Shown: positions 1-64,000 of the stretch, in pieces
Position numbering within the stretch: position 1 is the first letter of the stretch
Layout of the letters: each line of letters begins with the position of its first letter
NCBI RefSeq assembly: GCF_030687395.1
Contig: NZ_CP117430.1
Location: forward strand, 6,200,001 to 6,264,000
Length of the DNA stretch: 64,000 nucleotides
DNA from: Pseudomonas wuhanensis
GTDB taxonomy: Bacteria > Pseudomonadota > Gammaproteobacteria > Pseudomonadales > Pseudomonadaceae
Direction of reading: 5' to 3'
Notes under the pieces: model-generated
What the model was told of the DNA's origin: nothing
Databases searched by the model: none
The model's input: only the letters and a program-made list of their open reading frames with translations
Made by a program: the position numbers and the translations under genes

Positions 1-936
1 TTCGCTCACCCACGCGTGCCAGACTTCAGGATGTTCCTTCAAGAAGATCTTGGCCAGTTTTGGCGATTCGATCCGCTCTTTGGCCATACGCCCCAGGTTC
101 TGATTCAGCAGGTCGATCGGCAGGTTGACCTTTTCCAGCACGGCCACCAGTTCCGGGGCTTGCTCGTGGAAAGTCTTGGACAGGCCGACCTTGATGGTCA
201 CTTCCTTGTTCACGCCTGGTTTCTCTTCGAGTTTGACCAGGTCGACCTGGCCCATCAGCGGGGTTGGCGACCAGTAGTAGAACAGGATCGGCTCGCCACG
301 TTTGTAGCTCGACAGCACCGCGGCATCCAGTGCCGGGCCGGTGCCTGGGCGGAAGTTGGTGTAGGTGCTTTCCAGACCATAGCTTTTGAGCATTTCGCTG
401 TTGTCCAGCTCACAGGTCCAGCCGGCCGGGCAGTTATAGAAACGCCCCTTGGATGGCTCTTCCTGATCCTTGAACACGGCAGCGTATTTACCCAGATCGG
501 CGATTGCCTTCAGGTCCGGGGCTTTAGGCTCCAGCTTACGCTTGGCGTCGCCTTCTATCACGTAACGCGGTACGTACCAACCTTCGACAGCACCCACGAC
601 AGGCGCGCCGACACCGACAACTTTGCCGGCCTTCTCGGCCTTGTTCCAGACTTCGCTACGACCAACCCACTCTTCGGCGAAGATTTGAATATCGTTGCTG
701 CTCAGGGCGTTTTCCATGGTGATGGAGTTGCCCGGCAGGCTGTCGGTCTTGCAGTCGTAGCCTTTCTCCAACACGACTTGCAGCACGTCGGTCAGCAGCA
801 TGGCGCTTTCCCAGTTCAGGCCGGCGAACTTCACCGGTTTGCCTGATTCGCACCAGCCAGCCGCCTGAGTGGCGCCGGCGCTGGCCAGCAGGCCCATGGA
901 AAGCAATGTGGTCAGCAGGGTCTTGTTCGATTTCAT
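1..936 (-). CDS. hutX: HutX: periplasmic substrate-binding protein of a histidine/betaine-type ABC transporter (3' end outside window)
   Basis: Substrate-binding component of a quaternary-amine/proline-type ABC importer; in the Pseudomonas hut cluster the corresponding HutXWV system takes up histidine. The 312 codons present begin with a signal peptide (MKSNKTLLTTLLSMGLLASA, then an Ala-rich cleavage region ending ATQAAG) and continue into an OpuAC-like domain with the typical early WES, late YYWSPTPLM and a further SPKLAKIFLKEHPE stretch. No stop is reached before base 1, so the C-terminus is missing. The ATG at 936 has an AGGAG about nine bases upstream. It lies 68 bp downstream of the urocanate transporter gene on the same strand. 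HutX rather than a ProX/ChoX paralogue is inferred from position. Confidence 0.88.
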   Translation of the reverse strand, partial: MKSNKTLLTTLLSMGLLASAGATQAAGWCESGKPVKFAGLNWESAMLLTDVLQVVLEKGYDCKTDSLPGNSITMENALSSNDIQIFAEEWVGRSEVWNKAEKAGKVVGVGAPVVGAVEGWYVPRYVIEGDAKRKLEPKAPDLKAIADLGKYAAVFKDQEEPSKGRFYNCPAGWTCELDNSEMLKSYGLESTYTNFRPGTGPALDAAVLSSYKRGEPILFYYWSPTPLMGQVDLVKLEEKPGVNKEVTIKVGLSKTFHEQAPELVAVLEKVNLPIDLLNQNLGRMAKERIESPKLAKIFLKEHPEVWHAWVSE

Positions 937-1004
937 TGTTTGACGCTCCTAATCATGAGTTGGCTTACGGCAGTCAAGAGGCATCCAGCCCTGTCCACAT
1001 CCAA

Positions 1005-2477
1005 TCAGGCCTGCGCCGCAGCGCGACCGGCCCCGCTTGTTATAGGTGCTGCATCGTTGTCCTGCTCGACCGGCAGGATCAGGTGATCGGGTACTGCGCT
1101 GTGCCATTTTTTCGCGCACACGTAATACAGGCCTGCAGGAAGCACCAGACCGATGATCCAGGAAATATCCACACCACCCAGAGCGTCCACCAGCGGACCG
1201 GTGTAGAACTTGGTAGAGATGAACGGCAGTTGCACCAGCACACCGAAGACATAGACGCTGATACCGAGAGGGTTCCAACGGCCGTAGCGACCGTTCGGAT
1301 CGGCCAGCGCCGGCACGTCATAGCGCTCGCGAGTGATGCAGTAGTAGTCCACCAGGTTGATCGCGCTCCATGGCGTGAAGAAAGCCAGCAAAAACAGAAT
1401 GAAGGACTTGAACGCACCGAGGAACGAGTGCTGACCGAGCAATGCGATCAGGGTCGCAGTGCCAACGATGACCAACACGAAGACCAGACGCTGCAAGCGC
1501 GTTACCCGCAGGTCACCACGGAAACCGCTGATGACGGTCGCAATGCACATGAAACTGCCGTAGGAGTTCAGCGTGGAGATGGTGACCTTGCCGAACGCGA
1601 TGCTGAAGTACAGCAGCGCAGCGGTGGCACCGCTGCCGCTCAAACCAACGATGTACGCCACTTCATGACCGGCGAATTGCCCGTTGGCCATGGCGGCGGC
1701 AAACACGCCGAGGATCATCGCCACCTGTGCACCGATAACCGAACCGGCGCCGGCGGCGAAGAAGGTTTTCACCGAGGAAGTCTTGCTCGGCAGGTAACGT
1801 GAATAGTCAGCCACGTAGGGGCCGAAGGCGATCTGCCAGGACGCCGCGAGCGATACCGCGAGCAGGAAGCTGCTCCAGCTGAAGTGGCGTATTTGCAGGA
1901 GTGCGCCAACGTCAGTCTGGCTCATCAGGCGACTGAACAGGTAAACGAAGGCAATCACGCCAATGACGCTGGCGACACGGCCGATGAAATGGATCACCCG
2001 ATAACCGAGCACCGTGACCAGCACGATGACACTGGCGAAGATGAGGATACCGACGCTGTCGCTGACGCCAAACAGCTGGCCCAGCGCCTGGCCGGAAAGC
2101 ACGGTGCCCGTTGCGGTGAAACCCAGGTACATCAGGCACACCAGCACGATCGGGATGGCGGCGCCATACACACCGAACTGTACCCGGCTGGAGATCATCT
2201 GCGGCAGGCCAAGCTTGGGCCCTTGCGCCGCATGCAGCGCCATTACGCCACCGCCGAGCAGTTGACCGATCAACAGCCCAATCAACGACCAAAACACATC
2301 ACCGCCCAGCACCACGGCCAGGGCCCCGGTGACAATCGCGGTGATTTGCAGGTTGGCACCCATCCACAGGGTGAACTGGCTCAACAGACGACCGTGTCTC
2401 TCCGCTTCCGGGATGTAGTCGATCGAACGTTTCTCGATCAACGGTTTGTTGCCTGCACGATCGTCATTAACAGCCAT
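1005..2477 (-). CDS. hutTu: NCS1-family cytosine-permease-like transporter, probable urocanate transporter
   Basis: Inner-membrane cation symporter of the nucleobase:cation symporter-1 family (CodB-like), 490 residues with about twelve hydrophobic segments starting near residue 40. The N-terminal cytosolic stretch contains IDYIPEAERHG and the first membrane segment follows WMGANLQ, both typical of the family. Its place between hutU and hutX matches the gene that studies of P. fluorescens named hutTu, the urocanate-specific transporter; that assignment is from recalled literature plus synteny, since sequence alone only says NCS1. Translation starts at an ATG preceded by AGAGG. It is 66 bp downstream of hutU and probably shares its transcript. 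Confidence 0.85.
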   Translation of the reverse strand: MAVNDDRAGNKPLIEKRSIDYIPEAERHGRLLSQFTLWMGANLQITAIVTGALAVVLGGDVFWSLIGLLIGQLLGGGVMALHAAQGPKLGLPQMISSRVQFGVYGAAIPIVLVCLMYLGFTATGTVLSGQALGQLFGVSDSVGILIFASVIVLVTVLGYRVIHFIGRVASVIGVIAFVYLFSRLMSQTDVGALLQIRHFSWSSFLLAVSLAASWQIAFGPYVADYSRYLPSKTSSVKTFFAAGAGSVIGAQVAMILGVFAAAMANGQFAGHEVAYIVGLSGSGATAALLYFSIAFGKVTISTLNSYGSFMCIATVISGFRGDLRVTRLQRLVFVLVIVGTATLIALLGQHSFLGAFKSFILFLLAFFTPWSAINLVDYYCITRERYDVPALADPNGRYGRWNPLGISVYVFGVLVQLPFISTKFYTGPLVDALGGVDISWIIGLVLPAGLYYVCAKKWHSAVPDHLILPVEQDNDAAPITSGAGRAAAQA

Positions 2478-2543
2478 TGTTCAACCTCTGTGGATTGTTA
2501 TGGGAAGCCATTGTGGAACTGCTTTTTTGTTAAGCAATCGGCG

Positions 2544-4232
2544 TTACTTGCCGGTAATCATCGGCAGGTTCAGGCCCTGCTCCTTGGCGCAATCGATTGC
2601 GATCTGGTAACCCGCATCGGCGTGACGCATGACACCGGTAGCCGGGTCGTTGTGCAGCACGCGAGCGATACGCTCGGCCGCTTCGTCAGTACCGTCGCAG
2701 ACAATCACCATGCCCGAGTGCTGGGAGAAGCCCATGCCGACGCCGCCGCCGTGGTGCAGGGAAACCCAGGTCGCGCCGCTCGCGGTGTTGAGCAGAGCGT
2801 TGAGCAGTGGCCAGTCGGACACGGCGTCGGAACCGTCCTGCATCGATTCGGTTTCGCGGTTAGGGCTGGCAACAGAGCCGGAATCCAGGTGGTCGCGACC
2901 GATCACGATTGGCGCGGACAATTCACCGCTACGGACCATTTCGTTGAACGCCAGACCGAGCTTGGCGCGCAGGCCCAGGCCAACCCAGCAGATACGGGCC
3001 GGCAGACCCTGGAAGCTGATGCGCTCGCGGGCCATGTCCAGCCAGTTGTGCAGGTGGGCGTCGTCCGGGATCAGTTCTTTTACTTTGGCGTCGGTTTTGT
3101 AGATGTCTTCAGCGTTACCCGACAGCGCGGCCCAACGGAACGGGCCGATGCCACGGCAGAACAGCGGACGGATGTAAGCCGGTACGAAGCCTGGGAAGTC
3201 GAACGCGTTTTCCACGCCTTCTTCTTGCGCCATCTGACGGATGTTGTTGCCGTAGTCGAAGGTCGGAATACCCATCTTCTGGAATTCGAGCATCGCTTTA
3301 ACGTGCACGGCCATCGATTGCTTGGCGGCTTTGACCACGGCAGCAGGCTCGGTCTTGGCGCGAGCGCGGTACTCTTCCCAGGTCCAGCCGGCCGGCAGGT
3401 AACCGTTGAGCGGGTCGTGGGCGCTGGTCTGGTCGGTGACCATGTCTGGGCGCACGCCGCGTTTGACCAGTTCTGGAAGGATTTCAGCGGCGTTGCCGAG
3501 CAGGGCGATGGAAATCGCTTTGCCTTCCTTGGTGTATTTGGCGATGCGGGCCAGAGCGTCGTCGAGGTCGGTGGCTTGCTCATCGACATAGCGGCTGTTC
3601 AGGCGGAAATCGATGCTGACCTGCTGGCATTCGATGTTCAGCGAGCAAGCGCCGGCCAGGGTCGCGGCCAAAGGCTGAGCGCCGCCCATGCCGCCGAGGC
3701 CTGCGGTCAGGACCCAACGACCTTTCAGGTCATCGTTATAGTGTTGGCGACCGGCTTCGACGAAGGTTTCGTAGGTGCCCTGGACGATGCCCTGGCTACC
3801 GATGTAGATCCAGCTGCCGGCGGTCATCTGGCCGTACATGGCCAGGCCTTTGGCGTCCAGTTCGTTGAAGTGTTCCCAGCTCGCCCAGTGCGGCACCAGG
3901 TTGGAGTTGGCGATCAGCACACGCGGGGCGTTGCTGTGGGTCTTGAACACGCCGACCGGCTTGCCGGATTGCACCAGCAGGGTCTCGTCGTCGTTCAGGC
4001 TGGTCAGGCTTTCGACGATCTTGTCGTAGCATTCCCAGTTACGTGCCGCACGACCGATACCGCCGTAAACCACCAGTTCTTTAGGGTTCTCGGCGACTTC
4101 CGGGTCGAGGTTGTTCATCAGCATGCGCAGCGGCGCTTCGGTCAGCCAGCTCTTGGCGGTCAGCTTGTTACCGCGGGCAGCGCGGATTTCGACATTGCGG
4201 TATTTAGTAGGTTTCTGGGTATTGTCAGTCAC
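2544..4232 (-). CDS. hutU: Urocanate hydratase
   Basis: Cytosolic NAD-dependent urocanase, second step of histidine breakdown, converting urocanate to imidazolonepropionate. The 562 residues match the usual length of about 555-560. Recognisable blocks are [12 protein letters not shown] near the N-terminus, the glycine-rich NAD-binding [18 protein letters not shown], the [10 protein letters not shown] segment carrying the conserved active-site cysteine, and the C-terminal [20 protein letters not shown]. The start is a GTG at 4232 with a strong GAGGAG nine bases upstream. The gene is separated from hutCD by about 450 bp that hold a HutC-type operator and a sigma-54 promoter, so it heads its own transcription unit (hutU-hutTu-hutX). 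Confidence 0.97.
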
Positions 4233-4366
4233 GAAAAAGACTCCTCAGCGATCAATTCAAACCAGCCCTGGCAATGGGCAAGCCAGCCTGTGCGCGTCAA
4301 AGCGCCACAAGCGAATCAGTGGACGCTGCGAGGAGTCTCGAATCGACTCATACGCATACGTCTTTA

Positions 4367-4380
4367 CTTGTACATACAAG
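4367..4380. promoter_or_regulatory. HutC operator before hutU
   Basis: CTTGTA-CA-TACAAG, perfect 6-bp arms about a 2-bp centre; with its flanks it resembles the operators described for hut genes of P. putida and Klebsiella. It overlaps the start site predicted from the adjacent sigma-54 element, so HutC bound here would block initiation. Assignment to HutC is inferred from similarity and position. Confidence 0.8.
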
Positions 4381-4384
4381 CATA

Positions 4385-4401
4385 TGCAATCAAGCGGCCA
4401 A
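4385..4401 (-). promoter_or_regulatory. Sigma-54 promoter of hutU
   Basis: On the minus strand TTGGCCGCTTGATTGCA has GG and GC cores separated by exactly 10 bases and an intact TTGC at -12, against the consensus YTGGCACGrNNNTTGCW. The predicted start is near 4374, leaving a leader of about 140 bases. The literature describes hutU of P. fluorescens as sigma-54-dependent and under CbrAB and NtrBC, in agreement. Confidence 0.7.
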
Positions 4402-4510
4402 CTTGCTGGATGAGTGCTCAAGAAAAGTTTTGAAAGGGCTGGAAAGCCTGTAGATCAAGGGCTTTAACGGAGATGAAATTTTTCGGGGGGATTTTGTGCG
4501 CGGATGATGG

Positions 4511-4558
4511 TTGTTACTTGAACGTGGTTTTGCGCCACGCTGGGGCGTTCGGTAACAA
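4511..4558. promoter_or_regulatory. Candidate activator site (CbrB-like inverted TGTTAC/GTAACA) upstream of hutU
   Basis: TTGTTAC at 4511-4517 and GTAACAA at 4552-4558 are perfect 7-bp inverted arms 34 bp apart, about 140-185 bases upstream of the predicted hutU start site, an enhancer-like distance. TGTTAC half-sites are those I recall for CbrB. The spacing is wide, so this is a candidate only. Confidence 0.4.
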
Positions 4559-4600
4559 AGTGGTGCGCAATGGGAAACGGGTTTTGAGCCCAGAAAAGCA

Positions 4601-4662
4601 TCGCGGGCAAGCCCGCTCCCACAAGTACGATGATGTCCCTGTGGGAGCGGGCTTGCCCGCGA
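4601..4662. repeat. REP pair (inverted)
   Basis: Two copies of the 23-bp element TCGCGGGCAAGCCCGCTCC(CACA) face each other across a 16-bp spacer between hutD and the hutU promoter region. Perfect arms allow a long hairpin. Confidence 0.93.
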
Positions 4663-4683
4663 TAGAGGCGACTCGGTGCTGGA

Positions 4684-5253
4684 TCAGCGCGCGATCAGCT
4701 CGATCACACAGCACTGCCCCTTGAGAGAGATATCCAGCAGGCCAACGTTACCGTCCAGTTGCAGACAATCATGGCGCCCTAGCTGAGAGGCGTTGTTACC
4801 CACCGTCACTTCAAGCTGTTCTGCCACGCTGAACACCAACACGGTGCCGGCCGAGCTGAAAAACCGCTGCCCGCCCTCCAGCCACTGCAACCGCGCACTG
4901 TAACGGTCCGGCGCATAAATCAGGTTGAAGTCGCGAATCGGCCCGCCGAGCAATGTGCAGGACACATGACTCTCGCCACTGAAAGCAAACGGGTCCAGCG
5001 GTAACAACGGCCGCGTGTCCTGGCCGTCGACGCGCAAGCTCATGCCCTCGCCTTGCAGCACGGTGATCACCCGCTCATAGCCGGCAAAGGTGGAAAACCC
5101 GCCCGACTCACCGATGTCGGCAATCGACAGCCGCCAACCGAAACCCTCAAGGCCAGCCCCTCCATCACGGGTGATTTCTTCGGTGCTGCCACCGCCGTTT
5201 TTCCACGGCATGCGCGGGTAATCTGTTGCGCGTAAAACTTTCAACTGGCTCAT
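4684..5253 (-). CDS. hutD: HutD family protein
   Basis: A 189-residue cupin-like protein of the HutD/Ves family. Work in P. fluorescens suggests HutD tempers hut induction, possibly by binding an intermediate; its biochemical activity is not established. Family marks visible are YPRMPWKNGGGSTEEI at the N-terminus and the following WRLSIADIGESGGFSTF. It starts ten bases after the hutC stop and is co-transcribed with it. An inverted REP pair follows it, marking the end of the hutCD unit before the separate hutU promoter. Confidence 0.93.
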   Translation of the reverse strand: MSQLKVLRATDYPRMPWKNGGGSTEEITRDGGAGLEGFGWRLSIADIGESGGFSTFAGYERVITVLQGEGMSLRVDGQDTRPLLPLDPFAFSGESHVSCTLLGGPIRDFNLIYAPDRYSARLQWLEGGQRFFSSAGTVLVFSVAEQLEVTVGNNASQLGRHDCLQLDGNVGLLDISLKGQCCVIELIAR

Positions 5254-5263
5254 TCAGGGCTCT

Positions 5264-6025
5264 TTATTTATGGAACCGTCCTTCCAGACGATGACGGGAA
5301 CCGGGGTGGATCAAACGGGCGGCGGTCACGGGCTGACGGCCGGACCAGGTGCGGCGACGAATCAGCAGGCAAGGCTCGCCCTTTTCAATCTGCAGCAACT
5401 TGCATTCGGACGGCTCGGCGAGAATCGCTTCGACCACATGCTCGCCTTCGGTCAACGGCGCGACCTGATTCAGATAGGCGTAAGGCGTTTGCAGGGTGAA
5501 GTCTTGCTTGAGGTAGTCCGGCGCCACCAGCGCGTTGACGAAACGGTCTTCGATTTGCACTGGAATATCGTTCTCGAAATGCACGATCAACGAGTGAAAA
5601 ACCCTCTGGCCTTCGCGCATGTCCAGGGCCAGGGCCCGCTCGGAACCGGCGGCTTCTTCTTCAAGGGTGATCACCTTGCAGGTGTGACGATGGCCACGGG
5701 AGGCGATCTCGTCGGCGATGTTGTGCACTTCAAACAAAGCAGACTGACTTTTCGGCTCGGCGACGAACGTTCCGACACCCTGCATGCGCACCAGCAAGCC
5801 GTCGGCGGTCATCTCGCGCAGGGCGCGGTTGATGGTCATGCGGCTGAAACCCAGCTGGCTGACCAACTCGCTTTCCGACGGAACGCGGTAGTGCGGCGGC
5901 CAGTTTCCACTGTCGATTTGCTGGGTGATCATCTGTTTCACGCGGGCGTACAAGGGCGCCGGACTGTCGCCCAGATTGGCGCTCAGATTGGCATTCGGCG
6001 GCAATGTGGCAGAGGGAGTCGGCAC
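5264..6025 (-). CDS. hutC: HutC: GntR-family histidine utilisation repressor
   Basis: Transcriptional repressor of hut genes, released by urocanate. The 253 residues comprise an N-terminal GntR winged helix (about residues 25-95: APLYARVKQMI, then VPSESELVSQLGFSRMTINR, the recognition region) and a UTRA ligand-binding domain. The start is a GTG at 6025, chosen because PTPSA..APLYARVKQ aligns with known HutC N-termini. It is transcribed divergently from hutF, with a perfect TGTATATACA palindrome in the 107-bp gap, pointing to autoregulation. A second operator-like palindrome precedes hutU. Confidence 0.96.
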   Translation of the reverse strand: MPTPSATLPPNANLSANLGDSPAPLYARVKQMITQQIDSGNWPPHYRVPSESELVSQLGFSRMTINRALREMTADGLLVRMQGVGTFVAEPKSQSALFEVHNIADEIASRGHRHTCKVITLEEEAAGSERALALDMREGQRVFHSLIVHFENDIPVQIEDRFVNALVAPDYLKQDFTLQTPYAYLNQVAPLTEGEHVVEAILAEPSECKLLQIEKGEPCLLIRRRTWSGRQPVTAARLIHPGSRHRLEGRFHK

Positions 6026-6089
6026 GGTTAATCCTTGATCATCTGTTAGAGGTTGCTAGCTTGCCGGAGTTTACCGAGCAGGCAAACGT

Positions 6090-6106
6090 CTGTATATGTA
6101 TATACA
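6090..6106. promoter_or_regulatory. HutC-type operator between hutC and hutF
   Basis: CTGTATATGTATATACA contains the perfect 10-bp palindrome TGTATATACA at 6097-6106, with a half repeat just before it. Its position in the divergent hutC-hutF gap suggests that one site controls both genes. Confidence 0.7.
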
Positions 6107-6132
6107 AATAACACACGATGGGGTGCTGAACC

Positions 6133-7497
6133 ATGTCCGCCTTCTTTGCCGAACGCGCGCTGCTGCCTAGTGGATGGGCCAACAATGTACGTCTTGAGGT
6201 CAGCGCCGATGGCATGCTGACCCATATCCAGGCCGATTCCCACGCAGATGACGCCGAACGGTTGAGCGGCCCGCTGCTGCCGGGGATGCCGAATTTACAC
6301 TCACACGCCTTCCAGCGGGCCATGGCCGGACTGGCGGAAGTGGCGGGTAATCCGAACGACAGTTTCTGGACCTGGCGCGATCTGATGTATCGGCTCGTCG
6401 GAAAAATCAGCCCGGACCAACTCGGCGTCATCGCCCGTCAGCTGTACATCGAAATGCTCAAGGCCGGCTACACCTCGGTCGCGGAATTTCATTACGTGCA
6501 CCACGACACCAACGGCCAACCGTATGCAGATTCAGCGGAACTGGCATTGCGCATCAGCCAGGCGGCCAGCAGCGCCGGTATCGGCCTGACCCTGCTGCCG
6601 GTGCTCTATAGCCACTCCGGTTTCGGCGGCCAGACCCCGAACGACGGCCAACGCCGTTTTATCAACAGCACCGAAAACTACCTGAAACTTCAGTCGCGCT
6701 TGCAGCCGATCCTGGCACAGCAACCGGCCCAATCACTCGGCCTGTGTTTCCACTCGTTGCGTGCGGTAACACCGCAGCAGATCAGTGAAGTGCTGGCGGC
6801 CAGCGACAAGCAGTGCCCGGTACACATTCACATTGCCGAACAGCAGAAGGAAGTCGATGACTGCCTGAGCTGGAGTGGTCGCCGTCCGCTGCAATGGCTG
6901 TACGAAAACACTGAAGTCGATCAGCGTTGGTGCCTGGTGCACGCGACCCACGCCAACCCGGAAGAAGTTACGCTCATGGCCAAGAGCCGCGCTATCGCTG
7001 GCCTGTGCCTGACCACCGAAGCCAACCTCGGCGACGGGATTTTCCCGGCGGTGGATTTCATGGCACAGGGCGGGCGCATGGGCATCGGTTCCGACAGCCA
7101 TGTGTCGTTAAGCGTGGTGGAAGAATTACGCTGGCTGGAATACGGCCAGCGTCTGCGCGATCAGCGGCGTAATCGTTTGTATGGCGCGGATCAGCCGATG
7201 GTCGGCCGCACATTGTACGACGCCGCGCTGGATGGCGGCGCCCAGGCGCTGGGGCAACCGATTGGCGCCCTGGAGGTCGGCAAGCGTGCGGATTGGTTGG
7301 TGCTCGATGGCAACGATCCGTATCTGGCGACGGCCAGTGGCGACGGGATTCTCAATCGTTGGTTGTTTGCCGGTGGTGATCGCCAGGTGCGGGATGTGCT
7401 GGTCAACGGCCAGTGGGTCGTGCGTGATGGGCGGCATGCCGGGGAAGAAGAGAGTAATCGGGCGTTTACCCAGGTTTTGCGCGATCTCTTGGGCTGA
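6133..7497 (+). CDS. hutF: Formimidoylglutamate deiminase
   Basis: Amidohydrolase-superfamily metalloenzyme that deiminates N-formimino-L-glutamate to N-formylglutamate plus ammonia, the branch used in pseudomonads. The 454 residues carry the metal-binding MPNLHSHAFQRAMAG (His about 56 and 58), HIHIAEQQKEVDDC, LVHATHANPEE with a further ligand, and GSDSHVSLSVVEELRW with the catalytic/metal Asp. The C-terminal small beta domain (EVGKRADWLVLDGNDP) is as expected. The gene is divergent from hutC across a shared operator, so it is a single-gene unit of the HutC regulon, ending in a REP pair. Confidence 0.97.
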   Translation: MSAFFAERALLPSGWANNVRLEVSADGMLTHIQADSHADDAERLSGPLLPGMPNLHSHAFQRAMAGLAEVAGNPNDSFWTWRDLMYRLVGKISPDQLGVIARQLYIEMLKAGYTSVAEFHYVHHDTNGQPYADSAELALRISQAASSAGIGLTLLPVLYSHSGFGGQTPNDGQRRFINSTENYLKLQSRLQPILAQQPAQSLGLCFHSLRAVTPQQISEVLAASDKQCPVHIHIAEQQKEVDDCLSWSGRRPLQWLYENTEVDQRWCLVHATHANPEEVTLMAKSRAIAGLCLTTEANLGDGIFPAVDFMAQGGRMGIGSDSHVSLSVVEELRWLEYGQRLRDQRRNRLYGADQPMVGRTLYDAALDGGAQALGQPIGALEVGKRADWLVLDGNDPYLATASGDGILNRWLFAGGDRQVRDVLVNGQWVVRDGRHAGEEESNRAFTQVLRDLLG

Positions 7498-7507
7498 CAC
7501 AAAAAAA

Positions 7508-7596
7508 TGTGGGAGCGAGCCTGCTCGCGATAGGGCCGTCCAATTCAACAGAAGTGTTGACTGACATTCCGCTATCGCGAGCAGGCTCGCTCCCAC
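7508..7596. repeat. REP pair, CGAGCAGGCTCGC subtype
   Basis: Inverted arms of GTGGGAGCGAGCCTGCTCGC type, about 22 bp each, lie between the convergent hutF and lipocalin genes. The core GAGCCTGCTCGCGA differs from the GGCTTGCCCGCGA core of the other eight pairs in the window. Confidence 0.92.
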
Positions 7597-7618
7597 CTTT
7601 TTTGATCTTCGGCGACCG

Positions 7619-8188
7619 CTAGTTCGAAGTCTTGGCCATCTTGCTATCCGATGCGCGCCAGATCAGCCGCGTCGTGTCATAGCCCTGCTGACGCGCCTTG
7701 CTCAGCAGTTCTTCGCGCACGACACCATTGACCGTCGGGGTGCGTGACAGCAGCCAGAGGTGACGGCGGCTCGGGTCGCCGACAATCGCGGTCTTGTAAT
7801 CATCGCTGACGTACAACACCCAGTACTCTCCCTTCGCCAAACCGGGTATCAGTCGCGAGAACCAGGTATCGAACTCGACCCACAGCTTGTCGGCCTTGCC
7901 AGGTACCTGTGGATAAGCCGTGCCTTTGGCCTCTTCCCATTGCCAGTCCGACGTCAGGCAGCGGTTCAGCACCGCCATGTCACCTTCAGGCTTGAGGCTG
8001 TAATGGGCTTCGGATTGCGCGCAGTTGCGCTGGAAATACACCGGCAGACGCGCCAGTTCGTACCAGGTTCCCTGGTAGCGCTTGAGGTTGACCGAGTTGA
8101 CGGTCTTGGGTGCCAACGGATCTACGCCAGAAGTGGCGCAGCCGGCCAATACCAGGCCGGCAAAAAGAACGATCAGTAACCGCTTCAT
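7619..8188 (-). CDS. blc: Lipocalin family lipoprotein (Blc-like)
   Basis: Outer-membrane-anchored bacterial lipocalin, a beta-barrel that binds lipids or other hydrophobic molecules. The signal MKRLLIVLFAGLVLAGC ends in a clear lipobox (LAGC, Cys 17), and the lipocalin signature YQGTWYELARLP follows near residue 40. Later strands contain YWVLYVSDDYKTAIVGDPSR and LWLLSRTP, as in Blc of E. coli (about 177 residues; 189 here). A small lipoprotein gene lies 33 bp upstream on the same strand, so the two may be co-transcribed. Confidence 0.92.
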   Translation of the reverse strand: MKRLLIVLFAGLVLAGCATSGVDPLAPKTVNSVNLKRYQGTWYELARLPVYFQRNCAQSEAHYSLKPEGDMAVLNRCLTSDWQWEEAKGTAYPQVPGKADKLWVEFDTWFSRLIPGLAKGEYWVLYVSDDYKTAIVGDPSRRHLWLLSRTPTVNGVVREELLSKARQQGYDTTRLIWRASDSKMAKTSN

Positions 8189-8221
8189 TATTTTTTTCTC
8201 CCGCGGGCGAATAGCCCCGGT

Positions 8222-8476
8222 TTACTTCAGGCCTTGGCCAGAAAACATCAGCACTTTGTCACCGGCGTACTGCACGCTGATAAAGCTGTTTTTGTCACCC
8301 CAAGTGCAACTGGACATGCCGAGCGCGCCCGAGCAATCGGTCGGTTTGCCCAGCAAGGTTTCAACCTCGGCCTTGGGCATGCCGGTCGACAGCTTCGAGT
8401 AATTTTCCTGATTGATCTTGCCGCACGCTGCCAACAACACGCAGAACGAGAGCAAGGCGATAGATCGCAGCGACAT
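8222..8476 (-). CDS. Small BamE/SmpA-like lipoprotein (DUF3862 type)
   Basis: An 84-residue lipoprotein. The signal ends LLAAC (Cys 18), followed by a short domain with INQENYSKLSTGMPKAEVE and LLGKPTDC, the pattern of the BamE/SmpA-OmlA fold: a start motif, an (M)xxxEVxxLLG helix and strands ending CTWGDKNSFISVQY. Two further cysteines (in PTDCSG and SSCTWG) could form a disulphide in the periplasm. No specific role can be assigned. It is probably co-transcribed with the downstream lipocalin gene. Confidence 0.85.
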   Translation of the reverse strand: MSLRSIALLSFCVLLAACGKINQENYSKLSTGMPKAEVETLLGKPTDCSGALGMSSCTWGDKNSFISVQYAGDKVLMFSGQGLK

Positions 8477-8770
8477 GGTGTAACTCCTGGGGGCGAAGGG
8501 AATGGCATGGCTGCCAAGCTGAAGCTTAGAAGAGAAAACCCCTGTCTGGTTCCCTGAGCATTCGGCTATTTATTCGCCCGTCCGTCAGCCTTTTGACGAT
8601 AAATCAGCGACTTTTTCGCGCCGCTGAGTATTTCGTCGGTTTTCGCAGCAGCCGCCTAATCTTTGGCGCTGGCCAGTCGACATAGAAGCAGCGCAAAGCC
8701 TTCCACTGTGGCAAATTGACACCCCTTGTTGACCAGCCCCTTCGCGGTAGCTCATTTAATGACCAGAAAC

Positions 8771-10651
8771 ATGAAATTCAGCCACAAAATCCTGTTGGCA
8801 GCCGCTCTCGTGGTGGCCGTTGCATTCGCCTGTTTCATCCTGTTCAACGACTACCGCCAGCGGCAGACCCTGCGCAGCAGTACCGAGTCCTCAATGCAGG
8901 AACTCGGCAGCCTGACCACCAGCAACATCCAGACCTGGCTGGAAAGCCGCATTCAATTGCTGCAATCACTGTCCCAGCAGATCGCCGTGGACGGCAGCGC
9001 CCAGGCTAACCTCAAACGCGCCATCGACCTGCCGGCCTACACCAGCAACTTCCAGCTGAGCTACTTCGGCGGCATCGATGGCGTGATGTTCTCGGTCCCG
9101 GCCGGCAATCGCGCGGCAGACTACGACCCGCGCGCCCGTGGCTGGTACAAGGCGGCCAACAACGCGCAACAGACCATCGTCACCGAACCCTACATTGCGG
9201 CATCGTCGGGCAAACTGGTGATCACCGTTGCCACGCCAGTGAAGCACCAGAATCAAATGATTGGCGTTGCCGGTGCAGACATTGATCTGTCCAGCGTCAG
9301 CGCAATCATCAACTTGCTGAATTTCGGCGGTCATGGCCATGCATTTATCGTCAGCGCCGACGGCAAGATCCTGATCCACCCGGACAGCAAACTGGTGCTC
9401 AAGAACCTGGCCGACGCCTATCCCAACGGCGCGCCGAAAATCAGCCCGGGCCTGAAAGAAGTCGAACTGGACGGCAAAACACAGTTCATCTCCTTCACTC
9501 ACGTTAACGGTGTGCCGTCCGCAGACTGGTACGTGGCGCTGGTGCTGGATAAAGACACCGCGTTCTCGATGCTCAGCGAATTTCGCACCTCGGCGATCAT
9601 CGCCATGATCATTGCCGTGGTGATCATCATCGCGCTGCTGAGCATGTTGATCCGCGTGCTGATGCAACCGCTGCTGACCATGGGCCGCGCCATGCATGAC
9701 ATCGCCGAGGGTGAAGGTGACCTGACCAAGCGTCTGACCATTCATGGCCAGGACGAATTCGGTGCATTGGGCACCTCGTTCAACCGTTTCGTGGAACGTA
9801 TTCATACCTCGATCCGTGAAGTGTCTTCGGCTACCGGCCAGGTCAACGAAGTCGCCTTGCGCGTAGTAGCTGCATCGAACTCATCGATGTTCAACTCCGA
9901 TCAACAGGCCTCTCGCACCAGCAGCGTGGCTGCAGCAATCAACGAATTGGGCGCCGCCGCCCAGGAAATCGCCCAGAACGCCGCCCTCGCCTCGCAACAT
10001 TCGAGCGACGCCCGTGCCTTGGCCGAAGACGGTCAGCAAGTGGTGGATAAAACCATCGCAGCCATGCAGCAGCTGTCGGCGAAGATCAGCGACTCCTGCG
10101 GCAACATCGAAACCCTGAACAGCAACACGGTAAACATCGGTCAGATTCTGGAAGTGATCACCAGCATCTCGCAGCAAACCAACCTGCTGGCGCTCAACGC
10201 AGCCATCGAAGCGGCCCGTGCCGGTGAAGCCGGCCGTGGTTTTGCCGTGGTCGCGGATGAGGTGCGCAACCTCGCCCACCGCACTCAGGATTCGGCGCAG
10301 CAAGTGCAGAAGATGATCGAAGAACTGCAAGTCGGCGCTCGGGAAGCGGTCAGCACCATGACCGACAGCCAGCGCCAGAGCGAAAGCAGCGTGGGCATCG
10401 CCAACCAGGCCGGCGAACGCCTGGGCAGCGTGACGCAGCGTATCGGTGAGATCGACGGGATGAACCAGTCCGTGGCGACCGCGACCGAGGAGCAAACCGC
10501 GGTGGTGGAGTCGATCAACGTCGACATCACCGAGATCAACACGCTGAACCAGGAAGGTGTGGAGAACTTGCAGTCGACCTTGCGTGCGTGTGCTGATCTT
10601 GAGCAGCAGGCGGCGCGGTTGAAGCAGTTGGTGGGTAGTTTCCGGATCTAG
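8771..10651 (+). CDS. Methyl-accepting chemotaxis protein with amino-acid-type dCache_1 sensor
   Basis: Membrane chemoreceptor: first membrane segment about residues 7-26, periplasmic dCache_1 domain, second membrane segment about 270-295, HAMP, and a signalling domain with the hairpin tip region [18 protein letters not shown]. In the sensor, Y118, R123, W125, Y126 and D170 (numbered from this start) reproduce both identity and exact spacing of the amino-acid-binding residues of PctA (Y121, R126, W128, Y129, D173), so an L-amino acid ligand is likely. Start: ATG at 8771 gives a normal signal anchor; ATG at 8759 adds four residues and neither has a strong ribosome site. Which amino acids bind cannot be read from sequence. 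Confidence 0.93.
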
Positions 10652-10667
10652 TGTTTTCAAGGGCCCC

Positions 10668-10722
10668 TTCGCAGGCAAGCCTCGCTCCTGCATTGGCGCA
10701 TGGAGCGAGGCTTGCCCGCGAA
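10668..10722. repeat. REP pair, CGAGGCTTGCC subtype
   Basis: TTCGCAGGCAAGCCTCGCTCC faces GGAGCGAGGCTTGCCCGCGAA with a 13-bp loop; one mismatch (A for G) is in the left arm. It follows the chemoreceptor gene and may act as its transcript end. Confidence 0.9.
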
Positions 10723-10797
10723 GACGGCATTACTGCAACGTAAATCTAAAACCGAGACCCGACTCTACTGGAAACGTTGGTCGGTGCAGCCTGACGC

Positions 10798-10826
10798 AGG
10801 ACTGAATTAAGACTAAACTCAGTCCT
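10798..10826. promoter_or_regulatory. Inverted repeat upstream of the toxin-antitoxin pair
   Basis: AGGACTGA and TCAGTCCT are perfect 8-bp arms 13 bp apart, ending 24 bp before the antitoxin ATG. Phd/YefM antitoxins usually bind such palindromes in their own promoter, so this is the likely operator. Confidence 0.55.
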
Positions 10827-10850
10827 ATTCAATCTGACGAGGCTCATTCC

Positions 10851-11123
10851 ATGAAGCTTTCATCTCAAATCAAGCCGATCAGTTACCTGAAAAGCCACAC
10901 TGCGGAAATCGTTAAAACGATCACCGAGAGCCGTGAACCCTTGGTGATCACCCAAAATGGTGAAGCGAAGCTTGTGGTCATGGATGTGAAAAGCTTTGAA
11001 GAGCAAGAAGACACAATGGCTCTTTTGAAGCTCTTGGCAATGGGCAATCGGGAGATTGAAGAGGGCAAATTTCGGGATGCCGAAGACGTCTTCGCAGAAT
11101 TGGACAAGGCCGACCATCAATGA
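10851..11123 (+). CDS. Type II antitoxin, Phd/YefM family
   Basis: A 90-residue antitoxin. The N-terminal two-thirds (ISYLKSHTAEIVKTITESRE, then PLVITQNGEAKLVVMD) is the Phd/YefM DNA-binding and dimerisation fold; the acidic C-terminal tail after residue 60 (NREIEEGKFRDAEDVFAELD) is the part expected to wrap and neutralise the toxin. Its stop overlaps the toxin start by four bases (ATGA), giving translational coupling. An 8-bp inverted repeat just upstream is a probable autoregulatory operator. Confidence 0.93.
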   Translation: MKLSSQIKPISYLKSHTAEIVKTITESREPLVITQNGEAKLVVMDVKSFEEQEDTMALLKLLAMGNREIEEGKFRDAEDVFAELDKADHQ

Positions 11124-11452
11124 GTTTAAAGGTCGTCATTCTTCAGTCCGCCGAAACAGACCTCAAAGAAATTCGTACCTATCTCACCAAACAATTTTCT
11201 ACACAGACATGGCAAAACACTTACGCCAATCTGAAGGCAGCCATCCGTCATTTGGGAAGCCAGCCCTATGCCGGGTCAGTCCCGGAAGAGATCGAGAAGC
11301 TCAATCTCAGCCAATATCGACAAATTGTCTTAGGAATGAACCGGATCATTTATGAAGTGCGGGAGCAAACGGTCTACGTCCACATCATTGCCGATACACG
11401 GAAAAACCTGCCGACATTGCTCATGAAGCGACTGTTACAAGGGAATCCGTGA
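11120..11452 (+). CDS. Type II toxin, RelE/ParE family
   Basis: A 110-residue toxin of the RelE/ParE fold. Family features are LKVVILQSAETDLKEIRTYL at the start, then the C-terminal strands YRQIVLGMNRIIYEVREQT, VYVHIIADTRKNL and LLMKRLL, as in YoeB/ParE-like proteins such as those paired with Phd/YefM antitoxins. Whether it cleaves ribosome-bound mRNA or poisons gyrase cannot be decided from sequence. It is coupled to the antitoxin by an ATGA overlap and sits between a chemoreceptor gene and the oppositely oriented DUF924 gene, with no other mobile-element signs. Confidence 0.92.
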   Translation: MSLKVVILQSAETDLKEIRTYLTKQFSTQTWQNTYANLKAAIRHLGSQPYAGSVPEEIEKLNLSQYRQIVLGMNRIIYEVREQTVYVHIIADTRKNLPTLLMKRLLQGNP

Positions 11453-11464
11453 GTTCACAGCCCA

Positions 11465-12067
11465 TCAGAACCGCGATCCCGGCCCATTCAAAAACTCCAG
11501 CTCCTCAGCCGTAGATTCGCGCCCCAACACCGCATTGCGATGGGGAAACCGTCCAAATCGCGCAATGATCTTCTGATGCCGCTCGGCATAATCCAGGTTG
11601 TCGGCAAACACCGCCCGATCCGCCACCGGTTGCTGTTCAACCAGATCAAGAAACCGCGAAACCGCTTCGTTCTGCACGGCCAGATTTTCGCAGTGCTCGA
11701 ACACCAGGTAGATAAACACCCGCTGGATCGGCCGCAGTTGCCGATCGAAATCCGCAGCAATGCCTTGCGCTACCAGTGCCTGAGCCCTGAGATCGCCGGA
11801 AAAGGATTTGGGAGTGTCGCGAAAGATCATTCGCGGGAGTTGATCGAGCAACAGCACCAGGGCCAGCCAACCTTCGGGGCGTTGCGCCCAGTCAGTCAAT
11901 CCGCCGGCCAGTGCCTGCTCGACCCAGCCCCCGAAACGCGTCTGCGCTTCGAGGTCCTGGCTGTCGCGTTTGCCAAACCATAACTTGCCCTTGTCAGCCG
12001 CTATATCGTGGGGGGATTCGAGGGTTCCGAACCACCATTCGAGCAACGGCTGCCAGGGCGCGGTCAT
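11465..12067 (-). CDS. DUF924 family protein
   Basis: A 200-residue cytosolic helical protein of the DUF924 family (tetratricopeptide-like fold), function unknown. Typical family text is WFGKRDSQDLEAQTRFGGWV near the N-terminus, LVLLLDQLPRMIFRDTPKSF, and the C-terminal YAERHQKIIARFGRFPHRNA followed by LGRESTAEELEFL. It begins two bases after the fbp stop and so is co-transcribed with fbp. Confidence 0.93.
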   Translation of the reverse strand: MTAPWQPLLEWWFGTLESPHDIAADKGKLWFGKRDSQDLEAQTRFGGWVEQALAGGLTDWAQRPEGWLALVLLLDQLPRMIFRDTPKSFSGDLRAQALVAQGIAADFDRQLRPIQRVFIYLVFEHCENLAVQNEAVSRFLDLVEQQPVADRAVFADNLDYAERHQKIIARFGRFPHRNAVLGRESTAEELEFLNGPGSRF

Positions 12068-12069
12068 GT

Positions 12070-13080
12070 TTATTCCTTGTGGTAAGCCGTGACGCGGGCG
12101 ACTTCTTCTTTAGAGCCGAGGAACACCGCAACACGCTGGTGCAGGCCTTCCGGCTGGATGTCGAGGATGCGCTGGTGGCCGTCAGTGGATGCGCCACCCG
12201 CTTGTTCCACCAGGAACGACATCGGGTTGGCTTCGTACATCAGGCGCAGCTTGCCCGGCTTCGACGGCTCGCGGCTGTCGCGTGGGTACATGAACAGACC
12301 GCCACGGGTCAGGATACGGTGCACGTCGGCGACCATCGCGGCGACCCAGCGCATGTTGTAGTTCTTCTTCAGCGGGCCTTCATCGCCAGCCAGCAATTCG
12401 TCGACGTAACGTTGTACCGGCGCTTCCCAGTGACGCTTGTTGGACGCGTTGATCGCGAATTCCTGCGTGGATTCAGGGATCGTGATGTCTTCATGGGTCA
12501 GCACAAAGCTGCCCATTTCACGGTCGAGGGTGAAGCCTTTGACGCCATTGCCCAAGGTCAGCACCAGCATGGTCTGTGGGCCGTAAATCGCATAACCGGC
12601 GGCAACCTGCTGAGTGCCTGGCTGCAGGAAGGCCTTTTCGTTCAAAGGCTCGTTCTGGGTCAGGTATTCGTTCGGGCAACGCAGTACGGAGAAGATCGTA
12701 CCGACCGGCGCGTTGATGTCGATGTTCGACGAACCGTCCAGTGGGTCGAATACCAGCAGGTACGCGCCTTTCGGGTATTTGCCCGGGATCTGATAGGCAT
12801 TGTCCATTTCTTCGGATGCCATGCCGGCCAGGTGACCGCCCCATTCGTTGGCTTCGAGCAGGATGTCGTTGGACATCACATCAAGCTTCTTCTGCACTTC
12901 ACCCTGGACGTTTTCAGTGCCCATGCTGCCCAGAACGCCACCCAGGGCGCCTTTGGAGACGGCGTGGCTGATTTCCTTGCAAGCACGCGCCACCACTTCG
13001 ATCAGGAAACGCAGATCGGCAGGAGTGTTGTTGCTGCGGGTCTGCTCAATCAAATAGCGACTCAAGGTAACGCGGGACAT
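12070..13080 (-). CDS. fbp: Fructose-1,6-bisphosphatase class 1
   Basis: Gluconeogenic enzyme hydrolysing fructose 1,6-bisphosphate to fructose 6-phosphate. The 336 residues match class I. The metal and phosphate-binding signature [19 protein letters not shown] is intact, as is the substrate-binding [16 protein letters not shown] (as [19 protein letters not shown]). ATG at 13080 is preceded by GGAGCC. Essential for growth on amino acids or organic acids, the substrates supported by the adjacent histidine catabolic genes. The DUF924 gene follows after two bases. Confidence 0.97.
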
Positions 13081-13257
13081 GGAAGGCTCCGGTGGAATGG
13101 GGGGCTAAAAACCCGCGCAGTTTAACGCGAGTCGGGGCGCATTTCCTCCTATCAGACGTGATACACCCAATAGAGTTCATGTGCGGGGTTGAGCGTAGTT
13201 CGAAATGATGCCGTGATTGGCGGCAGTTTGAATATTTTTGGTAGCCGGAAGGACGCC

Positions 13258-13322
13258 TTCGCGGGCAAGCCTCGCTCCTTCAGGTAATCCACCAATCCTG
13301 TGGGAGCGAGGCTTGCCCGCGA
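13258..13322. repeat. REP pair, CGAGGCTTGCC subtype
   Basis: TTCGCGGGCAAGCCTCGCTCC faces GGAGCGAGGCTTGCCCGCGA across about 24 bp, directly after the DUF3999 stop. Confidence 0.93.
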
Positions 13323-13341
13323 TCTGGCGCGAAGCGCCAGC

Positions 13342-14709
13342 CTAGGATTTGACGGGTGGTTTGCGCAGCAAGCTGAACGCCATGGCGCCCAAAAACAGCA
13401 CACTGAGCAACAGCACCGCCCACAACCCGAATTTCTTCCAGTTCGTGTCCGCCCCCGTTGGCACGGTCGCCGCCGGAGTCACCACGACCCCACCCTCCAC
13501 CGTCGCCTTGCCCAACGCCGCCAGCTTCGCAGCGCTGTAATCCGGTATCAGCGTCGACAACGGCAAGCTCGCCGCCTTCACCGTCGCACTCCCCAGCGCC
13601 AGCGTAAAAGGCCCGGCCCCGCGCGCCAGGAACACCAGTTGCGTGGAGCGCACGGCAAATCGGATGGTCGGTGCTTCGGCGCCCAGGCCACCGCCGCGCT
13701 CATCCACCGTCAGCTTCAATTGCTGCACGGTCTGGCCTGGCAGCTGCAATTCGTTCTGCACCACGTCCTGGCCATTCTGGGTCAATCGATAGAGCAAACC
13801 GCTGGTCAGCGTTTGCCACGGCAGGCTGGTTTCCCGGCGACCCGACAATGTCACCGGTGCCAGGCTGTTGGGTTGATTCAGCTCGATCTGCAAGCGCTGG
13901 ACGTTCAACCCCATCGGCAATTGCCAGGTGTACTCACCGGCCTTCACGCTGGTGCCAGCCAACGGTTGCGACCAGACCAACGGCAGCGGCAAGGTGCGAG
14001 GATTGGTGCTTTCCAGTTGCGCCGAAGTCAGCACGGGTGCCGACTGCGGTGAACTCCACAGCAAGCGCAAGTAGCGCGCCGATTGCCCCGGCAAGCCGAC
14101 TTCATGTTGCTCGACCCGTTCGTCGGCAAACGTCAGACGCGCCACCTGCCCTTCACCCCACGACTGCCAATGCTGCAAATCGTCGCTGGCTTCAATGCTG
14201 AAACGCTGGAAACCATCGCGATCACTGGTCCAATCAAGGATCAATTGCTGTAACGGCGCCTTGATTCGACTGGCATCGAGCAACCAGCCGCGCAGCTCTT
14301 CTTCACCTGCCTCCAACTGGCTGGACGGCTGCACTTCGATCAACGTGCCGTTGGTGTTCGATTGCACGCGCACACTCGGCGCGCGTTCGGTGGCATCCGC
14401 CGAGTTGTACAACGGGAACCACTTTACGTCGTTCAGCGTGCGGTTTTCGCGGGTCTGCGCGGGTTCCCGGGCCAGGGCATACGCCTGAGGCTCACCGGCG
14501 GCGTTGAACACGCGTAGATCGCTGAGATCGGTTTGCCGCGCTTTCAGTTGCACGCCCAAGGGTAATTCCAGGCGATACCACGGCCCCTCGCCACTCACCG
14601 ATAACGGCACCTGCGCGGCAAAGTCCGCCGGTTTTTCCTGCGCGCCGGCCGACAGTGTCACACCCAACACCACAGCCCCCCACCAGCCCAGGTTCAGCTT
14701 CTGACTCAA
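13342..14709 (-). CDS. DUF3999 family protein
   Basis: A 455-residue envelope protein of unknown function. It has a signal peptide (GWWGAVVLGVTLSAGAQ), a long beta-rich periplasmic part with F5/8-like strands (RFSIEASDDLQHWQSWGEG), and one C-terminal membrane helix (about residues 430-448, LWAVLLLSVLFLGAMAFSLL) followed by a short basic tail. Its start overlaps the DUF2339 stop by four bases (ATGA). DUF3999 next to DUF2339 is a recurrent pair, suggesting a joint membrane complex; that is inference. Confidence 0.9.
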   Translation of the reverse strand: MSQKLNLGWWGAVVLGVTLSAGAQEKPADFAAQVPLSVSGEGPWYRLELPLGVQLKARQTDLSDLRVFNAAGEPQAYALAREPAQTRENRTLNDVKWFPLYNSADATERAPSVRVQSNTNGTLIEVQPSSQLEAGEEELRGWLLDASRIKAPLQQLILDWTSDRDGFQRFSIEASDDLQHWQSWGEGQVARLTFADERVEQHEVGLPGQSARYLRLLWSSPQSAPVLTSAQLESTNPRTLPLPLVWSQPLAGTSVKAGEYTWQLPMGLNVQRLQIELNQPNSLAPVTLSGRRETSLPWQTLTSGLLYRLTQNGQDVVQNELQLPGQTVQQLKLTVDERGGGLGAEAPTIRFAVRSTQLVFLARGAGPFTLALGSATVKAASLPLSTLIPDYSAAKLAALGKATVEGGVVVTPAATVPTGADTNWKKFGLWAVLLLSVLFLGAMAFSLLRKPPVKS

Positions 14710-17700
14710 GACGACACTCCTTCGGTTTCAGGGGCCGGTTTTTCAACATCCGGCACAGCTTCGGCACGCTTGGGCGGCAGCGGAGCGAAATAGCCCACCA
14801 CCAACAGCAACACGCCAACGCCGATAAACGACACGATCCGCGCCAGCCCGCCGCGGTTACTCAATTCAACGAAGAACAGCTTGGCGACCACCAACGCGAT
14901 CAGCGCCGCGCCGATCAGCCAGACTTCGCGGCGATGACGCAGATGCCCACCGATCATCAGACTCAGGGCCATCAAGGTCCAGACGATGGACAGCCCGGCC
15001 TGCACCAGCATCGATTCGAGCAGCAGATCCAGCGCGAACGGCACGCCGCCCCAGTGATGGGCCGCGCGCATCACCAGCGCGGTGAAGAAGACGAACAACG
15101 AAACACCGGCAATCACTTGCGTGGCGTTATCGGCGTAATCCTTGCGAATCGCCAGTTGCGTCACGGCGCTGCGAGACCAGACGTAAACGCCGAACAACGC
15201 AAACAACAGGCCCAACTCCAACGGGTTAATCAGCGGCACATACGGCAACGGCTCGGCGGTGCCGTCGCTGGCGATGTTCGCCAACCAGAACCAGCCGAGC
15301 ATCAAAAACGCCAACGGCGCAGCGGCATAGAGCCGGTACTCGCGGGAATACTCCGACACCGGCCATGGCCACGCACGCGGTGCTGCCATCAGCACCAGAT
15401 ACAGGCTCGGCAGAATCGCCCAGCCCAGCCAGCGCCAGGCGTTGTACTGCTCCGACAACAGCAGCAAGCCGTAACGCAACTCCAGGGCCAGCACGCCGAT
15501 CAACAGCCAGCAACCGAGCACATGGGCGGTGCTCAGGGCTCTTGCGGGCAGCGTCGGCGCCAGACGCCGCAGGGAGATGAAATGCACGACGAACACTGCA
15601 GCCCAAACCAGCCAGCCGAAGTTGGCGGCCGGGTGATAACGCGAATGCCAGGCCGCGAGCAACACCAGACCGGCGGCCGGAATCAGCAAGGTGCAGAGCA
15701 AGCCCAGCGACGACCACTTCAGGCGCAGCGCCAATACCGTCCACAGCGCGACACTCACGGCGGCGACGGCCAGCAACAAAGTGGCTTGCAGATTTAAAGG
15801 TGCAAAGCGCAGCACTTCGCTGACCCACGCCAGCGCCCACCAACCCGCGCCCCACACCAGCAACACTTCGGACAAGCGCTGCAGGCTCAACCCATCGAAG
15901 GCCGAAGCATGGTTGCCGAGCTGCAAACGCCAGGCCCCGACGAATGCGGCCAGCCCCAGCACTAGCGGCGTCCAGAAACCGCTATGTGCCAACGGTCGCA
16001 ACCCTTCGCTGAGCAGCGGGCCGAGCAGGTCCGGCCCGGCGAACAGGAACGCAGCGCCACCGATCACCTGCAACAGCAGACCAAAGACAAAACTCACACG
16101 CTGCTTCAGGTACAGGCTCAGCCAGATGATGAACAAACCACTGGCGGCCCACACCGCGCTCGCGGTTTGCCACGGCAACACGAACAATACGGCGAGGTTG
16201 ATCAGCACCAGACCGGCCAGCAACACCACTGACAAGCTGCGCAGCAAACGCACATCGCTGCGCACCATTTCGTCGCGGGCCGCCAGCAACATCCCGGCAA
16301 TCAACGCCAGCCCGATCAGGGACGCGCTGAGCAAACCGCTCCAACCGGCGCTGAACACCGCAGTCGACTCACCACCCGCCCCTTGCAGCCGCAACAGGAA
16401 CAATGCACCGCCGAGCAGTTGCACGGCGAACGCGGTGAACAGGAACGTTCGCGATTGCAGGCGCAGGCCGACAAACAGCGTCGCCAACCCGGCCAGCGCC
16501 CAACTGATCGCCGTGCCATGAGTGAAGAAAAACAGCGGCGCCAGCAGATAAAGGAACGTCAGCCCCAGACAGGCCAGCACCGGCAGCCCTTGGCGCTCCC
16601 ACTTTGAGGCCTGTTCGGGCAACGCTTTGCGCAATTGGTAAAAGCTGAACAGCAACGCCACGCCGAGCATCAATGCCCCCAGCGGGGCGCCATCAAGCAG
16701 GCTGCTCTCGCCGCTGCGCAGCTCGCTGAGAAAGGCCAGTGCCGAGCCCAGTTGCAGCAGCAAGGCAAAGGCTCGCGCCAGCGGTCGTTGTTGACGCAGG
16801 CCGAGCCAGAAAATCCCCGCGCCTTCCACGGCCCAGGCGGCCGCGGTCCAACGCGCGTCGAGCCCCAAGGGGATCGCCAGGCTGGCGAAGATCACCCCCA
16901 GTGCCAGACAAGTTTCCGCCAACAACAATGCTCGACCGCCCATCAGCAACCGGGCCAGCCCCATGTAAATCATGCCCAGCGCCAAGGCGCTGAAAGCGGC
17001 GGCAAATTCCAGATGCTCCACCAGCGCGAACTGCAAACCGAAACCCACCAGCGGTGGCGCGAACAATAGGGTGCCGTCGACGTAATCGCCCTTGCGCGCC
17101 GACCAGTGCAACAGTGCCTCGCGGCTGTCGTCCTCGGGGGCGTCGCTCATTTCCAGCAGTTTGCGCCGGGCGAACAACAGGCCGATGGCCAGGTACATCA
17201 GGAAAAACAGAATCAGGAACGGCTCGGTACTCCACAACAATTCCGGCGTATAGGAACGCAGACCCCAGGCCAACCCGATGCCAAAGGTGCCGACAAAACC
17301 GATCAGGTTGAGCAACCGCCAGGCCTTGAACCACGCGATGGCAAGGATGCCGGCGTTGAGCAGAGCAAAGTAGCTGAACAGCGCGACATGGTTGCCGGCG
17401 CCGGTGGAGGTCAGGATCGGCGCGGCGAAACCGCCCAGGGCGGCAGCGGCGGCCAGGCCCAAGGCGTTCTGGGTAATGGCGAGAATCGCCGAGAACACCG
17501 TCACCACCACCAGCAGCCCCAGTGCCGCCGTCGGGTCGAGCAACGGGTGCAAACGCATCGCGGCAAACACTGTCAGGTACAACACCGCAATCCCGGTGCC
17601 TTGCAGCATCAGTGCGTAATTGCTGTTGCGCAGGCGCAACCACCAGCCCAGCGCGAGCAAGCCCAAGGCGGCCGCCGCGACACCGGCGTAACGCAATTCG

Positions 17701-18317
17701 ACCGGCACCACCATGCCTTCAGTGGCGTAGCGCAACAGGAAGGCCAAACCGAGGAACAACAGCACCACGCCGACCCGCAGCACGGTATTGCCGCCAAAGA
17801 GCCAGTTGCGTGCGCCGCTGATGGCGCGTTCGATGAAGTTCGGGCCGCGCGGCGCCGCCGGTTGCTGTGGTTCGCGGGCGACTGGCTCGGGTTTCCAGGC
17901 ATCAGCGGGCGGCGGACGACTGGCTTCGGCCGCGGCCGCCGTGATGGGTTCGAGTTCGGGCGGTAGCTCCCAGATCAGCTCCGGGGCTGCGACAGGGGCT
18001 TGCTCAAGAATGATTTCAGGGGATGGAACCGGTTCGCTGGCCGCAGGTTCACTGGCTTCAGGTGTTTTGACGCCCGAGACTTCCAGCAACGCCAGTCGTT
18101 GCTCGACCGCATTCAGCGCAACCTGCGCCTGATCGAGCAAGCGCTGCTGCTCGGCGGTTTGAGTATTCAAGCGGCTGATGCGCAGGGCCTGGCCAATACC
18201 CAGCCCGAGCAAAGCGCCTAACAGCGCGCCGCTGAATGACTCGTCGAGTAGCCAGCCCAACAGCAACCCAATCAGCATGAACATCCATTGCATGGTCGAT
18301 ATCCCTAAGCGGCCCAT
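14706..18317 (-). CDS. DUF2339 polytopic membrane protein
   Basis: A very large inner-membrane protein (1203 residues) of unknown function. A short N-terminal membrane segment pair (about 10-50) is followed by a coiled-coil-like linker and a Pro/Ala/Glu-rich spacer (about 75-160), then well over twenty closely packed hydrophobic segments from about residue 175 to the C-terminus. The FIERAISGARNWLFGGNTVLR stretch just before the membrane block is characteristic of the family. It is translationally coupled to the downstream DUF3999 gene. No enzymatic motif is visible. Confidence 0.92.
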   Translation of the reverse strand: MGRLGISTMQWMFMLIGLLLGWLLDESFSGALLGALLGLGIGQALRISRLNTQTAEQQRLLDQAQVALNAVEQRLALLEVSGVKTPEASEPAASEPVPSPEIILEQAPVAAPELIWELPPELEPITAAAAEASRPPPADAWKPEPVAREPQQPAAPRGPNFIERAISGARNWLFGGNTVLRVGVVLLFLGLAFLLRYATEGMVVPVELRYAGVAAAALGLLALGWWLRLRNSNYALMLQGTGIAVLYLTVFAAMRLHPLLDPTAALGLLVVVTVFSAILAITQNALGLAAAAALGGFAAPILTSTGAGNHVALFSYFALLNAGILAIAWFKAWRLLNLIGFVGTFGIGLAWGLRSYTPELLWSTEPFLILFFLMYLAIGLLFARRKLLEMSDAPEDDSREALLHWSARKGDYVDGTLLFAPPLVGFGLQFALVEHLEFAAAFSALALGMIYMGLARLLMGGRALLLAETCLALGVIFASLAIPLGLDARWTAAAWAVEGAGIFWLGLRQQRPLARAFALLLQLGSALAFLSELRSGESSLLDGAPLGALMLGVALLFSFYQLRKALPEQASKWERQGLPVLACLGLTFLYLLAPLFFFTHGTAISWALAGLATLFVGLRLQSRTFLFTAFAVQLLGGALFLLRLQGAGGESTAVFSAGWSGLLSASLIGLALIAGMLLAARDEMVRSDVRLLRSLSVVLLAGLVLINLAVLFVLPWQTASAVWAASGLFIIWLSLYLKQRVSFVFGLLLQVIGGAAFLFAGPDLLGPLLSEGLRPLAHSGFWTPLVLGLAAFVGAWRLQLGNHASAFDGLSLQRLSEVLLVWGAGWWALAWVSEVLRFAPLNLQATLLLAVAAVSVALWTVLALRLKWSSLGLLCTLLIPAAGLVLLAAWHSRYHPAANFGWLVWAAVFVVHFISLRRLAPTLPARALSTAHVLGCWLLIGVLALELRYGLLLLSEQYNAWRWLGWAILPSLYLVLMAAPRAWPWPVSEYSREYRLYAAAPLAFLMLGWFWLANIASDGTAEPLPYVPLINPLELGLLFALFGVYVWSRSAVTQLAIRKDYADNATQVIAGVSLFVFFTALVMRAAHHWGGVPFALDLLLESMLVQAGLSIVWTLMALSLMIGGHLRHRREVWLIGAALIALVVAKLFFVELSNRGGLARIVSFIGVGVLLLVVGYFAPLPPKRAEAVPDVEKPAPETEGVSS

Positions 18318-18343
18318 TGCCTTGTGGCGTTTGCACTGACGTC

Positions 18344-18426
18344 ATCGCGGGCAAGCCTCGCTCCCACAGGTTTTGCACAGATCGCAAGAACGATATATGA
18401 CCTGTAGGAGCGAGGCTTGCCCGCGA
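18344..18426. repeat. REP pair, CGAGGCTTGCC subtype
   Basis: TCGCGGGCAAGCCTCGCTCC(CACAGG) faces (CCTGTA)GGAGCGAGGCTTGCCCGCGA across about 31 bp, between glgP and the DUF2339 gene. Confidence 0.93.
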
Positions 18427-18527
18427 TTGACCGCGCAGCGGTCACCGAAACATCCGGAGAACCTGGCGCTTAGTATATCGGTCCGGCCCAACAACCGTCG
18501 GGCCTGACTCGCAATTATTGCTAAAAG

Positions 18528-20978
18528 TTACTCCAATGCTTTCCAAATATCCGTGGCGTACTCGCGAATGGTCCGGTCGGACGAGAACCAGCCCATCCGC
18601 GCGCTGCTCAATACCGCCGAGCGCCACCACTCTTTGGAGTCGTGCCAGTGAGCCTCGACCCGCATCTGAGCGTTCCAGTAAGAGTCGAAATCGGCGCAGA
18701 CCAGGAAGCGGTCGTAGTCCACCAGCGAATCAATCAGCGTGGTGTAACGGGACGGATCGTCCGGTGAGAACACCCCACCGCGAATCGCTTGCAGCACATC
18801 GTTGAGTCGATGGGAGGCGGCAATGTCCGGTGCCGCGTTGAACTCATGGTTGAACTTGCGCGCCTCCACTTGCTCGGCGCTAAGGCCAAAGATGAACATG
18901 TGTTCGACACCAATGCGCTCGCTCATCTCCACGTTGGCCCCGTCCAGGGTACCGATGGTCAGCGCGCCGTTGAGGCCGAATTTCATGTTGCTGGTGCCTG
19001 AGGCTTCGAAGCCGGCGGTGGAGATCTGTTCCGACAAGTCCGCCGCCGGAATGATGCTTTCGGCCAGGCTGACGTTGTAGTTGGGCAAGAACACCACTTT
19101 GAGCAAACCACGTACGGTCGGGTCGTTGTTGACCACCCGGGCGATGTCGTTGGTCAGTTTGATGATCAACTTGGCCTGGTGATAACTGGCCGCCGCTTTG
19201 CCAGCGAAGATTTTCACCCGCGGCACCCAGTCGATTTCCGGTTCGGCACGAATCGCCTGATACAGCGCGACAGTGTGCAGCAGGTTGAGCAACTGACGTT
19301 TGTATTCGTGGATCCGTTTAACCTGCACGTCGAACATCGCCGCCGGATTGATCGCGACCCCCAGCCGTTCATGAATCAGGTACGCCAGGGCTTTCTTGCT
19401 GTGCAGCCGCTGTTCGGCGAACTGTTTACGGAACGCAGGTTTCTCGGCGAACGGCTCCAGCCCTATCAAGCGCTCTTCAGGGTTATCCAGCAGATCCGGG
19501 CCAAGGGCGTCGACCATCATCGAGGTCAGCTCGGGGTTGGCCTGATAGAGCCAGCGGCGGAAGGTAATGCCGTTGGTCTTGTTGTTGATCCGCTCCGGAT
19601 AGAGTTTATGCAACTCGGAAAACACCGTGCTGCGCATCAGCTGCGTGTGCAGGCCGGACACGCCATTAACGCTGTGAGAACCAAGGAATGCCAGGTTGCC
19701 CATGCGCACGCGACGACCGTTGTCTTCCTCGATCAGCGACACTGCACGCAACACGTCGAAATCGTGAACGCCCTTGGCCCGCAATGAGTCGATGTGCTGG
19801 GCGTTGATCAAATAAATGATCTGCATGTGCCGTGGCAGCATCCGCTCCATCAAACCGACCGGCCAGGTTTCCAGCGCTTCCGGCAACAGCGTGTGGTTGG
19901 TGTACGACAGCGTGTCGACCGTAACTTGCCATGCCGCATCCCACGCCACGTCATAGACGTCGACCAACTGACGCATCAACTCGGCCACGGCGATCGAGGG
20001 GTGAGTGTCGTTGAGTTGAATGGCCGCGTGATCGCCCAAGGTCAGCACCGAAGTGTGCATGTTGCGATGGCGGCGCAGCAAATCCTGCAGGGACGCGGCA
20101 ACAAAGAAGTATTCCTGACGCAGGCGCAGTTCCTGGCCGGCATCGGTGCTGTCCGCCGGGTAGAGCACGCGGGAGATACTTTCGGCCCGGGCCACTTCGG
20201 CTACCGCGCCCAAATGGTCGCCAGCGTTGAAGCGCTCCAGGTGCAACTCTTCCATGGCCCGGGCACGCCACAGTCGCAGCGTGTTGACACTCGCGCCGCG
20301 CCAACCGACCACCGGGGTGTCATAGGCAATGGCCCGCACGGTTTCCGCCGGGGACCAGACTTGCCTGGATTTGCCGTTCTCATCGGTCACGGTTTCGACA
20401 CTGCCGCCGAAGCCGATCGGGTAAGCAACCTCCGGCCGTTCAAACTCCCATGGGTTACCGAAATCCAGCCAGTGTTCGGTCTGCTCCTGCTGCCAGCCAT
20501 CGACGATGGCCTGGCGGAACAAACCGTGTTCGTAACGAATGCCGTAACCATGGCCGGCGATGCCCAGGGTCGACATGCTTTCCATGAAGCACGCCGCCAG
20601 ACGCCCGAGACCTCCGTTGCCCAGTGCCGCATCGGGCTCCAGCAGACGGATGCGTTCCATGTCGACGCCGAGTTCAGTCATGGCCTCGCGGGCCACATCG
20701 AGCAGACCAAGGTTGCTCAAGCTGTCGTAGAGCAAGCGGCCGATAAGGAATTCAAGGGAGAGGTAATAAACCCGTTTCTGGCCTTTGCGGTAGATCTGCC
20801 GGGTGTGGTCCATCCAGTGCTCGACCATGTGATCACGTGCCGCCAGGGCAATGGCTTCGAACCAGTCGTGGTCGAAGGCGTGATCCGGGTCTTTACCCAC
20901 CGCGTAAGTGAGCTTGGTCAAGACGGCGTCGCGGAATGCGGCCACCTCTGCTTCGCGAACAAGTGGTTCTTGAGTCAT
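18528..20978 (-). CDS. glgP: Glycogen/starch/alpha-glucan phosphorylase
   Basis: Cytosolic PLP enzyme releasing glucose 1-phosphate from alpha-glucans. The 816 residues match GlgP/MalP length. Visible blocks: YLSLEFLIGRLLYDSLSNLG, ALGNGGLGRLAACFMESMST, and the pyridoxal-phosphate segment EASGTSNMKFGLNGALTIGT containing the cofactor lysine, followed by LDGANVEM. ATG at 20978 is used. The gene stands alone, not in a glg operon, and a REP pair follows. Confidence 0.97.
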   Translation of the reverse strand: MTQEPLVREAEVAAFRDAVLTKLTYAVGKDPDHAFDHDWFEAIALAARDHMVEHWMDHTRQIYRKGQKRVYYLSLEFLIGRLLYDSLSNLGLLDVAREAMTELGVDMERIRLLEPDAALGNGGLGRLAACFMESMSTLGIAGHGYGIRYEHGLFRQAIVDGWQQEQTEHWLDFGNPWEFERPEVAYPIGFGGSVETVTDENGKSRQVWSPAETVRAIAYDTPVVGWRGASVNTLRLWRARAMEELHLERFNAGDHLGAVAEVARAESISRVLYPADSTDAGQELRLRQEYFFVAASLQDLLRRHRNMHTSVLTLGDHAAIQLNDTHPSIAVAELMRQLVDVYDVAWDAAWQVTVDTLSYTNHTLLPEALETWPVGLMERMLPRHMQIIYLINAQHIDSLRAKGVHDFDVLRAVSLIEEDNGRRVRMGNLAFLGSHSVNGVSGLHTQLMRSTVFSELHKLYPERINNKTNGITFRRWLYQANPELTSMMVDALGPDLLDNPEERLIGLEPFAEKPAFRKQFAEQRLHSKKALAYLIHERLGVAINPAAMFDVQVKRIHEYKRQLLNLLHTVALYQAIRAEPEIDWVPRVKIFAGKAAASYHQAKLIIKLTNDIARVVNNDPTVRGLLKVVFLPNYNVSLAESIIPAADLSEQISTAGFEASGTSNMKFGLNGALTIGTLDGANVEMSERIGVEHMFIFGLSAEQVEARKFNHEFNAAPDIAASHRLNDVLQAIRGGVFSPDDPSRYTTLIDSLVDYDRFLVCADFDSYWNAQMRVEAHWHDSKEWWRSAVLSSARMGWFSSDRTIREYATDIWKALE

Positions 20979-21235
20979 CGATAGGACCTCGAGCGAGCGT
21001 GAAGTTGTCTGAGCCTAGTCGGTCTGACAGACCATTGAGACTCTGGTTCGGCAGTTTTCCCTGTTAGTGCGAGATAGATCGACATTACGTTGTCGCGTGC
21101 CAGAAACAATGCAGGGGCCGTGCCGGACACAGGGATTATTTTGCGCCAAGAGAAAAAAATCTGGCGAAAGGTTGTTCAAAAATCCACCAGTCCCGGTATG
21201 ATCGCGCGCCCTGATGCACACGCTGGTAACAACCG

Positions 21236-21673
21236 ATGATGAAGCCCAACCTGATCGCCGCCGCGGAGATCGATCGCCTCGATACCTGGGCCAAGTACTC
21301 TGCCCCGATGTGCGGTTCCTGCGTGTCCAGCTGCTGTACCTTGCCAGTCGAGGTCAAGATCAAGGATCTGATCCGTATCGGCATCGTCGATGAGTTCGAG
21401 CGTGGCGATCCGCCGAAGAACATCGCCAAGCGTTTGCAGAAGGAAGGGATCGTCGAGCGCTATAACCAGAAGTCCGAGATCTTCACCCTTCAGCGCATGA
21501 GCAACAACGATTGCCTGTACCTGGATCGCAAGAGCCGTCTGTGCACTATTTATGATAAGCGCCCGGACACCTGCCGCAACCACCCGAAGATCGGACCGCG
21601 ACCGGGGTATTGCGCGTACAAGCCCAAAGAAGTGGTGCGCGAGAGCAATCCGCGGACGCTGGACAAGTTCTGA
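21236..21673 (+). CDS. YkgJ family cysteine-cluster protein
   Basis: A 145-residue protein of the YkgJ/UPF0153 zinc- or iron-binding family. The cysteine pattern is CGSCVSSCC near residue 26, then C in NNDCLYL, C in SRLCTIY, C in PDTCRNHP and C in PGYCAY, the full family set, so a metal site (probably Zn or Fe-S) is likely. Function is unknown. Two ATGs overlap at the start (21236 and 21239). The gene is monocistronic, followed by a REP pair and a terminator shared with typA. Confidence 0.92.
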   Translation: MMKPNLIAAAEIDRLDTWAKYSAPMCGSCVSSCCTLPVEVKIKDLIRIGIVDEFERGDPPKNIAKRLQKEGIVERYNQKSEIFTLQRMSNNDCLYLDRKSRLCTIYDKRPDTCRNHPKIGPRPGYCAYKPKEVVRESNPRTLDKF

Positions 21674-21694
21674 TCCAGAATCCCGCTGCCTGAC

Positions 21695-21800
21695 GGGGCC
21701 CCATCGCGTGCAAGCCCGCTCCCACAGGGTTCAGCACTGAACACAGATTATGTAAACACCACAAATCACTGTGGGAGCGGGCTTGCCCGCGATGGGGCCC
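21695..21800. repeat. REP pair with extended outer arms
   Basis: Inverted arms CGCGTGCAAGCCCGCTCCCACA / TGTGGGAGCGGGCTTGCCCGCG (one mismatch) are extended outward by GGGGCCCCAT / ATGGGGCCC, with a loop of about 43 bp. It lies between two convergent genes. Confidence 0.92.
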
Positions 21801-21828
21801 GAACTGACACCACACAAACCCCAGACAC

Positions 21829-21867
21829 AAAAAAACGCCCCCGACCTTGCGGTCGGGGGCGTTTTTT
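21829..21867. terminator. Bidirectional Rho-independent terminator
   Basis: Stem ACGCCCCCGACC / GGTCGGGGGCGT with a TTGC loop, flanked by A and T runs on the two sides, so it can end both the YkgJ and the typA transcripts. Confidence 0.93.
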
Positions 21868-21889
21868 TAAGCGCTAACTAAGTCGAAAC

Positions 21890-23710
21890 TCAGTTACCGG
21901 CTTTCTTGGCAGCGCGGGTACGCTCGCTTTCGCCCAGGATCTTCTTGCGAAGACGGATGGACTTAGGAGTGACTTCGCACAATTCGTCTTCTTGAACGAA
22001 TTCCAGAGCCTGCTCCAGAGTGAAGCGGATAGGCGGAACCAGAGCGATGGTTTCGTCTTTACCCGAAGCACGCATGTTGTCGAGCTTCTTGCCTTTGGTT
22101 GGGTTGACGCCCAGGTCGTTGTCGCGGCTGTTGATGCCGACGATTTGACCTTCGTACACGTCTTCACCGTGACCCAGGAACAGTTTGCCGCGAGCTTGCA
22201 GGGTTTCCAGCGAGTAAGTCAGCGCCTTACCGGTAGCAACCGAAACCAGCACGCCGTTCTGACGGCCGGACATGTCGCCGGACTTCATCACGTCGTAACG
22301 GTCGAAGATCGAGGTCAGGATACCTGCACCGGAGGTCAGGGTCAGGAACTCGTTACGGAAACCGATCAGGCCACGAGCCGGGATGTTGTACTCAAGGCGC
22401 ACACGGCCCTTGCCATCCGGAACCATGTTGGTCAGGTCGCCTTTACGGATACCGATCTGCTCCATGATCGAACCTTGCGATTCTTCTGGCAGGTCGATGG
22501 TCACGTTTTCGTACGGTTCGTGCTTGACGCCGTCAACCATGCGGATGATCACTTCCGGACGACCAACACCCATTTCGAAGCCTTCGCGACGCATGGTTTC
22601 GATCAGTACCGAGAGGTGCAGCTCACCACGGCCGGAGACTTTGAACTTGTCGGCGGTGTCGCCTTCTTCAACGCGCAGAGCAACGTTGTAGAGCAGTTCT
22701 TTGTCCAGACGTTCCTTGATGTTACGGCTGGTGACGAACTTGCCTTCTTTACCGCAGAAAGGCGAGTCGTTTACCTGGAAGGTCATGGAAACGGTTGGCT
22801 CGTCAACGGTCAGCGGCTTCATCGCTTCGACGTTCAGTGGGTCGCACAGAGTGTCGGAGATGAACAGCTGGTCGAAGCCGCTGATGCAGACGATGTCGCC
22901 GGCAGCTGCTTCTTCAACGTCGATGCGGTGCAGGCCGTGGTGACCCATCAGCTTCAGGATACGACCGTTACGCTTCTTGCCGTCGGCGTCGATAGCGACA
23001 ACCGGAGTGTTCGGCTTGATGCGACCACGAGCGATACGGCCAACGCCGATAACACCCAGGAAGCTGTTGTAGTCCAGAGCGGAGATTTGCATCTGGAACG
23101 GACCGTCACGGTCGACTTTCGGCGCAGGTACGTTGTCGACGATCGACTGGTACAGCGGGGTCATGTCTTCAGCCATGTCGGTGTGTTCCAGACCGGCAAT
23201 GCCGTTCAGGGCCGAGGCGTAGACGACTTTGAAGTCCAGCTGTTCTTCGGTGGCACCGAGGTTGTCGAACAGGTCGAAGATCTGGTCCAGAACCCAGTCC
23301 GGACGCGCGCCTGGACGGTCAACCTTGTTGATCACCACGATTGGACGCAGGCCGGCTTCGAAAGCCTTCTTGGTCACGAAACGGGTTTGCGGCATAGGGC
23401 CGTCTTGAGCGTCAACCAGCAGCAGAACGGAGTCAACCATCGACATTACGCGTTCAACTTCGCCGCCGAAGTCGGCGTGGCCCGGGGTGTCCACGATGTT
23501 GATGTGGTAGCCGTTCCAGTTGATGGCGGTGTTTTTCGCCAGAATGGTAATACCGCGCTCTTTCTCCTGGTCGTTGGAGTCCATCACGCGCTCGTCGTTG
23601 AGCTCGTTGCGCTCCAGGGTGCCGGATTGACGCAAGAGTTTGTCTACCAGGGTGGTTTTACCATGGTCAACGTGAGCAATGATGGCGATGTTGCGTAGAT
23701 TTTCGATCAC
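21890..23710 (-). CDS. typA: Translational GTPase TypA/BipA
   Basis: Ribosome-associated GTPase of the elongation-factor class, 606 residues. G1 is [16 protein letters not shown]3 is [13 protein letters not shown]4 is [10 protein letters not shown]-Tu domain II, EF-G-like domains and the BipA-specific C-terminal domain ([18 protein letters not shown]) follow. It supports ribosome assembly and stress or low-temperature growth. The start codon is GTG at 23710, giving [20 protein letters not shown] strong hairpin terminator lies 23 bp past the stop. Confidence 0.97.
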
Positions 23711-23849
23711 TTGTGTATCTCGATCAGAGGATTCGGTGTGCTGACAAGTCTTGGCAGCGATTTACAGTAGAGTCCGGCAAAGCCGTTACAGCTTGACGGC
23801 GGCGTCGGGGGGCCGGTGACGCAGGCCACAGGCAAACAGCCCCGGGCAC

Positions 23850-25304
23850 TTAGCTCGGTCGATAAACGCGCACATTGGCATGCCCCTCACTGAGCAAATG
23901 GTGGGCATGCAGGCGACTCATCACGCCTTTGTCGCAATACAACAGGTACTGGCGAGTAGGGTCCAGTTCCTTGAAACGAGCGTTCAATGCATAAAACGGC
24001 ATCGTCTGCACCTCAATGCCAGCAAGTTCCAGCGGCTCGTCTTCAGCGGCATCCGGGTGACGGATGTCGATGATGATCTGGCCCGCCAGTGCTTCGCTGA
24101 CTTCTTCGATCTGCAAATCCTGGCCCAATTCGTCGATCACGCGATCGATCGGCACCAGTTTGGCGTTCTCGAGCGCACGCTCAAGCACCGCCATGTCGAA
24201 TTCTTTCTCTTCATGCTCCACACGCGGACGCTTGGCGTGGGTCTTTGGGTTCACCGAGATGACCCCGCAGTATTCCGGCATGTGCTTGGCGAAATCGGCA
24301 GTACCGATTTCGTTGGCCAGGTCGATGATGTCCTGCTTGTGACTGGCGATCAGCGGACGCAAGACCAGCTTGTCGGTCACGCAGTCGATCACGGACAGGT
24401 TCGGCAACGTCTGGCTCGACACCTGGGAAATCGCTTCGCCGGTGACCAGCGCTTCGATCTCCAGCCGATCAGCAATACGGGAAGCAGCGCGCAACATCAT
24501 ACGCTTCAAAACTACACCCATATGACTGTTATCGACTTTCCCGAGAATTTCTCCCAGTACTTCCTCGAACGGCACACTGACAAATAACACGCGTTGGGAG
24601 CTGCCGTACTTCTTCCAGATGAAGTGCGCGACTTCCATGACGCCCAGTTCATGGGCACGTCCGCCCAGATTGAAGAAGCAGAAATGGCTCATCAGCCCGC
24701 GGCGCATGATCTGGTAGGCGGCGACGGTGGAATCGAAGCCGCCGGACATCAGTACAAGCGTCTGTTCCAGGGCACCCAGCGGATAACCGCCGATGCTGTT
24801 GTGCTGGCTGTGGATCACGAACAACCGTTTGTCGCGAATTTCGATGCGAACTTCAATTTCCGGCTCTTTGAGCGAGATTCCGGCGGCGCCACACTGACGA
24901 CGCAGTTGGCTGCCGACGTATTTCTCGACGTCCATGGAGCTGAACTCGTGCTTGCCGGCACGCTTGCAGCGCACCGAAAAGATCTTCCCGGCCAGGGCGT
25001 CACCGAAATGCTGCTTGCACTTGGCGACGATGTCGTCGAAGTCGCCCAACGGGTATTCATCGACCTGCAGGAAATGCGCGATGCCCGGCATGCAGCTCAG
25101 GCGCTCGGTCATCTCCTTCAGGGCTTTCGGCTCGCTGACGCGGGTTTCCAGCTCGAGATTGTCCCACACACCGTTCACCACCACGGCCGGGTCCAGATCG
25201 CGGAGCACGGTACGGATGTTTTTGGCCAACTGGCGGATGAAACGCATCCGTACCGGGCGGCTCTTGATGGTGATCTCGGGGAAGACTTTTACGATTAGTT
25301 TCAT
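23850..25304 (-). CDS. thiI: tRNA 4-thiouridine synthase ThiI (with rhodanese domain)
   Basis: Sulfurtransferase that makes 4-thiouridine at tRNA position 8 and can supply sulfur for the thiamine thiazole. Starting at ATG 25304 ([19 protein letters not shown]) gives 484 residues, the length of E. coli ThiI; the longer open frame upstream is not needed. Domains: N-terminal ferredoxin-like plus THUMP (about 1-165), PP-loop with [12 protein letters not shown], the YCGVIS cysteine, and a C-terminal rhodanese domain with [10 protein letters not shown] holding the persulfide cysteine. Both catalytic cysteines are present. It is divergent from glnA. Confidence 0.96.
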
Positions 25305-25400
25305 GAAAACAGCGCGCGCTGGGCCAGCCGAAAAAGGGGGGCGCGGATTATAGCGGAAATTGCTCAAGGTTTAACCAGTTAATGTGCAGAAGGTTTTGCG

Positions 25401-25487
25401 CGCACCAAAACAGGTCATTTATGGATTTCAACGCTACATTACAGGGCGAGGTTTGGCGCTTTTCGAGGCTTTGCACCTTTATAAGCG
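25401..25487. promoter_or_regulatory. Weak candidate NtrC sites upstream of glnA
   Basis: CGCAC-N7-GGTCA at 25401-25417 and a TGCAC half-site at 25472-25476 lie about 135 and 70 bases before the start predicted from the sigma-54 element. Matches to TGCAC-N7-GTGCA are partial, so they are listed only because glnA is a classical NtrC target. Confidence 0.3.
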
Positions 25488-25519
25488 TGATATTGGGGCA
25501 AAAAACCCATGGTGGGGCA

Positions 25520-25536
25520 CTGGCATGCAATTTGCT
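25520..25536 (+). promoter_or_regulatory. Sigma-54 promoter of glnA
   Basis: CTGGCATGCAATTTGCT matches YTGGCACGrNNNTTGCW closely (GG-N10-GC spacing; T for C in the -24 box and C at the r position). Predicted start near 25547, 88 bases before the glnA ATG. Confidence 0.85.
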
Positions 25537-25634
25537 CCCTTGTGAGGCAGGTTGCCTTGGCAGAGTATTCGCGCCGGCATCACCCACATTCTAAGGGCAT
25601 CCACTACTAAGCCCGAAGCCACCCGGAGGACACT

Positions 25635-27041
25635 ATGTCGAAGTCGGTTCAACTCATCAAAGATCATGACGTCAAGTGGATTGATCTGCGCTTCACGGAC
25701 ACCAAAGGCACTCAGCACCACGTGACCATGCCGGCTCGCGATGGGCTGGATGAAGCTTTCTTCGAAGAAGGCAAAATGTTCGACGGTTCCTCCATCGCTG
25801 GCTGGAAAGGCATCGAAGCTTCCGACATGATCCTGATGCCGGACGACAGCACTGCCGTTCTCGACCCGTTCACCGAAGAGCCGACCCTGATCCTGGTTTG
25901 CGACGTGATCGAGCCTTCGACCATGCAAGGCTACGACCGTGATCCACGTGCGATCGCCAAGCGTGCCGAGGAATACCTGAAATCGACCGGTATCGGCGAC
26001 ACCGTATTCGTGGGCCCAGAGCCAGAGTTCTTCATCTTCGACGAAGTGAAGTTCAAGTCCGACATCTCCGGTTCGATGTTCAAAATCTTCTCCGAACAAG
26101 GTTCGTGGATGTCCGACCAGGACGTGGAAGGCGGCAACAAAGGCCACCGTCCAGGCGTCAAAGGCGGCTACTTCCCTGTTCCGCCGTTCGACCACGACCA
26201 CGAAATCCGTACCTCCATGTGCAACGCCATGGAAGAAATGGGCCTGGTCATCGAAGTTCACCACCACGAAGTGGCGACTGCCGGTCAGAACGAAATCGGC
26301 GTGAAGTTCAACACCCTGGTGGCCAAGGCTGACGAAGTTCAGACCCTGAAATACTGCGTACACAACGTTGCTGACGCATACGGCCGCACCGCGACCTTCA
26401 TGCCTAAGCCTCTGTACGGCGATAACGGTTCGGGTATGCACGTTCACCTGTCCATCGCCAAAGATGGCAAGAACACCTTCGCTGGCGAAGGCTATGCCGG
26501 CCTGTCCGATACCGCTCTGTACTTCATTGGCGGCATCATCAAGCACGGTAAGGCTCTGAACGGCTTCACCAACCCGTCGACCAACTCCTACAAGCGTCTG
26601 GTCCCAGGTTTCGAAGCTCCAGTGATGCTGGCTTACTCGGCTCGCAACCGTTCGGCTTCGATCCGTATTCCTTACGTGTCCAGCCCTCGCGCTCGCCGTA
26701 TCGAAGCTCGCTTCCCGGATCCAGCAGCCAACCCGTACCTGGGCTTCGCTGCACTGTTGATGGCTGGCCTGGACGGCATCCAGAACAAGATCCACCCTGG
26801 CGACGCAGCTGACAAAAACCTGTACGACCTGCCGCCTGAAGAGGCGAAAGAGATCCCACAAGTTTGCGGCAGCCTGAAAGAAGCCTTGGAAGAGCTGGAC
26901 AAAGGTCGTGCGTTCCTGACCAAAGGCGGCGTGTTCTCCGATGACTTCATCGACGCTTACATCGCTCTGAAAAGCGAAGAAGAAATCAAGGTTCGTACCT
27001 TCGTACACCCACTGGAATATGAGCTGTACTACAGCTGCTGA
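25635..27041 (+). CDS. glnA: Glutamine synthetase type I
   Basis: Dodecameric ATP-dependent enzyme forming glutamine from glutamate and ammonia. The 468 residues carry [23 protein letters not shown], the ATP-binding [11 protein letters not shown], the NRSASIRIP ammonium/glutamate site and the adenylylation site [10 protein letters not shown] (Tyr about 397), so it is the GS-I-beta type controlled by GlnE. GGAGG precedes the ATG at 25635. A good sigma-54 promoter lies upstream and a strong terminator follows, so in this genome glnA is not cotranscribed with ntrBC, which begins 2.3 kb downstream with its own control region. Confidence 0.98.
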
Positions 27042-27077
27042 TCCGGTAACGCCGCGCTACGCGGCGTGACAAAAGAG

Positions 27078-27102
27078 AGGCCTCCTTCGGGAGGCCTTTT
27101 TT
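27078..27102 (+). terminator. glnA Rho-independent terminator
   Basis: AGGCCTCC-TTCG-GGAGGCCT followed by six T, 37 bp after the glnA stop. Confidence 0.96.
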
Positions 27103-27175
27103 ATGGGCGACCGTCTGTCATCGGATACCCGGTTGCGTGCATCATGGCCTTCATCCGATAAAGCCGAGATGCCCC

Positions 27176-27724
27176 ATGCGCCTACACCCATGCCTTGCCC
27201 TGCTCACCGCCCTGCTGGCCAACAGCGCTTTTGCCAGCCCGGCACCTGCCGCCCTCGCTCTGTTGCTTGGCACCATCGAAGAACGTCTGGCGATTGCCGA
27301 TCAGGTCGCGCTGAGCAAATGGGACAGCGGTAAACCGGTCGAAGACCGGCAGCGCGAGCGCGAAGTCATTGCCGCCGCCGTCGCCCTGGCACCTGCCTAT
27401 AAATTGAGCAACGAAGCCGTCGAACAGTTCTTCTCGGCGCAGATCGAGGCCAACAAGCTGGTGCAATACGCGCATCTGTCTGACTGGCATGCGCAAGGCA
27501 AGGCGCCCAACGACCCTCGCCCCGATCTCGTCGGGCAGATCCGCCCACAACTTGATCAGTTACAAAAACGCCTGCTGCAACAACTGGCCGATTTCAGTCC
27601 TTATCGCAACGACCCGCAGTGCCCGTCGTGGCTGGCCAAGGCCAATAAAACCGGCGCCCAAGCGCCATTGCGCGGGCTTGCCCAGGTACGCGCCACCGCT
27701 GAGTTGTGCAGCGCCAGCCGCTGA
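27176..27724 (+). CDS. Secreted chorismate mutase, AroQ-gamma type
   Basis: Monofunctional periplasmic chorismate mutase (chorismate to prephenate). ATG at 27176 gives a signal peptide (MRLHPCLALLTALLANSAFA) and a 182-residue precursor. The AroQ helical motif is present: IEERLAIADQVALSKWDSGK, then PVEDRQREREVI, with the conserved Arg, Lys, Asp/Arg and Glu of the active site; the C-terminal gamma extension has two cysteines (DPQCPSW, AELCSAS). Such exported enzymes are known in Pseudomonas and other bacteria with unclear physiological role. It follows the glnA terminator and is a separate unit. Confidence 0.92.
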   Translation: MRLHPCLALLTALLANSAFASPAPAALALLLGTIEERLAIADQVALSKWDSGKPVEDRQREREVIAAAVALAPAYKLSNEAVEQFFSAQIEANKLVQYAHLSDWHAQGKAPNDPRPDLVGQIRPQLDQLQKRLLQQLADFSPYRNDPQCPSWLAKANKTGAQAPLRGLAQVRATAELCSASR

Positions 27725-27825
27725 GCCGACCTGCCGACGTGCGCTGAAGTGCTCTATGCTCAGCGCTTAGTCGCCATGAACGGAACAGGGCCGGACACTT
27801 GCCCAACGGCCAATGGAAGCCTGCA

Positions 27826-28341
27826 ATGCGCTCATTGTTGTTATGCCTGCTTGTTCTGATCGCCCTGCCCGCCGCCGCGCAGATCTACAAGTACACCGAC
27901 GCCAACGGCAACACCGCGTACAGCAATCAACCGCCCGATGGCGTAAAGGCTCAGCCCGTGGAGTTGCCACCGCTCAACAGCGTCGAGCTTCAACCGCCGA
28001 GCGAGCCTGTAGCGCCTGCGCAAGCCAGTAGCCGTGAACAACCCGGCAGCGCCTATCAGGTGCTGGAATTGACGGGGCTGCCCACCGAAGAAGCCTTGCG
28101 CGCCAACAATGGCACGTTCACGGTCAGCGTATTGATCCAGCCGCGCCTGCAAGGCTCTCATCGATTGAGGCTGTTACTGGACGATCAACCCTACGGCCAA
28201 CCGAGCAACGTACCGATTCTGCAACTGGTGAACATCGACCGTGGCGAACACCGCCTCGCGGTTCAGGTGATCAATGGGCAAGACGTCGTGCAACAGAGCC
28301 CCACTGTGACCTTCACCGTGCAACGGGTGCATAAGCCTTGA
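27826..28341 (+). CDS. DUF4124 secreted protein
   Basis: A 171-residue exported protein. Signal peptide MRSLLLCLLVLIALPAAA, then the DUF4124 motif QIYKYTDANGNTAYSNQPPD, a Pro/Val-rich linker and a C-terminal beta domain (about 90-170) with FTVSVLIQPRLQGSHRLRLL and VNIDRGEHRLAVQVI that resembles an immunoglobulin-like fold. Function unknown. It overlaps the next DUF4124 gene by four bases and shares the same architecture with it, so the pair probably arose by duplication. Confidence 0.9.
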   Translation: MRSLLLCLLVLIALPAAAQIYKYTDANGNTAYSNQPPDGVKAQPVELPPLNSVELQPPSEPVAPAQASSREQPGSAYQVLELTGLPTEEALRANNGTFTVSVLIQPRLQGSHRLRLLLDDQPYGQPSNVPILQLVNIDRGEHRLAVQVINGQDVVQQSPTVTFTVQRVHKP

Positions 28342-28946
28342 GGGTCTGGCTGTTGGTCGCTTGCCTGATCAGTCTCCCGGCAATGGCCGAGGTCTTCACT
28401 TACATCGACGCCCAAGGCAACCGGGTTTTCACTGATCAACCGGGCACCCGTAATGCCAAGCGTGTGCCACTGGCGACCAGCAATCGAATGTCGGCCAACC
28501 CGAGCGGCGCCGCGCCAATGACGGCCGCGAAAAACCAGGCCAAACCCCTGTTTCATTACGACATGCTTCGTGTGCTGGTGCCGGAGCCGGATGCCACGAT
28601 CCGTAGCACTGCCGGTGAATTGATCGTCAGCGTTACCAGCGAACCCGGCCTGCAACAGGGCCATCGCTATCGTCTGCTGCTGGATGGCCAACCCACCGCC
28701 GAGCCGGGCCCGAGCCCGGTGTTCGCCCTGAGCGACATCGACCGCGGCAGCCACCATCTGTCGGTGGAGATCCTCGACGAACAGGGCCGTACCGTCGAAC
28801 GCACGGCCAACCAACCCTTCCATATGCAGCGCATTTCCCTCGCGCAGAAACGTCAGGTCAAACCCTGCGTCCTCAGCGACTACGGCCAACGGCCGGAATG
28901 CCCCCTCAAAGACAAACCTGAAGAAGAAAGCTCCTTCTGGCGCTAA
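28338..28946 (+). CDS. DUF4124 secreted protein, paralogue of the preceding gene
   Basis: A 202-residue exported protein. The start must be the TTG at 28338, overlapping the upstream TGA (TTGA), because it yields a proper signal peptide (MRVWLLVACLISLPAMA) right before the DUF4124 motif EVFTYIDAQGNRVFTDQPGT; no ATG is available. The C-terminal domain mirrors its neighbour (LIVSVTSEPGLQQGHRYRLL, LSDIDRGSHHLSVEIL). The tail carries CVLSDYGQRPECPLKDK with two cysteines. Function unknown; translation is presumably coupled to the first gene. Confidence 0.87.
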   Translation: MRVWLLVACLISLPAMAEVFTYIDAQGNRVFTDQPGTRNAKRVPLATSNRMSANPSGAAPMTAAKNQAKPLFHYDMLRVLVPEPDATIRSTAGELIVSVTSEPGLQQGHRYRLLLDGQPTAEPGPSPVFALSDIDRGSHHLSVEILDEQGRTVERTANQPFHMQRISLAQKRQVKPCVLSDYGQRPECPLKDKPEEESSFWR

Positions 28947-28969
28947 TACCAGTCAGTTAAGGCGCAGAA

Positions 28970-29063
28970 CCTGTGGGAGCGTGGCTTGCCCGCGAAGAAC
29001 GATGACGCGTAATACCTGAAAAACCGCGGTGCATTCTTCGCGGGCAAGCCACGCTCCCACAGG
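28970..29063. repeat. REP pair, CGTGGCTTGCC subtype
   Basis: Perfect 30-bp inverted arms (CCTGTGGGAGCGTGGCTTGC.. / ..GCAAGCCACGCTCCCACAGG) with a 34-bp spacer between the DUF4124 pair and the ntrBC control region. Confidence 0.94.
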
Positions 29064-29149
29064 ATTCTCGTCGCTCAAATGTCTTCACCACAGGCTCTGC
29101 ACTTGGCCTGACCTCCTTCCTGCCCTTCTTCTAACTTCGTTCAGGTTTG

Positions 29150-29166
29150 CGCACTATATTGGTGCA
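29150..29166. promoter_or_regulatory. NtrC-binding box upstream of ntrBC
   Basis: CGCAC-TATATTG-GTGCA agrees with the classical TGCAC-N7-GTGCA at nine of ten conserved bases. Autoregulation of ntrBC by NtrC is implied. Confidence 0.8.
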
Positions 29167-29291
29167 ATAGAGTGCACAGTACTCACATCCCAACCCATTT
29201 TGGTTCGAAAGTACCCGCGAAAGCTGGCAGAACGCCACGCAAATGAGCGTCAAACGCCTGTTTCAGGCTCTAAACGCTTCTTTTCGGAGCC

Positions 29292-29308
29292 TTGGTTTGG
29301 TTTTTGCA
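29292..29308 (+). promoter_or_regulatory. Candidate sigma-54 promoter of ntrBC
   Basis: TTGGTTTGGTTTTTGCA keeps GG-N10-GC and an intact TTGCA -12 box but has three mismatches in the -24 box. Predicted start near 29319, 46 bases before ntrB and about 160 bases after the NtrC box. Confidence 0.5.
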
Positions 29309-29364
29309 TTTTCCCCGTATCGGCGCGTTATTCATGCGCATGCCCTGCTCCAAAAGAGGTCCTG

Positions 29365-30450
29365 ATGACCATTAGCGACGCACTACACCGCTTGCTACTC
29401 GACAACCTGACCACCGCAACCATTCTGCTCGACGCCGAACTGCGCCTTGAGTACATGAACCCGGCGGCGGAGATGCTCCTGGCCATCAGCGGCCAGCGTA
29501 GCCATGGGCAGTTCATCAGTGAGTTGTTCACCGAATCCACCGAGGCGCTGAACTCCCTGCGCCAGGCAGTCGAGCAGGCACACCCGTTCACCAAGCGTGA
29601 AGCGATGCTCACCGCCCTCACCGGCCAGACCCTGACCGTCGACTACGCGGTAACGCCGATCCTGAGCAATGGCGATACGCTGCTGTTGCTGGAGGTTCAC
29701 CCGCGCGACCGCTTGCTGCGGATCACCAAGGAAGAGGCGCAGTTGTCGAAGCAAGAAACCAGCAAGATGCTGGTACGCGGCCTCGCCCACGAAATCAAAA
29801 ATCCTCTGGGCGGGATTCGCGGCGCGGCTCAGTTGCTCGCCCGTGAATTGCCGGAAGAAAGCCTGCGCGATTACACCAACGTCATCATTGAAGAGGCCGA
29901 TCGCCTGCGCAATCTGGTGGATCGCATGCTCGGCTCCAACAAATTGCCGTCATTGGCCATGTGCAACGTCCATGAAGTGCTGGAGCGCGTGGGTCAGTTG
30001 GTGGAGGCCGAAAGTCAGGGCTGCATCACTTTGGTGCGCGACTACGACCCAAGCATTCCGGATGTGTTGATTGATCGCGAACAGATGATTCAGGCCGTCC
30101 TGAACATCGTGCGCAACGCGATGCAGGCCATCAGCAGCCAGAACGAGCTGCGCCTTGGCCGCATCAGCTTGCGGACCCGCGCCATGCGCCAGTTCACCAT
30201 CGGCCACGTGCGCCATCGCCTGGTGACCAAGATCGAAATCATCGACAACGGCCCGGGGATCCCCGCCGAGCTACAGGAAACCATCTTCTTCCCCATGGTC
30301 AGCGGCCGTCCGGACGGTACCGGGCTGGGCCTGGCCATTACCCAGAACATCATCAGCCAGCACCAGGGCCTGATCGAATGTGACAGCCATCCAGGCCACA
30401 CCACGTTCTCGATCTTTCTGCCACTGGAACAAGGAGCCACATCGACATGA
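29365..30450 (+). CDS. ntrB: Nitrogen regulation sensor kinase NtrB (GlnL)
   Basis: Soluble histidine kinase/phosphatase that sets NtrC phosphorylation according to nitrogen status through PII. The ATG at 29365 with AAGAGGT upstream gives 361 residues, the usual length; the open frame extends further upstream but without a ribosome site. An N-terminal PAS domain (about 10-120) precedes the H-box GLAHEIKNPLGGIRGAAQLL, the N-box NIVRNAMQAI, DNGPGIP and GTGLGLAI. It overlaps ntrC by four bases. Upstream lie an NtrC box and a possible sigma-54 promoter. Confidence 0.97.
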   Translation: MTISDALHRLLLDNLTTATILLDAELRLEYMNPAAEMLLAISGQRSHGQFISELFTESTEALNSLRQAVEQAHPFTKREAMLTALTGQTLTVDYAVTPILSNGDTLLLLEVHPRDRLLRITKEEAQLSKQETSKMLVRGLAHEIKNPLGGIRGAAQLLARELPEESLRDYTNVIIEEADRLRNLVDRMLGSNKLPSLAMCNVHEVLERVGQLVEAESQGCITLVRDYDPSIPDVLIDREQMIQAVLNIVRNAMQAISSQNELRLGRISLRTRAMRQFTIGHVRHRLVTKIEIIDNGPGIPAELQETIFFPMVSGRPDGTGLGLAITQNIISQHQGLIECDSHPGHTTFSIFLPLEQGATST

Positions 30451-31883
30451 GCCGTAGTGAAACCGTGTGGATCGTCGATGACGACCGTTCTATCCGTTGG
30501 GTCCTGGAAAAGGCCTTGCAGCAGGAAGGCATGACCACGCAAAGCTTCGACAGCGCCGATGGCGTGATGAGCCGCCTGGCGCGCCAGCAGCCGGACGTGA
30601 TCATCTCCGACATCCGCATGCCGGGTGCCAGCGGTCTGGACCTTCTGGCGCGGATTCGCGAACAACACCCACGGCTGCCAGTGATCATCATGACCGCGCA
30701 CTCCGATCTGGACAGCGCTGTCGCGTCCTATCAGGGCGGCGCATTCGAATACCTGCCCAAGCCGTTCGATGTCGACGAAGCCGTCTCTCTGGTCAAGCGC
30801 GCCAACCAGCACGCTCAGGAACAGCAAGGCATGGAAGTCCCGGTCGCCCTGACCCGCACACCGGAAATCATCGGCGAAGCACCGGCGATGCAGGAAGTGT
30901 TTCGCGCCATCGGGCGCTTGAGCCACTCCAACATCACCGTGCTGATCAATGGCGAATCCGGTACCGGTAAAGAACTGGTGGCCCACGCCCTGCACCGTCA
31001 CAGCCCACGGGCGGCCTCGCCGTTCATTGCGCTGAACATGGCGGCGATCCCCAAGGATCTGATGGAATCCGAGTTGTTCGGCCATGAAAAAGGCGCGTTC
31101 ACCGGCGCGGCCAACCTGCGTCGCGGGCGTTTTGAGCAGGCCGATGGCGGCACGCTGTTCCTCGATGAAATCGGCGACATGCCGGCGGACACCCAGACCC
31201 GCTTGCTGCGGGTACTGGCGGACGGCGAGTTTTACCGCGTTGGCGGTCATGTGCCGGTGAAAGTCGATGTGCGAATCATCGCCGCGACGCACCAGAATCT
31301 GGAAACCCTGGTGCATGCCGGAAAATTCCGTGAGGACTTGTTCCACCGCCTCAACGTGATCCGCATCCACATTCCACGGCTGTCGGACCGTCGCGAAGAC
31401 ATCCCGACCCTGGCCAAACACTTCCTAAGTCGCGCCGCGCAAGAACTGGCGGTGGAACCGAAGCTGCTGAAAAGCGAAACCGAGGAATACCTGAAAAACC
31501 TGCCGTGGCCAGGCAACGTGCGCCAGCTGGAAAACACCTGCCGCTGGATCACTGTGATGGCTTCGGGTCGCGAAGTGCACATCAGCGATCTGCCGCCGGA
31601 ACTGCTGAGCCTGCCGCAGGATTCGGCGCCGGTCACCAATTGGGAGCAAGCGCTGCGTCAGTGGGCTGATCAGGCGCTGGCTCGCGGTCAGTCGAGCCTG
31701 CTCGACAGCGCCGTGCCAGCTTTCGAGCGGATCATGATCGAAACCGCCCTCAAACACACCGCCGGCCGCCGCCGCGATGCTGCCGTTTTGCTGGGTTGGG
31801 GCCGTAATACCCTGACGCGCAAGATCAAGGAATTGGGGATGAAGGTTGATGGTGGGGATGATGATGAGGGTGATGAGGGCTAA
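30447..31883 (+). CDS. ntrC: Nitrogen regulation response regulator NtrC (GlnG)
   Basis: Sigma-54 activator, 478 residues. Receiver domain with phospho-acceptor Asp 55 (IISDIRMPGASG); AAA+ domain with Walker A GESGTGKE, the sigma-54-contacting GAFTGA loop (HEKGAFTGAANLRRG) and GGTLFLDEIGDMP; Fis-type helix-turn-helix at the C-terminus (RRRDAAVLLGWGRNTLTRKI). A highly acidic Gly/Asp tail ends the protein. Start overlaps the ntrB stop. Predicted target sites occur at several places in this window, including before ntrB itself and before the small RNA gene that follows. Confidence 0.97.
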   Translation: MSRSETVWIVDDDRSIRWVLEKALQQEGMTTQSFDSADGVMSRLARQQPDVIISDIRMPGASGLDLLARIREQHPRLPVIIMTAHSDLDSAVASYQGGAFEYLPKPFDVDEAVSLVKRANQHAQEQQGMEVPVALTRTPEIIGEAPAMQEVFRAIGRLSHSNITVLINGESGTGKELVAHALHRHSPRAASPFIALNMAAIPKDLMESELFGHEKGAFTGAANLRRGRFEQADGGTLFLDEIGDMPADTQTRLLRVLADGEFYRVGGHVPVKVDVRIIAATHQNLETLVHAGKFREDLFHRLNVIRIHIPRLSDRREDIPTLAKHFLSRAAQELAVEPKLLKSETEEYLKNLPWPGNVRQLENTCRWITVMASGREVHISDLPPELLSLPQDSAPVTNWEQALRQWADQALARGQSSLLDSAVPAFERIMIETALKHTAGRRRDAAVLLGWGRNTLTRKIKELGMKVDGGDDDEGDEG

Positions 31884-31917
31884 ACAGCCTTTAGTTCTTC
31901 GTTGACCGCCAGATCCA

Positions 31918-32009
31918 ATCGCGGGCAAGCCCGCTCCCACAGGATTTTCAGTGGTTTCACCATCGCGTGAACACCGTTGAACCTTGTGGGAGCGGGCTTG
32001 CCCGCGATG
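31918..32009. repeat. REP pair
   Basis: ATCGCGGGCAAGCCCGCTCC(CACA) faces (TGTG)GGAGCGGGCTTGCCCGCGAT across about 42 bp, between ntrC and the nrsZ control region. Confidence 0.93.
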
Positions 32010-32024
32010 CTTTTGGGGCCACCG

Positions 32025-32041
32025 TGCACCGACTGAATGCA
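32025..32041. promoter_or_regulatory. NtrC-binding box upstream of nrsZ
   Basis: TGCAC-CGACTGA-ATGCA matches TGCAC-N7-GTGCA at nine of ten positions and is centred about 178 bases before the predicted nrsZ start. Confidence 0.65.
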
Positions 32042-32120
32042 CCATGAACTGCAATCGCGCACGACAACCGATCCAAAACCCCACCTCCACCTGCAAGAAA
32101 ACCCCTATTACATAAACACA

Positions 32121-32143
32121 AAAGCCCCGGATTACGGGGCTTT
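32121..32143 (+). terminator. Hairpin terminator downstream of ntrC
   Basis: AAAGCCCCG-GATTA-CGGGGCTTT, perfect 9-bp stem. The T tract after it is short (TTTC), but it is the only terminator-like hairpin other than the REP pair between ntrC and the next promoter. Confidence 0.65.
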
Positions 32144-32183
32144 CAGGGCTACTCGACGACTTTCTGTTGCAAGTTATTAAAAA

Positions 32184-32200
32184 CTGGCACGCCCCCTGCA
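32184..32200 (+). promoter_or_regulatory. Sigma-54 promoter of nrsZ
   Basis: CTGGCACGCCCCCTGCA: perfect -24 box CTGGCACG, GG-N10-GC spacing, -12 box CTGCA (one mismatch from TTGCA). It is the best -24 box in the window. Predicted start near 32211. Confidence 0.9.
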
Positions 32201-32210
32201 ATAGTCCAAT

Positions 32211-32437
32211 CAGTGATTCGATTCACTACCCAGTTTCGGGGACCTTGGTACAGGCAGGCCGGGGATTCCCCTCTTTACACCGGGCTCATACCGCAACAGC
32301 GACGAGCCCATCCCGTTTTGGGGTCCTTGGTACAGGCAGGCCGGGGATTCCCTCTTTACACCGGGCTCACGCGGCAATGCGCGAGCCCTCCCGTTTTGGG
32401 AACCTTGGTACAGGCAGGCCGGGGATTCCCTCTTTTA
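32211..32437 (+). ncRNA. nrsZ: NrsZ-type nitrogen-regulated small RNA, three repeat modules
   Basis: About 225 nt following a sigma-54 promoter, directly downstream of ntrC. It consists of three imperfect tandem modules beginning near 32229, 32312 and 32390; the shared core CCTTGGTACAGGCAGGCCGG continues into GGATTCCC and recurs at 32243, 32325 and 32403 (periods 82 and 78). Modules 1 and 2 end in a hairpin with stem GGGCTC / GAGCCC; module 3 stops after GGGGATTCCCTCTTTT, the likely 3' end. In P. aeruginosa, NrsZ is reported as an NtrC- and RpoN-dependent RNA downstream of ntrC that is processed into three similar modules and regulates rhlA; location, promoter and architecture agree. The family name is inferred from these features; exact ends are estimates. 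The 3' end touches the stop codon of the convergent gene. Confidence 0.82.
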
Positions 32438-32875
32438 TTGCTCTCGGAGATGGATCTCCAGCCGCCAGCGGTCATCGACCTCGCTACCGACCCACTCGCC
32501 CTGCAGCGGCCGGGCCGCCACCACCGTCAACAACAATCCCCCATCACTCAACCGCGTTCGCCAGTTCACGTCCTTGCCGTTGAGCTTGAGCTGACCTTTC
32601 TGCGCATGGCCTTCAGCCTCGAACAACAGCGCCACGCTGCCGTCGACTATCTCGCCGTGGGTTTTGGGTTCGTTGTTGAACCACACCACCAGTCCATCGT
32701 TCGTCACCTCGACCTGCTGCAAAACGCTGGGGTCGGGCGCGGTCAGGCGACCGATCATCAGGCCCACCATCACCCCGACAATCGCCAGCGAAGCCATCAC
32801 TCGCGGGAATAGTTTCGAACGAGGGTCCTTTGGCGGCGTAGAATGCCCGTCATCTTTACCTTCGGAGCCGTGCAT
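32435..32875 (-). CDS. Hypothetical protein with one N-terminal membrane helix
   Basis: A 146-residue protein I do not recognise. A charged N-terminus (about 1-25) is followed by one membrane segment (MASLAIVGVMVGLMIGRL, about 27-44) and a soluble, probably periplasmic, beta-rich domain with VTNDGLVVWFNNEPK and WRTRLSDGGLLLTVVA. The ATG at 32875 shares bases with the trmL ATG on the other strand (CATG) and has no clear ribosome site; an internal ATG at 32797 would retain the membrane helix. The 3' end abuts the convergent sRNA gene. Synteny with other pseudomonads suggests a conserved neighbour of ntrC-trmL. Confidence 0.75.
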   Translation of the reverse strand: MHGSEGKDDGHSTPPKDPRSKLFPRVMASLAIVGVMVGLMIGRLTAPDPSVLQQVEVTNDGLVVWFNNEPKTHGEIVDGSVALLFEAEGHAQKGQLKLNGKDVNWRTRLSDGGLLLTVVAARPLQGEWVGSEVDDRWRLEIHLREQ

Positions 32876-33329
32876 GTTTCACGTCATCCTTTTCCAACCA
32901 GAAATTCCGCCGAATACCGGCAACGTTATCAGGCTGTGCGCCAACAGTGGCTGCCACCTGCATTTGATCGAACCGCTGGGCTTCGAGATGGACGACAAGC
33001 GTCTGCGCCGGGCCGGCCTCGATTACCATGAGTATGCCACCCTGCAACGCCATGCGGACCTCGCCAGCTGCCTGGAAAGCCTCGGCCATCCTCGGCTGTT
33101 CGCCTTTACCACCAAGGGCTCGCGGCCATTTCACGACGCCAGCTTCGCCGAGGGCGATGCCTTCCTGTTCGGCCCGGAAAGCCGCGGCTTGCCGGCCGAC
33201 GTGCTCGACGCCCTGCCCGGCGAACAACGTCTGCGCTTGCCGATGCGCGAAGGCTGTCGCAGCCTGAACCTGTCCAACACCGTGGCCGTCGCCGTGTATG
33301 AAGGCTGGCGCCAGCTTGGGTTCAAGTAA
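32874..33329 (+). CDS. trmL: tRNA (cytidine/uridine-2'-O)-methyltransferase TrmL
   Basis: SPOUT-class enzyme that 2'-O-methylates the wobble base of tRNA-Leu isoacceptors. Starting at ATG 32874 (MFHVILFQPEIPPNTGNVIR), with GGAG upstream, the protein has 151 residues. The knotted SPOUT core is visible in LFGPESRGLPADVL and the C-terminal PMREGCRSLNLSNTVAVAVYE. A longer frame upstream would give an unlikely N-terminus. It is divergent from the preceding gene with overlapping start codons. Confidence 0.96.
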   Translation: MFHVILFQPEIPPNTGNVIRLCANSGCHLHLIEPLGFEMDDKRLRRAGLDYHEYATLQRHADLASCLESLGHPRLFAFTTKGSRPFHDASFAEGDAFLFGPESRGLPADVLDALPGEQRLRLPMREGCRSLNLSNTVAVAVYEGWRQLGFK

Positions 33330-33339
33330 CCCCGCGACT

Positions 33340-33441
33340 GATCGTCCCCACGCTCCGCGTGGGAATGCAGCCCGTGACGCTCCGCGTCACTGGACGCGGA
33401 GCGTCCCTAGAGGCATTCCCACGCAGAGCGTGGGAACGATC
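33340..33441. repeat. Long compound palindromic repeat (copy 1)
   Basis: GATCGTCCCCACGCTCCGCG..GGGAATGC opens and GCATTCCCACGCAGAGCGTG..GAACGATC closes the unit; inside, GTGACGCTCCGCGTCAC and GGACGCGGAGCGTCC form additional palindromes. A second copy with the same plan is at 45448-45561. Such intergenic elements are common in fluorescent pseudomonads. Confidence 0.85.
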
Positions 33442-33454
33442 ATCTCCCGCCCAA

Positions 33455-33483
33455 GAAAAAAGCGCCTGTTATGGCGCTTTTTT
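33455..33483. terminator. Bidirectional terminator between trmL and secB
   Basis: AAAAAAGCGCC-TGTTAT-GGCGCTTTTTT, symmetrical A and T runs; serves the convergent trmL and secB transcripts. Confidence 0.93.
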
Positions 33484-33501
33484 CGTTACTGCATCGACCG
33501 C

Positions 33502-33987
33502 TTATTGAACGGTCGGAGTCTCGCCAGCCGCCTGCATGCGTTGCAGCTCTTGTGCGTACAGCGCGTCGAAGTTCACCGGGGCCAGCATCAGGGCCGGGAA
33601 CGAACCGCGGGTCACCAGGCTGTCCAGGGTTTCGCGAGCGTACGGGAACAGGATGTTCGGGCAGAACGCGCCGAGGGTGTGGCTCATCGAAGCGTCGTCC
33701 AGGTTCTTGATCAGGAAGATCCCGGCCTGTTGCACTTCAGCAATGAACGCCACTTCTTCACCGTTTTTCACGGTGACCGACAGGGTCAGCACGACTTCGT
33801 GGAAGTCGCCTTCCAGAGCCTTCTGGCGAGTGTTCAGATCCAGACCGACGCTCGGCTCCCACTGCTGGCGAAAGATCGCCGGGCTTTTCGGGGCTTCGAA
33901 GGACAAGTCGCGTACGTAGATGCGCTGCAAGGAGAATTGCGGTGCGGTTTCTTCTTCGCTAGCTGCAGTGTTCTGTTGGTCAGTCAT
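33502..33987 (-). CDS. secB: Protein-export chaperone SecB
   Basis: Tetrameric cytosolic chaperone that keeps preproteins unfolded and passes them to SecA. The 161 residues show the family text [19 protein letters not shown] near the N-terminus, [14 protein letters not shown], and [20 protein letters not shown]. It is the last gene of a minus-strand group yibN-grxC-secB that has the same order in E. coli. Confidence 0.97.
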
Positions 33988-34042
33988 CTCAGATCCTTTC
34001 TGATCTCGGGTCTTGTAGGGTTGGCTATTTCAAGTAAGGCAG

Positions 34043-34297
34043 TCAGGCCTTGAGCATGGCGTCGAGCTTACCGGCGCGCTCCAGGGCAAACAAATCATCA
34101 CAGCCGCCAACGTGGGTGCTGCCGATCCAGATCTGCGGCACGGACGTTCGTCCGGCCTTCTGGGCCATCGCGGCACGCACCTGCGGCTTGCCATCGACCT
34201 TGATCTCTTCGAAGGCTACGCCTTTGTTCTCGAGCAAGTACTTGGCTCGCGAGCAATAAGGGCAGTAATCGCTGGAATAGACGACGACGTTGTTCAT
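34043..34297 (-). CDS. grxC: Glutaredoxin 3
   Basis: An 84-residue dithiol glutaredoxin reducing disulphides with glutathione. Active site CPYC in YSSDYCPYCSRAKYLL, the TSVPQIWIG cis-proline loop and the GGCDDLFALERAGKL glutathione-binding end are all present. It begins one base after the yibN stop and precedes secB by 55 bp. Confidence 0.96.
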   Translation of the reverse strand: MNNVVVYSSDYCPYCSRAKYLLENKGVAFEEIKVDGKPQVRAAMAQKAGRTSVPQIWIGSTHVGGCDDLFALERAGKLDAMLKA

Positions 34298-34298
34298 A

Positions 34299-34712
34299 TC
34301 ACTTCACCAGCGGCAGATTGTCGGCTTTCCAGCTGGAAATACCGCCGGACAGCTTGGCGGCGGTGAAGCCGGCTTTCATCAGTTCCCGGGCATGAGTGCC
34401 GGCAGTCTGGCCCATGGCATCGACCAGGATAATGGTCTTGGCCTTGTGTTTTTCCAGTTCGCCGACGCGAGCGGTCAGTTTGTCGTGAGGAATGTTCAAC
34501 GCGCCAACAATGTGACCAGCGGTGAAATCCTTGATCGGACGGATGTCGATCACCACGCCTGCGTCCTTGTTGACCAGCCCGGTCAGTTCACCGGTGCTCA
34601 GGCTGCGGCCGCCGCCTTGCATCTGATAAGCGATCAGCAACGCCAGCAGTACGACGAAGATACCGACGAGCAAATAGTGGTTAGTGGCAAATTCAATCAG
34701 GTGAGCAACCAT
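34299..34712 (-). CDS. yibN: Rhodanese-like membrane-anchored protein YibN
   Basis: A 137-residue protein from ATG 34712 with an N-terminal membrane segment (HYLLVGIFVVLLALLIAYQM) and one rhodanese domain (DAGVVIDIRPIKDFTAGHI to the end). The usual catalytic cysteine position in the loop after ILVDA is not a cysteine (ILVDAMGQTAG), so it may not be a sulfurtransferase. No Shine-Dalgarno-like purine run precedes the ATG; the AGGAGG nearby is on the opposite strand. Gene order yibN-grxC-secB next to divergent gpmI-envC-yibQ is as in E. coli, apart from ctpA. Confidence 0.9.
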   Translation of the reverse strand: MVAHLIEFATNHYLLVGIFVVLLALLIAYQMQGGGRSLSTGELTGLVNKDAGVVIDIRPIKDFTAGHIVGALNIPHDKLTARVGELEKHKAKTIILVDAMGQTAGTHARELMKAGFTAAKLSGGISSWKADNLPLVK

Positions 34713-34864
34713 CGAAGGAGGTTCCAGGGCGTTAAAATGTCGGCCAGTATACACAGCCACTATGGTGGGCCAAACCCCGTCCGGCGGTGACGCGGTCGGA
34801 ACTTCGCTTTAAACTGCCACTCCCTTTTCCATCGCCTCTTTTAATTCAGCCACGAGTGGAATCC

Positions 34865-36394
34865 ATGACTACCACGCCTAAACCTTTGGTCCTGATTATT
34901 CTCGACGGCTTCGGTCACAGTGAGAGCCCTGAATCCAACGCCATCTATGCGGCGAAGAAGCCCGTACTGGACCGCCTGTGGGCCACCGTGCCGAACGGCC
35001 TGATCTCGGGCAGCGGCATGGACGTCGGCTTGCCGGACGGCCAGATGGGCAACTCCGAAGTCGGTCACATGAACCTTGGCGCCGGCCGCGTGGTGTACCA
35101 GGACTTCACGCGTGTGACCAAAGCGATCCGCGACGGCGAGTTCTTCGAGAACCCGACCATCTGCGCCGCGGTGGATAAAGCCGTTGCTGCCGGCAAAGCC
35201 GTGCACTTCATGGGTCTGCTGTCCGATGGCGGCGTTCATAGCCACCAGGATCACCTGGTCGCCATGGCTGAACTGGCCTACAAGCGCGGCGCCGAGAAAA
35301 TTTACCTGCATGCGTTCCTTGATGGCCGCGATACGCCACCGAAAAGCGCCCAGTCGTCGATCGAGTTGCTGGACGCGACCTTCCAGGCACTTGGCAAAGG
35401 CCGGATCGCCAGCATCATTGGCCGTTATTACGCCATGGACCGCGACAACCGTTGGGATCGCGTGTCCCAGGCCTACAACCTGATTGTCGATGGCACCAGC
35501 GAATTCAACGCCGCCACCGCACAGGAAGGCCTGCAAGCCGCTTACGAACGTGGCGAAAGCGACGAATTCGTCAAAGCCACCAGCATCGGTGAGCCAGTGA
35601 AGGTTGAAGACGGCGACGCCGTAGTCTTCATGAACTTCCGCGCCGACCGCGCTCGCGAGCTGACCCGCGTGTTCGTCGAAGACAATTTCAAGGAATTCGA
35701 ACGCGCTCGCAAGCCTGCACTTTCCGGTTTCGTCATGCTGACCCAATACGCCGCCAGCATCCCCGCGCCGTCGGCCTTCGCCGCGAGCAGCCTGGACAAC
35801 GTGCTGGGCGATTACCTGGCGAAAAACGGCAAGACGCAGCTGCGCATCGCTGAAACCGAGAAGTACGCCCACGTGACTTTCTTCTTCTCTGGCGGTCGCG
35901 AAGAACCGTTCCCGGGCGAAGAACGCATCCTGATCCCGTCGCCAAAAGTCGCCACCTATGACTTGCAGCCCGAGATGAGTGCCCCGGAAGTTACCGACCG
36001 CATCGTCGATGCCATTGAAAACCAGCGTTACGACGTGATCGTGGTCAACTACGCCAATGGCGACATGGTCGGCCATAGCGGCGTGTTCGAGGCGGCCGTC
36101 AAAGCGGTTGAATGCCTGGACCTGTGCGTGGGCCGTATCGTCGATGCGCTGGAAAAAGTCGGCGGCGAAGCCCTGATTACCGCTGACCATGGCAACGTCG
36201 AGCAAATGTCTGACGCGTCCACTGGCCAGGCGCACACCGCGCATACCACCGAGCCGGTGCCGTTCATCTATGTCGGCAAGCGTGATTTCAAGGTACGCGA
36301 CGGCGGCGTGCTGGCGGATGTTGCGCCGACCATGCTGATGTTGCTGGGGCTTGAGAAGCCTGTGGAAATGACCGGAACTTCGATTCTAGTCTGA
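34865..36394 (+). CDS. gpmI: 2,3-bisphosphoglycerate-independent phosphoglycerate mutase
   Basis: Manganese-dependent glycolytic/gluconeogenic mutase interconverting 3- and 2-phosphoglycerate. From ATG 34865 ([20 protein letters not shown]) it has 509 residues. LIILDGFG carries the first metal Asp, [15 protein letters not shown] the catalytic Ser, [13 protein letters not shown] and [12 protein letters not shown] and [11 protein letters not shown] the other metal and substrate residues. The open frame extends upstream but without family similarity. It starts a plus-strand group with envC, ctpA and yibQ; a REP pair separates it from envC. Confidence 0.97.
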
Positions 36395-36420
36395 TCAGAT
36401 CCATCTGACGACGCCACACC

Positions 36421-36511
36421 CTGTGGGAGCGGGCTTGCCCGCGATAGCAATCTGACTGCCAACCTCTCTGTTGAATGTCAGGACGCCATCGCGGGCAAGC
36501 CCGCTCCCACA
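36421..36511. repeat. REP pair
   Basis: CTGTGGGAGCGGGCTTGCCC(GCGAT) faces (ATCGC)GGGCAAGCCCGCTCCCACA across about 42 bp, between gpmI and envC. It is the last REP pair I find in the window. Confidence 0.93.
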
Positions 36512-36623
36512 TTGGTTTGCGGTGTTTTTCTGTCCAGTTATCACACAGCCCCAATTGGGCATTTTTTTTGCTGCGCTTGGCGGGCATACTAGGCCGTCCC
36601 TTTCCCTGGTGTCGCCCGCCTCT

Positions 36624-37922
36624 ATGCTTCGCGTCCTGATAGCCCTCGCACTGACATGCCTGCTCCAACCGGCCTTTGCCGACGAGCGCACGCAAACCCA
36701 ACAACAGTTGGACGCCACGCGTCAGGACATTGCCGAGCTGAAGAAACTGCTGGGTAAACTCCAGGAAGAAAAATCCGGAGTGCAGAAAGACCTCAAAGGC
36801 ACCGAAACCGAGATGGGCAAGCTCGAGAAGCAGGTCGAAGCCCTGCAAAAAGAGCTGAAGAAAAGCGAATCCGAGCTGCAGCGACTCGATGCCGAGAAAA
36901 AAAAACTCCAGAGCGCGCGCATTGAACAGCAACGACTGATCGCCATCCAGGCCCGAGCGGCCTATCAGAATGGCCGCCAGGAGTACCTCAAGCTGCTGCT
37001 CAACCAGCAGAACCCGGAAAAATTCGCCCGCACCCTCACCTATTACGACTACCTGAGCCAGGCCCGCCTGGAGCAGCTGAAGAATTTCAACGAAACCCTG
37101 CGCCAACTGGCCAATGTCGAAAAAGACATCGGCCTGCAGCAGGCGCAATTGCTGGTGCAGAAAAGCAGCCTCGACACCCAGCGCGATGAACTCGACAAGG
37201 TCCGCAAGGAGCGTCAGCAAGTTCTGGCCAAGCTCAACGACGACGTGAAGGCCCGCGACCAGAAACTGGCGGCGCGCGAGCAGGATCAGGCGGACCTGTC
37301 TAAAGTCCTTAAAACCATTGAAGAAACCTTGGCCCGTCAGGCCCGAGAGGCGGAAGAAGCGCGGCAAAAAGCGCTGATCGCCCAGCAGGAAGCCGAAAAA
37401 AAGCGTTTACGTGAGGCTCAGGCTGCGGCAGATGCAGAGACAACCGACGCCCCACGCAAAACCGTTAAATCGACACCCGGCGCACTGGTTTCAAGTTCAG
37501 GCGAAACCTTTGGCGGCCCCTTTGCTTCCTCCCGCGGCAAACTTCCATGGCCGGTTGATGGTCGACTGCTGGCACGCTTCGGTGAAAGCCGTGGCGACGA
37601 TGCCCGCACCAAATGGGACGGTGTGATGATCAGCGCCTCCGCCGGCAGCCAGGTGCATGCCGTTCACGGCGGCCGCGTGGTGTTTGCCGATTGGTTGCGA
37701 GGCGCCGGGTTGCTGGTGATCCTCGACCACGGCAACGGTTTTTTGAGTCTTTATGGTCACAACCAGACGCTGCTCAAGTCTGCGGGTGACGTGGTAAAAG
37801 CCGGTGAGTCCATCTCCACTGTCGGCAACAGTGGCGGGCAGGACACACCAGCGCTGTATTTCGCTATTCGTCAGCAGGGTCACCCGAGTGATCCGGCGCA
37901 ATGGTGCCGCGCGCAAGGATAG
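36624..37922 (+). CDS. envC: EnvC-type murein hydrolase activator
   Basis: Periplasmic coiled-coil protein that activates cell-wall amidases at division. From ATG 36624: signal peptide MLRVLIALALTCLLQPAFA, then about 240 residues of Lys/Glu/Gln-rich coiled coil, a linker rich in Thr/Lys, and a C-terminal LytM/M23 domain (about 295-432). The M23 catalytic set is degenerate, as in EnvC: KWDGVMI stands where active enzymes have a metal His, and LYFAIR replaces the LHFEIR histidine, so it should be non-catalytic. The 432-residue length fits. It is followed by ctpA after 34 bp. Confidence 0.93.
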   Translation: MLRVLIALALTCLLQPAFADERTQTQQQLDATRQDIAELKKLLGKLQEEKSGVQKDLKGTETEMGKLEKQVEALQKELKKSESELQRLDAEKKKLQSARIEQQRLIAIQARAAYQNGRQEYLKLLLNQQNPEKFARTLTYYDYLSQARLEQLKNFNETLRQLANVEKDIGLQQAQLLVQKSSLDTQRDELDKVRKERQQVLAKLNDDVKARDQKLAAREQDQADLSKVLKTIEETLARQAREAEEARQKALIAQQEAEKKRLREAQAAADAETTDAPRKTVKSTPGALVSSSGETFGGPFASSRGKLPWPVDGRLLARFGESRGDDARTKWDGVMISASAGSQVHAVHGGRVVFADWLRGAGLLVILDHGNGFLSLYGHNQTLLKSAGDVVKAGESISTVGNSGGQDTPALYFAIRQQGHPSDPAQWCRAQG

Positions 37923-37956
37923 GCGTTGAGTCACCTACATTAGGAGTTCGTTCGAC

Positions 37957-39276
37957 ATGCTGTATTTGTCCCGCCTTACCTCGCTGGCCCTGACGATTGC
38001 CCTGGTGATCGGCGCGCCGTTGGCGTTTGCCGCTCAACCGGCCCCGGCGGTCGCACCTGCAGGCACTGCTGCGACCACCAAGGCGCCATTGCCGCTGGAC
38101 GAGTTGCGCACCTTTGCCGAAGTCATGGACCGGATCAAAGCAGCCTATGTAGAACCGGTGGACGACAAGACCCTGCTGGAAAACGCCATCAAAGGCATGC
38201 TCAGCAACCTCGACCCGCACTCCGCGTACCTGGGCCCGGAAGACTTCGCTGAATTGCAGGAAAGCACCAGCGGCGAATTCGGCGGCCTGGGCATCGAAGT
38301 CGGCGCTGAAGACGGTTTCATCAAAGTGGTTTCGCCGATCGACGACACTCCGGCCTCCAAGGCTGGTATTCAGGCCGGCGACTTCATCGTCAAGATCAAC
38401 GGCCAGCCGACTCGCGGCCAGAGCATGACCGAAGCCGTGGACAAGATGCGCGGCAAGATCGGCCAGAAGATCACCCTGACCCTGGTGCGCGACGGCGGTG
38501 CGCCGTTCGACGTGACTCTGGTCCGCGCCATCATTCAAGTGAAGAGCGTGAAGAGCCAGTTGCTGGAATCCGGCTATGGTTACATCCGCATCACCCAGTT
38601 CCAGGTCAAGACCGGCGAAGAGGTCTCCAAGGCCCTGGCCAAGCTGCGCAAGGACAACGGCAAGAAGCTCAGCGGTATCGTCCTCGACCTGCGTAACAAC
38701 CCGGGCGGCGTGCTGCAATCGGCGGTGGAAGTGGTCGATCACTTCATCACCAAGGGCCTGATCGTCTACACCAAGGGCCGCATCGCCAACTCCGAGTTGC
38801 GCTTCTCCGCCACCGGCAAGGACGAAAGCGAAGCCGTGCCAATGGTCGTGCTGATCAACGGCGGCAGCGCCTCGGCCTCGGAAATTGTCGCCGGCGCCCT
38901 GCAGGATCAGAAACGCGCAGTGGTCATGGGCACCACCAGTTTCGGCAAAGGCTCGGTCCAGACCGTGTTGCCGCTGAACAACGAACGCGCACTGAAAATC
39001 ACCACGGCGCTGTACTACACGCCGAACGGCCGCTCGATTCAGGCTCAGGGCATTGTTCCGGACATCGAAGTGCGCAAGGCCAAGATCACCAACGAGCAGG
39101 ACGGCGATTACTTCAAGGAAGCCGATCTGCAAGGCCACCTGGGTAATGGCAATGGCGGTGCCGACAAACCAACCGGTTCCGGTGGCAAAGCCAAGGCCAT
39201 GCCGCAGGATGACGATTACCAGTTGGCCCAGGCCCTGAGCCTGCTCAAAGGGCTGAGCATCACCCGCGGCCACTGA
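37957..39276 (+). CDS. ctpA: Carboxy-terminal processing protease, S41 family
   Basis: Periplasmic serine protease (439 residues). Signal peptide through AFAAQPAPA, N-terminal helical region, PDZ domain (about 95-180, EFGGLGIEVGAEDGFIKVV), and S41 core with the catalytic Ser in NGGSASASEIVAGAL and Lys in TTSFGKGSVQTV. In P. aeruginosa CtpA works with a partner lipoprotein on cell-wall hydrolases, which suits its place after envC. The last 40 residues form a Gly/Lys-rich linker and a short helix. Confidence 0.95.
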   Translation: MLYLSRLTSLALTIALVIGAPLAFAAQPAPAVAPAGTAATTKAPLPLDELRTFAEVMDRIKAAYVEPVDDKTLLENAIKGMLSNLDPHSAYLGPEDFAELQESTSGEFGGLGIEVGAEDGFIKVVSPIDDTPASKAGIQAGDFIVKINGQPTRGQSMTEAVDKMRGKIGQKITLTLVRDGGAPFDVTLVRAIIQVKSVKSQLLESGYGYIRITQFQVKTGEEVSKALAKLRKDNGKKLSGIVLDLRNNPGGVLQSAVEVVDHFITKGLIVYTKGRIANSELRFSATGKDESEAVPMVVLINGGSASASEIVAGALQDQKRAVVMGTTSFGKGSVQTVLPLNNERALKITTALYYTPNGRSIQAQGIVPDIEVRKAKITNEQDGDYFKEADLQGHLGNGNGGADKPTGSGGKAKAMPQDDDYQLAQALSLLKGLSITRGH

Positions 39277-39277
39277 G

Positions 39278-40075
39278 ATGCGCCTGCGGTTGCTCCTCGG
39301 CCTGCTGTGCTGTCTGGCGGGTGTCGCTCACGCGGCGCCAGCCACAACAGCGGCCACACCTCACAAGGCTTATCTGAGCCTGATCATCGATGACCTGGGG
39401 CAGAACCTGCCCCGGGATCGCCGCGTACTGGCCCTGCCCGGCCCGGTCACCGCGGCAATCATGCCCGACACCCCTCACGCCACCGAATTCGCTCGCGAAG
39501 CCCATCGCGCCGGCAAGATCGTCATCTTGCACATGCCCATGGATCCGGCCACCGGGCCGTTTGCCTGGCACCCCGAGTTGCCCATCGAAGAACTCGAGAA
39601 GCGCCTGAACGCGGCGTTCCAGGCTGTGCCGTTTACCGCTGGCATCAACAACCACATGGGCAGCCGCATGACCGTTCAGCAACCGGCCATGGCCTGGCTG
39701 ATGGCGGACTTGCAGCGTCGGCACAAATTCTTCGTCGACAGCCGCACCAGTGCGCAAACCGTGGCGGCCGCCGAGGCGCAGAAGATCGGTCTGGCGAGCG
39801 TTTCGCGGGATGTGTTCCTGGATGACGAGCCCACTGAAGCCGCGATTTTTACTCAGCTACAGACGGCTATCAACCTGGCGCGCAAGCAGGGTTCTGCGGT
39901 GATGATCGGGCATCCGTACCCGCAGACATTGGCGGTGCTTGAACGTGAATTGCCCAAGCTCAAGGCTCAGGGCATTGACTGGATCGACATCAAACAGATG
40001 ATCAGCGTGCGCGGCAATCGTGCCACGGCAGCACACGGCAAGGATGGCCAGTACCGCCTTCCAACCGCCCGGTAA
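39278..40075 (+). CDS. yibQ: Divergent polysaccharide deacetylase family protein (YibQ)
   Basis: A 265-residue exported protein with a NodB-related fold. Signal MRLRLLLGLLCCLAGVAHAA, then YLSLIIDDLGQNLPRDRRVL with the conserved IIDD, LHMPMDP, and AGINNHMGSRMT. These correspond to the metal-binding positions of deacetylases, but activity of this divergent branch is not established. Start ATG lies one base after the ctpA stop, so it is co-transcribed; the gpmI-envC-yibQ order also occurs in E. coli. Confidence 0.92.
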   Translation: MRLRLLLGLLCCLAGVAHAAPATTAATPHKAYLSLIIDDLGQNLPRDRRVLALPGPVTAAIMPDTPHATEFAREAHRAGKIVILHMPMDPATGPFAWHPELPIEELEKRLNAAFQAVPFTAGINNHMGSRMTVQQPAMAWLMADLQRRHKFFVDSRTSAQTVAAAEAQKIGLASVSRDVFLDDEPTEAAIFTQLQTAINLARKQGSAVMIGHPYPQTLAVLERELPKLKAQGIDWIDIKQMISVRGNRATAAHGKDGQYRLPTAR

Positions 40076-40179
40076 TTACTCGCAGCCCACTCCATTTCGC
40101 GATAGCTATTTATACCTGCCGGTACACCGACCCGTGCCACGATAGCGCTCACCCTGAATTTCATCACCAAGGAATGGAC

Positions 40180-41418
40180 ATGAAATACCTCAGCTTCTTT
40201 TGCTTCGCCGGACTGATTGGCCTGCTGGCTATTTCCGCCGTGCAGGCCCGCGACTTGGGCGAAGGCGCCGTCAACGATTCACCTTCAAGAGCCCTGCAAA
40301 ACAGTGAACACTTTTATGAAATCTGGAGCGGTGTGGGACACCTCAGCCTCCAATCGGGTGAGAGCTGCAGCGCCGTTCTACTGGACACGCGAAACAGACA
40401 AGGCCGAGCCACCGGCCCTGCTTACCTGCTCACCAGCGGTCATTGCGTGTTCTTTGAGTACGGTTCGGCGCGGGCCAATCTGCCTTTGAAAGCCAGCGTC
40501 ACCTTTCACTACTTTCATGACACACCACAGCGTAAGCGCCGATACGCCATCCGGACTGCCCGATGGAGCAGTCTGGTCGGGACCGATCTTGCAGTACTCG
40601 AGGTCGACGCAACATTGGCGTCGCTGATACAGGCCGGGGTCAACCCGCTCAAACTGGCGTCCCATCAAACCTACGAGCGTCAGGATGCGCTTAACATTGG
40701 CGCGCCGGGAGGCTTTACCGAGCAGGGGCTTCGATTGAGTGCCTGCGCTGAACAAACCGCCGGAACGTTCATCGATCACCCCGGGGTGTTCCCTTTGGCC
40801 ATGAAAAACAGCTGCGATCTTCACGCTGGCAGCTCCGGCAGCCCGATGCTGAACCGCCGCACCAACGAAATCACCGGCATCGTCAGTAAAGTCGTGGCCT
40901 CGCGCAATACACCAGCGCCGCCCGACTGTGAGCACTCGACGTCTTGCACGGCCGCCCGCTTCAACTACAGCTACTCAGCCAACTTTCTGCACAAGTGTTT
41001 TATTGACGGTGTCTTCACCCGCGATGGAGCGGACTGTTCGCTGGAACCGGTCGAGCTGACTGTCACGGAGCCCTGGAAGCTCAAGTCATACGTTCATGGA
41101 ACGCAAAACGCGAAGGGGCAGATTGTATTGCCTACGTGGGACTTCAGGTTCTCCCTCGAGGCGCCCTTCTATCGCTATAAAACGGTCAGTAACGCCAGGG
41201 ACTGCCAGGCTCCCGACAATTACAGCGCCGCCACCAGCGCTGAAGATGCTTACATCAATACTGAAATCGGGCCACAAAACGGCGCACATGCGCTCTGTAT
41301 TATCGGTGTCGCCTCAGGGGAACAGCAGTTGACAAGGGCGACGTTGAATAACGTGTTTACAAGTGCCGTGTACTTGAGCCCGACGCCGGACACTACTCTT
41401 CAGACCACATCGAGATAA
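40180..41418 (+). CDS. Secreted trypsin-like serine protease
   Basis: A 412-residue exported protein. ATG 40180 is preferred over 40174 because GGA lies seven bases before it; the signal is MKYLSFFCFAGLIGLLAISA followed by VQA. Chymotrypsin-fold catalytic residues are visible: His in LLTSGHCVF (about 90), Asp in VGTDLAVLEVDA (about 132) and Ser in CDLHAGSSGSPM (about 224). Several cysteine pairs suggest disulphides. A C-terminal beta domain of about 120 residues (after EPVELTVTEPW) has no recognised identity. It stands alone, ends three bases from a convergent gene, and its substrate is unknown. Confidence 0.82.
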   Translation: MKYLSFFCFAGLIGLLAISAVQARDLGEGAVNDSPSRALQNSEHFYEIWSGVGHLSLQSGESCSAVLLDTRNRQGRATGPAYLLTSGHCVFFEYGSARANLPLKASVTFHYFHDTPQRKRRYAIRTARWSSLVGTDLAVLEVDATLASLIQAGVNPLKLASHQTYERQDALNIGAPGGFTEQGLRLSACAEQTAGTFIDHPGVFPLAMKNSCDLHAGSSGSPMLNRRTNEITGIVSKVVASRNTPAPPDCEHSTSCTAARFNYSYSANFLHKCFIDGVFTRDGADCSLEPVELTVTEPWKLKSYVHGTQNAKGQIVLPTWDFRFSLEAPFYRYKTVSNARDCQAPDNYSAATSAEDAYINTEIGPQNGAHALCIIGVASGEQQLTRATLNNVFTSAVYLSPTPDTTLQTTSR

Positions 41419-41421
41419 TTG

Positions 41422-42177
41422 CTACAGATAGCGCCCCATGATGTCGTCCACCACGCCTTCTTTGCGCAGCTGATCCAGCGCTGCCTGAAGCTTGGCCACG
41501 ACGTCATCCGGCACGTCTTTATTCAGTGCCAGGTACAACTCGGCGCTGTTGAAGCGCAGCACGGTCTTGAGCCCGTTCACGCCTTCCTGGCGCGCCAGAT
41601 AGCGGCCTGCCGGGTCACCGGTGGCCCACAGATCGATCTGGCCATTGACCAGTTTTTTGGCGTTGTCCTGATCCCGCAGCACAACAATCGGTTTCAGCCC
41701 TTGCTTGGACAGCGTCTCGGCAATCGCATCGCCCTTGTAGGCGCCAATCTTGTATTTGCGCGCCTGCTCCAGCGACTCAAGGGTGATCTTGCTATCGCCC
41801 TTGGCCAGCATGATCCAGTCGTCCGGGCCGATCGGGCCGACCCACTTGAAGAGATTCTCACGGTCCGGCAACCGCGCCATCACGAACACGCCGTAACCGG
41901 GCTTTTCCAGAGCGAGTTTGTAGATTCGCTCCCAAGGGAAACGCAGAGTCAGGCTGTAGGGGATGTCGGCGCGCTTGAACATCTCGCGGACGATGTCTAC
42001 GGCGATGCCGTTGATGTTCTCGCCCTGGGCGAAGTTCTTGCCGTTCTTCGCCATGTTGTACGGTGGGAAGTTTTCCGTCAGCAGCACCATGCCGGTGTCG
42101 GGACTTTCTTCGGCATGAACTCCGCTGATAAACAACAGTGAAACGCTGGCGAGGGCAAGAAGAAGACGTTTAAGCAT
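41422..42177 (-). CDS. Periplasmic amino-acid-type solute-binding protein
   Basis: A 251-residue SBP_bac_3 family protein. Signal MLKRLLLALASVSLLFISGV ending in HAEE, then VLLTENFPPYNMAKNGKNFA, EMFKRADIPYSLTLRFPWER and DLWATGDPAGRYLARQEG. No permease or ATPase genes accompany it; it is 73 bp downstream of hisF and probably the last gene of the his unit. It may be an orphan binding protein or an enzyme-less sensor input; the ligand cannot be told. Confidence 0.88.
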   Translation of the reverse strand: MLKRLLLALASVSLLFISGVHAEESPDTGMVLLTENFPPYNMAKNGKNFAQGENINGIAVDIVREMFKRADIPYSLTLRFPWERIYKLALEKPGYGVFVMARLPDRENLFKWVGPIGPDDWIMLAKGDSKITLESLEQARKYKIGAYKGDAIAETLSKQGLKPIVVLRDQDNAKKLVNGQIDLWATGDPAGRYLARQEGVNGLKTVLRFNSAELYLALNKDVPDDVVAKLQAALDQLRKEGVVDDIMGRYL

Positions 42178-42250
42178 GTCGGGCTACCGGAATCCATGGC
42201 GTGCTCAAGAGTGCCTTGAGCCCGCCATACTGTCCACTGGCCTGTACTGT

Positions 42251-43021
42251 TTAACGCATCACGATGCCGCGATGAGCCATGTAGGCCTTGGCTTCCTGCA
42301 CGGTGTATTCACCGAAGTGGAAAATACTCGCCGCCAGCACTGCACTGGCATGGCCTTCGAGAATGCCGTCGGCCAGATGCTGCAAGTTGCCAACACCACC
42401 GGACGCAATCACCGGAATCCCCAGCGCATCGCTGATGGCGCGGGTGACGCCCAGGTCAAAGCCGTTTTTCATGCCGTCCTGGTCCATGCTGGTCAGCAGG
42501 ATTTCACCGGCACCGAGGCCTTCCATCTTCTTCGCCCACTCAACGGCGTCGAGGCCGGTTGGCTTGCGACCGCCATGGGTGAAGATTTCCCAGCGCGGGG
42601 TTTCGCCTGGGCCGGAAACTTTCTTCGCGTCGATGGCGACGACGATGCATTGCGAGCCGAAATGCTGGGCCGCTTCGCCGACGAATTCCGGGTTGAATAC
42701 CGCAGCGGTGTTGATCGAGACCTTGTCCGCGCCGGCATTCAGCAAATTGCGAATGTCCTGCACGGTACGCACGCCACCGCCCACGGTCAGCGGGATGAAC
42801 ACCTGGCTGGCCATGCGCTCGACGGTATGCAGCGTGGTGTCGCGGCCATCGACGCTGGCAGTGATGTCGAGAAAGGTAATCTCGTCGGCACCCTGCTCGT
42901 CGTAGCGACGGGCGATTTCCACCGGGTCGCCGGCATCGCGAATGTTCTCGAACTTGACGCCCTTGACCACCCGGCCGTTATCCACGTCCAGGCAAGGGAT
43001 GATGCGTTTGGCCAGCGCCAT
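42251..43021 (-). CDS. hisF: Imidazole glycerol phosphate synthase cyclase subunit HisF
   Basis: TIM-barrel subunit that, with HisH, turns PRFAR plus ammonia into imidazole glycerol phosphate and AICAR. The 256 residues include [18 protein letters not shown] (catalytic Asp 11), [14 protein letters not shown], and [16 protein letters not shown]. It follows hisA by nine bases and completes the hisB-hisH-hisA-hisF order. Confidence 0.97.
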
Positions 43022-43030
43022 GGTGAGTCC

Positions 43031-43768
43031 TCAGCCTTTGTACGAATCGCAGAAAGCTTGCGCTTCAGCGACATCGAGGGTGCCTTCGTAGATCGCCCGG
43101 CCGGTGATGGCGCCGATGATGCCTGGTGCCTTGGCGTCGAGCAGCGACTTGATGTCACCCAGATTGTGGATACCGCCGGATGCAATGACCGGGATCTTCG
43201 TCGCAGCAGCCAGAGCAGCGGTGTAAGAGACGTTGCAGCCCTGCATCATGCCGTCTTTGGCGATGTCGGTATAAACGATCGCGGACACGCCGTCGGCCTC
43301 GAATTGCTTGGCCAGGTCGATGACCTGCACGGTGCTGATTTCAGCCCAGCCGTCGGTGGCGACAAATCCGTCTTTGGCATCCAGGCCGACGATCACCTTG
43401 CCTGGGAACGCGCGGCAGGCTTCGGCGACGAAGGCCGGATCTTTCACGGCCTTGGTGCCGATGATCACGTAGCTCACACCCGCTTTCACGTAGTGTTCGA
43501 TGGTTTCCAGGGAACGGATACCGCCGCCGATCTGAATCGGCAGGTTCGGGTAGCGCTTGGCGATGGCGGTGACCACTTCGCCGTTGACCGGCTGGCCTTC
43601 GAACGCGCCATTCAGGTCGACCAGATGCAGACGACGGCAACCGCCCTCCACCCACTTGGCAGCCATGCTCACCGGGTCATCGGAGAACACCGTGGAATCT
43701 TCCATGCGGCCCTGGCGCAGACGAACACAGGCACCGTCTTTAAGATCGATAGCGGGAATAATCAGCAT
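43031..43768 (-). CDS. hisA: Phosphoribosylformimino-5-aminoimidazole carboxamide ribotide isomerase HisA
   Basis: TIM-barrel isomerase of histidine synthesis. ATG 43768 ([20 protein letters not shown]) gives 245 residues, identical to the E. coli length; an ATG 15 bases upstream is in frame but unneeded. Catalytic Asp lies in IPAIDLKDG; further blocks are [30 protein letters not shown] and [13 protein letters not shown]. Confidence 0.97.
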
Positions 43769-43810
43769 CTGGCAAACCTTCAAATTCGAGTATTCAGCTT
43801 CGCTCGGAAA

Positions 43811-44068
43811 TCAGTTTTTCTCGAGCGCCCACAGGTCGCTTTCAATGCTTTCGAACCTCTCTTTGAGGTGCGTCTGCACATCGAAAATCGCCCTGTTGTA
43901 ATAGTGCGGAGCAATTTCGCGGGTAAACAGCTCAAGGATTTCAGCCGCTTCGAACGAACCCAGGTCCAGCTCGAAGCGATCCTCCATGAAGCGTTTGATC
44001 TTGTGATTGGCCTCGTTCTCCTGTTCGGGAGTGAGGGTCAGGATCGGCGGCTTCTTCTTGACGGCCAT
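43811..44068 (-). CDS. DUF2164 family protein
   Basis: An 85-residue cytosolic protein of a small family of unknown function. Family text is NEANHKIKRFMEDRFELDLG and FTREIAPHYYNRAIFDVQTH. It begins immediately after the hisH stop (TAA then ATG) and ends 42 bp before hisA, so it is embedded in the histidine operon; a link to histidine synthesis is not known. Confidence 0.93.
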   Translation of the reverse strand: MAVKKKPPILTLTPEQENEANHKIKRFMEDRFELDLGSFEAAEILELFTREIAPHYYNRAIFDVQTHLKERFESIESDLWALEKN

Positions 44069-44707
44069 TTACCAGCGACCATCCCACGCGGCGAAGTTCT
44101 GCAGCAATTGCAGGCCATGGGTATGGCTCTTCTCCGGGTGGAACTGCACGGCGAAACGCGAGCCATCGGCCAGCGCGGCGGCAAAATCGACACCGTAGTG
44201 ACCGCCACCCACCACTTGCCGCGGGTTGCCGGCAGCGATGTAGTAGCTGTGCACGAAGTAGAAACGCGCCAGGTCCGGAATGTCGTGCCACAGCGGGTGA
44301 CTCACCGTCTGCTTCACTTCGTTCCAGCCCATGTGCGGGACTTTCAGGTGTTCGCCGTCTTCGTGCAGATCTTTGCCGAAGAACTTCACCTGGCCCGGGA
44401 ACAGGCCAATGCAGTCCACGCCGTTGTTCTCTTCACTGCTGTCGAGCAAGGCTTGCATGCCCACGCAGATGCCGAGGAACGGACGGTCCTGGCTGACTTC
44501 ACGCACCAGCGAATCGAAGCCCAGGCGACGGATCTCCGCCATGCAATCGCGAATCGCGCCAACGCCGGGGAATACCACCCGGTCGGCTTCGCGAATCACA
44601 TCGGCATCGCTGGTGATCAGCACCTTACCGGCACCGACGTGCTCGAGAGCCTTGGCCACCGAGTGCAGGTTGCCCATGCCGTAATCGATAACCGCGACCG
44701 TCTGCAT
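44069..44707 (-). CDS. hisH: Imidazole glycerol phosphate synthase glutaminase subunit HisH
   Basis: Class I glutamine amidotransferase, 212 residues. Triad: Cys in [12 protein letters not shown] (nucleophile), His and Glu in [13 protein letters not shown]; the oxyanion glycine strand is [12 protein letters not shown]. It starts within the hisB stop (TAATG, one-base overlap) and runs directly into the DUF2164 gene. Confidence 0.97.
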
Positions 44708-45300
44708 TACAGAACGCCTTTGGTCGACGGCATCTGACCGGCCATGCGGTCATCCAGCTCCACGGCCATGCGCAGGGCACGGCCGAAAGCCTTGAACACG
44801 GTTTCGATCTGGTGGTGGGTGTTGTGCCCACGCAGATTGTCGATGTGCAGGGTGACGTTGGCGTGGTTGACGAAGCCCTGGAAAAATTCCTGGAACAGGT
44901 CAACGTCGAAACCGCCGACGGTCGCGCGGGTATAAGGAACATGCATCTGCAGGCCAGGGCGGCCGGAGAAGTCGATCACCACACGCGACAGCGCTTCATC
45001 GAGCGGCACGTAGGCGTGGCCGTAGCGACGGATGCCTTTCTTGTCGCCGATGGCTTTGGTGAAGGCCTGACCCAGGGTGATACCGACGTCTTCCACCGTG
45101 TGGTGGTCGTCGATATGCAGGTCGCCCTTGCTGACAATATCCAGGTCGATCAGCCCGTGACGGGCGATCTGGTCCAGCATGTGCTCAAGAAAAGGTACAC
45201 CGATATCAAATCGGGCCTTTCCGGTGCCATCCAGGTTGATCGAGGCTTTGATCTGGGTTTCCAGAGTGTCGCGCTCGACAGACGCCATACGTTCGGCCAT
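44707..45300 (-). CDS. hisB: Imidazoleglycerol-phosphate dehydratase HisB (monofunctional)
   Basis: Mn-dependent dehydratase making imidazole acetol phosphate. ATG 45300 ([20 protein letters not shown]), with GGAG upstream, gives 197 residues, the monofunctional length, without the phosphatase domain found in E. coli HisB. Two histidine-rich metal motifs are intact: [13 protein letters not shown] and [13 protein letters not shown], with a second set [11 protein letters not shown] and [10 protein letters not shown]. First gene of the his unit here. Confidence 0.97.
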
Positions 45301-45447
45301 CACCAGCTCCGCAAAAATCATTGGGGCGAAAAAGGCAGCCATTATAGGGGCGCGGGCGCTAAACAGAAACACGAGAGGTGATATCACTGACGGAGTGAAT
45401 CCCCTGCTGTCGGGGATAGACATGTCAGTACAAGCATCCCGGGACCA

Positions 45448-45561
45448 CTGATCGCTCCCACGCTCTGCGTGGGAGTGCAGCCCTGGACGCTCCGCGTCCG
45501 CTCTGAATGTGACGCGGAGCGTCACGGGAGGCATTCCCACGCAGAGCGTGGGAACGATCAG
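45448..45561. repeat. Long compound palindromic repeat (copy 2)
   Basis: Outer arms CTGATCGCTCCCACGCTCTG / CAGAGCGTGGGAACGATCAG, inner palindromes GGACGCTCCGCGTCC and GTGACGCGGAGCGTCAC. Same plan as 33340-33441, with inner palindromes in reverse order, that is, inverted orientation of the unit. Confidence 0.85.
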
Positions 45562-45582
45562 TTACAGAGGTAATGCGTTTAC

Positions 45583-47244
45583 TTAGTGGAAGAGAACCGC
45601 CGTTTTCTGCAGCGTCACCCAAACACCCCACGCCAACGGAATACCCACCACCAGCCACGCCGCCACCGCCAACGGCTTGGTGCCCGCATCGGCTTTCCAC
45701 TCCAGCACGGTGCTGGCGTCAGCACCTTTGTCATGGCCCAGCGCCTGTTCGGCCGCCAGTTCAGCGTCGGTCATGAAGTACTTGTCGGCCACCGGGCGAA
45801 CCATCAGGTTGCACAGGAACCCCAGCACCAGCAGGCCCGCGAGGATGTACAGGGTAATGTCGTATGCCGCGGCACGTTCAACGCCGATGCTCAGCTGGTA
45901 TTCGCGCAGGTAGTTCACCAACACCGGCCCCAACACACCTGCCGCCGCCCACGCCGTCAGCAGACGACCGTGGATCGCGCCGACCATCTGCGTACCGAAC
46001 AAGTCAGCCAGATAAGCCGGCACCGTCGCAAAACCACCGCCGTACATCGACAGGATGATGCAGAACGCCGCCACGAACAGCGCGACGCTGCCCAGGTGAC
46101 CGAGGTTCGGGATCAGCGCGTACAGGGCAAAACCCAGGGCGAAGAACACAAAGTAGGTGTTCTTGCGGCCCAGGTAGTCCGAGAACGAGGCCCAGAAGAA
46201 CCGGCCACCAATGTTGAACAGGCTCAGCAAACCGGTGAACCCGGCCGCAATCGCTGCGATCGAGGCCAGTTGCCCGGCATCCAGTTGACCAAACGTCTGG
46301 TCAGTGCCCAGCAATTTACCGGCGAACACTTCCTGCAACAGCGGCGAAGCCATACCGAGGATGCCGATACCCGCCGAAACGTTCAGGCACAGCACCAGCC
46401 ACACCAGACGGAATTGCGGAGTTTTCCACGCCACATTCACATGGACGTGACGGTGAGTGATCATCGAGTTCGACGCTTTTTTCGCCGGAGCCGTCCAGCC
46501 TTCAGGCTTCCAGCCAGTTGGCGGAACGCGGTAAGACAGCGCGCCACCGATCATGAACACGAAGTAGATCGCGGCCATTACCAGGAAGCTCTGCCATACG
46601 CCCACGCTGGTTGGCGAAGCGAAGTGGCCCATCAGCGCTGCAGCCAGTGGAGCACCAACCATCGCGCCACCGCCGAAGCCCATGATCGCCATGCCTGTGG
46701 CCATGCCGCGCTTGTCCGGGAACCACTTGATCAGGGTCGAGACCGGCGAAATGTAACCCAGCCCCAGGCCGATACCGCCAATGACCCCGGAGCCGATCCA
46801 CATCAGCCAGATTTGGTGGGTATAGACCCCGAGCGCCGAAATCAGCAGACCGCCACACCAGCACAGTGCCGATACCACACCGGCCTTGCGAGGACCTGCG
46901 TGTTCCAGCCAGCCGCCCCAGATCGCTGCCGAGCAGCCGAGGAAGATGAAGAACAGGGTGTAGATCCAGCCGAGCATCGAGATCGGCCAGTCGCATTGCG
47001 ACGAAAAGACCTGAGCGATAAAGCTCATGTCCGGCGCGCAAGTCACGGCCTTGGTGACGCCCAAGGCTTTGGACAGAGGCAACCAGAACACCGAAAAGCC
47101 GTAGGCCATGCCGATGCACAGGTGGATGGCCAGAGCGGCCGGTGGTACCAGCCAACGGTTAAAACCGGGCTTGGCGATGATGCGTTCCTTGGACAGGAAC
47201 GCGGGCTGGTCGGCAAAGCCGTCCGCCGTGATGCTCGTAGTCAT
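45583..47244 (-). CDS. MFS transporter, OFA (oxalate/formate antiporter) family
   Basis: A 553-residue inner-membrane transporter from ATG 47244 (MTTSITADGF), preceded by GGGGGA. Twelve membrane segments, with an extended loop after the first segment (SKALGVTKAVTCAPDMSFIA) and WFPDKRGMATGMAIMGFGGG between segments 4 and 5, as in OFA proteins. The C-terminal extension of about 60 residues (YFMTDAELAAEQALGHDKG..) ends in a thirteenth hydrophobic helix. Substrate is unknown, probably a monocarboxylate. Confidence 0.92.
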   Translation of the reverse strand: MTTSITADGFADQPAFLSKERIIAKPGFNRWLVPPAALAIHLCIGMAYGFSVFWLPLSKALGVTKAVTCAPDMSFIAQVFSSQCDWPISMLGWIYTLFFIFLGCSAAIWGGWLEHAGPRKAGVVSALCWCGGLLISALGVYTHQIWLMWIGSGVIGGIGLGLGYISPVSTLIKWFPDKRGMATGMAIMGFGGGAMVGAPLAAALMGHFASPTSVGVWQSFLVMAAIYFVFMIGGALSYRVPPTGWKPEGWTAPAKKASNSMITHRHVHVNVAWKTPQFRLVWLVLCLNVSAGIGILGMASPLLQEVFAGKLLGTDQTFGQLDAGQLASIAAIAAGFTGLLSLFNIGGRFFWASFSDYLGRKNTYFVFFALGFALYALIPNLGHLGSVALFVAAFCIILSMYGGGFATVPAYLADLFGTQMVGAIHGRLLTAWAAAGVLGPVLVNYLREYQLSIGVERAAAYDITLYILAGLLVLGFLCNLMVRPVADKYFMTDAELAAEQALGHDKGADASTVLEWKADAGTKPLAVAAWLVVGIPLAWGVWVTLQKTAVLFH

Positions 47245-47502
47245 GGTGTTTCCCCCAATTATTAGTATGGTTCGCCAGCCGTACTTCACCCCCAGCCTTT
47301 ATGCACGCAGGCATGACTGTTTTTTAGGTGAAGCTCCATTTTGGTGCGACATCACGCCGCAGAAGGGACGGACGAACGGGCAGAGGTTACCATTTGCACG
47401 TGACAGAAAAACCAAACTGATATCACCTTTTTGTATGTCGTCTGTTCTCGTACAACCGCAACAAAATGTTTTCACGCGGATTAACTTTTCAAAGGAAACG
47501 CC

Positions 47503-47907
47503 ATGCCGATCGTTGTCGAGCTGCTGAACCAAGCCACTTATCAGGATCAGCAAGACCTGCAGAAGATCTACCGCGATGCCCCGGACTGGCTGTTTGCGCC
47601 ATTCGCAGGGGATACGCAGCTGATCGAAGGCTGCCTGCAGGACGGTTCGCTGATTGCCGGACGCTTCAACGATCGGCTGTTGGGTGCGGCACGCTTACAA
47701 CGGCACCACGACGTCTGGCATTTGTCCCATCTATGCGTACGAAAAATCACCCGTCACCGTGGGGTTGCCGAGCGTCTGGTGAACGAAGCGCAGAAAATGG
47801 CGTCGCAAGCAGGCGCGACATTGCGGCTGTTGGCGCCTGCCGGGCACCTCGAAGCTCAAGAGCTGGCGGCTAAGCTGAAGGTGCCGCTGGATGAGCTCCC
47901 GATGTGA
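47503..47907 (+). CDS. PanZ-family acetyl-CoA-sensing GNAT-like protein
   Basis: A 134-residue GNAT-fold protein resembling PanZ/PanM, which in enterobacteria binds acetyl-CoA and drives self-cleavage of aspartate decarboxylase PanD. The acetyl-CoA loop region is LSHLCVRKITRHRGVAERLV; the start MPIVVELLNQATYQDQQDLQ with YRDAPDWLF resembles PanZ. AAAGGA precedes the ATG. Whether it acts on PanD here is unknown; a plain N-acetyltransferase is the alternative. Confidence 0.8.
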   Translation: MPIVVELLNQATYQDQQDLQKIYRDAPDWLFAPFAGDTQLIEGCLQDGSLIAGRFNDRLLGAARLQRHHDVWHLSHLCVRKITRHRGVAERLVNEAQKMASQAGATLRLLAPAGHLEAQELAAKLKVPLDELPM

Positions 47908-47984
47908 TCGCTGACCGGTCAGCCACTTCGGAGCGCTATACTCCCCGGCTAAATTTCGAATTCGACTAATACAAGGACTCGCCC

Positions 47985-50219
47985 ATGAAAGCGTTCGGCA
48001 AAATCCTGGGTCTGGTACTTCTCGGGCTGTTGCTGATCATTGTGGCGCTGGGCTTTGCCCTGACCCACCTCTTCGATCCCAACGACTATAAAGACGAGAT
48101 TCGCCAGATTGCCCGAGACAAGGCCCACATCGAGCTGACGCTCAATGGCGATATCGGCTGGAGCCTGTTTCCCTGGCTGGGCCTTGAATTGCACGAAGCC
48201 AGTGTTGCAACCCTGGCCAAACCTGCCGAACCGTTCGCAGACTTGCAGATGCTCGGCCTGTCGGTGCGCGTGATTCCGCTGCTGCGCCGCGAAGTGCAGA
48301 TGAGCGATGTGCGCGTCGAAGGCCTGAACCTGCGCCTGAATCGCGACAAGAACGGCCACGGCAACTGGGAAGACATCGGCAAGGCCCCGGCGCCTGCCAC
48401 CCCGAGCACCTCGGCCACGCCGCCCGCCGCTACCGGCGAACCTGCGCCAACGACTACCGCCCAGGCCGAAAAACCGGCCCAGCCGATCCGCCTGGACATC
48501 GACAGCCTGACCGTCAACAACGCCCGCGTTGAGTACAGCGACGAGAAAACCGGCAAGCAGTTCAGCGCCGAAAGCATCCAGCTGAGCACTGGCCCCGTGC
48601 ACGACTCGACCAACATCCCGGTCAAACTCACCGCGTTCCTCGGTACCAACCAACCGGTTCTGCGGGTGCGCACCGAACTGGCCGGCGAGTTGCGTTTCGA
48701 GCGTGCGCTGCAGCGCTACAAATTCGAAGACATGAAACTCTCCGGTGAAGTCGCTGGCGATCCGCTGCAAGGCAAGACCATGACCTTCGCCGCTCAAGGC
48801 CAACTGCTGCTGGACAAGGCCGCCAACGTCGCCGAATGGACCGGCATCAAGATCTCCGCCAACCAGTTGCGCGCCTTGGGTGAACTGAAGGCCAACGACC
48901 TCGACAAGACTCCGCAAATCAGCGGCGGCCTGTCGATTGCTCAATTCGATCTGGCGAAATTCGTCGACAGCATCGGCCAGAAACTCCCGGCGATGGCCGA
49001 AGGCAGCCTGAGCAAAGTCGAACTGGCCAGCCAGGTTGCCGGCACGCCGACCAGTTTGACCCTCGACAACCTCAACCTGAAACTCGATGACAGCACTTTC
49101 AGCGGCCGCATCGCGGTCGAGGACTTCGCCAGGCAATCGCTGCGACTGAACCTCAAGGCTGACACCTTCAACGTCGATCGTTACTTGCCGCCAAAATCCG
49201 CCGAAGCCAACAGCGCGAAGCAGGTGCGCCAGGCCGAAGTGGCCAGCACCGAGACCGAGGCCATGGCTGGCGCGGGCAGTTCGCCGCTGCCACCGTCACC
49301 GACCAAAGGCCCATGGAGCACCGAGCGTCTGTTGCCGGTGGAACGCCTGAGCAAACTCGACGTGGACGCCGACCTGACCTTCGGCCAGCTGACCCTCGAC
49401 AAACTGCCGATCCAGAATGCTGCCCTCAAGGCCACCGGCCAAGGCGGCCTGCTGACGCTGGAAAACCTGCGCGGCGACCTGTACGACGGCAACTTCGAAG
49501 CCAAAGGTACCCTGGACGTGCGCCAGCAAGTGCCAGCGCTGAACATGCAGACGCGCATCAGCAAAGTGCCTGTAGAAAAAATCCTCGAAAGCCAGGGGAA
49601 AAATCCACCGGTCCAAGGCCTGGTGACACTCGATAGCGCGCTGACCAGCAGCGGCAATAGCCAGAGCGTGCTGATCGATAACCTCAACGGCAAGGCCAGT
49701 TTCGTCATCAACAACGGCGTGCTGCTCAATGCCAACCTTGAGCAGCAACTGTGCAAAGGCATCGCCACCCTGAATCGCAAAACCCTCACGGGCGAGCCAC
49801 GGGGCAAGGACACACCGTTCGAAGAGCTCAAGGGCAACCTGACCTTCCACAACGGCGTGGCCAATAACCCGGACCTGAAAGTGCGCGTCCCGGGCATGAC
49901 CGTGAACGGTAACGGCGACATCGACCTGCGGGTGCTGGGCATGGATTACCGCGTCGGCGTCATCGTCGAAGGCGACAAGAGCGACATGCCGGACCCGGCC
50001 TGCCAGGTCAGCGAGCGCTTCGTCGGCATCGAGTGGCCGCTGCGCTGCCGTGGCCCGCTGGAACTGGGTGCCAAGGCTTGCCGCGTCGACAACGAACGCA
50101 TGGGACAAGTCGCGAGCAAACTGGCTGGCGAACGAATCAGCGAAAAAATCGACGAGAAGCTTGGCGATAAAGTCAGCCCGGAATTGAAAAACGCGCTCAA
50201 GGGGCTGTTCAAGCGATGA
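47985..50219 (+). CDS. asmA: AsmA family protein
   Basis: A 744-residue inner-membrane-anchored periplasmic protein of the AsmA family, thought to influence lipid traffic and outer-membrane assembly. One N-terminal membrane helix ([20 protein letters not shown]) is followed by the AsmA domain start [20 protein letters not shown], a Pro/Thr/Ala-rich low-complexity insert (about 130-165) and a C-terminal DUF-like barrel segment with [17 protein letters not shown]. It overlaps mutY by four bases. Confidence 0.93.
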
Positions 50220-51283
50220 GAGCCGAGCAATTTTCAACGGCGGTGCTGGATTGGTACGACCGCCACGGCCGCCACGATTTGCCTTGGCAACAGGGCATCA
50301 CCCCTTACCGGGTGTGGGTCTCGGAAATCATGTTGCAGCAAACCCAGGTCAGCACGGTGCTGAACTACTTCGACCGTTTCATGGCCTCGCTGCCGACGGT
50401 CGAAGCCCTGGCCGCCGCGCCGGAAGACGAAGTGCTGCACCTGTGGACCGGCCTTGGTTACTACACCCGCGCGCGCAACTTGCAGAAGACCGCGAAGATT
50501 GTCGTTGCCGAATATGGCGGCGAGTTTCCCCGTGATGTGGAAAAGCTCACCGACCTGCCAGGCATCGGCCTGTCCACCGCCGGCGCGATTGCCAGCCTGA
50601 GCATGGGCCTGCGGGCACCGATCCTCGATGGCAACGTCAAACGGGTGCTGGCGCGCTTTACCGCGCAAGAGGGTTATCCGGGCGAGCCCAAGGTTGCCAA
50701 ACAGCTGTGGGCCAACGCTGAGCGCTTCACGCCCCATGATCGGGTCAACGCCTACACCCAGGCGATGATGGACCTGGGCGCCACGCTCTGCACCCGCAGC
50801 AAACCAAGCTGTCTGCTCTGCCCGCTGGAAAAGGGCTGCGAGGCGCACATGCTTGGCCTGGAAACCCGCTACCCGATCCCCAAACCGCGCAAAGCCGTGC
50901 CACAGAAGCGCACGCTGATGCCGATGCTCGCCAATGGCGAAGGGGCGATTCTGCTTTACCGTCGCCCCTCCACGGGCTTGTGGGGCGGTCTCTGGAGCCT
51001 GCCGGAACTCGACGACCTCGACGACCTTCAGCACCTGGCCTCGCAGCACTCGCTGGAACTGGGCAGCCAACAGGCACTGCCGAGCCTGGTACACACCTTC
51101 AGCCACTTTCAGTTATCCATCGAACCCTGGCTGGTTCAGGTCCAGGAGGCCGGCCATCACGTGGCCGAGGCCGACTGGCTCTGGTATAACCTCGCCACCC
51201 CGCCGCGCCTGGGCCTTGCCGCCCCGGTCAAAACCTTGCTCGAACGCGCGGCCGCCGTATTGAACGCAGGAGAGTCGTCATGA
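50216..51283 (+). CDS. mutY: A/G-specific adenine glycosylase MutY
   Basis: DNA repair glycosylase removing adenine opposite 8-oxoguanine. The 355 residues show [20 protein letters not shown], the helix-hairpin-helix [12 protein letters not shown] with catalytic Asp in [14 protein letters not shown], the 4Fe-4S cluster ligands with spacing C-X6-C-X2-C-X5-C ([18 protein letters not shown]), and a C-terminal Nudix-like 8-oxoG recognition domain. Start overlaps the asmA stop and the stop overlaps yggX, a common mutY-yggX pair. Confidence 0.97.
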
Positions 51284-51552
51284 CCCGCACCATCATGTGC
51301 CGCAAGTACAAAGAAGAATTGCCCGCCCTGGAGCGCGCCCCGTTCCCTGGCGCAAAAGGCCAAGACATTTTTGACCACGTCTCCGCCAAGGCCTGGGCCG
51401 ACTGGCAGAAACACCAGACCCTGCTGATCAACGAAAAACGCCTGAACATGATGAACGCCGAAGACCGCAAATATCTTCAAGGCGAGATGGACAAGTTCTT
51501 TTCCGGCGAGGAATACGCCAAGGCTGAAGGCTACGTTCCGCCTGCTCAATAA
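51280..51552 (+). CDS. yggX: Fe(2+)-trafficking / oxidative damage protection protein YggX
   Basis: A 90-residue cytosolic protein that protects Fe-S clusters from oxidation and may carry iron. [20 protein letters not shown] holds the conserved single cysteine; [20 protein letters not shown] and [20 protein letters not shown] complete the family pattern. Start codon overlaps the mutY stop (ATGA), coupling repair of oxidised DNA with an Fe-S protection protein; MutY is itself an Fe-S enzyme. Confidence 0.97.
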
Positions 51553-51655
51553 TTGATCAAAATCCGGGGTCGGCACGTAAGCGACGGTAATAATTAAATA
51601 TTTTTTGAAAACTTGCTTGACGACCCCCTGAAAAACCAGTTTAATGCGCCCCGTT

Positions 51656-51731
51656 GCCCAGATAGCTCAGTCGGTAGAGCAGGGGATTGAAAATCCCCGT
51701 GTCGGCGGTTCGATTCCGTCTCTGGGCACCA
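51656..51731 (+). tRNA. tRNA-Phe (anticodon GAA)
   Basis: 76 nt with encoded CCA. Acceptor stem GCCCAGA / TCTGGGC, D-arm GCTCAGTCGGTAGAGC, anticodon arm GGGGATTGAAAATCCCC with GAA, T-arm TCGGCGGTTCGATTCCGTC. Confidence 0.97.
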
Positions 51732-51738
51732 AATACCG

Positions 51739-51771
51739 AAAACCCTGAATCGCAAGATTCAGGGTTTTTTT
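51739..51771 (+). terminator. tRNA-Phe terminator
   Basis: AAAACCCTGAATC-GCAA-GATTCAGGGTTTTTTT, eight bases after the tRNA. Confidence 0.95.
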
Positions 51772-51816
51772 ATGCCCGCGATTTGATCAGGCATCGAGCA
51801 AGTCGTCTCTCTTGGG

Positions 51817-52266
51817 CTAGTTTTCAGTATTCCAGTGGAAGACCAGATTGCGGGCGGGGCCACTTCCTACATCCGCCGTATCACGCCGCTCCTCACCATT
51901 GCGTGTCGCAACGACGGTGTACTTGCCAGGTGGCAGCTGTACGTAAACCAACGGGCCGGCCTCACTCAGCGTCAGCACGGGCTGACCCGGGTTTTTCTGA
52001 ATGACCAGATTCACATCCGGAACATATTTGCCCTCCGCCCCGATGGAGAAGGTCATGTGCAGGTTGTAGCCCTGTGCTTGTTGAATGGCTCGAGCCTCAT
52101 CCTCTCCGATCCCCCCGGACAAATAAGTAATCCCGTTTTGCTGTTGCTGCTGGACTTGCACGCCTGTGCTGTCGATCGGTTCAAGACTGGCGGCGTTAAG
52201 CACGACTGGAAACATCAGTACGCCGACGGCGGCGATGGGCAGCATGAATGAATGGACGTTCTTCAT
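51817..52266 (-). CDS. Hypothetical exported protein with carboxypeptidase-regulatory-like fold
   Basis: A 149-residue protein. Signal peptide FMLPIAAVGVLMFPVVLNAA (cleavage near residue 26), a Gln-run (VQVQQQQQNG), the stretch YLSGGIGEDEARAIQQAQGY, then a beta-sandwich-like C-terminus (LSEAGPLVYVQLPPGKYTVV, ATRNGEERRDTADV) as in carboxypeptidase regulatory or PEGA-type domains. No catalytic residues are visible. It probably belongs to a Pseudomonas-specific family; function unknown. Divergent from the YhcG-like gene across 262 bp containing a 9-bp inverted repeat. Confidence 0.82.
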   Translation of the reverse strand: MKNVHSFMLPIAAVGVLMFPVVLNAASLEPIDSTGVQVQQQQQNGITYLSGGIGEDEARAIQQAQGYNLHMTFSIGAEGKYVPDVNLVIQKNPGQPVLTLSEAGPLVYVQLPPGKYTVVATRNGEERRDTADVGSGPARNLVFHWNTEN

Positions 52267-52342
52267 GATGGCGACTCCCGGGTTGCTCAGAACCCAATCG
52301 TTACTCTTTTTAGATTTGTTACCGAATGTTCAAGTTTTAGAT

Positions 52343-52371
52343 CGATTCGCACTTGGGCTCACTGCGAATCG
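52343..52371. repeat. Perfect 9-bp inverted repeat in a divergent intergenic region
   Basis: CGATTCGCA-N11-TGCGAATCG. It lies 77 bp upstream of one gene start and 158 bp upstream of the other, so it could be an operator or a transcript hairpin. Confidence 0.5.
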
Positions 52372-52528
52372 GACTACGTGATGTACTCCTCATGCATGGG
52401 CTGTCGTCGTCCCGATCCTGCAAAACAAATTCGCCTTTCCTTCCGATTTACCAGCAACGCCCGGCATCGCGGACTATCACTCTCTTGCCATCCTCTTCCG
52501 CCTGTTTCCTTCAGCCGCGGAAAATGTC

Positions 52529-53587
52529 ATGAGCTCCCTCAAACCCGGTAACACACAAGATCCACAGGTCACTTCACTGCTTGGCAATCTGGGCGAATTG
52601 ATCCGCGAAGCGCGTCAGAAGGTGCTGCGAGCGGTCGATACCGTTCAGGTGCAAACCTGTTGGCAGATCGGGCGGCATATTGTGGAGTTCGAACAGGAAG
52701 GCGCTCGGCGGGCGGTGTATGGCAAGCAGCTGCTATCGACGCTGGCGAAAGTACTGACGTCGGAGTTCGGGAAAGGCTTCGACGCTTCCAACCTTCGCTA
52801 TATGCGCCTGTTCTATCAAGCATTCCCAATTCGTGACGCACTGCGTCACGAATTGAGCTGGACCCACTATCGCAGACTGCTACGAGTCGACAACGACAAC
52901 GCTCGCCATTGGTACATGAACGAATCTGCTCTGCAGAACTGGTCAAGTCGCGCCCTCGAGCGTCAGATCAATACCCTCTATTACGAACGCCTGCTGGCGA
53001 GCCGCGACCGGGCTGCCGTCAAACAGGAAGCCGCCACCAACATCCAGCAAATGAACGCCAGCCCTCGGGATTTCATCCGCGACCCAGTGCTACTGGAATT
53101 TCTCGGCCTGCCCAATGCGGGCTTGATCCAGGAAAACGAACTTGAACAAGCACTGATCAATCAACTCCAGGGCTTTCTGCTCGAATTGGGCAAAGGCTTC
53201 GCCTTCATTGCTCGCCAGCAACGCATCAGTACCGAGAGCAAAGACTTCTACATCGATCTGGTGTTCTACAACTACCTGCTCAAGTGCTTCGTCATCTTCG
53301 ACCTCAAGCGCGGCGTACTGACCCACCAGGATGTCGGCCAGATGGACATGTACGTGCGCATGTACGACGACCTCAAGCGCGGACCGGAGGATAGCCCCAC
53401 CGTCGGCCTCATTCTCTGTGCGCAAAAAGATGAATCGGTGGTGCGCTATTCAGTGCTGCAAGGCAACGAACAACTGTTCGCCAGTACCTACAGACTGGTG
53501 CTGCCGAGCGAGGAGGAACTTCGCACAGAACTGGATCGGGAATGGGCGGTGCTTGAGGAGCGGTTACTCAAGCAGAGGCCCCGATAA
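52529..53587 (+). CDS. YhcG/DUF1016 family PD-(D/E)XK nuclease-like protein
   Basis: A 352-residue protein. The N-terminal DUF1016 part (about 15-180) has VLRAVDTVQVQTCWQIGRHI, LRYMRLFYQAFP and LSWTHYRRLLRV; the C-terminal nuclease domain has FLLELGKGFAFIARQQRIS, KDFYIDLVFYNYLLKCFVIF and DLKRGVLTHQDVGQMDMYV, containing the D..DLK and Q residues of the PD-(D/E)XK fold. Family members are often found near restriction or defence genes and as stand-alone genes, with function unproved; no restriction genes are here. ATG 52529 is the natural start. A 29-bp near-perfect palindrome lies inside the coding sequence at 52827-52855. Confidence 0.92.
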   Translation: MSSLKPGNTQDPQVTSLLGNLGELIREARQKVLRAVDTVQVQTCWQIGRHIVEFEQEGARRAVYGKQLLSTLAKVLTSEFGKGFDASNLRYMRLFYQAFPIRDALRHELSWTHYRRLLRVDNDNARHWYMNESALQNWSSRALERQINTLYYERLLASRDRAAVKQEAATNIQQMNASPRDFIRDPVLLEFLGLPNAGLIQENELEQALINQLQGFLLELGKGFAFIARQQRISTESKDFYIDLVFYNYLLKCFVIFDLKRGVLTHQDVGQMDMYVRMYDDLKRGPEDSPTVGLILCAQKDESVVRYSVLQGNEQLFASTYRLVLPSEEELRTELDREWAVLEERLLKQRPR

Positions 53588-53656
53588 GCACGGGTGGATT
53601 GTTCATAAACAGCGTGAAGACTATGGTGATTGGCTAACCGCAAAGGTTCAAAGCCG

Positions 53657-54631
53657 ATGAATTTGCAGGACATGCCCTCACTGGCCCCGACGCAACTTGA
53701 ATTGCCGTTACCCACCGGCACACCTGGTGAATCTTTCAACGAACCCGCCACCGACGGCTTCATCCTTGGCGGCTTCACCTGGCGGCATGCGAATCAAGAC
53801 TCAACCCGTCCGGTGGTGATCATCAACGCCGCTACTTCAGTCCGTTGCCGACACTACTCGCGCTTCGCCGATTACCTGTTCGCCAACGGCTTCGACGTGA
53901 TCACCTATGACTACCGCGGCATCGGTGAGTCGCGTCCCGCATCACTGAAAGGACTCAAGGCTTCATGGTCCGACTGGGGCATGCTGGATTTCGAGGCGAT
54001 GCTGCAAAGAGCCCAACGCGAATTTCCGCAACAACCCATCAATGTCGTCGGCCACAGCTTCGGCGGTTGCGCGGCCGGGCTGGGAACCTCCGGGCATGTG
54101 ATCCGACGGCTGGTGACGGTGGGTGCGCAGTTCGCTTACTGGCGCGACTATGCCCCTGCTCATCGCTGGCGAATGTTTGCCAAGTGGCATGTAGTGATGC
54201 CATTGATGACCATGCTTTACGGCTACTTTCCCGGCAAACGCCTCGGCTGGCTCGAAGACACCCCGGCTGGTGTAGTTCGCGACTGGAGCATGCCCAGCGC
54301 CCGATACGAGAAACGCCCCAGCGGTCGTGTCATCCACGCTAAAAACAGTCAGTTCCCCTTCGCCAACGTCACTGCCCAAACCCTGGCGATCAGCCTCAGC
54401 GACGATCCCTACGGCACGATTTCGGCCATCGAACGCCTGCTCGGCTACTTCACTGGCAGTACAAACACCCACCTGCGAATCGCCCCCGAAGATATCGGCG
54501 AAGAAGAAGTCGGACATTTCGCCTTTTTTCGCAGCGCATACCAAGCCACACTATGGCCCATTGCATTGTCCTGGCTGCAGACCGGCGAGCTGGCCCCCGA
54601 TACACCCGGGCGGCGAGTGCCACGCAGTTGA
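53657..54631 (+). CDS. Alpha/beta hydrolase
   Basis: A 324-residue cytosolic hydrolase of the serine aminopeptidase-like (S33) group. From ATG 53657 (MNLQDMPSLAPTQ). The oxyanion side is VVIINAATSVRCRHYSRFAD, then YDYRGIGESRP, the nucleophile elbow VVGHSFGGCAAG, and a late His in EEEVGHFAFFRSAY. Substrate unknown. 37 bp before the first of two paralogous small genes. Confidence 0.88.
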   Translation: MNLQDMPSLAPTQLELPLPTGTPGESFNEPATDGFILGGFTWRHANQDSTRPVVIINAATSVRCRHYSRFADYLFANGFDVITYDYRGIGESRPASLKGLKASWSDWGMLDFEAMLQRAQREFPQQPINVVGHSFGGCAAGLGTSGHVIRRLVTVGAQFAYWRDYAPAHRWRMFAKWHVVMPLMTMLYGYFPGKRLGWLEDTPAGVVRDWSMPSARYEKRPSGRVIHAKNSQFPFANVTAQTLAISLSDDPYGTISAIERLLGYFTGSTNTHLRIAPEDIGEEEVGHFAFFRSAYQATLWPIALSWLQTGELAPDTPGRRVPRS

Positions 54632-54668
54632 TGGATGCGCCCCCTCAATGAATTATGGAACGACGCCC

Positions 54669-55085
54669 ATGGCCTCCGCCAACAAGCAGAACAAACGCGC
54701 CTCCCGCGCCAAAGCCAAGGCCAAGCAGAACCGCACCCAGCGGGCTGCCGCGCCGGTCGAGCTGGATCCGAACGACGATCGCATCGACTTCGAATCGGTG
54801 GACCTGACCGAACTGTTCAAGAAAATGATCGACGCCGAAAAAATCAATCAGCAAGCGATGTGCGCGGCCTTCCTGGAAGACCCGTTGCTGGAACTGGTGT
54901 ACGAGCAGGAAGGCGAAGAAGGCGCAATGGACTTCATCCTCGCGGCACTGATCGAATACCGCCAATGGTCCACCGAGACAGACGAAGCCGGCGCTCTGTC
55001 GTGGATCGAGTCTGCGGCCTTCCAGGCTGACTACGTGGCGGCGTCCGACGCCATCGCAGCCCAAACCCAACAGAAATCAAACTGA
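54669..55085 (+). CDS. Hypothetical protein with lysine-rich N-terminus (tandem paralogue 1)
   Basis: A 138-residue protein I do not recognise. From ATG 54669: a basic, probably nucleic-acid- or ribosome-contacting tail (ASANKQNKRASRAKAKAKQN, to about residue 28), then an acidic helical domain with LTELFKKMIDAEKINQQAMC and FILAALIEYRQWSTE. The following gene has the same plan and is about a third identical by eye, so the two arose by duplication. They are separated by six bases and are presumably one transcript with the hydrolase upstream. No signal peptide. Confidence 0.85.
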   Translation: MASANKQNKRASRAKAKAKQNRTQRAAAPVELDPNDDRIDFESVDLTELFKKMIDAEKINQQAMCAAFLEDPLLELVYEQEGEEGAMDFILAALIEYRQWSTETDEAGALSWIESAAFQADYVAASDAIAAQTQQKSN

Positions 55086-55091
55086 GTTCCC

Positions 55092-55544
55092 ATGGCATCC
55101 CTGAACAAGCAAGAGAAACGCGCCAAACGCGCAAAGGCCAAAGCCAAGCAGATCCGCATGGTCGGCAGAAAACCCGCAGAGCTGGACGACGACCTGGGCG
55201 GACTCGGCGAGCCGATTCCGGAATACACCCTGGCGATGTTCAGCAAAATGCGTGACGCCGAGGCCACCAGCCGCAACGACATGCTGCTGACCCTGCTGTC
55301 GAACCTCGCCGAAATCATCAGCGACCATCCCGAACTGCTGGACATGGAAAACGCCGACAACGAAGCCATGGCCGCCACGCACCTGGCCGCCGACATGCTG
55401 ATCGACTACCGCATGTGGGCCGATGGCATGGACCGCGACGCCGCCCAGGCCTGGCTGACCGACCCGCAATTCATTACCGACTTTGGCGATGCGCTGGACA
55501 GCTATCGTCAGTCGCTGGACCTGCCGGTGGAAAAGGCCGAGTAA
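55092..55544 (+). CDS. Hypothetical protein with lysine-rich N-terminus (tandem paralogue 2)
   Basis: A 150-residue protein, paralogous to its neighbour. Shared features: basic start (ASLNKQEKRAKRAKAKAKQI), then an acidic domain with FSKMRDAEATSRNDMLLTLL and the second helix MLIDYRMWADGMDRDAAQAW matching the neighbour's IEYRQWSTETDEAGALSW. ATG 55092 lies six bases after the preceding stop (TGA gttccc ATG). Function unknown; an inferred role in binding RNA or DNA rests only on the basic tail. Confidence 0.86.
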   Translation: MASLNKQEKRAKRAKAKAKQIRMVGRKPAELDDDLGGLGEPIPEYTLAMFSKMRDAEATSRNDMLLTLLSNLAEIISDHPELLDMENADNEAMAATHLAADMLIDYRMWADGMDRDAAQAWLTDPQFITDFGDALDSYRQSLDLPVEKAE

Positions 55545-55560
55545 GGCTACTCCGCAAGTA

Positions 55561-55596
55561 AAAACGGCCGCTTGTCATCACTGACAGCGGCCGTTT
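55561..55596. terminator. Bidirectional hairpin terminator
   Basis: AAAACGGCCGCT..GTCA / TGAC AGCGGCCGTTTT, stem of about 16 bp with one bulge, between the convergent paralogue pair and the permease gene. Confidence 0.9.
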
Positions 55597-55614
55597 TGCG
55601 TTACGCGGTACGAA

Positions 55615-57009
55615 TCAGTTCAGCACCACCGCGCCCACTTTCTGCAGCTTGCGACGGCGAGCCACAAACAACCCGGCAGCCACCACCAACAAGCTCAACA
55701 GGCCGGTCGCGAGGATCTCCACGCGATGGGCGTCCTGGAACAGCATGATCGTCAGGGCCGCCACGATGAATACGATCACCGCGTAGGTCAGGCCCGGGAA
55801 CAGCCACATGCTGAAGACGATTTTTTCGCCGCGGGCCATGCGCTGTTTGCGCATACGCAGTTGCGAAATCGCGATCACCAAATACACCAGCAGCGCGATG
55901 GCGCCGGAGCTGGCCAGCAGGAATTCGAACACGGCGGCCGGGGCCACGTAGTTGGCGAATGTTGCCAGGAACGCCGCGCCAGTCGACAGCATCACCGCCC
56001 AGTAGGGCGTGCCACTTTTGTTGGTGCGTGTCGACATGGCTGGTGCATCACCGCGCTTGCCCAGGGAAAACAGCATGCGTGACGAAGTGTAGAGAGCCGA
56101 GTTCAGGCAACTGGTCACGGCGACCAGTACGACGATGTCGACAATCAGCTTGGCGTTCGGGATGCCCATGCGTTCAAGCACGGTCTGGTAAGAACCCACG
56201 CTGGCCAGCACCGGGTCGTTCCATGGAACCAGCGCCACAACAATGAAGATCGATACGAGGTAGAACAGGCCGATCCGCCAGATAACCGAGTTGGTAGCCT
56301 TGGAAATCTGCTGGCCAGGGTTCTTCGATTCCGCGGCCGCGATGGTCACGATCTCGGTGCCCATGAAGGAAAACATGGTGGTCAGAATGGCGCCCAACAC
56401 CGCCCCCATGCCGTTCGGCAGGAAGCCCTGAGTGTCGAACAAGTGCGAAACGCCGCTGACCTGGCTGGTCGGCAGAAAGCCAAAGATTGCCAGAACACCG
56501 AGGACGATGAAGCCGACGATCGCCACCACCTTGAGCAGGGCGAACCAGAACTCGAACTCACCGTAATTCTTCACGCTGAACAGGTTGGTAACCGTCAACA
56601 ACATCGTGATGATCAGAGCGAAAGCCCAGATATCCACACCCGGGAACCAGGCATTTAGAATGTGCGCGGCAGCGTTAGCCTCCAGCGGGATGACCAAAAC
56701 CCAGAACCACCAGTAGAGCCAACCGATGGTAAAACCGGCCCAGTGACCGATCGCGCGATCGGCGTACGTCGAGAAGGAACCGGTGTCTGGCGATGCAACG
56801 GCCATCTCGCCGAGCATGCGCATGACCAGAACCACCAGAGCACCGGCGGCCGCGTAGGCCAACAGCACGGCCGGGCCTGCAGCGGCGATGGCGTGACCGG
56901 AGCCGACAAACAGCCCGGCGCCGATCACCCCGGCGATCGACAGCATGGTCACATGACGCGGTTTTAGCCCCTGCTCGAGGCCGTTGGAGGAGCTTTGGCT
57001 ACTACTCAT
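55615..57009 (-). CDS. gabP: Amino acid permease, GABA permease (GabP)-like
   Basis: APC-superfamily permease with 12 membrane helices, 464 residues from ATG 57009 (MSSSQSSSNGLEQGLKPRHV), matching GabP at about 466. Helix 1 GVIGAGLFVGSGHAIAAAGP carries the substrate-backbone-binding GxG; GTEIVTIAAAESKNPGQQIS is in helix 6. The best fit by general appearance is GABA permease, but another amino acid cannot be excluded. Upstream, on the minus strand, are a sigma-54 promoter and an NtrC box, so expression under nitrogen limitation is likely. Confidence 0.85.
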   Translation of the reverse strand: MSSSQSSSNGLEQGLKPRHVTMLSIAGVIGAGLFVGSGHAIAAAGPAVLLAYAAAGALVVLVMRMLGEMAVASPDTGSFSTYADRAIGHWAGFTIGWLYWWFWVLVIPLEANAAAHILNAWFPGVDIWAFALIITMLLTVTNLFSVKNYGEFEFWFALLKVVAIVGFIVLGVLAIFGFLPTSQVSGVSHLFDTQGFLPNGMGAVLGAILTTMFSFMGTEIVTIAAAESKNPGQQISKATNSVIWRIGLFYLVSIFIVVALVPWNDPVLASVGSYQTVLERMGIPNAKLIVDIVVLVAVTSCLNSALYTSSRMLFSLGKRGDAPAMSTRTNKSGTPYWAVMLSTGAAFLATFANYVAPAAVFEFLLASSGAIALLVYLVIAISQLRMRKQRMARGEKIVFSMWLFPGLTYAVIVFIVAALTIMLFQDAHRVEILATGLLSLLVVAAGLFVARRRKLQKVGAVVLN

Positions 57010-57101
57010 TAAGACTACCTTTGCAAGTAAAGCGATTACGTCGGCCCGGTCTGACATTCCTTCTCGTAAAAAGAATCCAACAGGGCGTTTCTTATTCTGC
57101 A

Positions 57102-57118
57102 CGCAATAATTGCGCCAA
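57102..57118 (-). promoter_or_regulatory. Sigma-54 promoter of the gabP-like gene
   Basis: Minus strand TTGGCGCAATTATTGCG: GG-N10-GC and intact TTGC; A in the -24 ACG positions is altered. Predicted start near 57091, giving an 82-base leader. Confidence 0.72.
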
Positions 57119-57269
57119 AATGTTTCATGCGCCCGCTATACGGGGCCTGCGCGCGGATCGAGCTGTCATCGCAAGTCATTGAGATTAATGGCATTTCGCC
57201 AGAGCGTTACCCTGCCACACACTTCAAGAACGAATCAGCGCACCGGAAACACACCAAAAAATTCGGGCA

Positions 57270-57286
57270 CGCACAATAAAAGTGCA
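57270..57286. promoter_or_regulatory. NtrC-binding box, gabP-like/ABC-transporter intergenic region
   Basis: CGCAC-AATAAAA-GTGCA matches TGCAC-N7-GTGCA at nine of ten positions and sits about 187 bases upstream of the predicted gabP start. The remaining divergent gap to 57573 shows no convincing sigma-54 site on the plus strand. Confidence 0.75.
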
Positions 57287-57573
57287 GATCAGGAACGTTT
57301 GGCCGGTTAGCGCTTCCAACACCCCGCCAAAGCTGGCAACATCGCGCCTTTTTTTGGATCCGCCGCCCCGTCTCTTTATTCAAAGACAGGGTTCAAACGG
57401 CTGTTCGGTTGATAGCAGCGCGACAGTCTGCTGTAACGATGCGACAACCTGCCACATGCCACCCGTTTACCGTCCGTAGCGCTGTTGGCTGCCATTCGAA
57501 CGCTATGCTAGCTTGGCCGCCTCGCCAGGAAGGCCGCCAACAGCAGGAGCGCAAAACACTATGAGGAACGCAC

Positions 57574-58347
57574 ATGGCTGAGGCCACGCCCGCGCTTGAA
57601 ATCCGCAACTTGCACAAACGCTACGGACAGCTTGAGGTGCTCAAAGGCATCTCGCTGACCGCCCGCGACGGCGACGTGATCTCGATCCTGGGTTCCTCCG
57701 GTTCCGGCAAGTCCACGTTCCTGCGTTGCATCAACCTGCTGGAAAACCCGCATCAGGGCCAGATCCTGGTAGCCGGCGAAGAACTCAAGCTCAAAGCCGC
57801 CAAGAACGGCGAACTGGTCGCTGCCGACGGCAAGCAGATCAATCGCCTGCGCAGCGAGATCGGTTTTGTATTTCAAAACTTTAATCTCTGGCCACACATG
57901 AGCGTGCTCGACAACATCATCGAAGCCCCGCGCCGCGTGCTCGGCCAAAGCAAAGCCGAAGCCATCGAAGTCGCCGAAGCCCTGCTGGCCAAGGTCGGCA
58001 TCGCTGACAAGCGCCACGCCTATCCGGCGCAACTTTCCGGCGGCCAGCAGCAACGCGCGGCCATCGCCCGCACACTGGCGATGCAACCCAAGGTGATCCT
58101 GTTCGACGAGCCCACCTCCGCCCTTGACCCGGAAATGGTCCAGGAAGTACTTAATGTCATCCGCGCATTGGCCGAAGAAGGCCGCACCATGCTGCTCGTG
58201 ACCCATGAAATGGGCTTCGCCCGTCAGGTTTCCAGCGAAGTGGTGTTCCTCCACCAAGGCCTGGTAGAGGAGCAAGGATCGCCACAGCAGGTGTTCGAAA
58301 ACCCGCTTTCGGCGCGCTGCAAACAATTCATGTCCAGCAACCGCTAA
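57574..58347 (+). CDS. Amino acid ABC transporter ATP-binding protein (HisP-like)
   Basis: A 257-residue ATPase of the polar amino acid uptake family. Walker A GSSGSGKSTFLR, signature LSGGQQQRAAIARTLAM, Walker B VILFDEPTSALDPEM, D-loop and H-loop LVTHEMGFARQVS. The LKAAKNGELVAADGKQINRL insert after Walker A is that of HisP-like subunits. First gene of a four-gene operon (ATPase, binding protein, two permeases) with 13 bp to the next gene. Confidence 0.94.
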   Translation: MAEATPALEIRNLHKRYGQLEVLKGISLTARDGDVISILGSSGSGKSTFLRCINLLENPHQGQILVAGEELKLKAAKNGELVAADGKQINRLRSEIGFVFQNFNLWPHMSVLDNIIEAPRRVLGQSKAEAIEVAEALLAKVGIADKRHAYPAQLSGGQQQRAAIARTLAMQPKVILFDEPTSALDPEMVQEVLNVIRALAEEGRTMLLVTHEMGFARQVSSEVVFLHQGLVEEQGSPQQVFENPLSARCKQFMSSNR

Positions 58348-58360
58348 CGGAGCTACCCGC

Positions 58361-59107
58361 ATGCAGAACTACAAAAAAATCTTCCTGGCCGCTGCTGTCA
58401 CCCTGGCCTTCAGCGCCGGTGCCGTCGCCGAGACCTTGAAGATGGGCATCGAAGCGGCCTACCCGCCGTTCAACAACAAAGATGCCAGCGGCAATGTCGT
58501 CGGCTTCGATAAAGATATCGGCGATGCGCTGTGCGCCAAGATGAAAGTCGAGTGCACTGTGGTCACGTCCGACTGGGACGGCATCATTCCGGCCTTGAAC
58601 GCCAAGAAGTTCGACTTCCTGATTTCCTCGATGTCGATCACCGATGAACGCAAGCAAGCGGTGGACTTCACTGAACCCTACTACTCCAACAAGCTGCAAT
58701 TCATTGCCCCGAAAAACGTCGACTTCAAAACCGACAAGGCTTCGTTGCAAGGCAAGGTGATCGGCGCCCAACGCGCGACCCTGGCCGGCACCTGGCTGGA
58801 AGACAACATGGAAGGCGTCGAAGTCAAACTCTACGACACCCAGGAAAACGCCTACCTGGACCTGACTTCGGGTCGTCTGGACGGCATCCTGGCCGACAAA
58901 TACGTCAACTATGAGTGGCTGAAAAGCGACGCTGGCCGTGCTTACGAATTCAAAGGCGACCCGGTGGAAGAAAGCGACAAGATCGGTATCGCTGTACGTA
59001 AAGGCGACCCGATCCGCGCGAGACTGAACCTTGCCCTGAAAGAAATCGTCGAGGACGGCACCTACAAAAAAATCAACGACAAGTACTTCCCGTTCAGCAT
59101 CTATTGA
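58361..59107 (+). CDS. Lysine/arginine/ornithine/histidine-type periplasmic binding protein
   Basis: A 248-residue binding protein. Signal KIFLAAAVTLAFSAGAVAE, then GIEAAYPPFNNKDASGNVVG and FDKDIGDALCAKMKVECTVV (with the disulphide CAKMKVEC seen in HisJ/LAO), DFLISSMSITDERKQAVDF, and a C-terminal DPIRARLNLALKEIVEDGTY. Basic amino acids or histidine are the likely ligands given HisJ/LAO similarity. Confidence 0.93.
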   Translation: MQNYKKIFLAAAVTLAFSAGAVAETLKMGIEAAYPPFNNKDASGNVVGFDKDIGDALCAKMKVECTVVTSDWDGIIPALNAKKFDFLISSMSITDERKQAVDFTEPYYSNKLQFIAPKNVDFKTDKASLQGKVIGAQRATLAGTWLEDNMEGVEVKLYDTQENAYLDLTSGRLDGILADKYVNYEWLKSDAGRAYEFKGDPVEESDKIGIAVRKGDPIRARLNLALKEIVEDGTYKKINDKYFPFSIY

Positions 59108-59185
59108 TTCTGAGCTGCCTGACCGGCGCCGTTCTCTGACGGTGCCGGTCCTTCGCATTGCCTGCCGCGATTTGAAAAGAAATCC

Positions 59186-59881
59186 ATGATTATCGACCTC
59201 TACGGATTCGGCCCGGCGCTCGCCGCTGGTGCGCTGATGACTGTGAAACTGGCACTCTCGGCCTTGTGCCTGGGGCTGGTGCTCGGTCTGCTCGGCGCCT
59301 TGGCCAAGACTTCCCCGTACAAGCCGCTGCAGTGGCTTGGCGGCACTTATTCCACACTGGTTCGCGGTATCCCGGAATTGCTTTGGGTGCTGTTGATCTA
59401 CTTCGGCACAGTCAACCTGATGCGTGCCTTGGGCGAGTTTTTCGGCAACCCCGACCTTGAACTCAACGCCTTCGCCGCCGGCGTGATTGCGCTGGGGCTG
59501 TGCTTCGGCGCCTACGCCACGGAAGTATTTCGCGGTGCGATTCTGGCGATCCCCAAAGGTCACCGTGAAGCCGGCGTGGCCCTGGGCCTGTCGAAATTCC
59601 GCATCTTCACCCGGTTGATCATGCCGCAGATGTGGCGCATCGCCCTTCCTGGCCTGGGCAACCTGTTCATGATCCTGATGAAAGACACCGCACTGGTATC
59701 CGTCATCGGCCTGGAAGAAATCATGCGTCACGCGCAAATCGGCGTGACCATATCCAAGCAACCGTTCACCTTCTATATGGTGGCCGCCTTCATGTATCTG
59801 GGCCTGACCATTCTGGCTATGACCGGCATGCACTTTATGGAACGACGCGCCGCTCGCGGCTTCGCGAGGAGCACCCAATGA
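59186..59881 (+). CDS. Amino acid ABC transporter permease (HisQ-like)
   Basis: A 231-residue inner-membrane subunit with five hydrophobic segments. The EAA loop KGHREAGVALGLSKFRIFTR is typical. Overlaps the second permease gene by four bases (ATGA). Confidence 0.93.
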   Translation: MIIDLYGFGPALAAGALMTVKLALSALCLGLVLGLLGALAKTSPYKPLQWLGGTYSTLVRGIPELLWVLLIYFGTVNLMRALGEFFGNPDLELNAFAAGVIALGLCFGAYATEVFRGAILAIPKGHREAGVALGLSKFRIFTRLIMPQMWRIALPGLGNLFMILMKDTALVSVIGLEEIMRHAQIGVTISKQPFTFYMVAAFMYLGLTILAMTGMHFMERRAARGFARSTQ

Positions 59882-60567
59882 ACTGGGAAGTCATTATCAA
59901 GTGGCTGCCAAAACTGGCTCAGGGCGCGACGCTGACCCTGGAGCTGGTGGCCATCGCCGTGATCGCCGGGTTGCTGCTGGCGATTCCGCTGGGCATCGCT
60001 CGCTCGTCACGACTCTGGTACGTGCGGGCATTCCCCTACGGCTACATATTCTTTTTCCGTGGTACGCCGTTGCTGGTTCAGCTGTTCCTGGTCTACTACG
60101 GCCTGGCGCAGTTCGACGCGGTACGTAACAGCTCGATGTGGCCGTACCTGCGCAGTCCGTTCTGGTGCGCCACCGCGACCATGACCCTGCACACCGCGGC
60201 CTACATCGCCGAGATCCTGCGCGGTGCGATCCAGGCGATTCCACCGGGTGAGATTGAAGCGGCGCGAGCGCTGGGCATGTCCAAGGCCAAAGCGCTGTTC
60301 TACATCATGCTGCCGCGTGCTGCGCGCATCGGCCTGCCGGCGTACAGCAACGAAGTGATCCTGATGCTCAAGGCCAGCGCCCTGGCCAGCACCGTGACCC
60401 TGCTGGAACTGACCGGCATGGCCCGCACCATCATTGCCCGCACCTACCTGCCGGTGGAGATTTTCTTCGCCGCGTGCATGTTCTATCTGCTGATGGCTTA
60501 CGTGCTGGTTCGCGGCTTCAAGCTGCTGGAGCGCTGGTTGCGCGTCGATGCCTGCCAGGGGCGTTGA
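59878..60567 (+). CDS. Amino acid ABC transporter permease (HisM-like)
   Basis: A 229-residue inner-membrane subunit from ATG 59878 (MNWEVIIKWLPKLAQGATLT), five hydrophobic segments; the EAA loop is PPGEIEAARALGMSKAKALF. A heterodimer with the preceding permease is expected. Its end overlaps the following methyltransferase gene by 20 bases. Confidence 0.94.
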   Translation: MNWEVIIKWLPKLAQGATLTLELVAIAVIAGLLLAIPLGIARSSRLWYVRAFPYGYIFFFRGTPLLVQLFLVYYGLAQFDAVRNSSMWPYLRSPFWCATATMTLHTAAYIAEILRGAIQAIPPGEIEAARALGMSKAKALFYIMLPRAARIGLPAYSNEVILMLKASALASTVTLLELTGMARTIIARTYLPVEIFFAACMFYLLMAYVLVRGFKLLERWLRVDACQGR

Positions 60568-61777
60568 GTCCTGCGTACTGACGGGCGAGGCTCTGCTCGC
60601 CCGTTTCACCGCGCTGGATGCTTTTCTGATCGAGCATCAGGCGCTGTGGAAGCCTCGGCCGTTTACCCATCTGCAACTGCCTTGGGAAGCGTCCTACCCG
60701 GAGTTGGCGTTTTGGCTACGCGGGCGATCGCTGGAGGATGCGGAAAGCAGTCATAACCAACCTTGTTTGCTCGACGCGCCGGAGCCGTTTGCTTTATTGG
60801 CGGCGATGTCTGCTGAACTGAGCGCGGTGGGTGAATTGCCGGCTCGTGCGCTAGAAGCGGCGGGCCATCGCTTGAATGTGGATGTGCCGGGACGCAAATG
60901 GCAGCAAATTGAAGCGTTCGCCGGTCGCCTGCAGTTTGCTCATGCACCGACGCATTGGCTGGATTGGTGCTCGGGCAAGGGCCATTTGGGGCGACGCCTG
61001 CTGCAAACCGGTCAACAACTGACGTGCCTGGAATACGACCCGGCGCTGGTCGCCAGCGGCCAGGCACTCAGCCAGCATCATCAATTGCATGCACTGCATG
61101 TCGAGCAGGATGTACTCGCGCCTGACGCAGCCTCTTTGTTGAACGCCGCTCACACGCCGGTCGCGCTGCACGCCTGCGGTGATCTGCATGTGCGACTAAT
61201 TCGGCTCGCCAGCGCTGCCGGTTGCAAACAACTGGCCATTGCGCCCTGCTGCTACAACCGGATCAGTCTGAACACCTATCAGCCGCTTTCCTGTTCGGCT
61301 GAGCGCTCCGGCCTACACCTTTCCCTCGATGATCTTGCGCTGCCGATGAGCGAAACCGTCACCGCCGGCGCTCGCGTCCGACGCCAGCGTGACACCTCCA
61401 TGGCCCGGCGCCTGGCGTTTGACCTGCTGCAACGACAACTGCGCGGCGTCGACGAATACCTGCCAACCCCTTCTCTGCCCAGTGCCTGGCTGGACAAACC
61501 TTTCGCCGATTACTGCCGCGATCTGGCTGCACTAAAAGAGTTATCCACAGTTGGCACGCCAAATTGGACCGAACTGGAAGCCGCCGGTTGGCAGCGACTG
61601 GCCGAAGTACGCAACCTGGAGTTGCTGCGAGGCCTTTTCCGACGGCCTCTGGAGCTGTGGCTGGTACTCGATCGGGCACTTTTCCTCATTGAGCAGGGTT
61701 ATGCCGTACGTCTTGGCACCTTCTGCGAATCCCCGCTCACACCGCGCAATTTCCTGCTCCTGGCAGAACGCCCTTAA
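60548..61777 (+). CDS. Class I SAM-dependent methyltransferase (METTL25-like)
   Basis: A 409-residue protein. The SAM site is WLDWCSGKGHLGRRLLQTG followed by CLEYDP; a later ALHACGDLHVRLIRLA and the motif LAIAPCCYNRI are characteristic of the METTL25/RRNAD1-like group of methyltransferases. Substrate is unknown. ATG 60548 lies inside the end of the upstream permease gene; a downstream GTG could also serve. It contains a perfect DnaA box at 61541. Confidence 0.88.
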   Translation: MPARGVESCVLTGEALLARFTALDAFLIEHQALWKPRPFTHLQLPWEASYPELAFWLRGRSLEDAESSHNQPCLLDAPEPFALLAAMSAELSAVGELPARALEAAGHRLNVDVPGRKWQQIEAFAGRLQFAHAPTHWLDWCSGKGHLGRRLLQTGQQLTCLEYDPALVASGQALSQHHQLHALHVEQDVLAPDAASLLNAAHTPVALHACGDLHVRLIRLASAAGCKQLAIAPCCYNRISLNTYQPLSCSAERSGLHLSLDDLALPMSETVTAGARVRRQRDTSMARRLAFDLLQRQLRGVDEYLPTPSLPSAWLDKPFADYCRDLAALKELSTVGTPNWTELEAAGWQRLAEVRNLELLRGLFRRPLELWLVLDRALFLIEQGYAVRLGTFCESPLTPRNFLLLAERP

Positions 61778-61975
61778 ACAGCCACAGCCTGTGGATAACT
61801 CTGTTGATGGAATTATCGTGGATCCAATATCTACGCTGTTCTACGCCTAAAACACTGCTGGTCATTTTTTGTTCACAAAAATAAAAAACCCATAAAACAG
61901 GCATTTGCGGACAAATGAGAACGAGTCCACAAAAGTGCAATGAACAAGCAGATTCCGCCAGCCCGTTGTGCATAA
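61541..61975. promoter_or_regulatory. Cluster of three perfect DnaA boxes
   Basis: TTATCCACA at 61541-61549 (plus strand), TTATCCACA on the minus strand at 61790-61798, and TTATGCACA on the minus strand at 61967-61975 all fit TTATNCACA. A near-match, TTGTTCACA, lies about 61868. The first is in coding sequence, the rest in an AT-rich gap. Confidence 0.6.
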
Positions 61976-62355
61976 GCATTCAATCAAAACGAAATAACCG
62001 CCGAATTCTGGACACCACGGGCGGAAAATTGCGCCTGGTAATGTCCCTTGCTATACACGCATACGAGGGCGTCGACAGCGCGGCCATGAACAAGAAAAAT
62101 ATTCGACCGTGACATTCTGCAGAGGCCATCAATTCAGCCACCCCGTCACCAACGCGAAAGCCACCTCCCCGCCGCCCTGCAACGCGCTGAACATGCCGAA
62201 GCGTAACTGCGGGCGATGCAAAACAGCCGAGCCTGGCGCACCCTGCTGAAACTCAAGAAAGTACTGCATCGCACCTGACCGAAAGCCTGCGCAAAAATAG
62301 TCTGAATTCAGGGGTTTACAGAACCAGCCCAATCGCTATAATCGTCGCCCAACAC
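61778..62355. other. Long intergenic region before tRNA-Thr
   Basis: 578 bp. The first half is AT-rich (for example around 61850-61890) and holds two of the DnaA boxes. The second half contains one weak open frame on the minus strand (see the entry at 62129). I see no other conserved element, terminator or clear promoter, though a promoter for tRNA-Thr must lie near its 3' end. Confidence 0.6.
62129..62269 (-). CDS. Possible small protein or gene fragment (46 residues)
   Basis: From ATG 62269 the frame reads MQYFLEFQQGAPGSAVLHR.. with GC-rich third positions similar to neighbouring genes and a weak AGG before the ATG. It is not recognised, and a longer upstream frame would need a TTG start. 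Gene, degraded remnant or chance frame are all possible. Confidence 0.25.
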   Translation of the reverse strand: MQYFLEFQQGAPGSAVLHRPQLRFGMFSALQGGGEVAFALVTGWLN

Positions 62356-62425
<70 letters not shown>

Positions 62426-62431
<6 letters not shown>

Positions 62432-62481
62432 TACAAAACAAAGCCCTCGCAGCAATGCGAGGGCTTTGTTGTTTCTGGGGT
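62426..62481. repeat. 56-bp direct repeat, copy 1 (tRNA-Thr 3' end plus terminator)
   Basis: Begins with GCACCA, the last six bases of tRNA-Thr, continues through ATACAAAA and the terminator hairpin AACAAAGCCCTCGCA-GCAA-TGCGAGGGCTTTGTT (62437-62470), and ends CTGGGGT. Copy 2 is at 63565-63620. The hairpin terminates the tRNA transcript. Confidence 0.92.
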
Positions 62482-62517
62482 ACGCGAAACCCGAATCACG
62501 TTCGCGCGTCGCAAGCG

Positions 62518-63267
62518 CTAAGCACTTAGCTGCTTAATCCAGTCAAGGCCCGCCACGGTAGAACCGGAAGGACGGTATTCACACCCGATCCATCCTGTGT
62601 AGCCACGCTGTTCCAGCGCTGCGAACAAGGCAGCAAAGTCGATGCTCCCCGTTCCCGGTTCGTGACGCCCCGGGCAGTCAGCAATTTGCACATGGACGGT
62701 CCTGTCATAAAACCGAGCCAGAACATCTGCGGCGTCTCCGGTCAGAAGCTGGGCATGATAAAAATCGAGGATCAGCCCAACACTCGGGAAGGTTTCCAGC
62801 ACCTGTTGTGCCTTGCTGAAGTCAGACATGTAATAGCCCGGCATCTCCTGCGTACAAATTACTTCGATTAGCGGCCGCAATCCCTGATCCTCGAAGTACT
62901 TGACGGCATACTCCAGGTTGCCCCCGAAGATACGCCCTGCGTCATCCTGCGTCGTAACGCCAGACATGATGTGGACATCCGAACACCCCAGCGTCTTTGC
63001 ATAGCTGGTGGCCTGAAGCAACCCGTTGCGAAACTCTTCTTCCTTGCCCTGCAAGGCAGCGATGCCTTTGGTAACGCCAGCCGGTGCGGCGAACTGGATC
63101 AACGGCAGACTGTATTGAGCCAGATGGTCGGCCAGGAGACTGGCATCGAATTCATAGGGCGACGGGAACTCTACCGCTCGAAAACCAGCTGCGGCGGCTG
63201 CTTCGATGCGTTGCAGAAAAGGCATTTCATTGAACTGGAAGCCGAGATGAGCATTGAACTTGAGCAT
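62518..63267 (-). CDS. Hydroxypyruvate isomerase-like (Hyi/sugar phosphate isomerase) TIM barrel protein
   Basis: A 249-residue xylose isomerase-like TIM barrel protein. From ATG 63267: MLKFNAHLGFQFNEMPFLQR, then EAAAAAGFRAVEFPSPYEF, EVICTQEMPGYYMSDFSKAQ, VGLILDFYHAQLLTGD, VQIADCPGRHEPGTGSIDFA and GWIGCEYRP, with metal-binding Glu, Asp, His and Glu in the expected order. Related enzymes isomerise hydroxypyruvate or act on related sugars; exact substrate unknown. It is the only gene between the two copies of the 56-bp direct repeat, with flanking genes in conserved order, so it looks like an insertion. A longer N-terminus from 63282 is possible. Confidence 0.85.
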   Translation of the reverse strand: MLKFNAHLGFQFNEMPFLQRIEAAAAAGFRAVEFPSPYEFDASLLADHLAQYSLPLIQFAAPAGVTKGIAALQGKEEEFRNGLLQATSYAKTLGCSDVHIMSGVTTQDDAGRIFGGNLEYAVKYFEDQGLRPLIEVICTQEMPGYYMSDFSKAQQVLETFPSVGLILDFYHAQLLTGDAADVLARFYDRTVHVQIADCPGRHEPGTGSIDFAALFAALEQRGYTGWIGCEYRPSGSTVAGLDWIKQLSA

Positions 63268-63564
63268 TGGGTAAACATCCATCCTGGGAAGAAAATCATC
63301 AGCCTGGAGCATCCTTCGCAACTCCAGCACCGCACTATAGGTTGACGTTGTCAGCAAGCTCAAATCATGCGGGTCTTTTTTTCCTCAAAACCATGGCATA
63401 AACGATGGTTTCCATTTGGAAAATAAAGTTGTCCCTTTTTCACTTCTCAGAGATCGTTGCTCCCAGCTGCCGCTCCCGCCTGGCGCCCTTTGCCAAGCAA
63501 GGGGGCGGCTTCATATGGAACAGGGTGCAATACTTCACCGCCAGGGCACGCGCTAGTAAAGCGT

Positions 63565-63620
63565 GCACCATACAAAACAAAGCCCTCGCAGCGATGCAAG
63601 GGCTTTGTTGTTTCTGGGGT
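63565..63620. repeat. 56-bp direct repeat, copy 2
   Basis: Identical to copy 1 except for two bases in the hairpin (GCGATGCAAG for GCAATGCGAG), which leaves one mismatch in the stem. No tRNA precedes GCACCA here. On the minus strand it acts as terminator just past the SDR gene's stop. Confidence 0.92.
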
Positions 63621-63635
63621 TTAGCGTCGCAGGTC

Positions 63636-64000
63636 TCAGTGCCCGGCACTCTGCCCGCCATCAACATGCAGAATTTCCCCGGTGACAAAGTTGGCGCTGT
63701 CCAGATACACAACAGCCTGAGCAATATCACTGATCTCCCCCATATGCCCAACCGGGTGCAAATTCCCAAGTGCTTCATGAGTTTCCTCTCCGTGCATCGG
63801 CGTTTTGATGATGCCAGGGCTAACCGCATTCACCCGAATCCCGCGCTTGGCGTACTCGATGGCCAGGGATTTGGTCGCCGCGTTCAAGCCACCTTTGGTC
63901 AACGAAGCCAGTACTGACGGCACACCGTCAATCGCGTGGTCCACCAGGCTGGTGGTGATGTTGACGATGTGGCCTTTGCCCTGCTTTTCCATCTCGGTGA
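63636..64000 (-). CDS. SDR family oxidoreductase (5' part outside window)
   Basis: The last 121 codons or so of a short-chain dehydrogenase/reductase. GKGHIVNITTSL holds the family strand and Ser/Thr region; AATKSLAIEYAKRGIRVNAV and SPGIIKTPM, and VTGEILHVDGGQSAGH at the C-terminus, are typical. The usual Tyr of YxxxK is not present: the aligned stretch is VLASLTKGG, where Ala precedes the lysine by four. The frame stays open to the window edge, so the ATG at 63992 is internal. Stop TGA is at 63636. Confidence 0.9.
   Translation of the reverse strand, partial: TEMEKQGKGHIVNITTSLVDHAIDGVPSVLASLTKGGLNAATKSLAIEYAKRGIRVNAVSPGIIKTPMHGEETHEALGNLHPVGHMGEISDIAQAVVYLDSANFVTGEILHVDGGQSAGH

Follow-up and report, generated by a model that had tools for sequence, protein, structure and literature searches.

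An NrsZ-type small RNA with three tandem hairpin modules downstream of ntrC in Pseudomonas wuhanensis, and the variable module number of its relatives

Introduction

How many copies of its seed does a regulatory RNA need? A locus downstream of ntrC in Pseudomonas wuhanensis raises this question. It lies in the window that we analysed, a 64,000-nt stretch corresponding to positions 6,200,001-6,264,000 of one 6.59-Mb contig, for which an initial annotation had proposed a sigma-54-driven small RNA of the NrsZ type. The original study of NrsZ, in P. aeruginosa PAO1, is reportedly that of Wenner et al. (2014), and the RNA is presumed to be induced when nitrogen is scarce.

Passages of two reviews describe P. 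aeruginosa NrsZ as raising the translation of rhlA (PMC8395346, PMC9308961) and name ACAGGCAG as the activating motif, the first 60 nt being sufficient (PMC9308961, PMC8395346). In one of them the full-length RNA measures ~226 nt, and species of ~40 and 140 nt are said to be abundant (PMC8395346). In passages of other papers, NrsZ appears as a separate RpoN-dependent sRNA after ntrBC (PMC9731577) and in the list of an Hfq CLIP-seq study, where its planktonic enrichment was not significant (PMC6890931). Experimental reports of an NrsZ start under NtrC and sigma-54 come, in such passages, from P. aeruginosa only. Here we find that the window's nrsZ is a true, ordinary member of this already described family. 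Less familiar is the picture offered by related bacteria, which appear to carry one to eight copies of the hairpin unit, with an exposed loop that is nearly always the same.

Results

The window carries a complete NrsZ locus

The Rfam NrsZ family (RF02695) matches the window with 158.7 bits against a cut-off of 76.9 (E 2.4e-40). The alignment covers the full model length (positions 1-236 of 236), and a scan of the whole genome returned this match only. The name NrsZ thus stands; the initial annotation had staked it in part on a covariance score better than background. The alias P11 falls away, with no match to an Rfam P11 family up to E = 1 in 31900-32600. The agreement with published NrsZ that had been claimed extends to the position after ntrC, which the family search locates where it was expected (Table 1), and to the promoter, the three modules and the predicted size (227 against ~226 nt).

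Upstream lie glnA, ntrB and ntrC, the start of ntrB having been chosen within a longer open frame. Downstream, nrsZ meets a convergent gene of 146 aa for which no Pfam or NCBIfam family was found at E 0.001. The RNA gene is placed between ntrC and the position held by PA5126 in P. aeruginosa, the convergent gene being equated with PA5126 by position only. A homologue of this gene also adjoins NrsZ in two genomes of a neighbouring genus, g3. Judged by the convergent gene, the nearest relatives among the best 80 of 479 matches listed include Pseudomonas sp. GM79, Pseudomonas sp. GM50, P. farris and P. lini.

Table 1. Features of the nrsZ region, numbered from the first letter of the window
Feature	Position	Strand	Basis or remark
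glnA, type I glutamine synthetase	25635..27041	+	NCBIfam PRK09469 849.8 bits (cut-off 845); TIGR00653 664.4 (429.15)
ntrB, sensor kinase NR(II)	29335..30450	+	NCBIfam PRK11073 394.2 bits (cut-off 240)
ntrC, response regulator NR(I)	30447..31883	+	TIGR01818 795.3 bits (cut-off 558.6)
NtrC-like box TGCACCGACTGAATGCA	32025..32041	+	9 of 10 consensus letters; similar sites in relatives
sigma-54 promoter (-24/-12), TGGCACGCCCCCTGCA	32185..32200	+	motif
nrsZ, predicted primary transcript of ~227 nt	32211..32437	+	Rfam match 32227-32447; motifs
Short predicted 5' hairpin	32212..32227	+	folded for the window alone
Module 1 seed hairpin, loop ACAGGCAG at 32250-32257	32238..32271	+	folding
Linker hairpin 1 (GGGCTC/GAGCCC)	32282..32309	+	folding
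Module 2 seed hairpin, loop at 32332-32339	32320..32351	+	folded alone
Linker hairpin 2	32363..32388	+	folding
Module 3 seed hairpin, same as terminator stem, loop at 32410-32417	32398..32430	+	folded alone
Terminator T-run TCTTTTATT, overlapping the convergent stop codon	32431..32439	+	
Convergent gene, 146 aa	32435..32875	-	PA5126 position of P. aeruginosa (by position only)

Three direct repeats of 50 nt begin at 32226, 32308 and 32386 (spacing 82 and 78), two of which share 84% and 94% identity with the one taken as reference, and the loop ACAGGCAG recurs at 32250, 32332 and 32410. The three imperfect tandem modules of the initial annotation are therefore real. It was also right that module 3 lacks the second (GGGCTC/GAGCCC) hairpin and that the unit ends in a T-run where it meets the convergent gene: TTTT at 32433-32436 enters the stop codon at 32435-32437.

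Every module folds alone as a hairpin, that of module 1 reading GGGGACCUUGGU-ACAGGCAG-GCCGGGG..UCCCC. When all 227 nt are folded together, the minimum-energy structure retains module 1 and linker hairpin 1 and pairs module 2 with module 3 (z -2.85), so the case for separate modules is built on single-module folding and on comparison. The spacer hairpins differ in sequence, yet 208 of 210 distinct linkers fold better than their single-base shuffles (z below -1). The longer type of leader, with 37-46 nt up to loop 1, in which the window's 5' hairpin is predicted, occurs at 15 of 60 genus loci; across the 60, the predicted RNA length runs from 50 to 565 nt.

A sigma-54 promoter motif and an NtrC-like box precede the modules

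The pattern TGGCACG-N4-YTGCA matches once in the 64 kb, at 32185-32200, where 0.07 matches are expected. The GG/GC spacing of this box sets +1 at 32211, in accord with the promoter and start first proposed. Among relatives, TGGCA-N7-TGC is present at 60 of the 60 genus loci examined, and the distance from predicted start to loop 1 is 23-46 nt.

The NtrC box said to lie about 178 bases upstream is a more qualified case. A site is present, centred 178 nt before +1 and agreeing in nine of ten letters with what we take to be the NtrC consensus; taken alone it is within chance, with 0.53 such sites expected in the window and 29 of 100 shuffles holding one. It gains weight because similar upstream sites, with at least nine of ten letters, precede 34 of 60 genus loci, compared with 17 of 1200 single-base shuffles. 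Their distance, measured from loop 1, varies among relatives.

Two further elements lie in this stretch. Between ntrC and the NtrC-like box, at 31920-32007, there is an inverted pair of REP-like repeats, cgcgggcaagcccgctcccaca / tgtgggagcgggcttgcccgcg. Past this box and ahead of the sigma-54 motif, a palindromic terminator-like hairpin at 32119-32145, reported on the minus strand, might end transcripts arriving from either side.

The stem covaries around a conserved loop

An alignment of 79 modules (78 distinct) separates the hairpin into two parts. In the upper stem, both sides of a pair have changed in 13 cells, where shuffles give 1.4. Pairing is possible in 95.4% of cells, compared with at most 67.8% for slid versions of the alignment. 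The loop and its closing U-G pair are without variation in the 78 distinct rows. Invariance of a U-G pair is odd for a purely structural pair, which suggests that the ten bases UACAGGCAGG in and around the loop may be read as sequence.

Over a larger set, 381 of 381 modules from the genus (127 distinct arrays) contain TACAGGCAGG, a count that is partly so by construction: copies were located through the octamer, and only the flanking T and G, together with the model matches, add to it. At 60 loci, covariance-model matches and exact octamers both number 157, the model itself having been built from octamer-bearing copies; the module filter recovered 152 of the 157 and missed modules with a CAGT variant. 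The 127 distinct arrays stem from 138 arrays at 140 loci (L145 and L148 were dropped), a set that mixes best-scoring, deliberately weak and nearest relatives and is no random sample.

Does every copy need the loop? At 19 of 24 g3 loci (noted for L293-L314) the loop of the module listed last is altered, for example to GACCAGGCAG or TTCAGGCAGG, with a stem and T-run retained, so evidently not. Perhaps the terminator was kept there and the seed lost. The 24 are those examined of 25 g3 loci; L313, which has no promoter motif, was left out.

Module number ranges from one to eight

The NrsZ family is present in 291 of 298 genus genomes, bearing out, along with the promoter motif, the comparison across Pseudomonas homologues proposed at the outset. 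A single-module model, built from alignment A1, likewise matches 291 of the 298. The Rfam cut-off is exceeded in 203 of the 298; its consensus has three modules, and it leaves 88 of the 291 matching genomes below threshold. Counting all matches per genome under stricter filters, with single-locus placement confirmed for some genomes and not for every one, we found one module in 79 of the 291, two in 55, three in 117, four in 28, five in 6, six in 1, seven in 4 and eight in 1. Among the 79 genomes with one module, no Rfam E-value is better than 4.8e-14; the cut-off score falls between 5.4e-19 and 7e-18, so they lie far under it. Two-module loci straddle the cut-off, with three of five over (L031-L033) and two under (L034-L035). 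Single-module genes retain promoter, hairpin and T-run.

The nearest named relatives (best 80 of 479) mostly share the window's number: 64 have three modules, nine have four, two have two, two have eight, and six, one and no modules occur once each. Number can differ within a species name, as two records named P. lini, which stand apart on the tree, carry three (L072) and six (L140). A tree for 131 arrays, built from one 438-nt gene and with 45 of 121 inner branches open, requires 30 changes of module number, where the shuffled mean is 50.4. One locus (L107) holds five identical 78-nt units in tandem, and the single unit of another (L110) resembles a first module at its start and a last module at its end. 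Both point to recombination between copies, and a simple reading of these sequences would suggest that arrays change size in this way.

A sample of 145 genomes of the order, scanned under stricter filters, yielded five with NrsZ, each belonging to the window's own taxonomic family. In g3 it is present in 25 of 25 genomes, 24 of them exceeding the cut-off. Among the seven genus genomes without an NrsZ match, five also showed no convergent gene (three of these are <90% complete), and in another genome without a match (G284) the convergent gene appears as a weak partial match of 39 residues only; the seventh is G037, described below. Of four viral contigs with the loop motif, three matched the model in part, at 19-21 bits, and the fourth did not match it, so there is no sign of a phage copy.

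Individual loci depart from the common arrangement. At nine single-module loci (L036-L038, L040-L042, L044, L045 and L051) no convergent reading frame meets the hairpin, behind which comes another terminator-like hairpin of the classical kind. Downstream of ntrC in genome G037 (L220), nrsZ looks broken: long inverted repeats flank a stretch that splits a module remnant, as a small palindromic insert would. In Pseudomonas sp. Choline-02u-1 (L148) the convergent gene is present and no adjoining NrsZ module was found.

The last hairpin coincides with the predicted terminator

Runs of at least four T's follow 125 of 127 terminal modules (single ones included) and 15 of 254 internal ones (Fisher p 2e-80, ignoring relatedness). 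All 25 single-module loci L036-L060, which come from genomes chosen for weak Rfam scores, have four T's behind the hairpin. In 93 of 105 arrays the terminal tail scores above the mean internal tail, and in the other 12 it does not. Internal units therefore seem weakened, and polymerase would read on. At 51 of 60 loci, the convergent stop codon lies 24-27 nt past the last loop, within the T-run.

Genus g3 is unlike the window's genus in that the T-runs of its internal modules are mostly stronger. Counted from the predicted start, stem plus T-run of its modules 1 and 2 are complete at 44-54 and 139-143 nt in 22 of 23 loci, in round figures near 52 and 140 nt; the 23 are those having a promoter and a second module, and they are close relatives, not independent cases. 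At L291, the locus nearest the Rfam model (259 bits), which its score suggests to be P. aeruginosa or a close relative, modules end at 53, 142 and 221 nt.

Discussion

We take the whole of these observations to be best explained, with a probability of roughly 0.92, by an nrsZ RNA of three units that is driven by NtrC and sigma-54, carries its seed in the loop, ends in a last unit that terminates it, and varies its dose through copy number. Under nitrogen limitation, phosphorylated NtrC and sigma-54 RNA polymerase would start an RNA of ~227 nt at 32211, to judge from the motifs. This RNA would consist of three copies of one unit, a hairpin holding UACAGGCAGG in and around its loop, with variable spacer hairpins between them. 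The loop would act as a base-pairing seed on target mRNAs, as its invariance and the motif published for P. aeruginosa indicate, and the last hairpin would double as the terminator. One unit would be enough for function, so that copy number probably sets dose, and arrays may grow and shrink through recombination between copies. A very different account holds that the repeats arose by chance, or are a mobile tandem repeat with no function as RNA. The REP-like inverted repeats nearby, at 31920-32007, count in its favour, but genus-wide conservation, the promoter at all 60 loci and the compensatory changes in the stem speak so strongly against it that we give it almost no credence.

What are the shorter species of NrsZ? 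The two reviews, in their passages on this RNA, call it processed (PMC8395346, PMC9308961), and the published reading has the full-length transcript cut by RNase into similar modules. We think this more probable than not. The cuts would be expected at U-rich joints, CUCUUUACACC, which are alike between modules, and the poor internal T-runs of the window's genus favour read-through; yet these cut sites are proposed and none is mapped, and in g3 the sizes fit termination too. The competing thought, which we hold tentatively and would not bet on, is that modules are complete seed-plus-terminator units and that shorter species arise at least partly through premature termination at modules 1 and 2. 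A T-rich stretch does lie behind the module stems, species with one module end at the same hairpin, the end points of modules 1 and 2 in g3 are as such termination would have them, and the ends at L291 can be set beside the ~226, 140 and ~40 nt and the functional first 60 nt given for P. aeruginosa in passages of PMC8395346.

Several of these points cut both ways. The ~140-nt species could be a termination product at module 2, as the module positions would allow, but it could equally be the 3' part left by a cut behind module 1, and the ~40-nt species is shorter than every predicted termination product. The comparison also leans on L291 being P. aeruginosa or near it, which comes from its score. 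Internal T-runs are short in the window's genus and mostly score below the terminal one, so premature termination should be less frequent there, and even in g3 the tail of module 1 is poor at 4 of 22 loci (ACTTTT, score 1.11). RNase cutting keeps its place as the reading we favour for the short species, and if they were termination products, the published processing step would need a second look. A broader proposal, which we put forward as possible although doubtful, is that NrsZ is a self-terminating seed unit repeated one to eight times in tandem, with T-runs weak internally and strong at the end. Strong internal T-runs would then give a ladder of RNAs, and unit number together with T-run strength would set the number of seeds per transcript.

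Why should the number of units matter? The series of one to eight across the genus amounts to a natural experiment on the seed number that a regulatory RNA requires. This series and the apparent double use of one hairpin, both read from sequence comparison, are in our view what deserves a specialist's time. Duplicated small RNA units side by side are also known from PrrF1 and PrrF2 of Pseudomonas, although these are separate genes under iron control, unlike the modules of a single NrsZ transcript. The passages on NrsZ in PMC8395346, PMC9308961, PMC6890931 and PMC6321483, and likewise those in PMC9731577, PMC13390351 and PMC7291925, make no mention of a variable module number, and the original NrsZ paper may have one; nor do these passages mention loop invariance with stem covariation or a seed hairpin that is also the terminator.

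How does the window's RNA compare with known systems? As passages on PAO1 describe it, NrsZ shares with the window the locus after ntrC, the sigma-54 promoter, the loop ACAGGCAG and the size (226 against 227 nt). Structural comparison was made through the g3 loci L291 and L227 as stand-ins for PAO1. The window's RNA has three modules, as does L291. It differs in its longer leader, with loop 1 at nt 40 against ~26 in L227 and a predicted 5' hairpin, and in its poor internal T-runs (TCTTTACA), which contrast with those of L291 and L227. GlnZ of Enterobacteriaceae, according to passages of PMC9731577, is likewise a small RNA connected with nitrogen and with the glnA/ntrBC region, but it is released from the glnA 3' UTR.

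With what might the loop pair? Target searches in this genome brought up neither an enriched nor a conserved site. Genome-wide, the conserved ten-mer has its complement at eight sites, three of them in nrsZ; the other five compare with four for the reversed control, which is no enrichment, and none of the five is at a convincing gene start. The complement of the octamer falls within 30 nt before an ATG at 91 places (40 forward, 51 reverse) against 12 and 11 for the reversed control, an excess from which we conclude nothing, as the reversed control does not share the motif's codon bias. Of these places, the first 30 and ten stretches picked by eye were examined, and a filter left one candidate, L171.

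Two genes were considered and set aside. One of the five ten-mer sites lies in gltB (glutamate synthase) and is retained at 23 of 30 loci within the genus and at 3 of 27 outside it, where codon use predicts 15.7 of 30 and 3.5 of 27; it is a weak lead, seemingly not clearly above codon use, at loci that share ancestry. The gltB set comprised 31 genus genomes with a match, giving 30 loci, and 42 genomes of the order, giving 29 (L262-L290), two of which are without the site motif and one of which, from G317, belongs to a genome that carries NrsZ. The mgtA leader (L179) has two sites, and the exact octamer is found in none of the five nearest homologues, L190 keeping seven of eight letters of one site. 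Upstream of mgtA (L179 and L189) there is a short reading frame, starting MDDASSRFAA in the genome of the window and with a similar start in several of the five relatives, which precedes the magnesium ATPase gene and possibly encodes a leader peptide.
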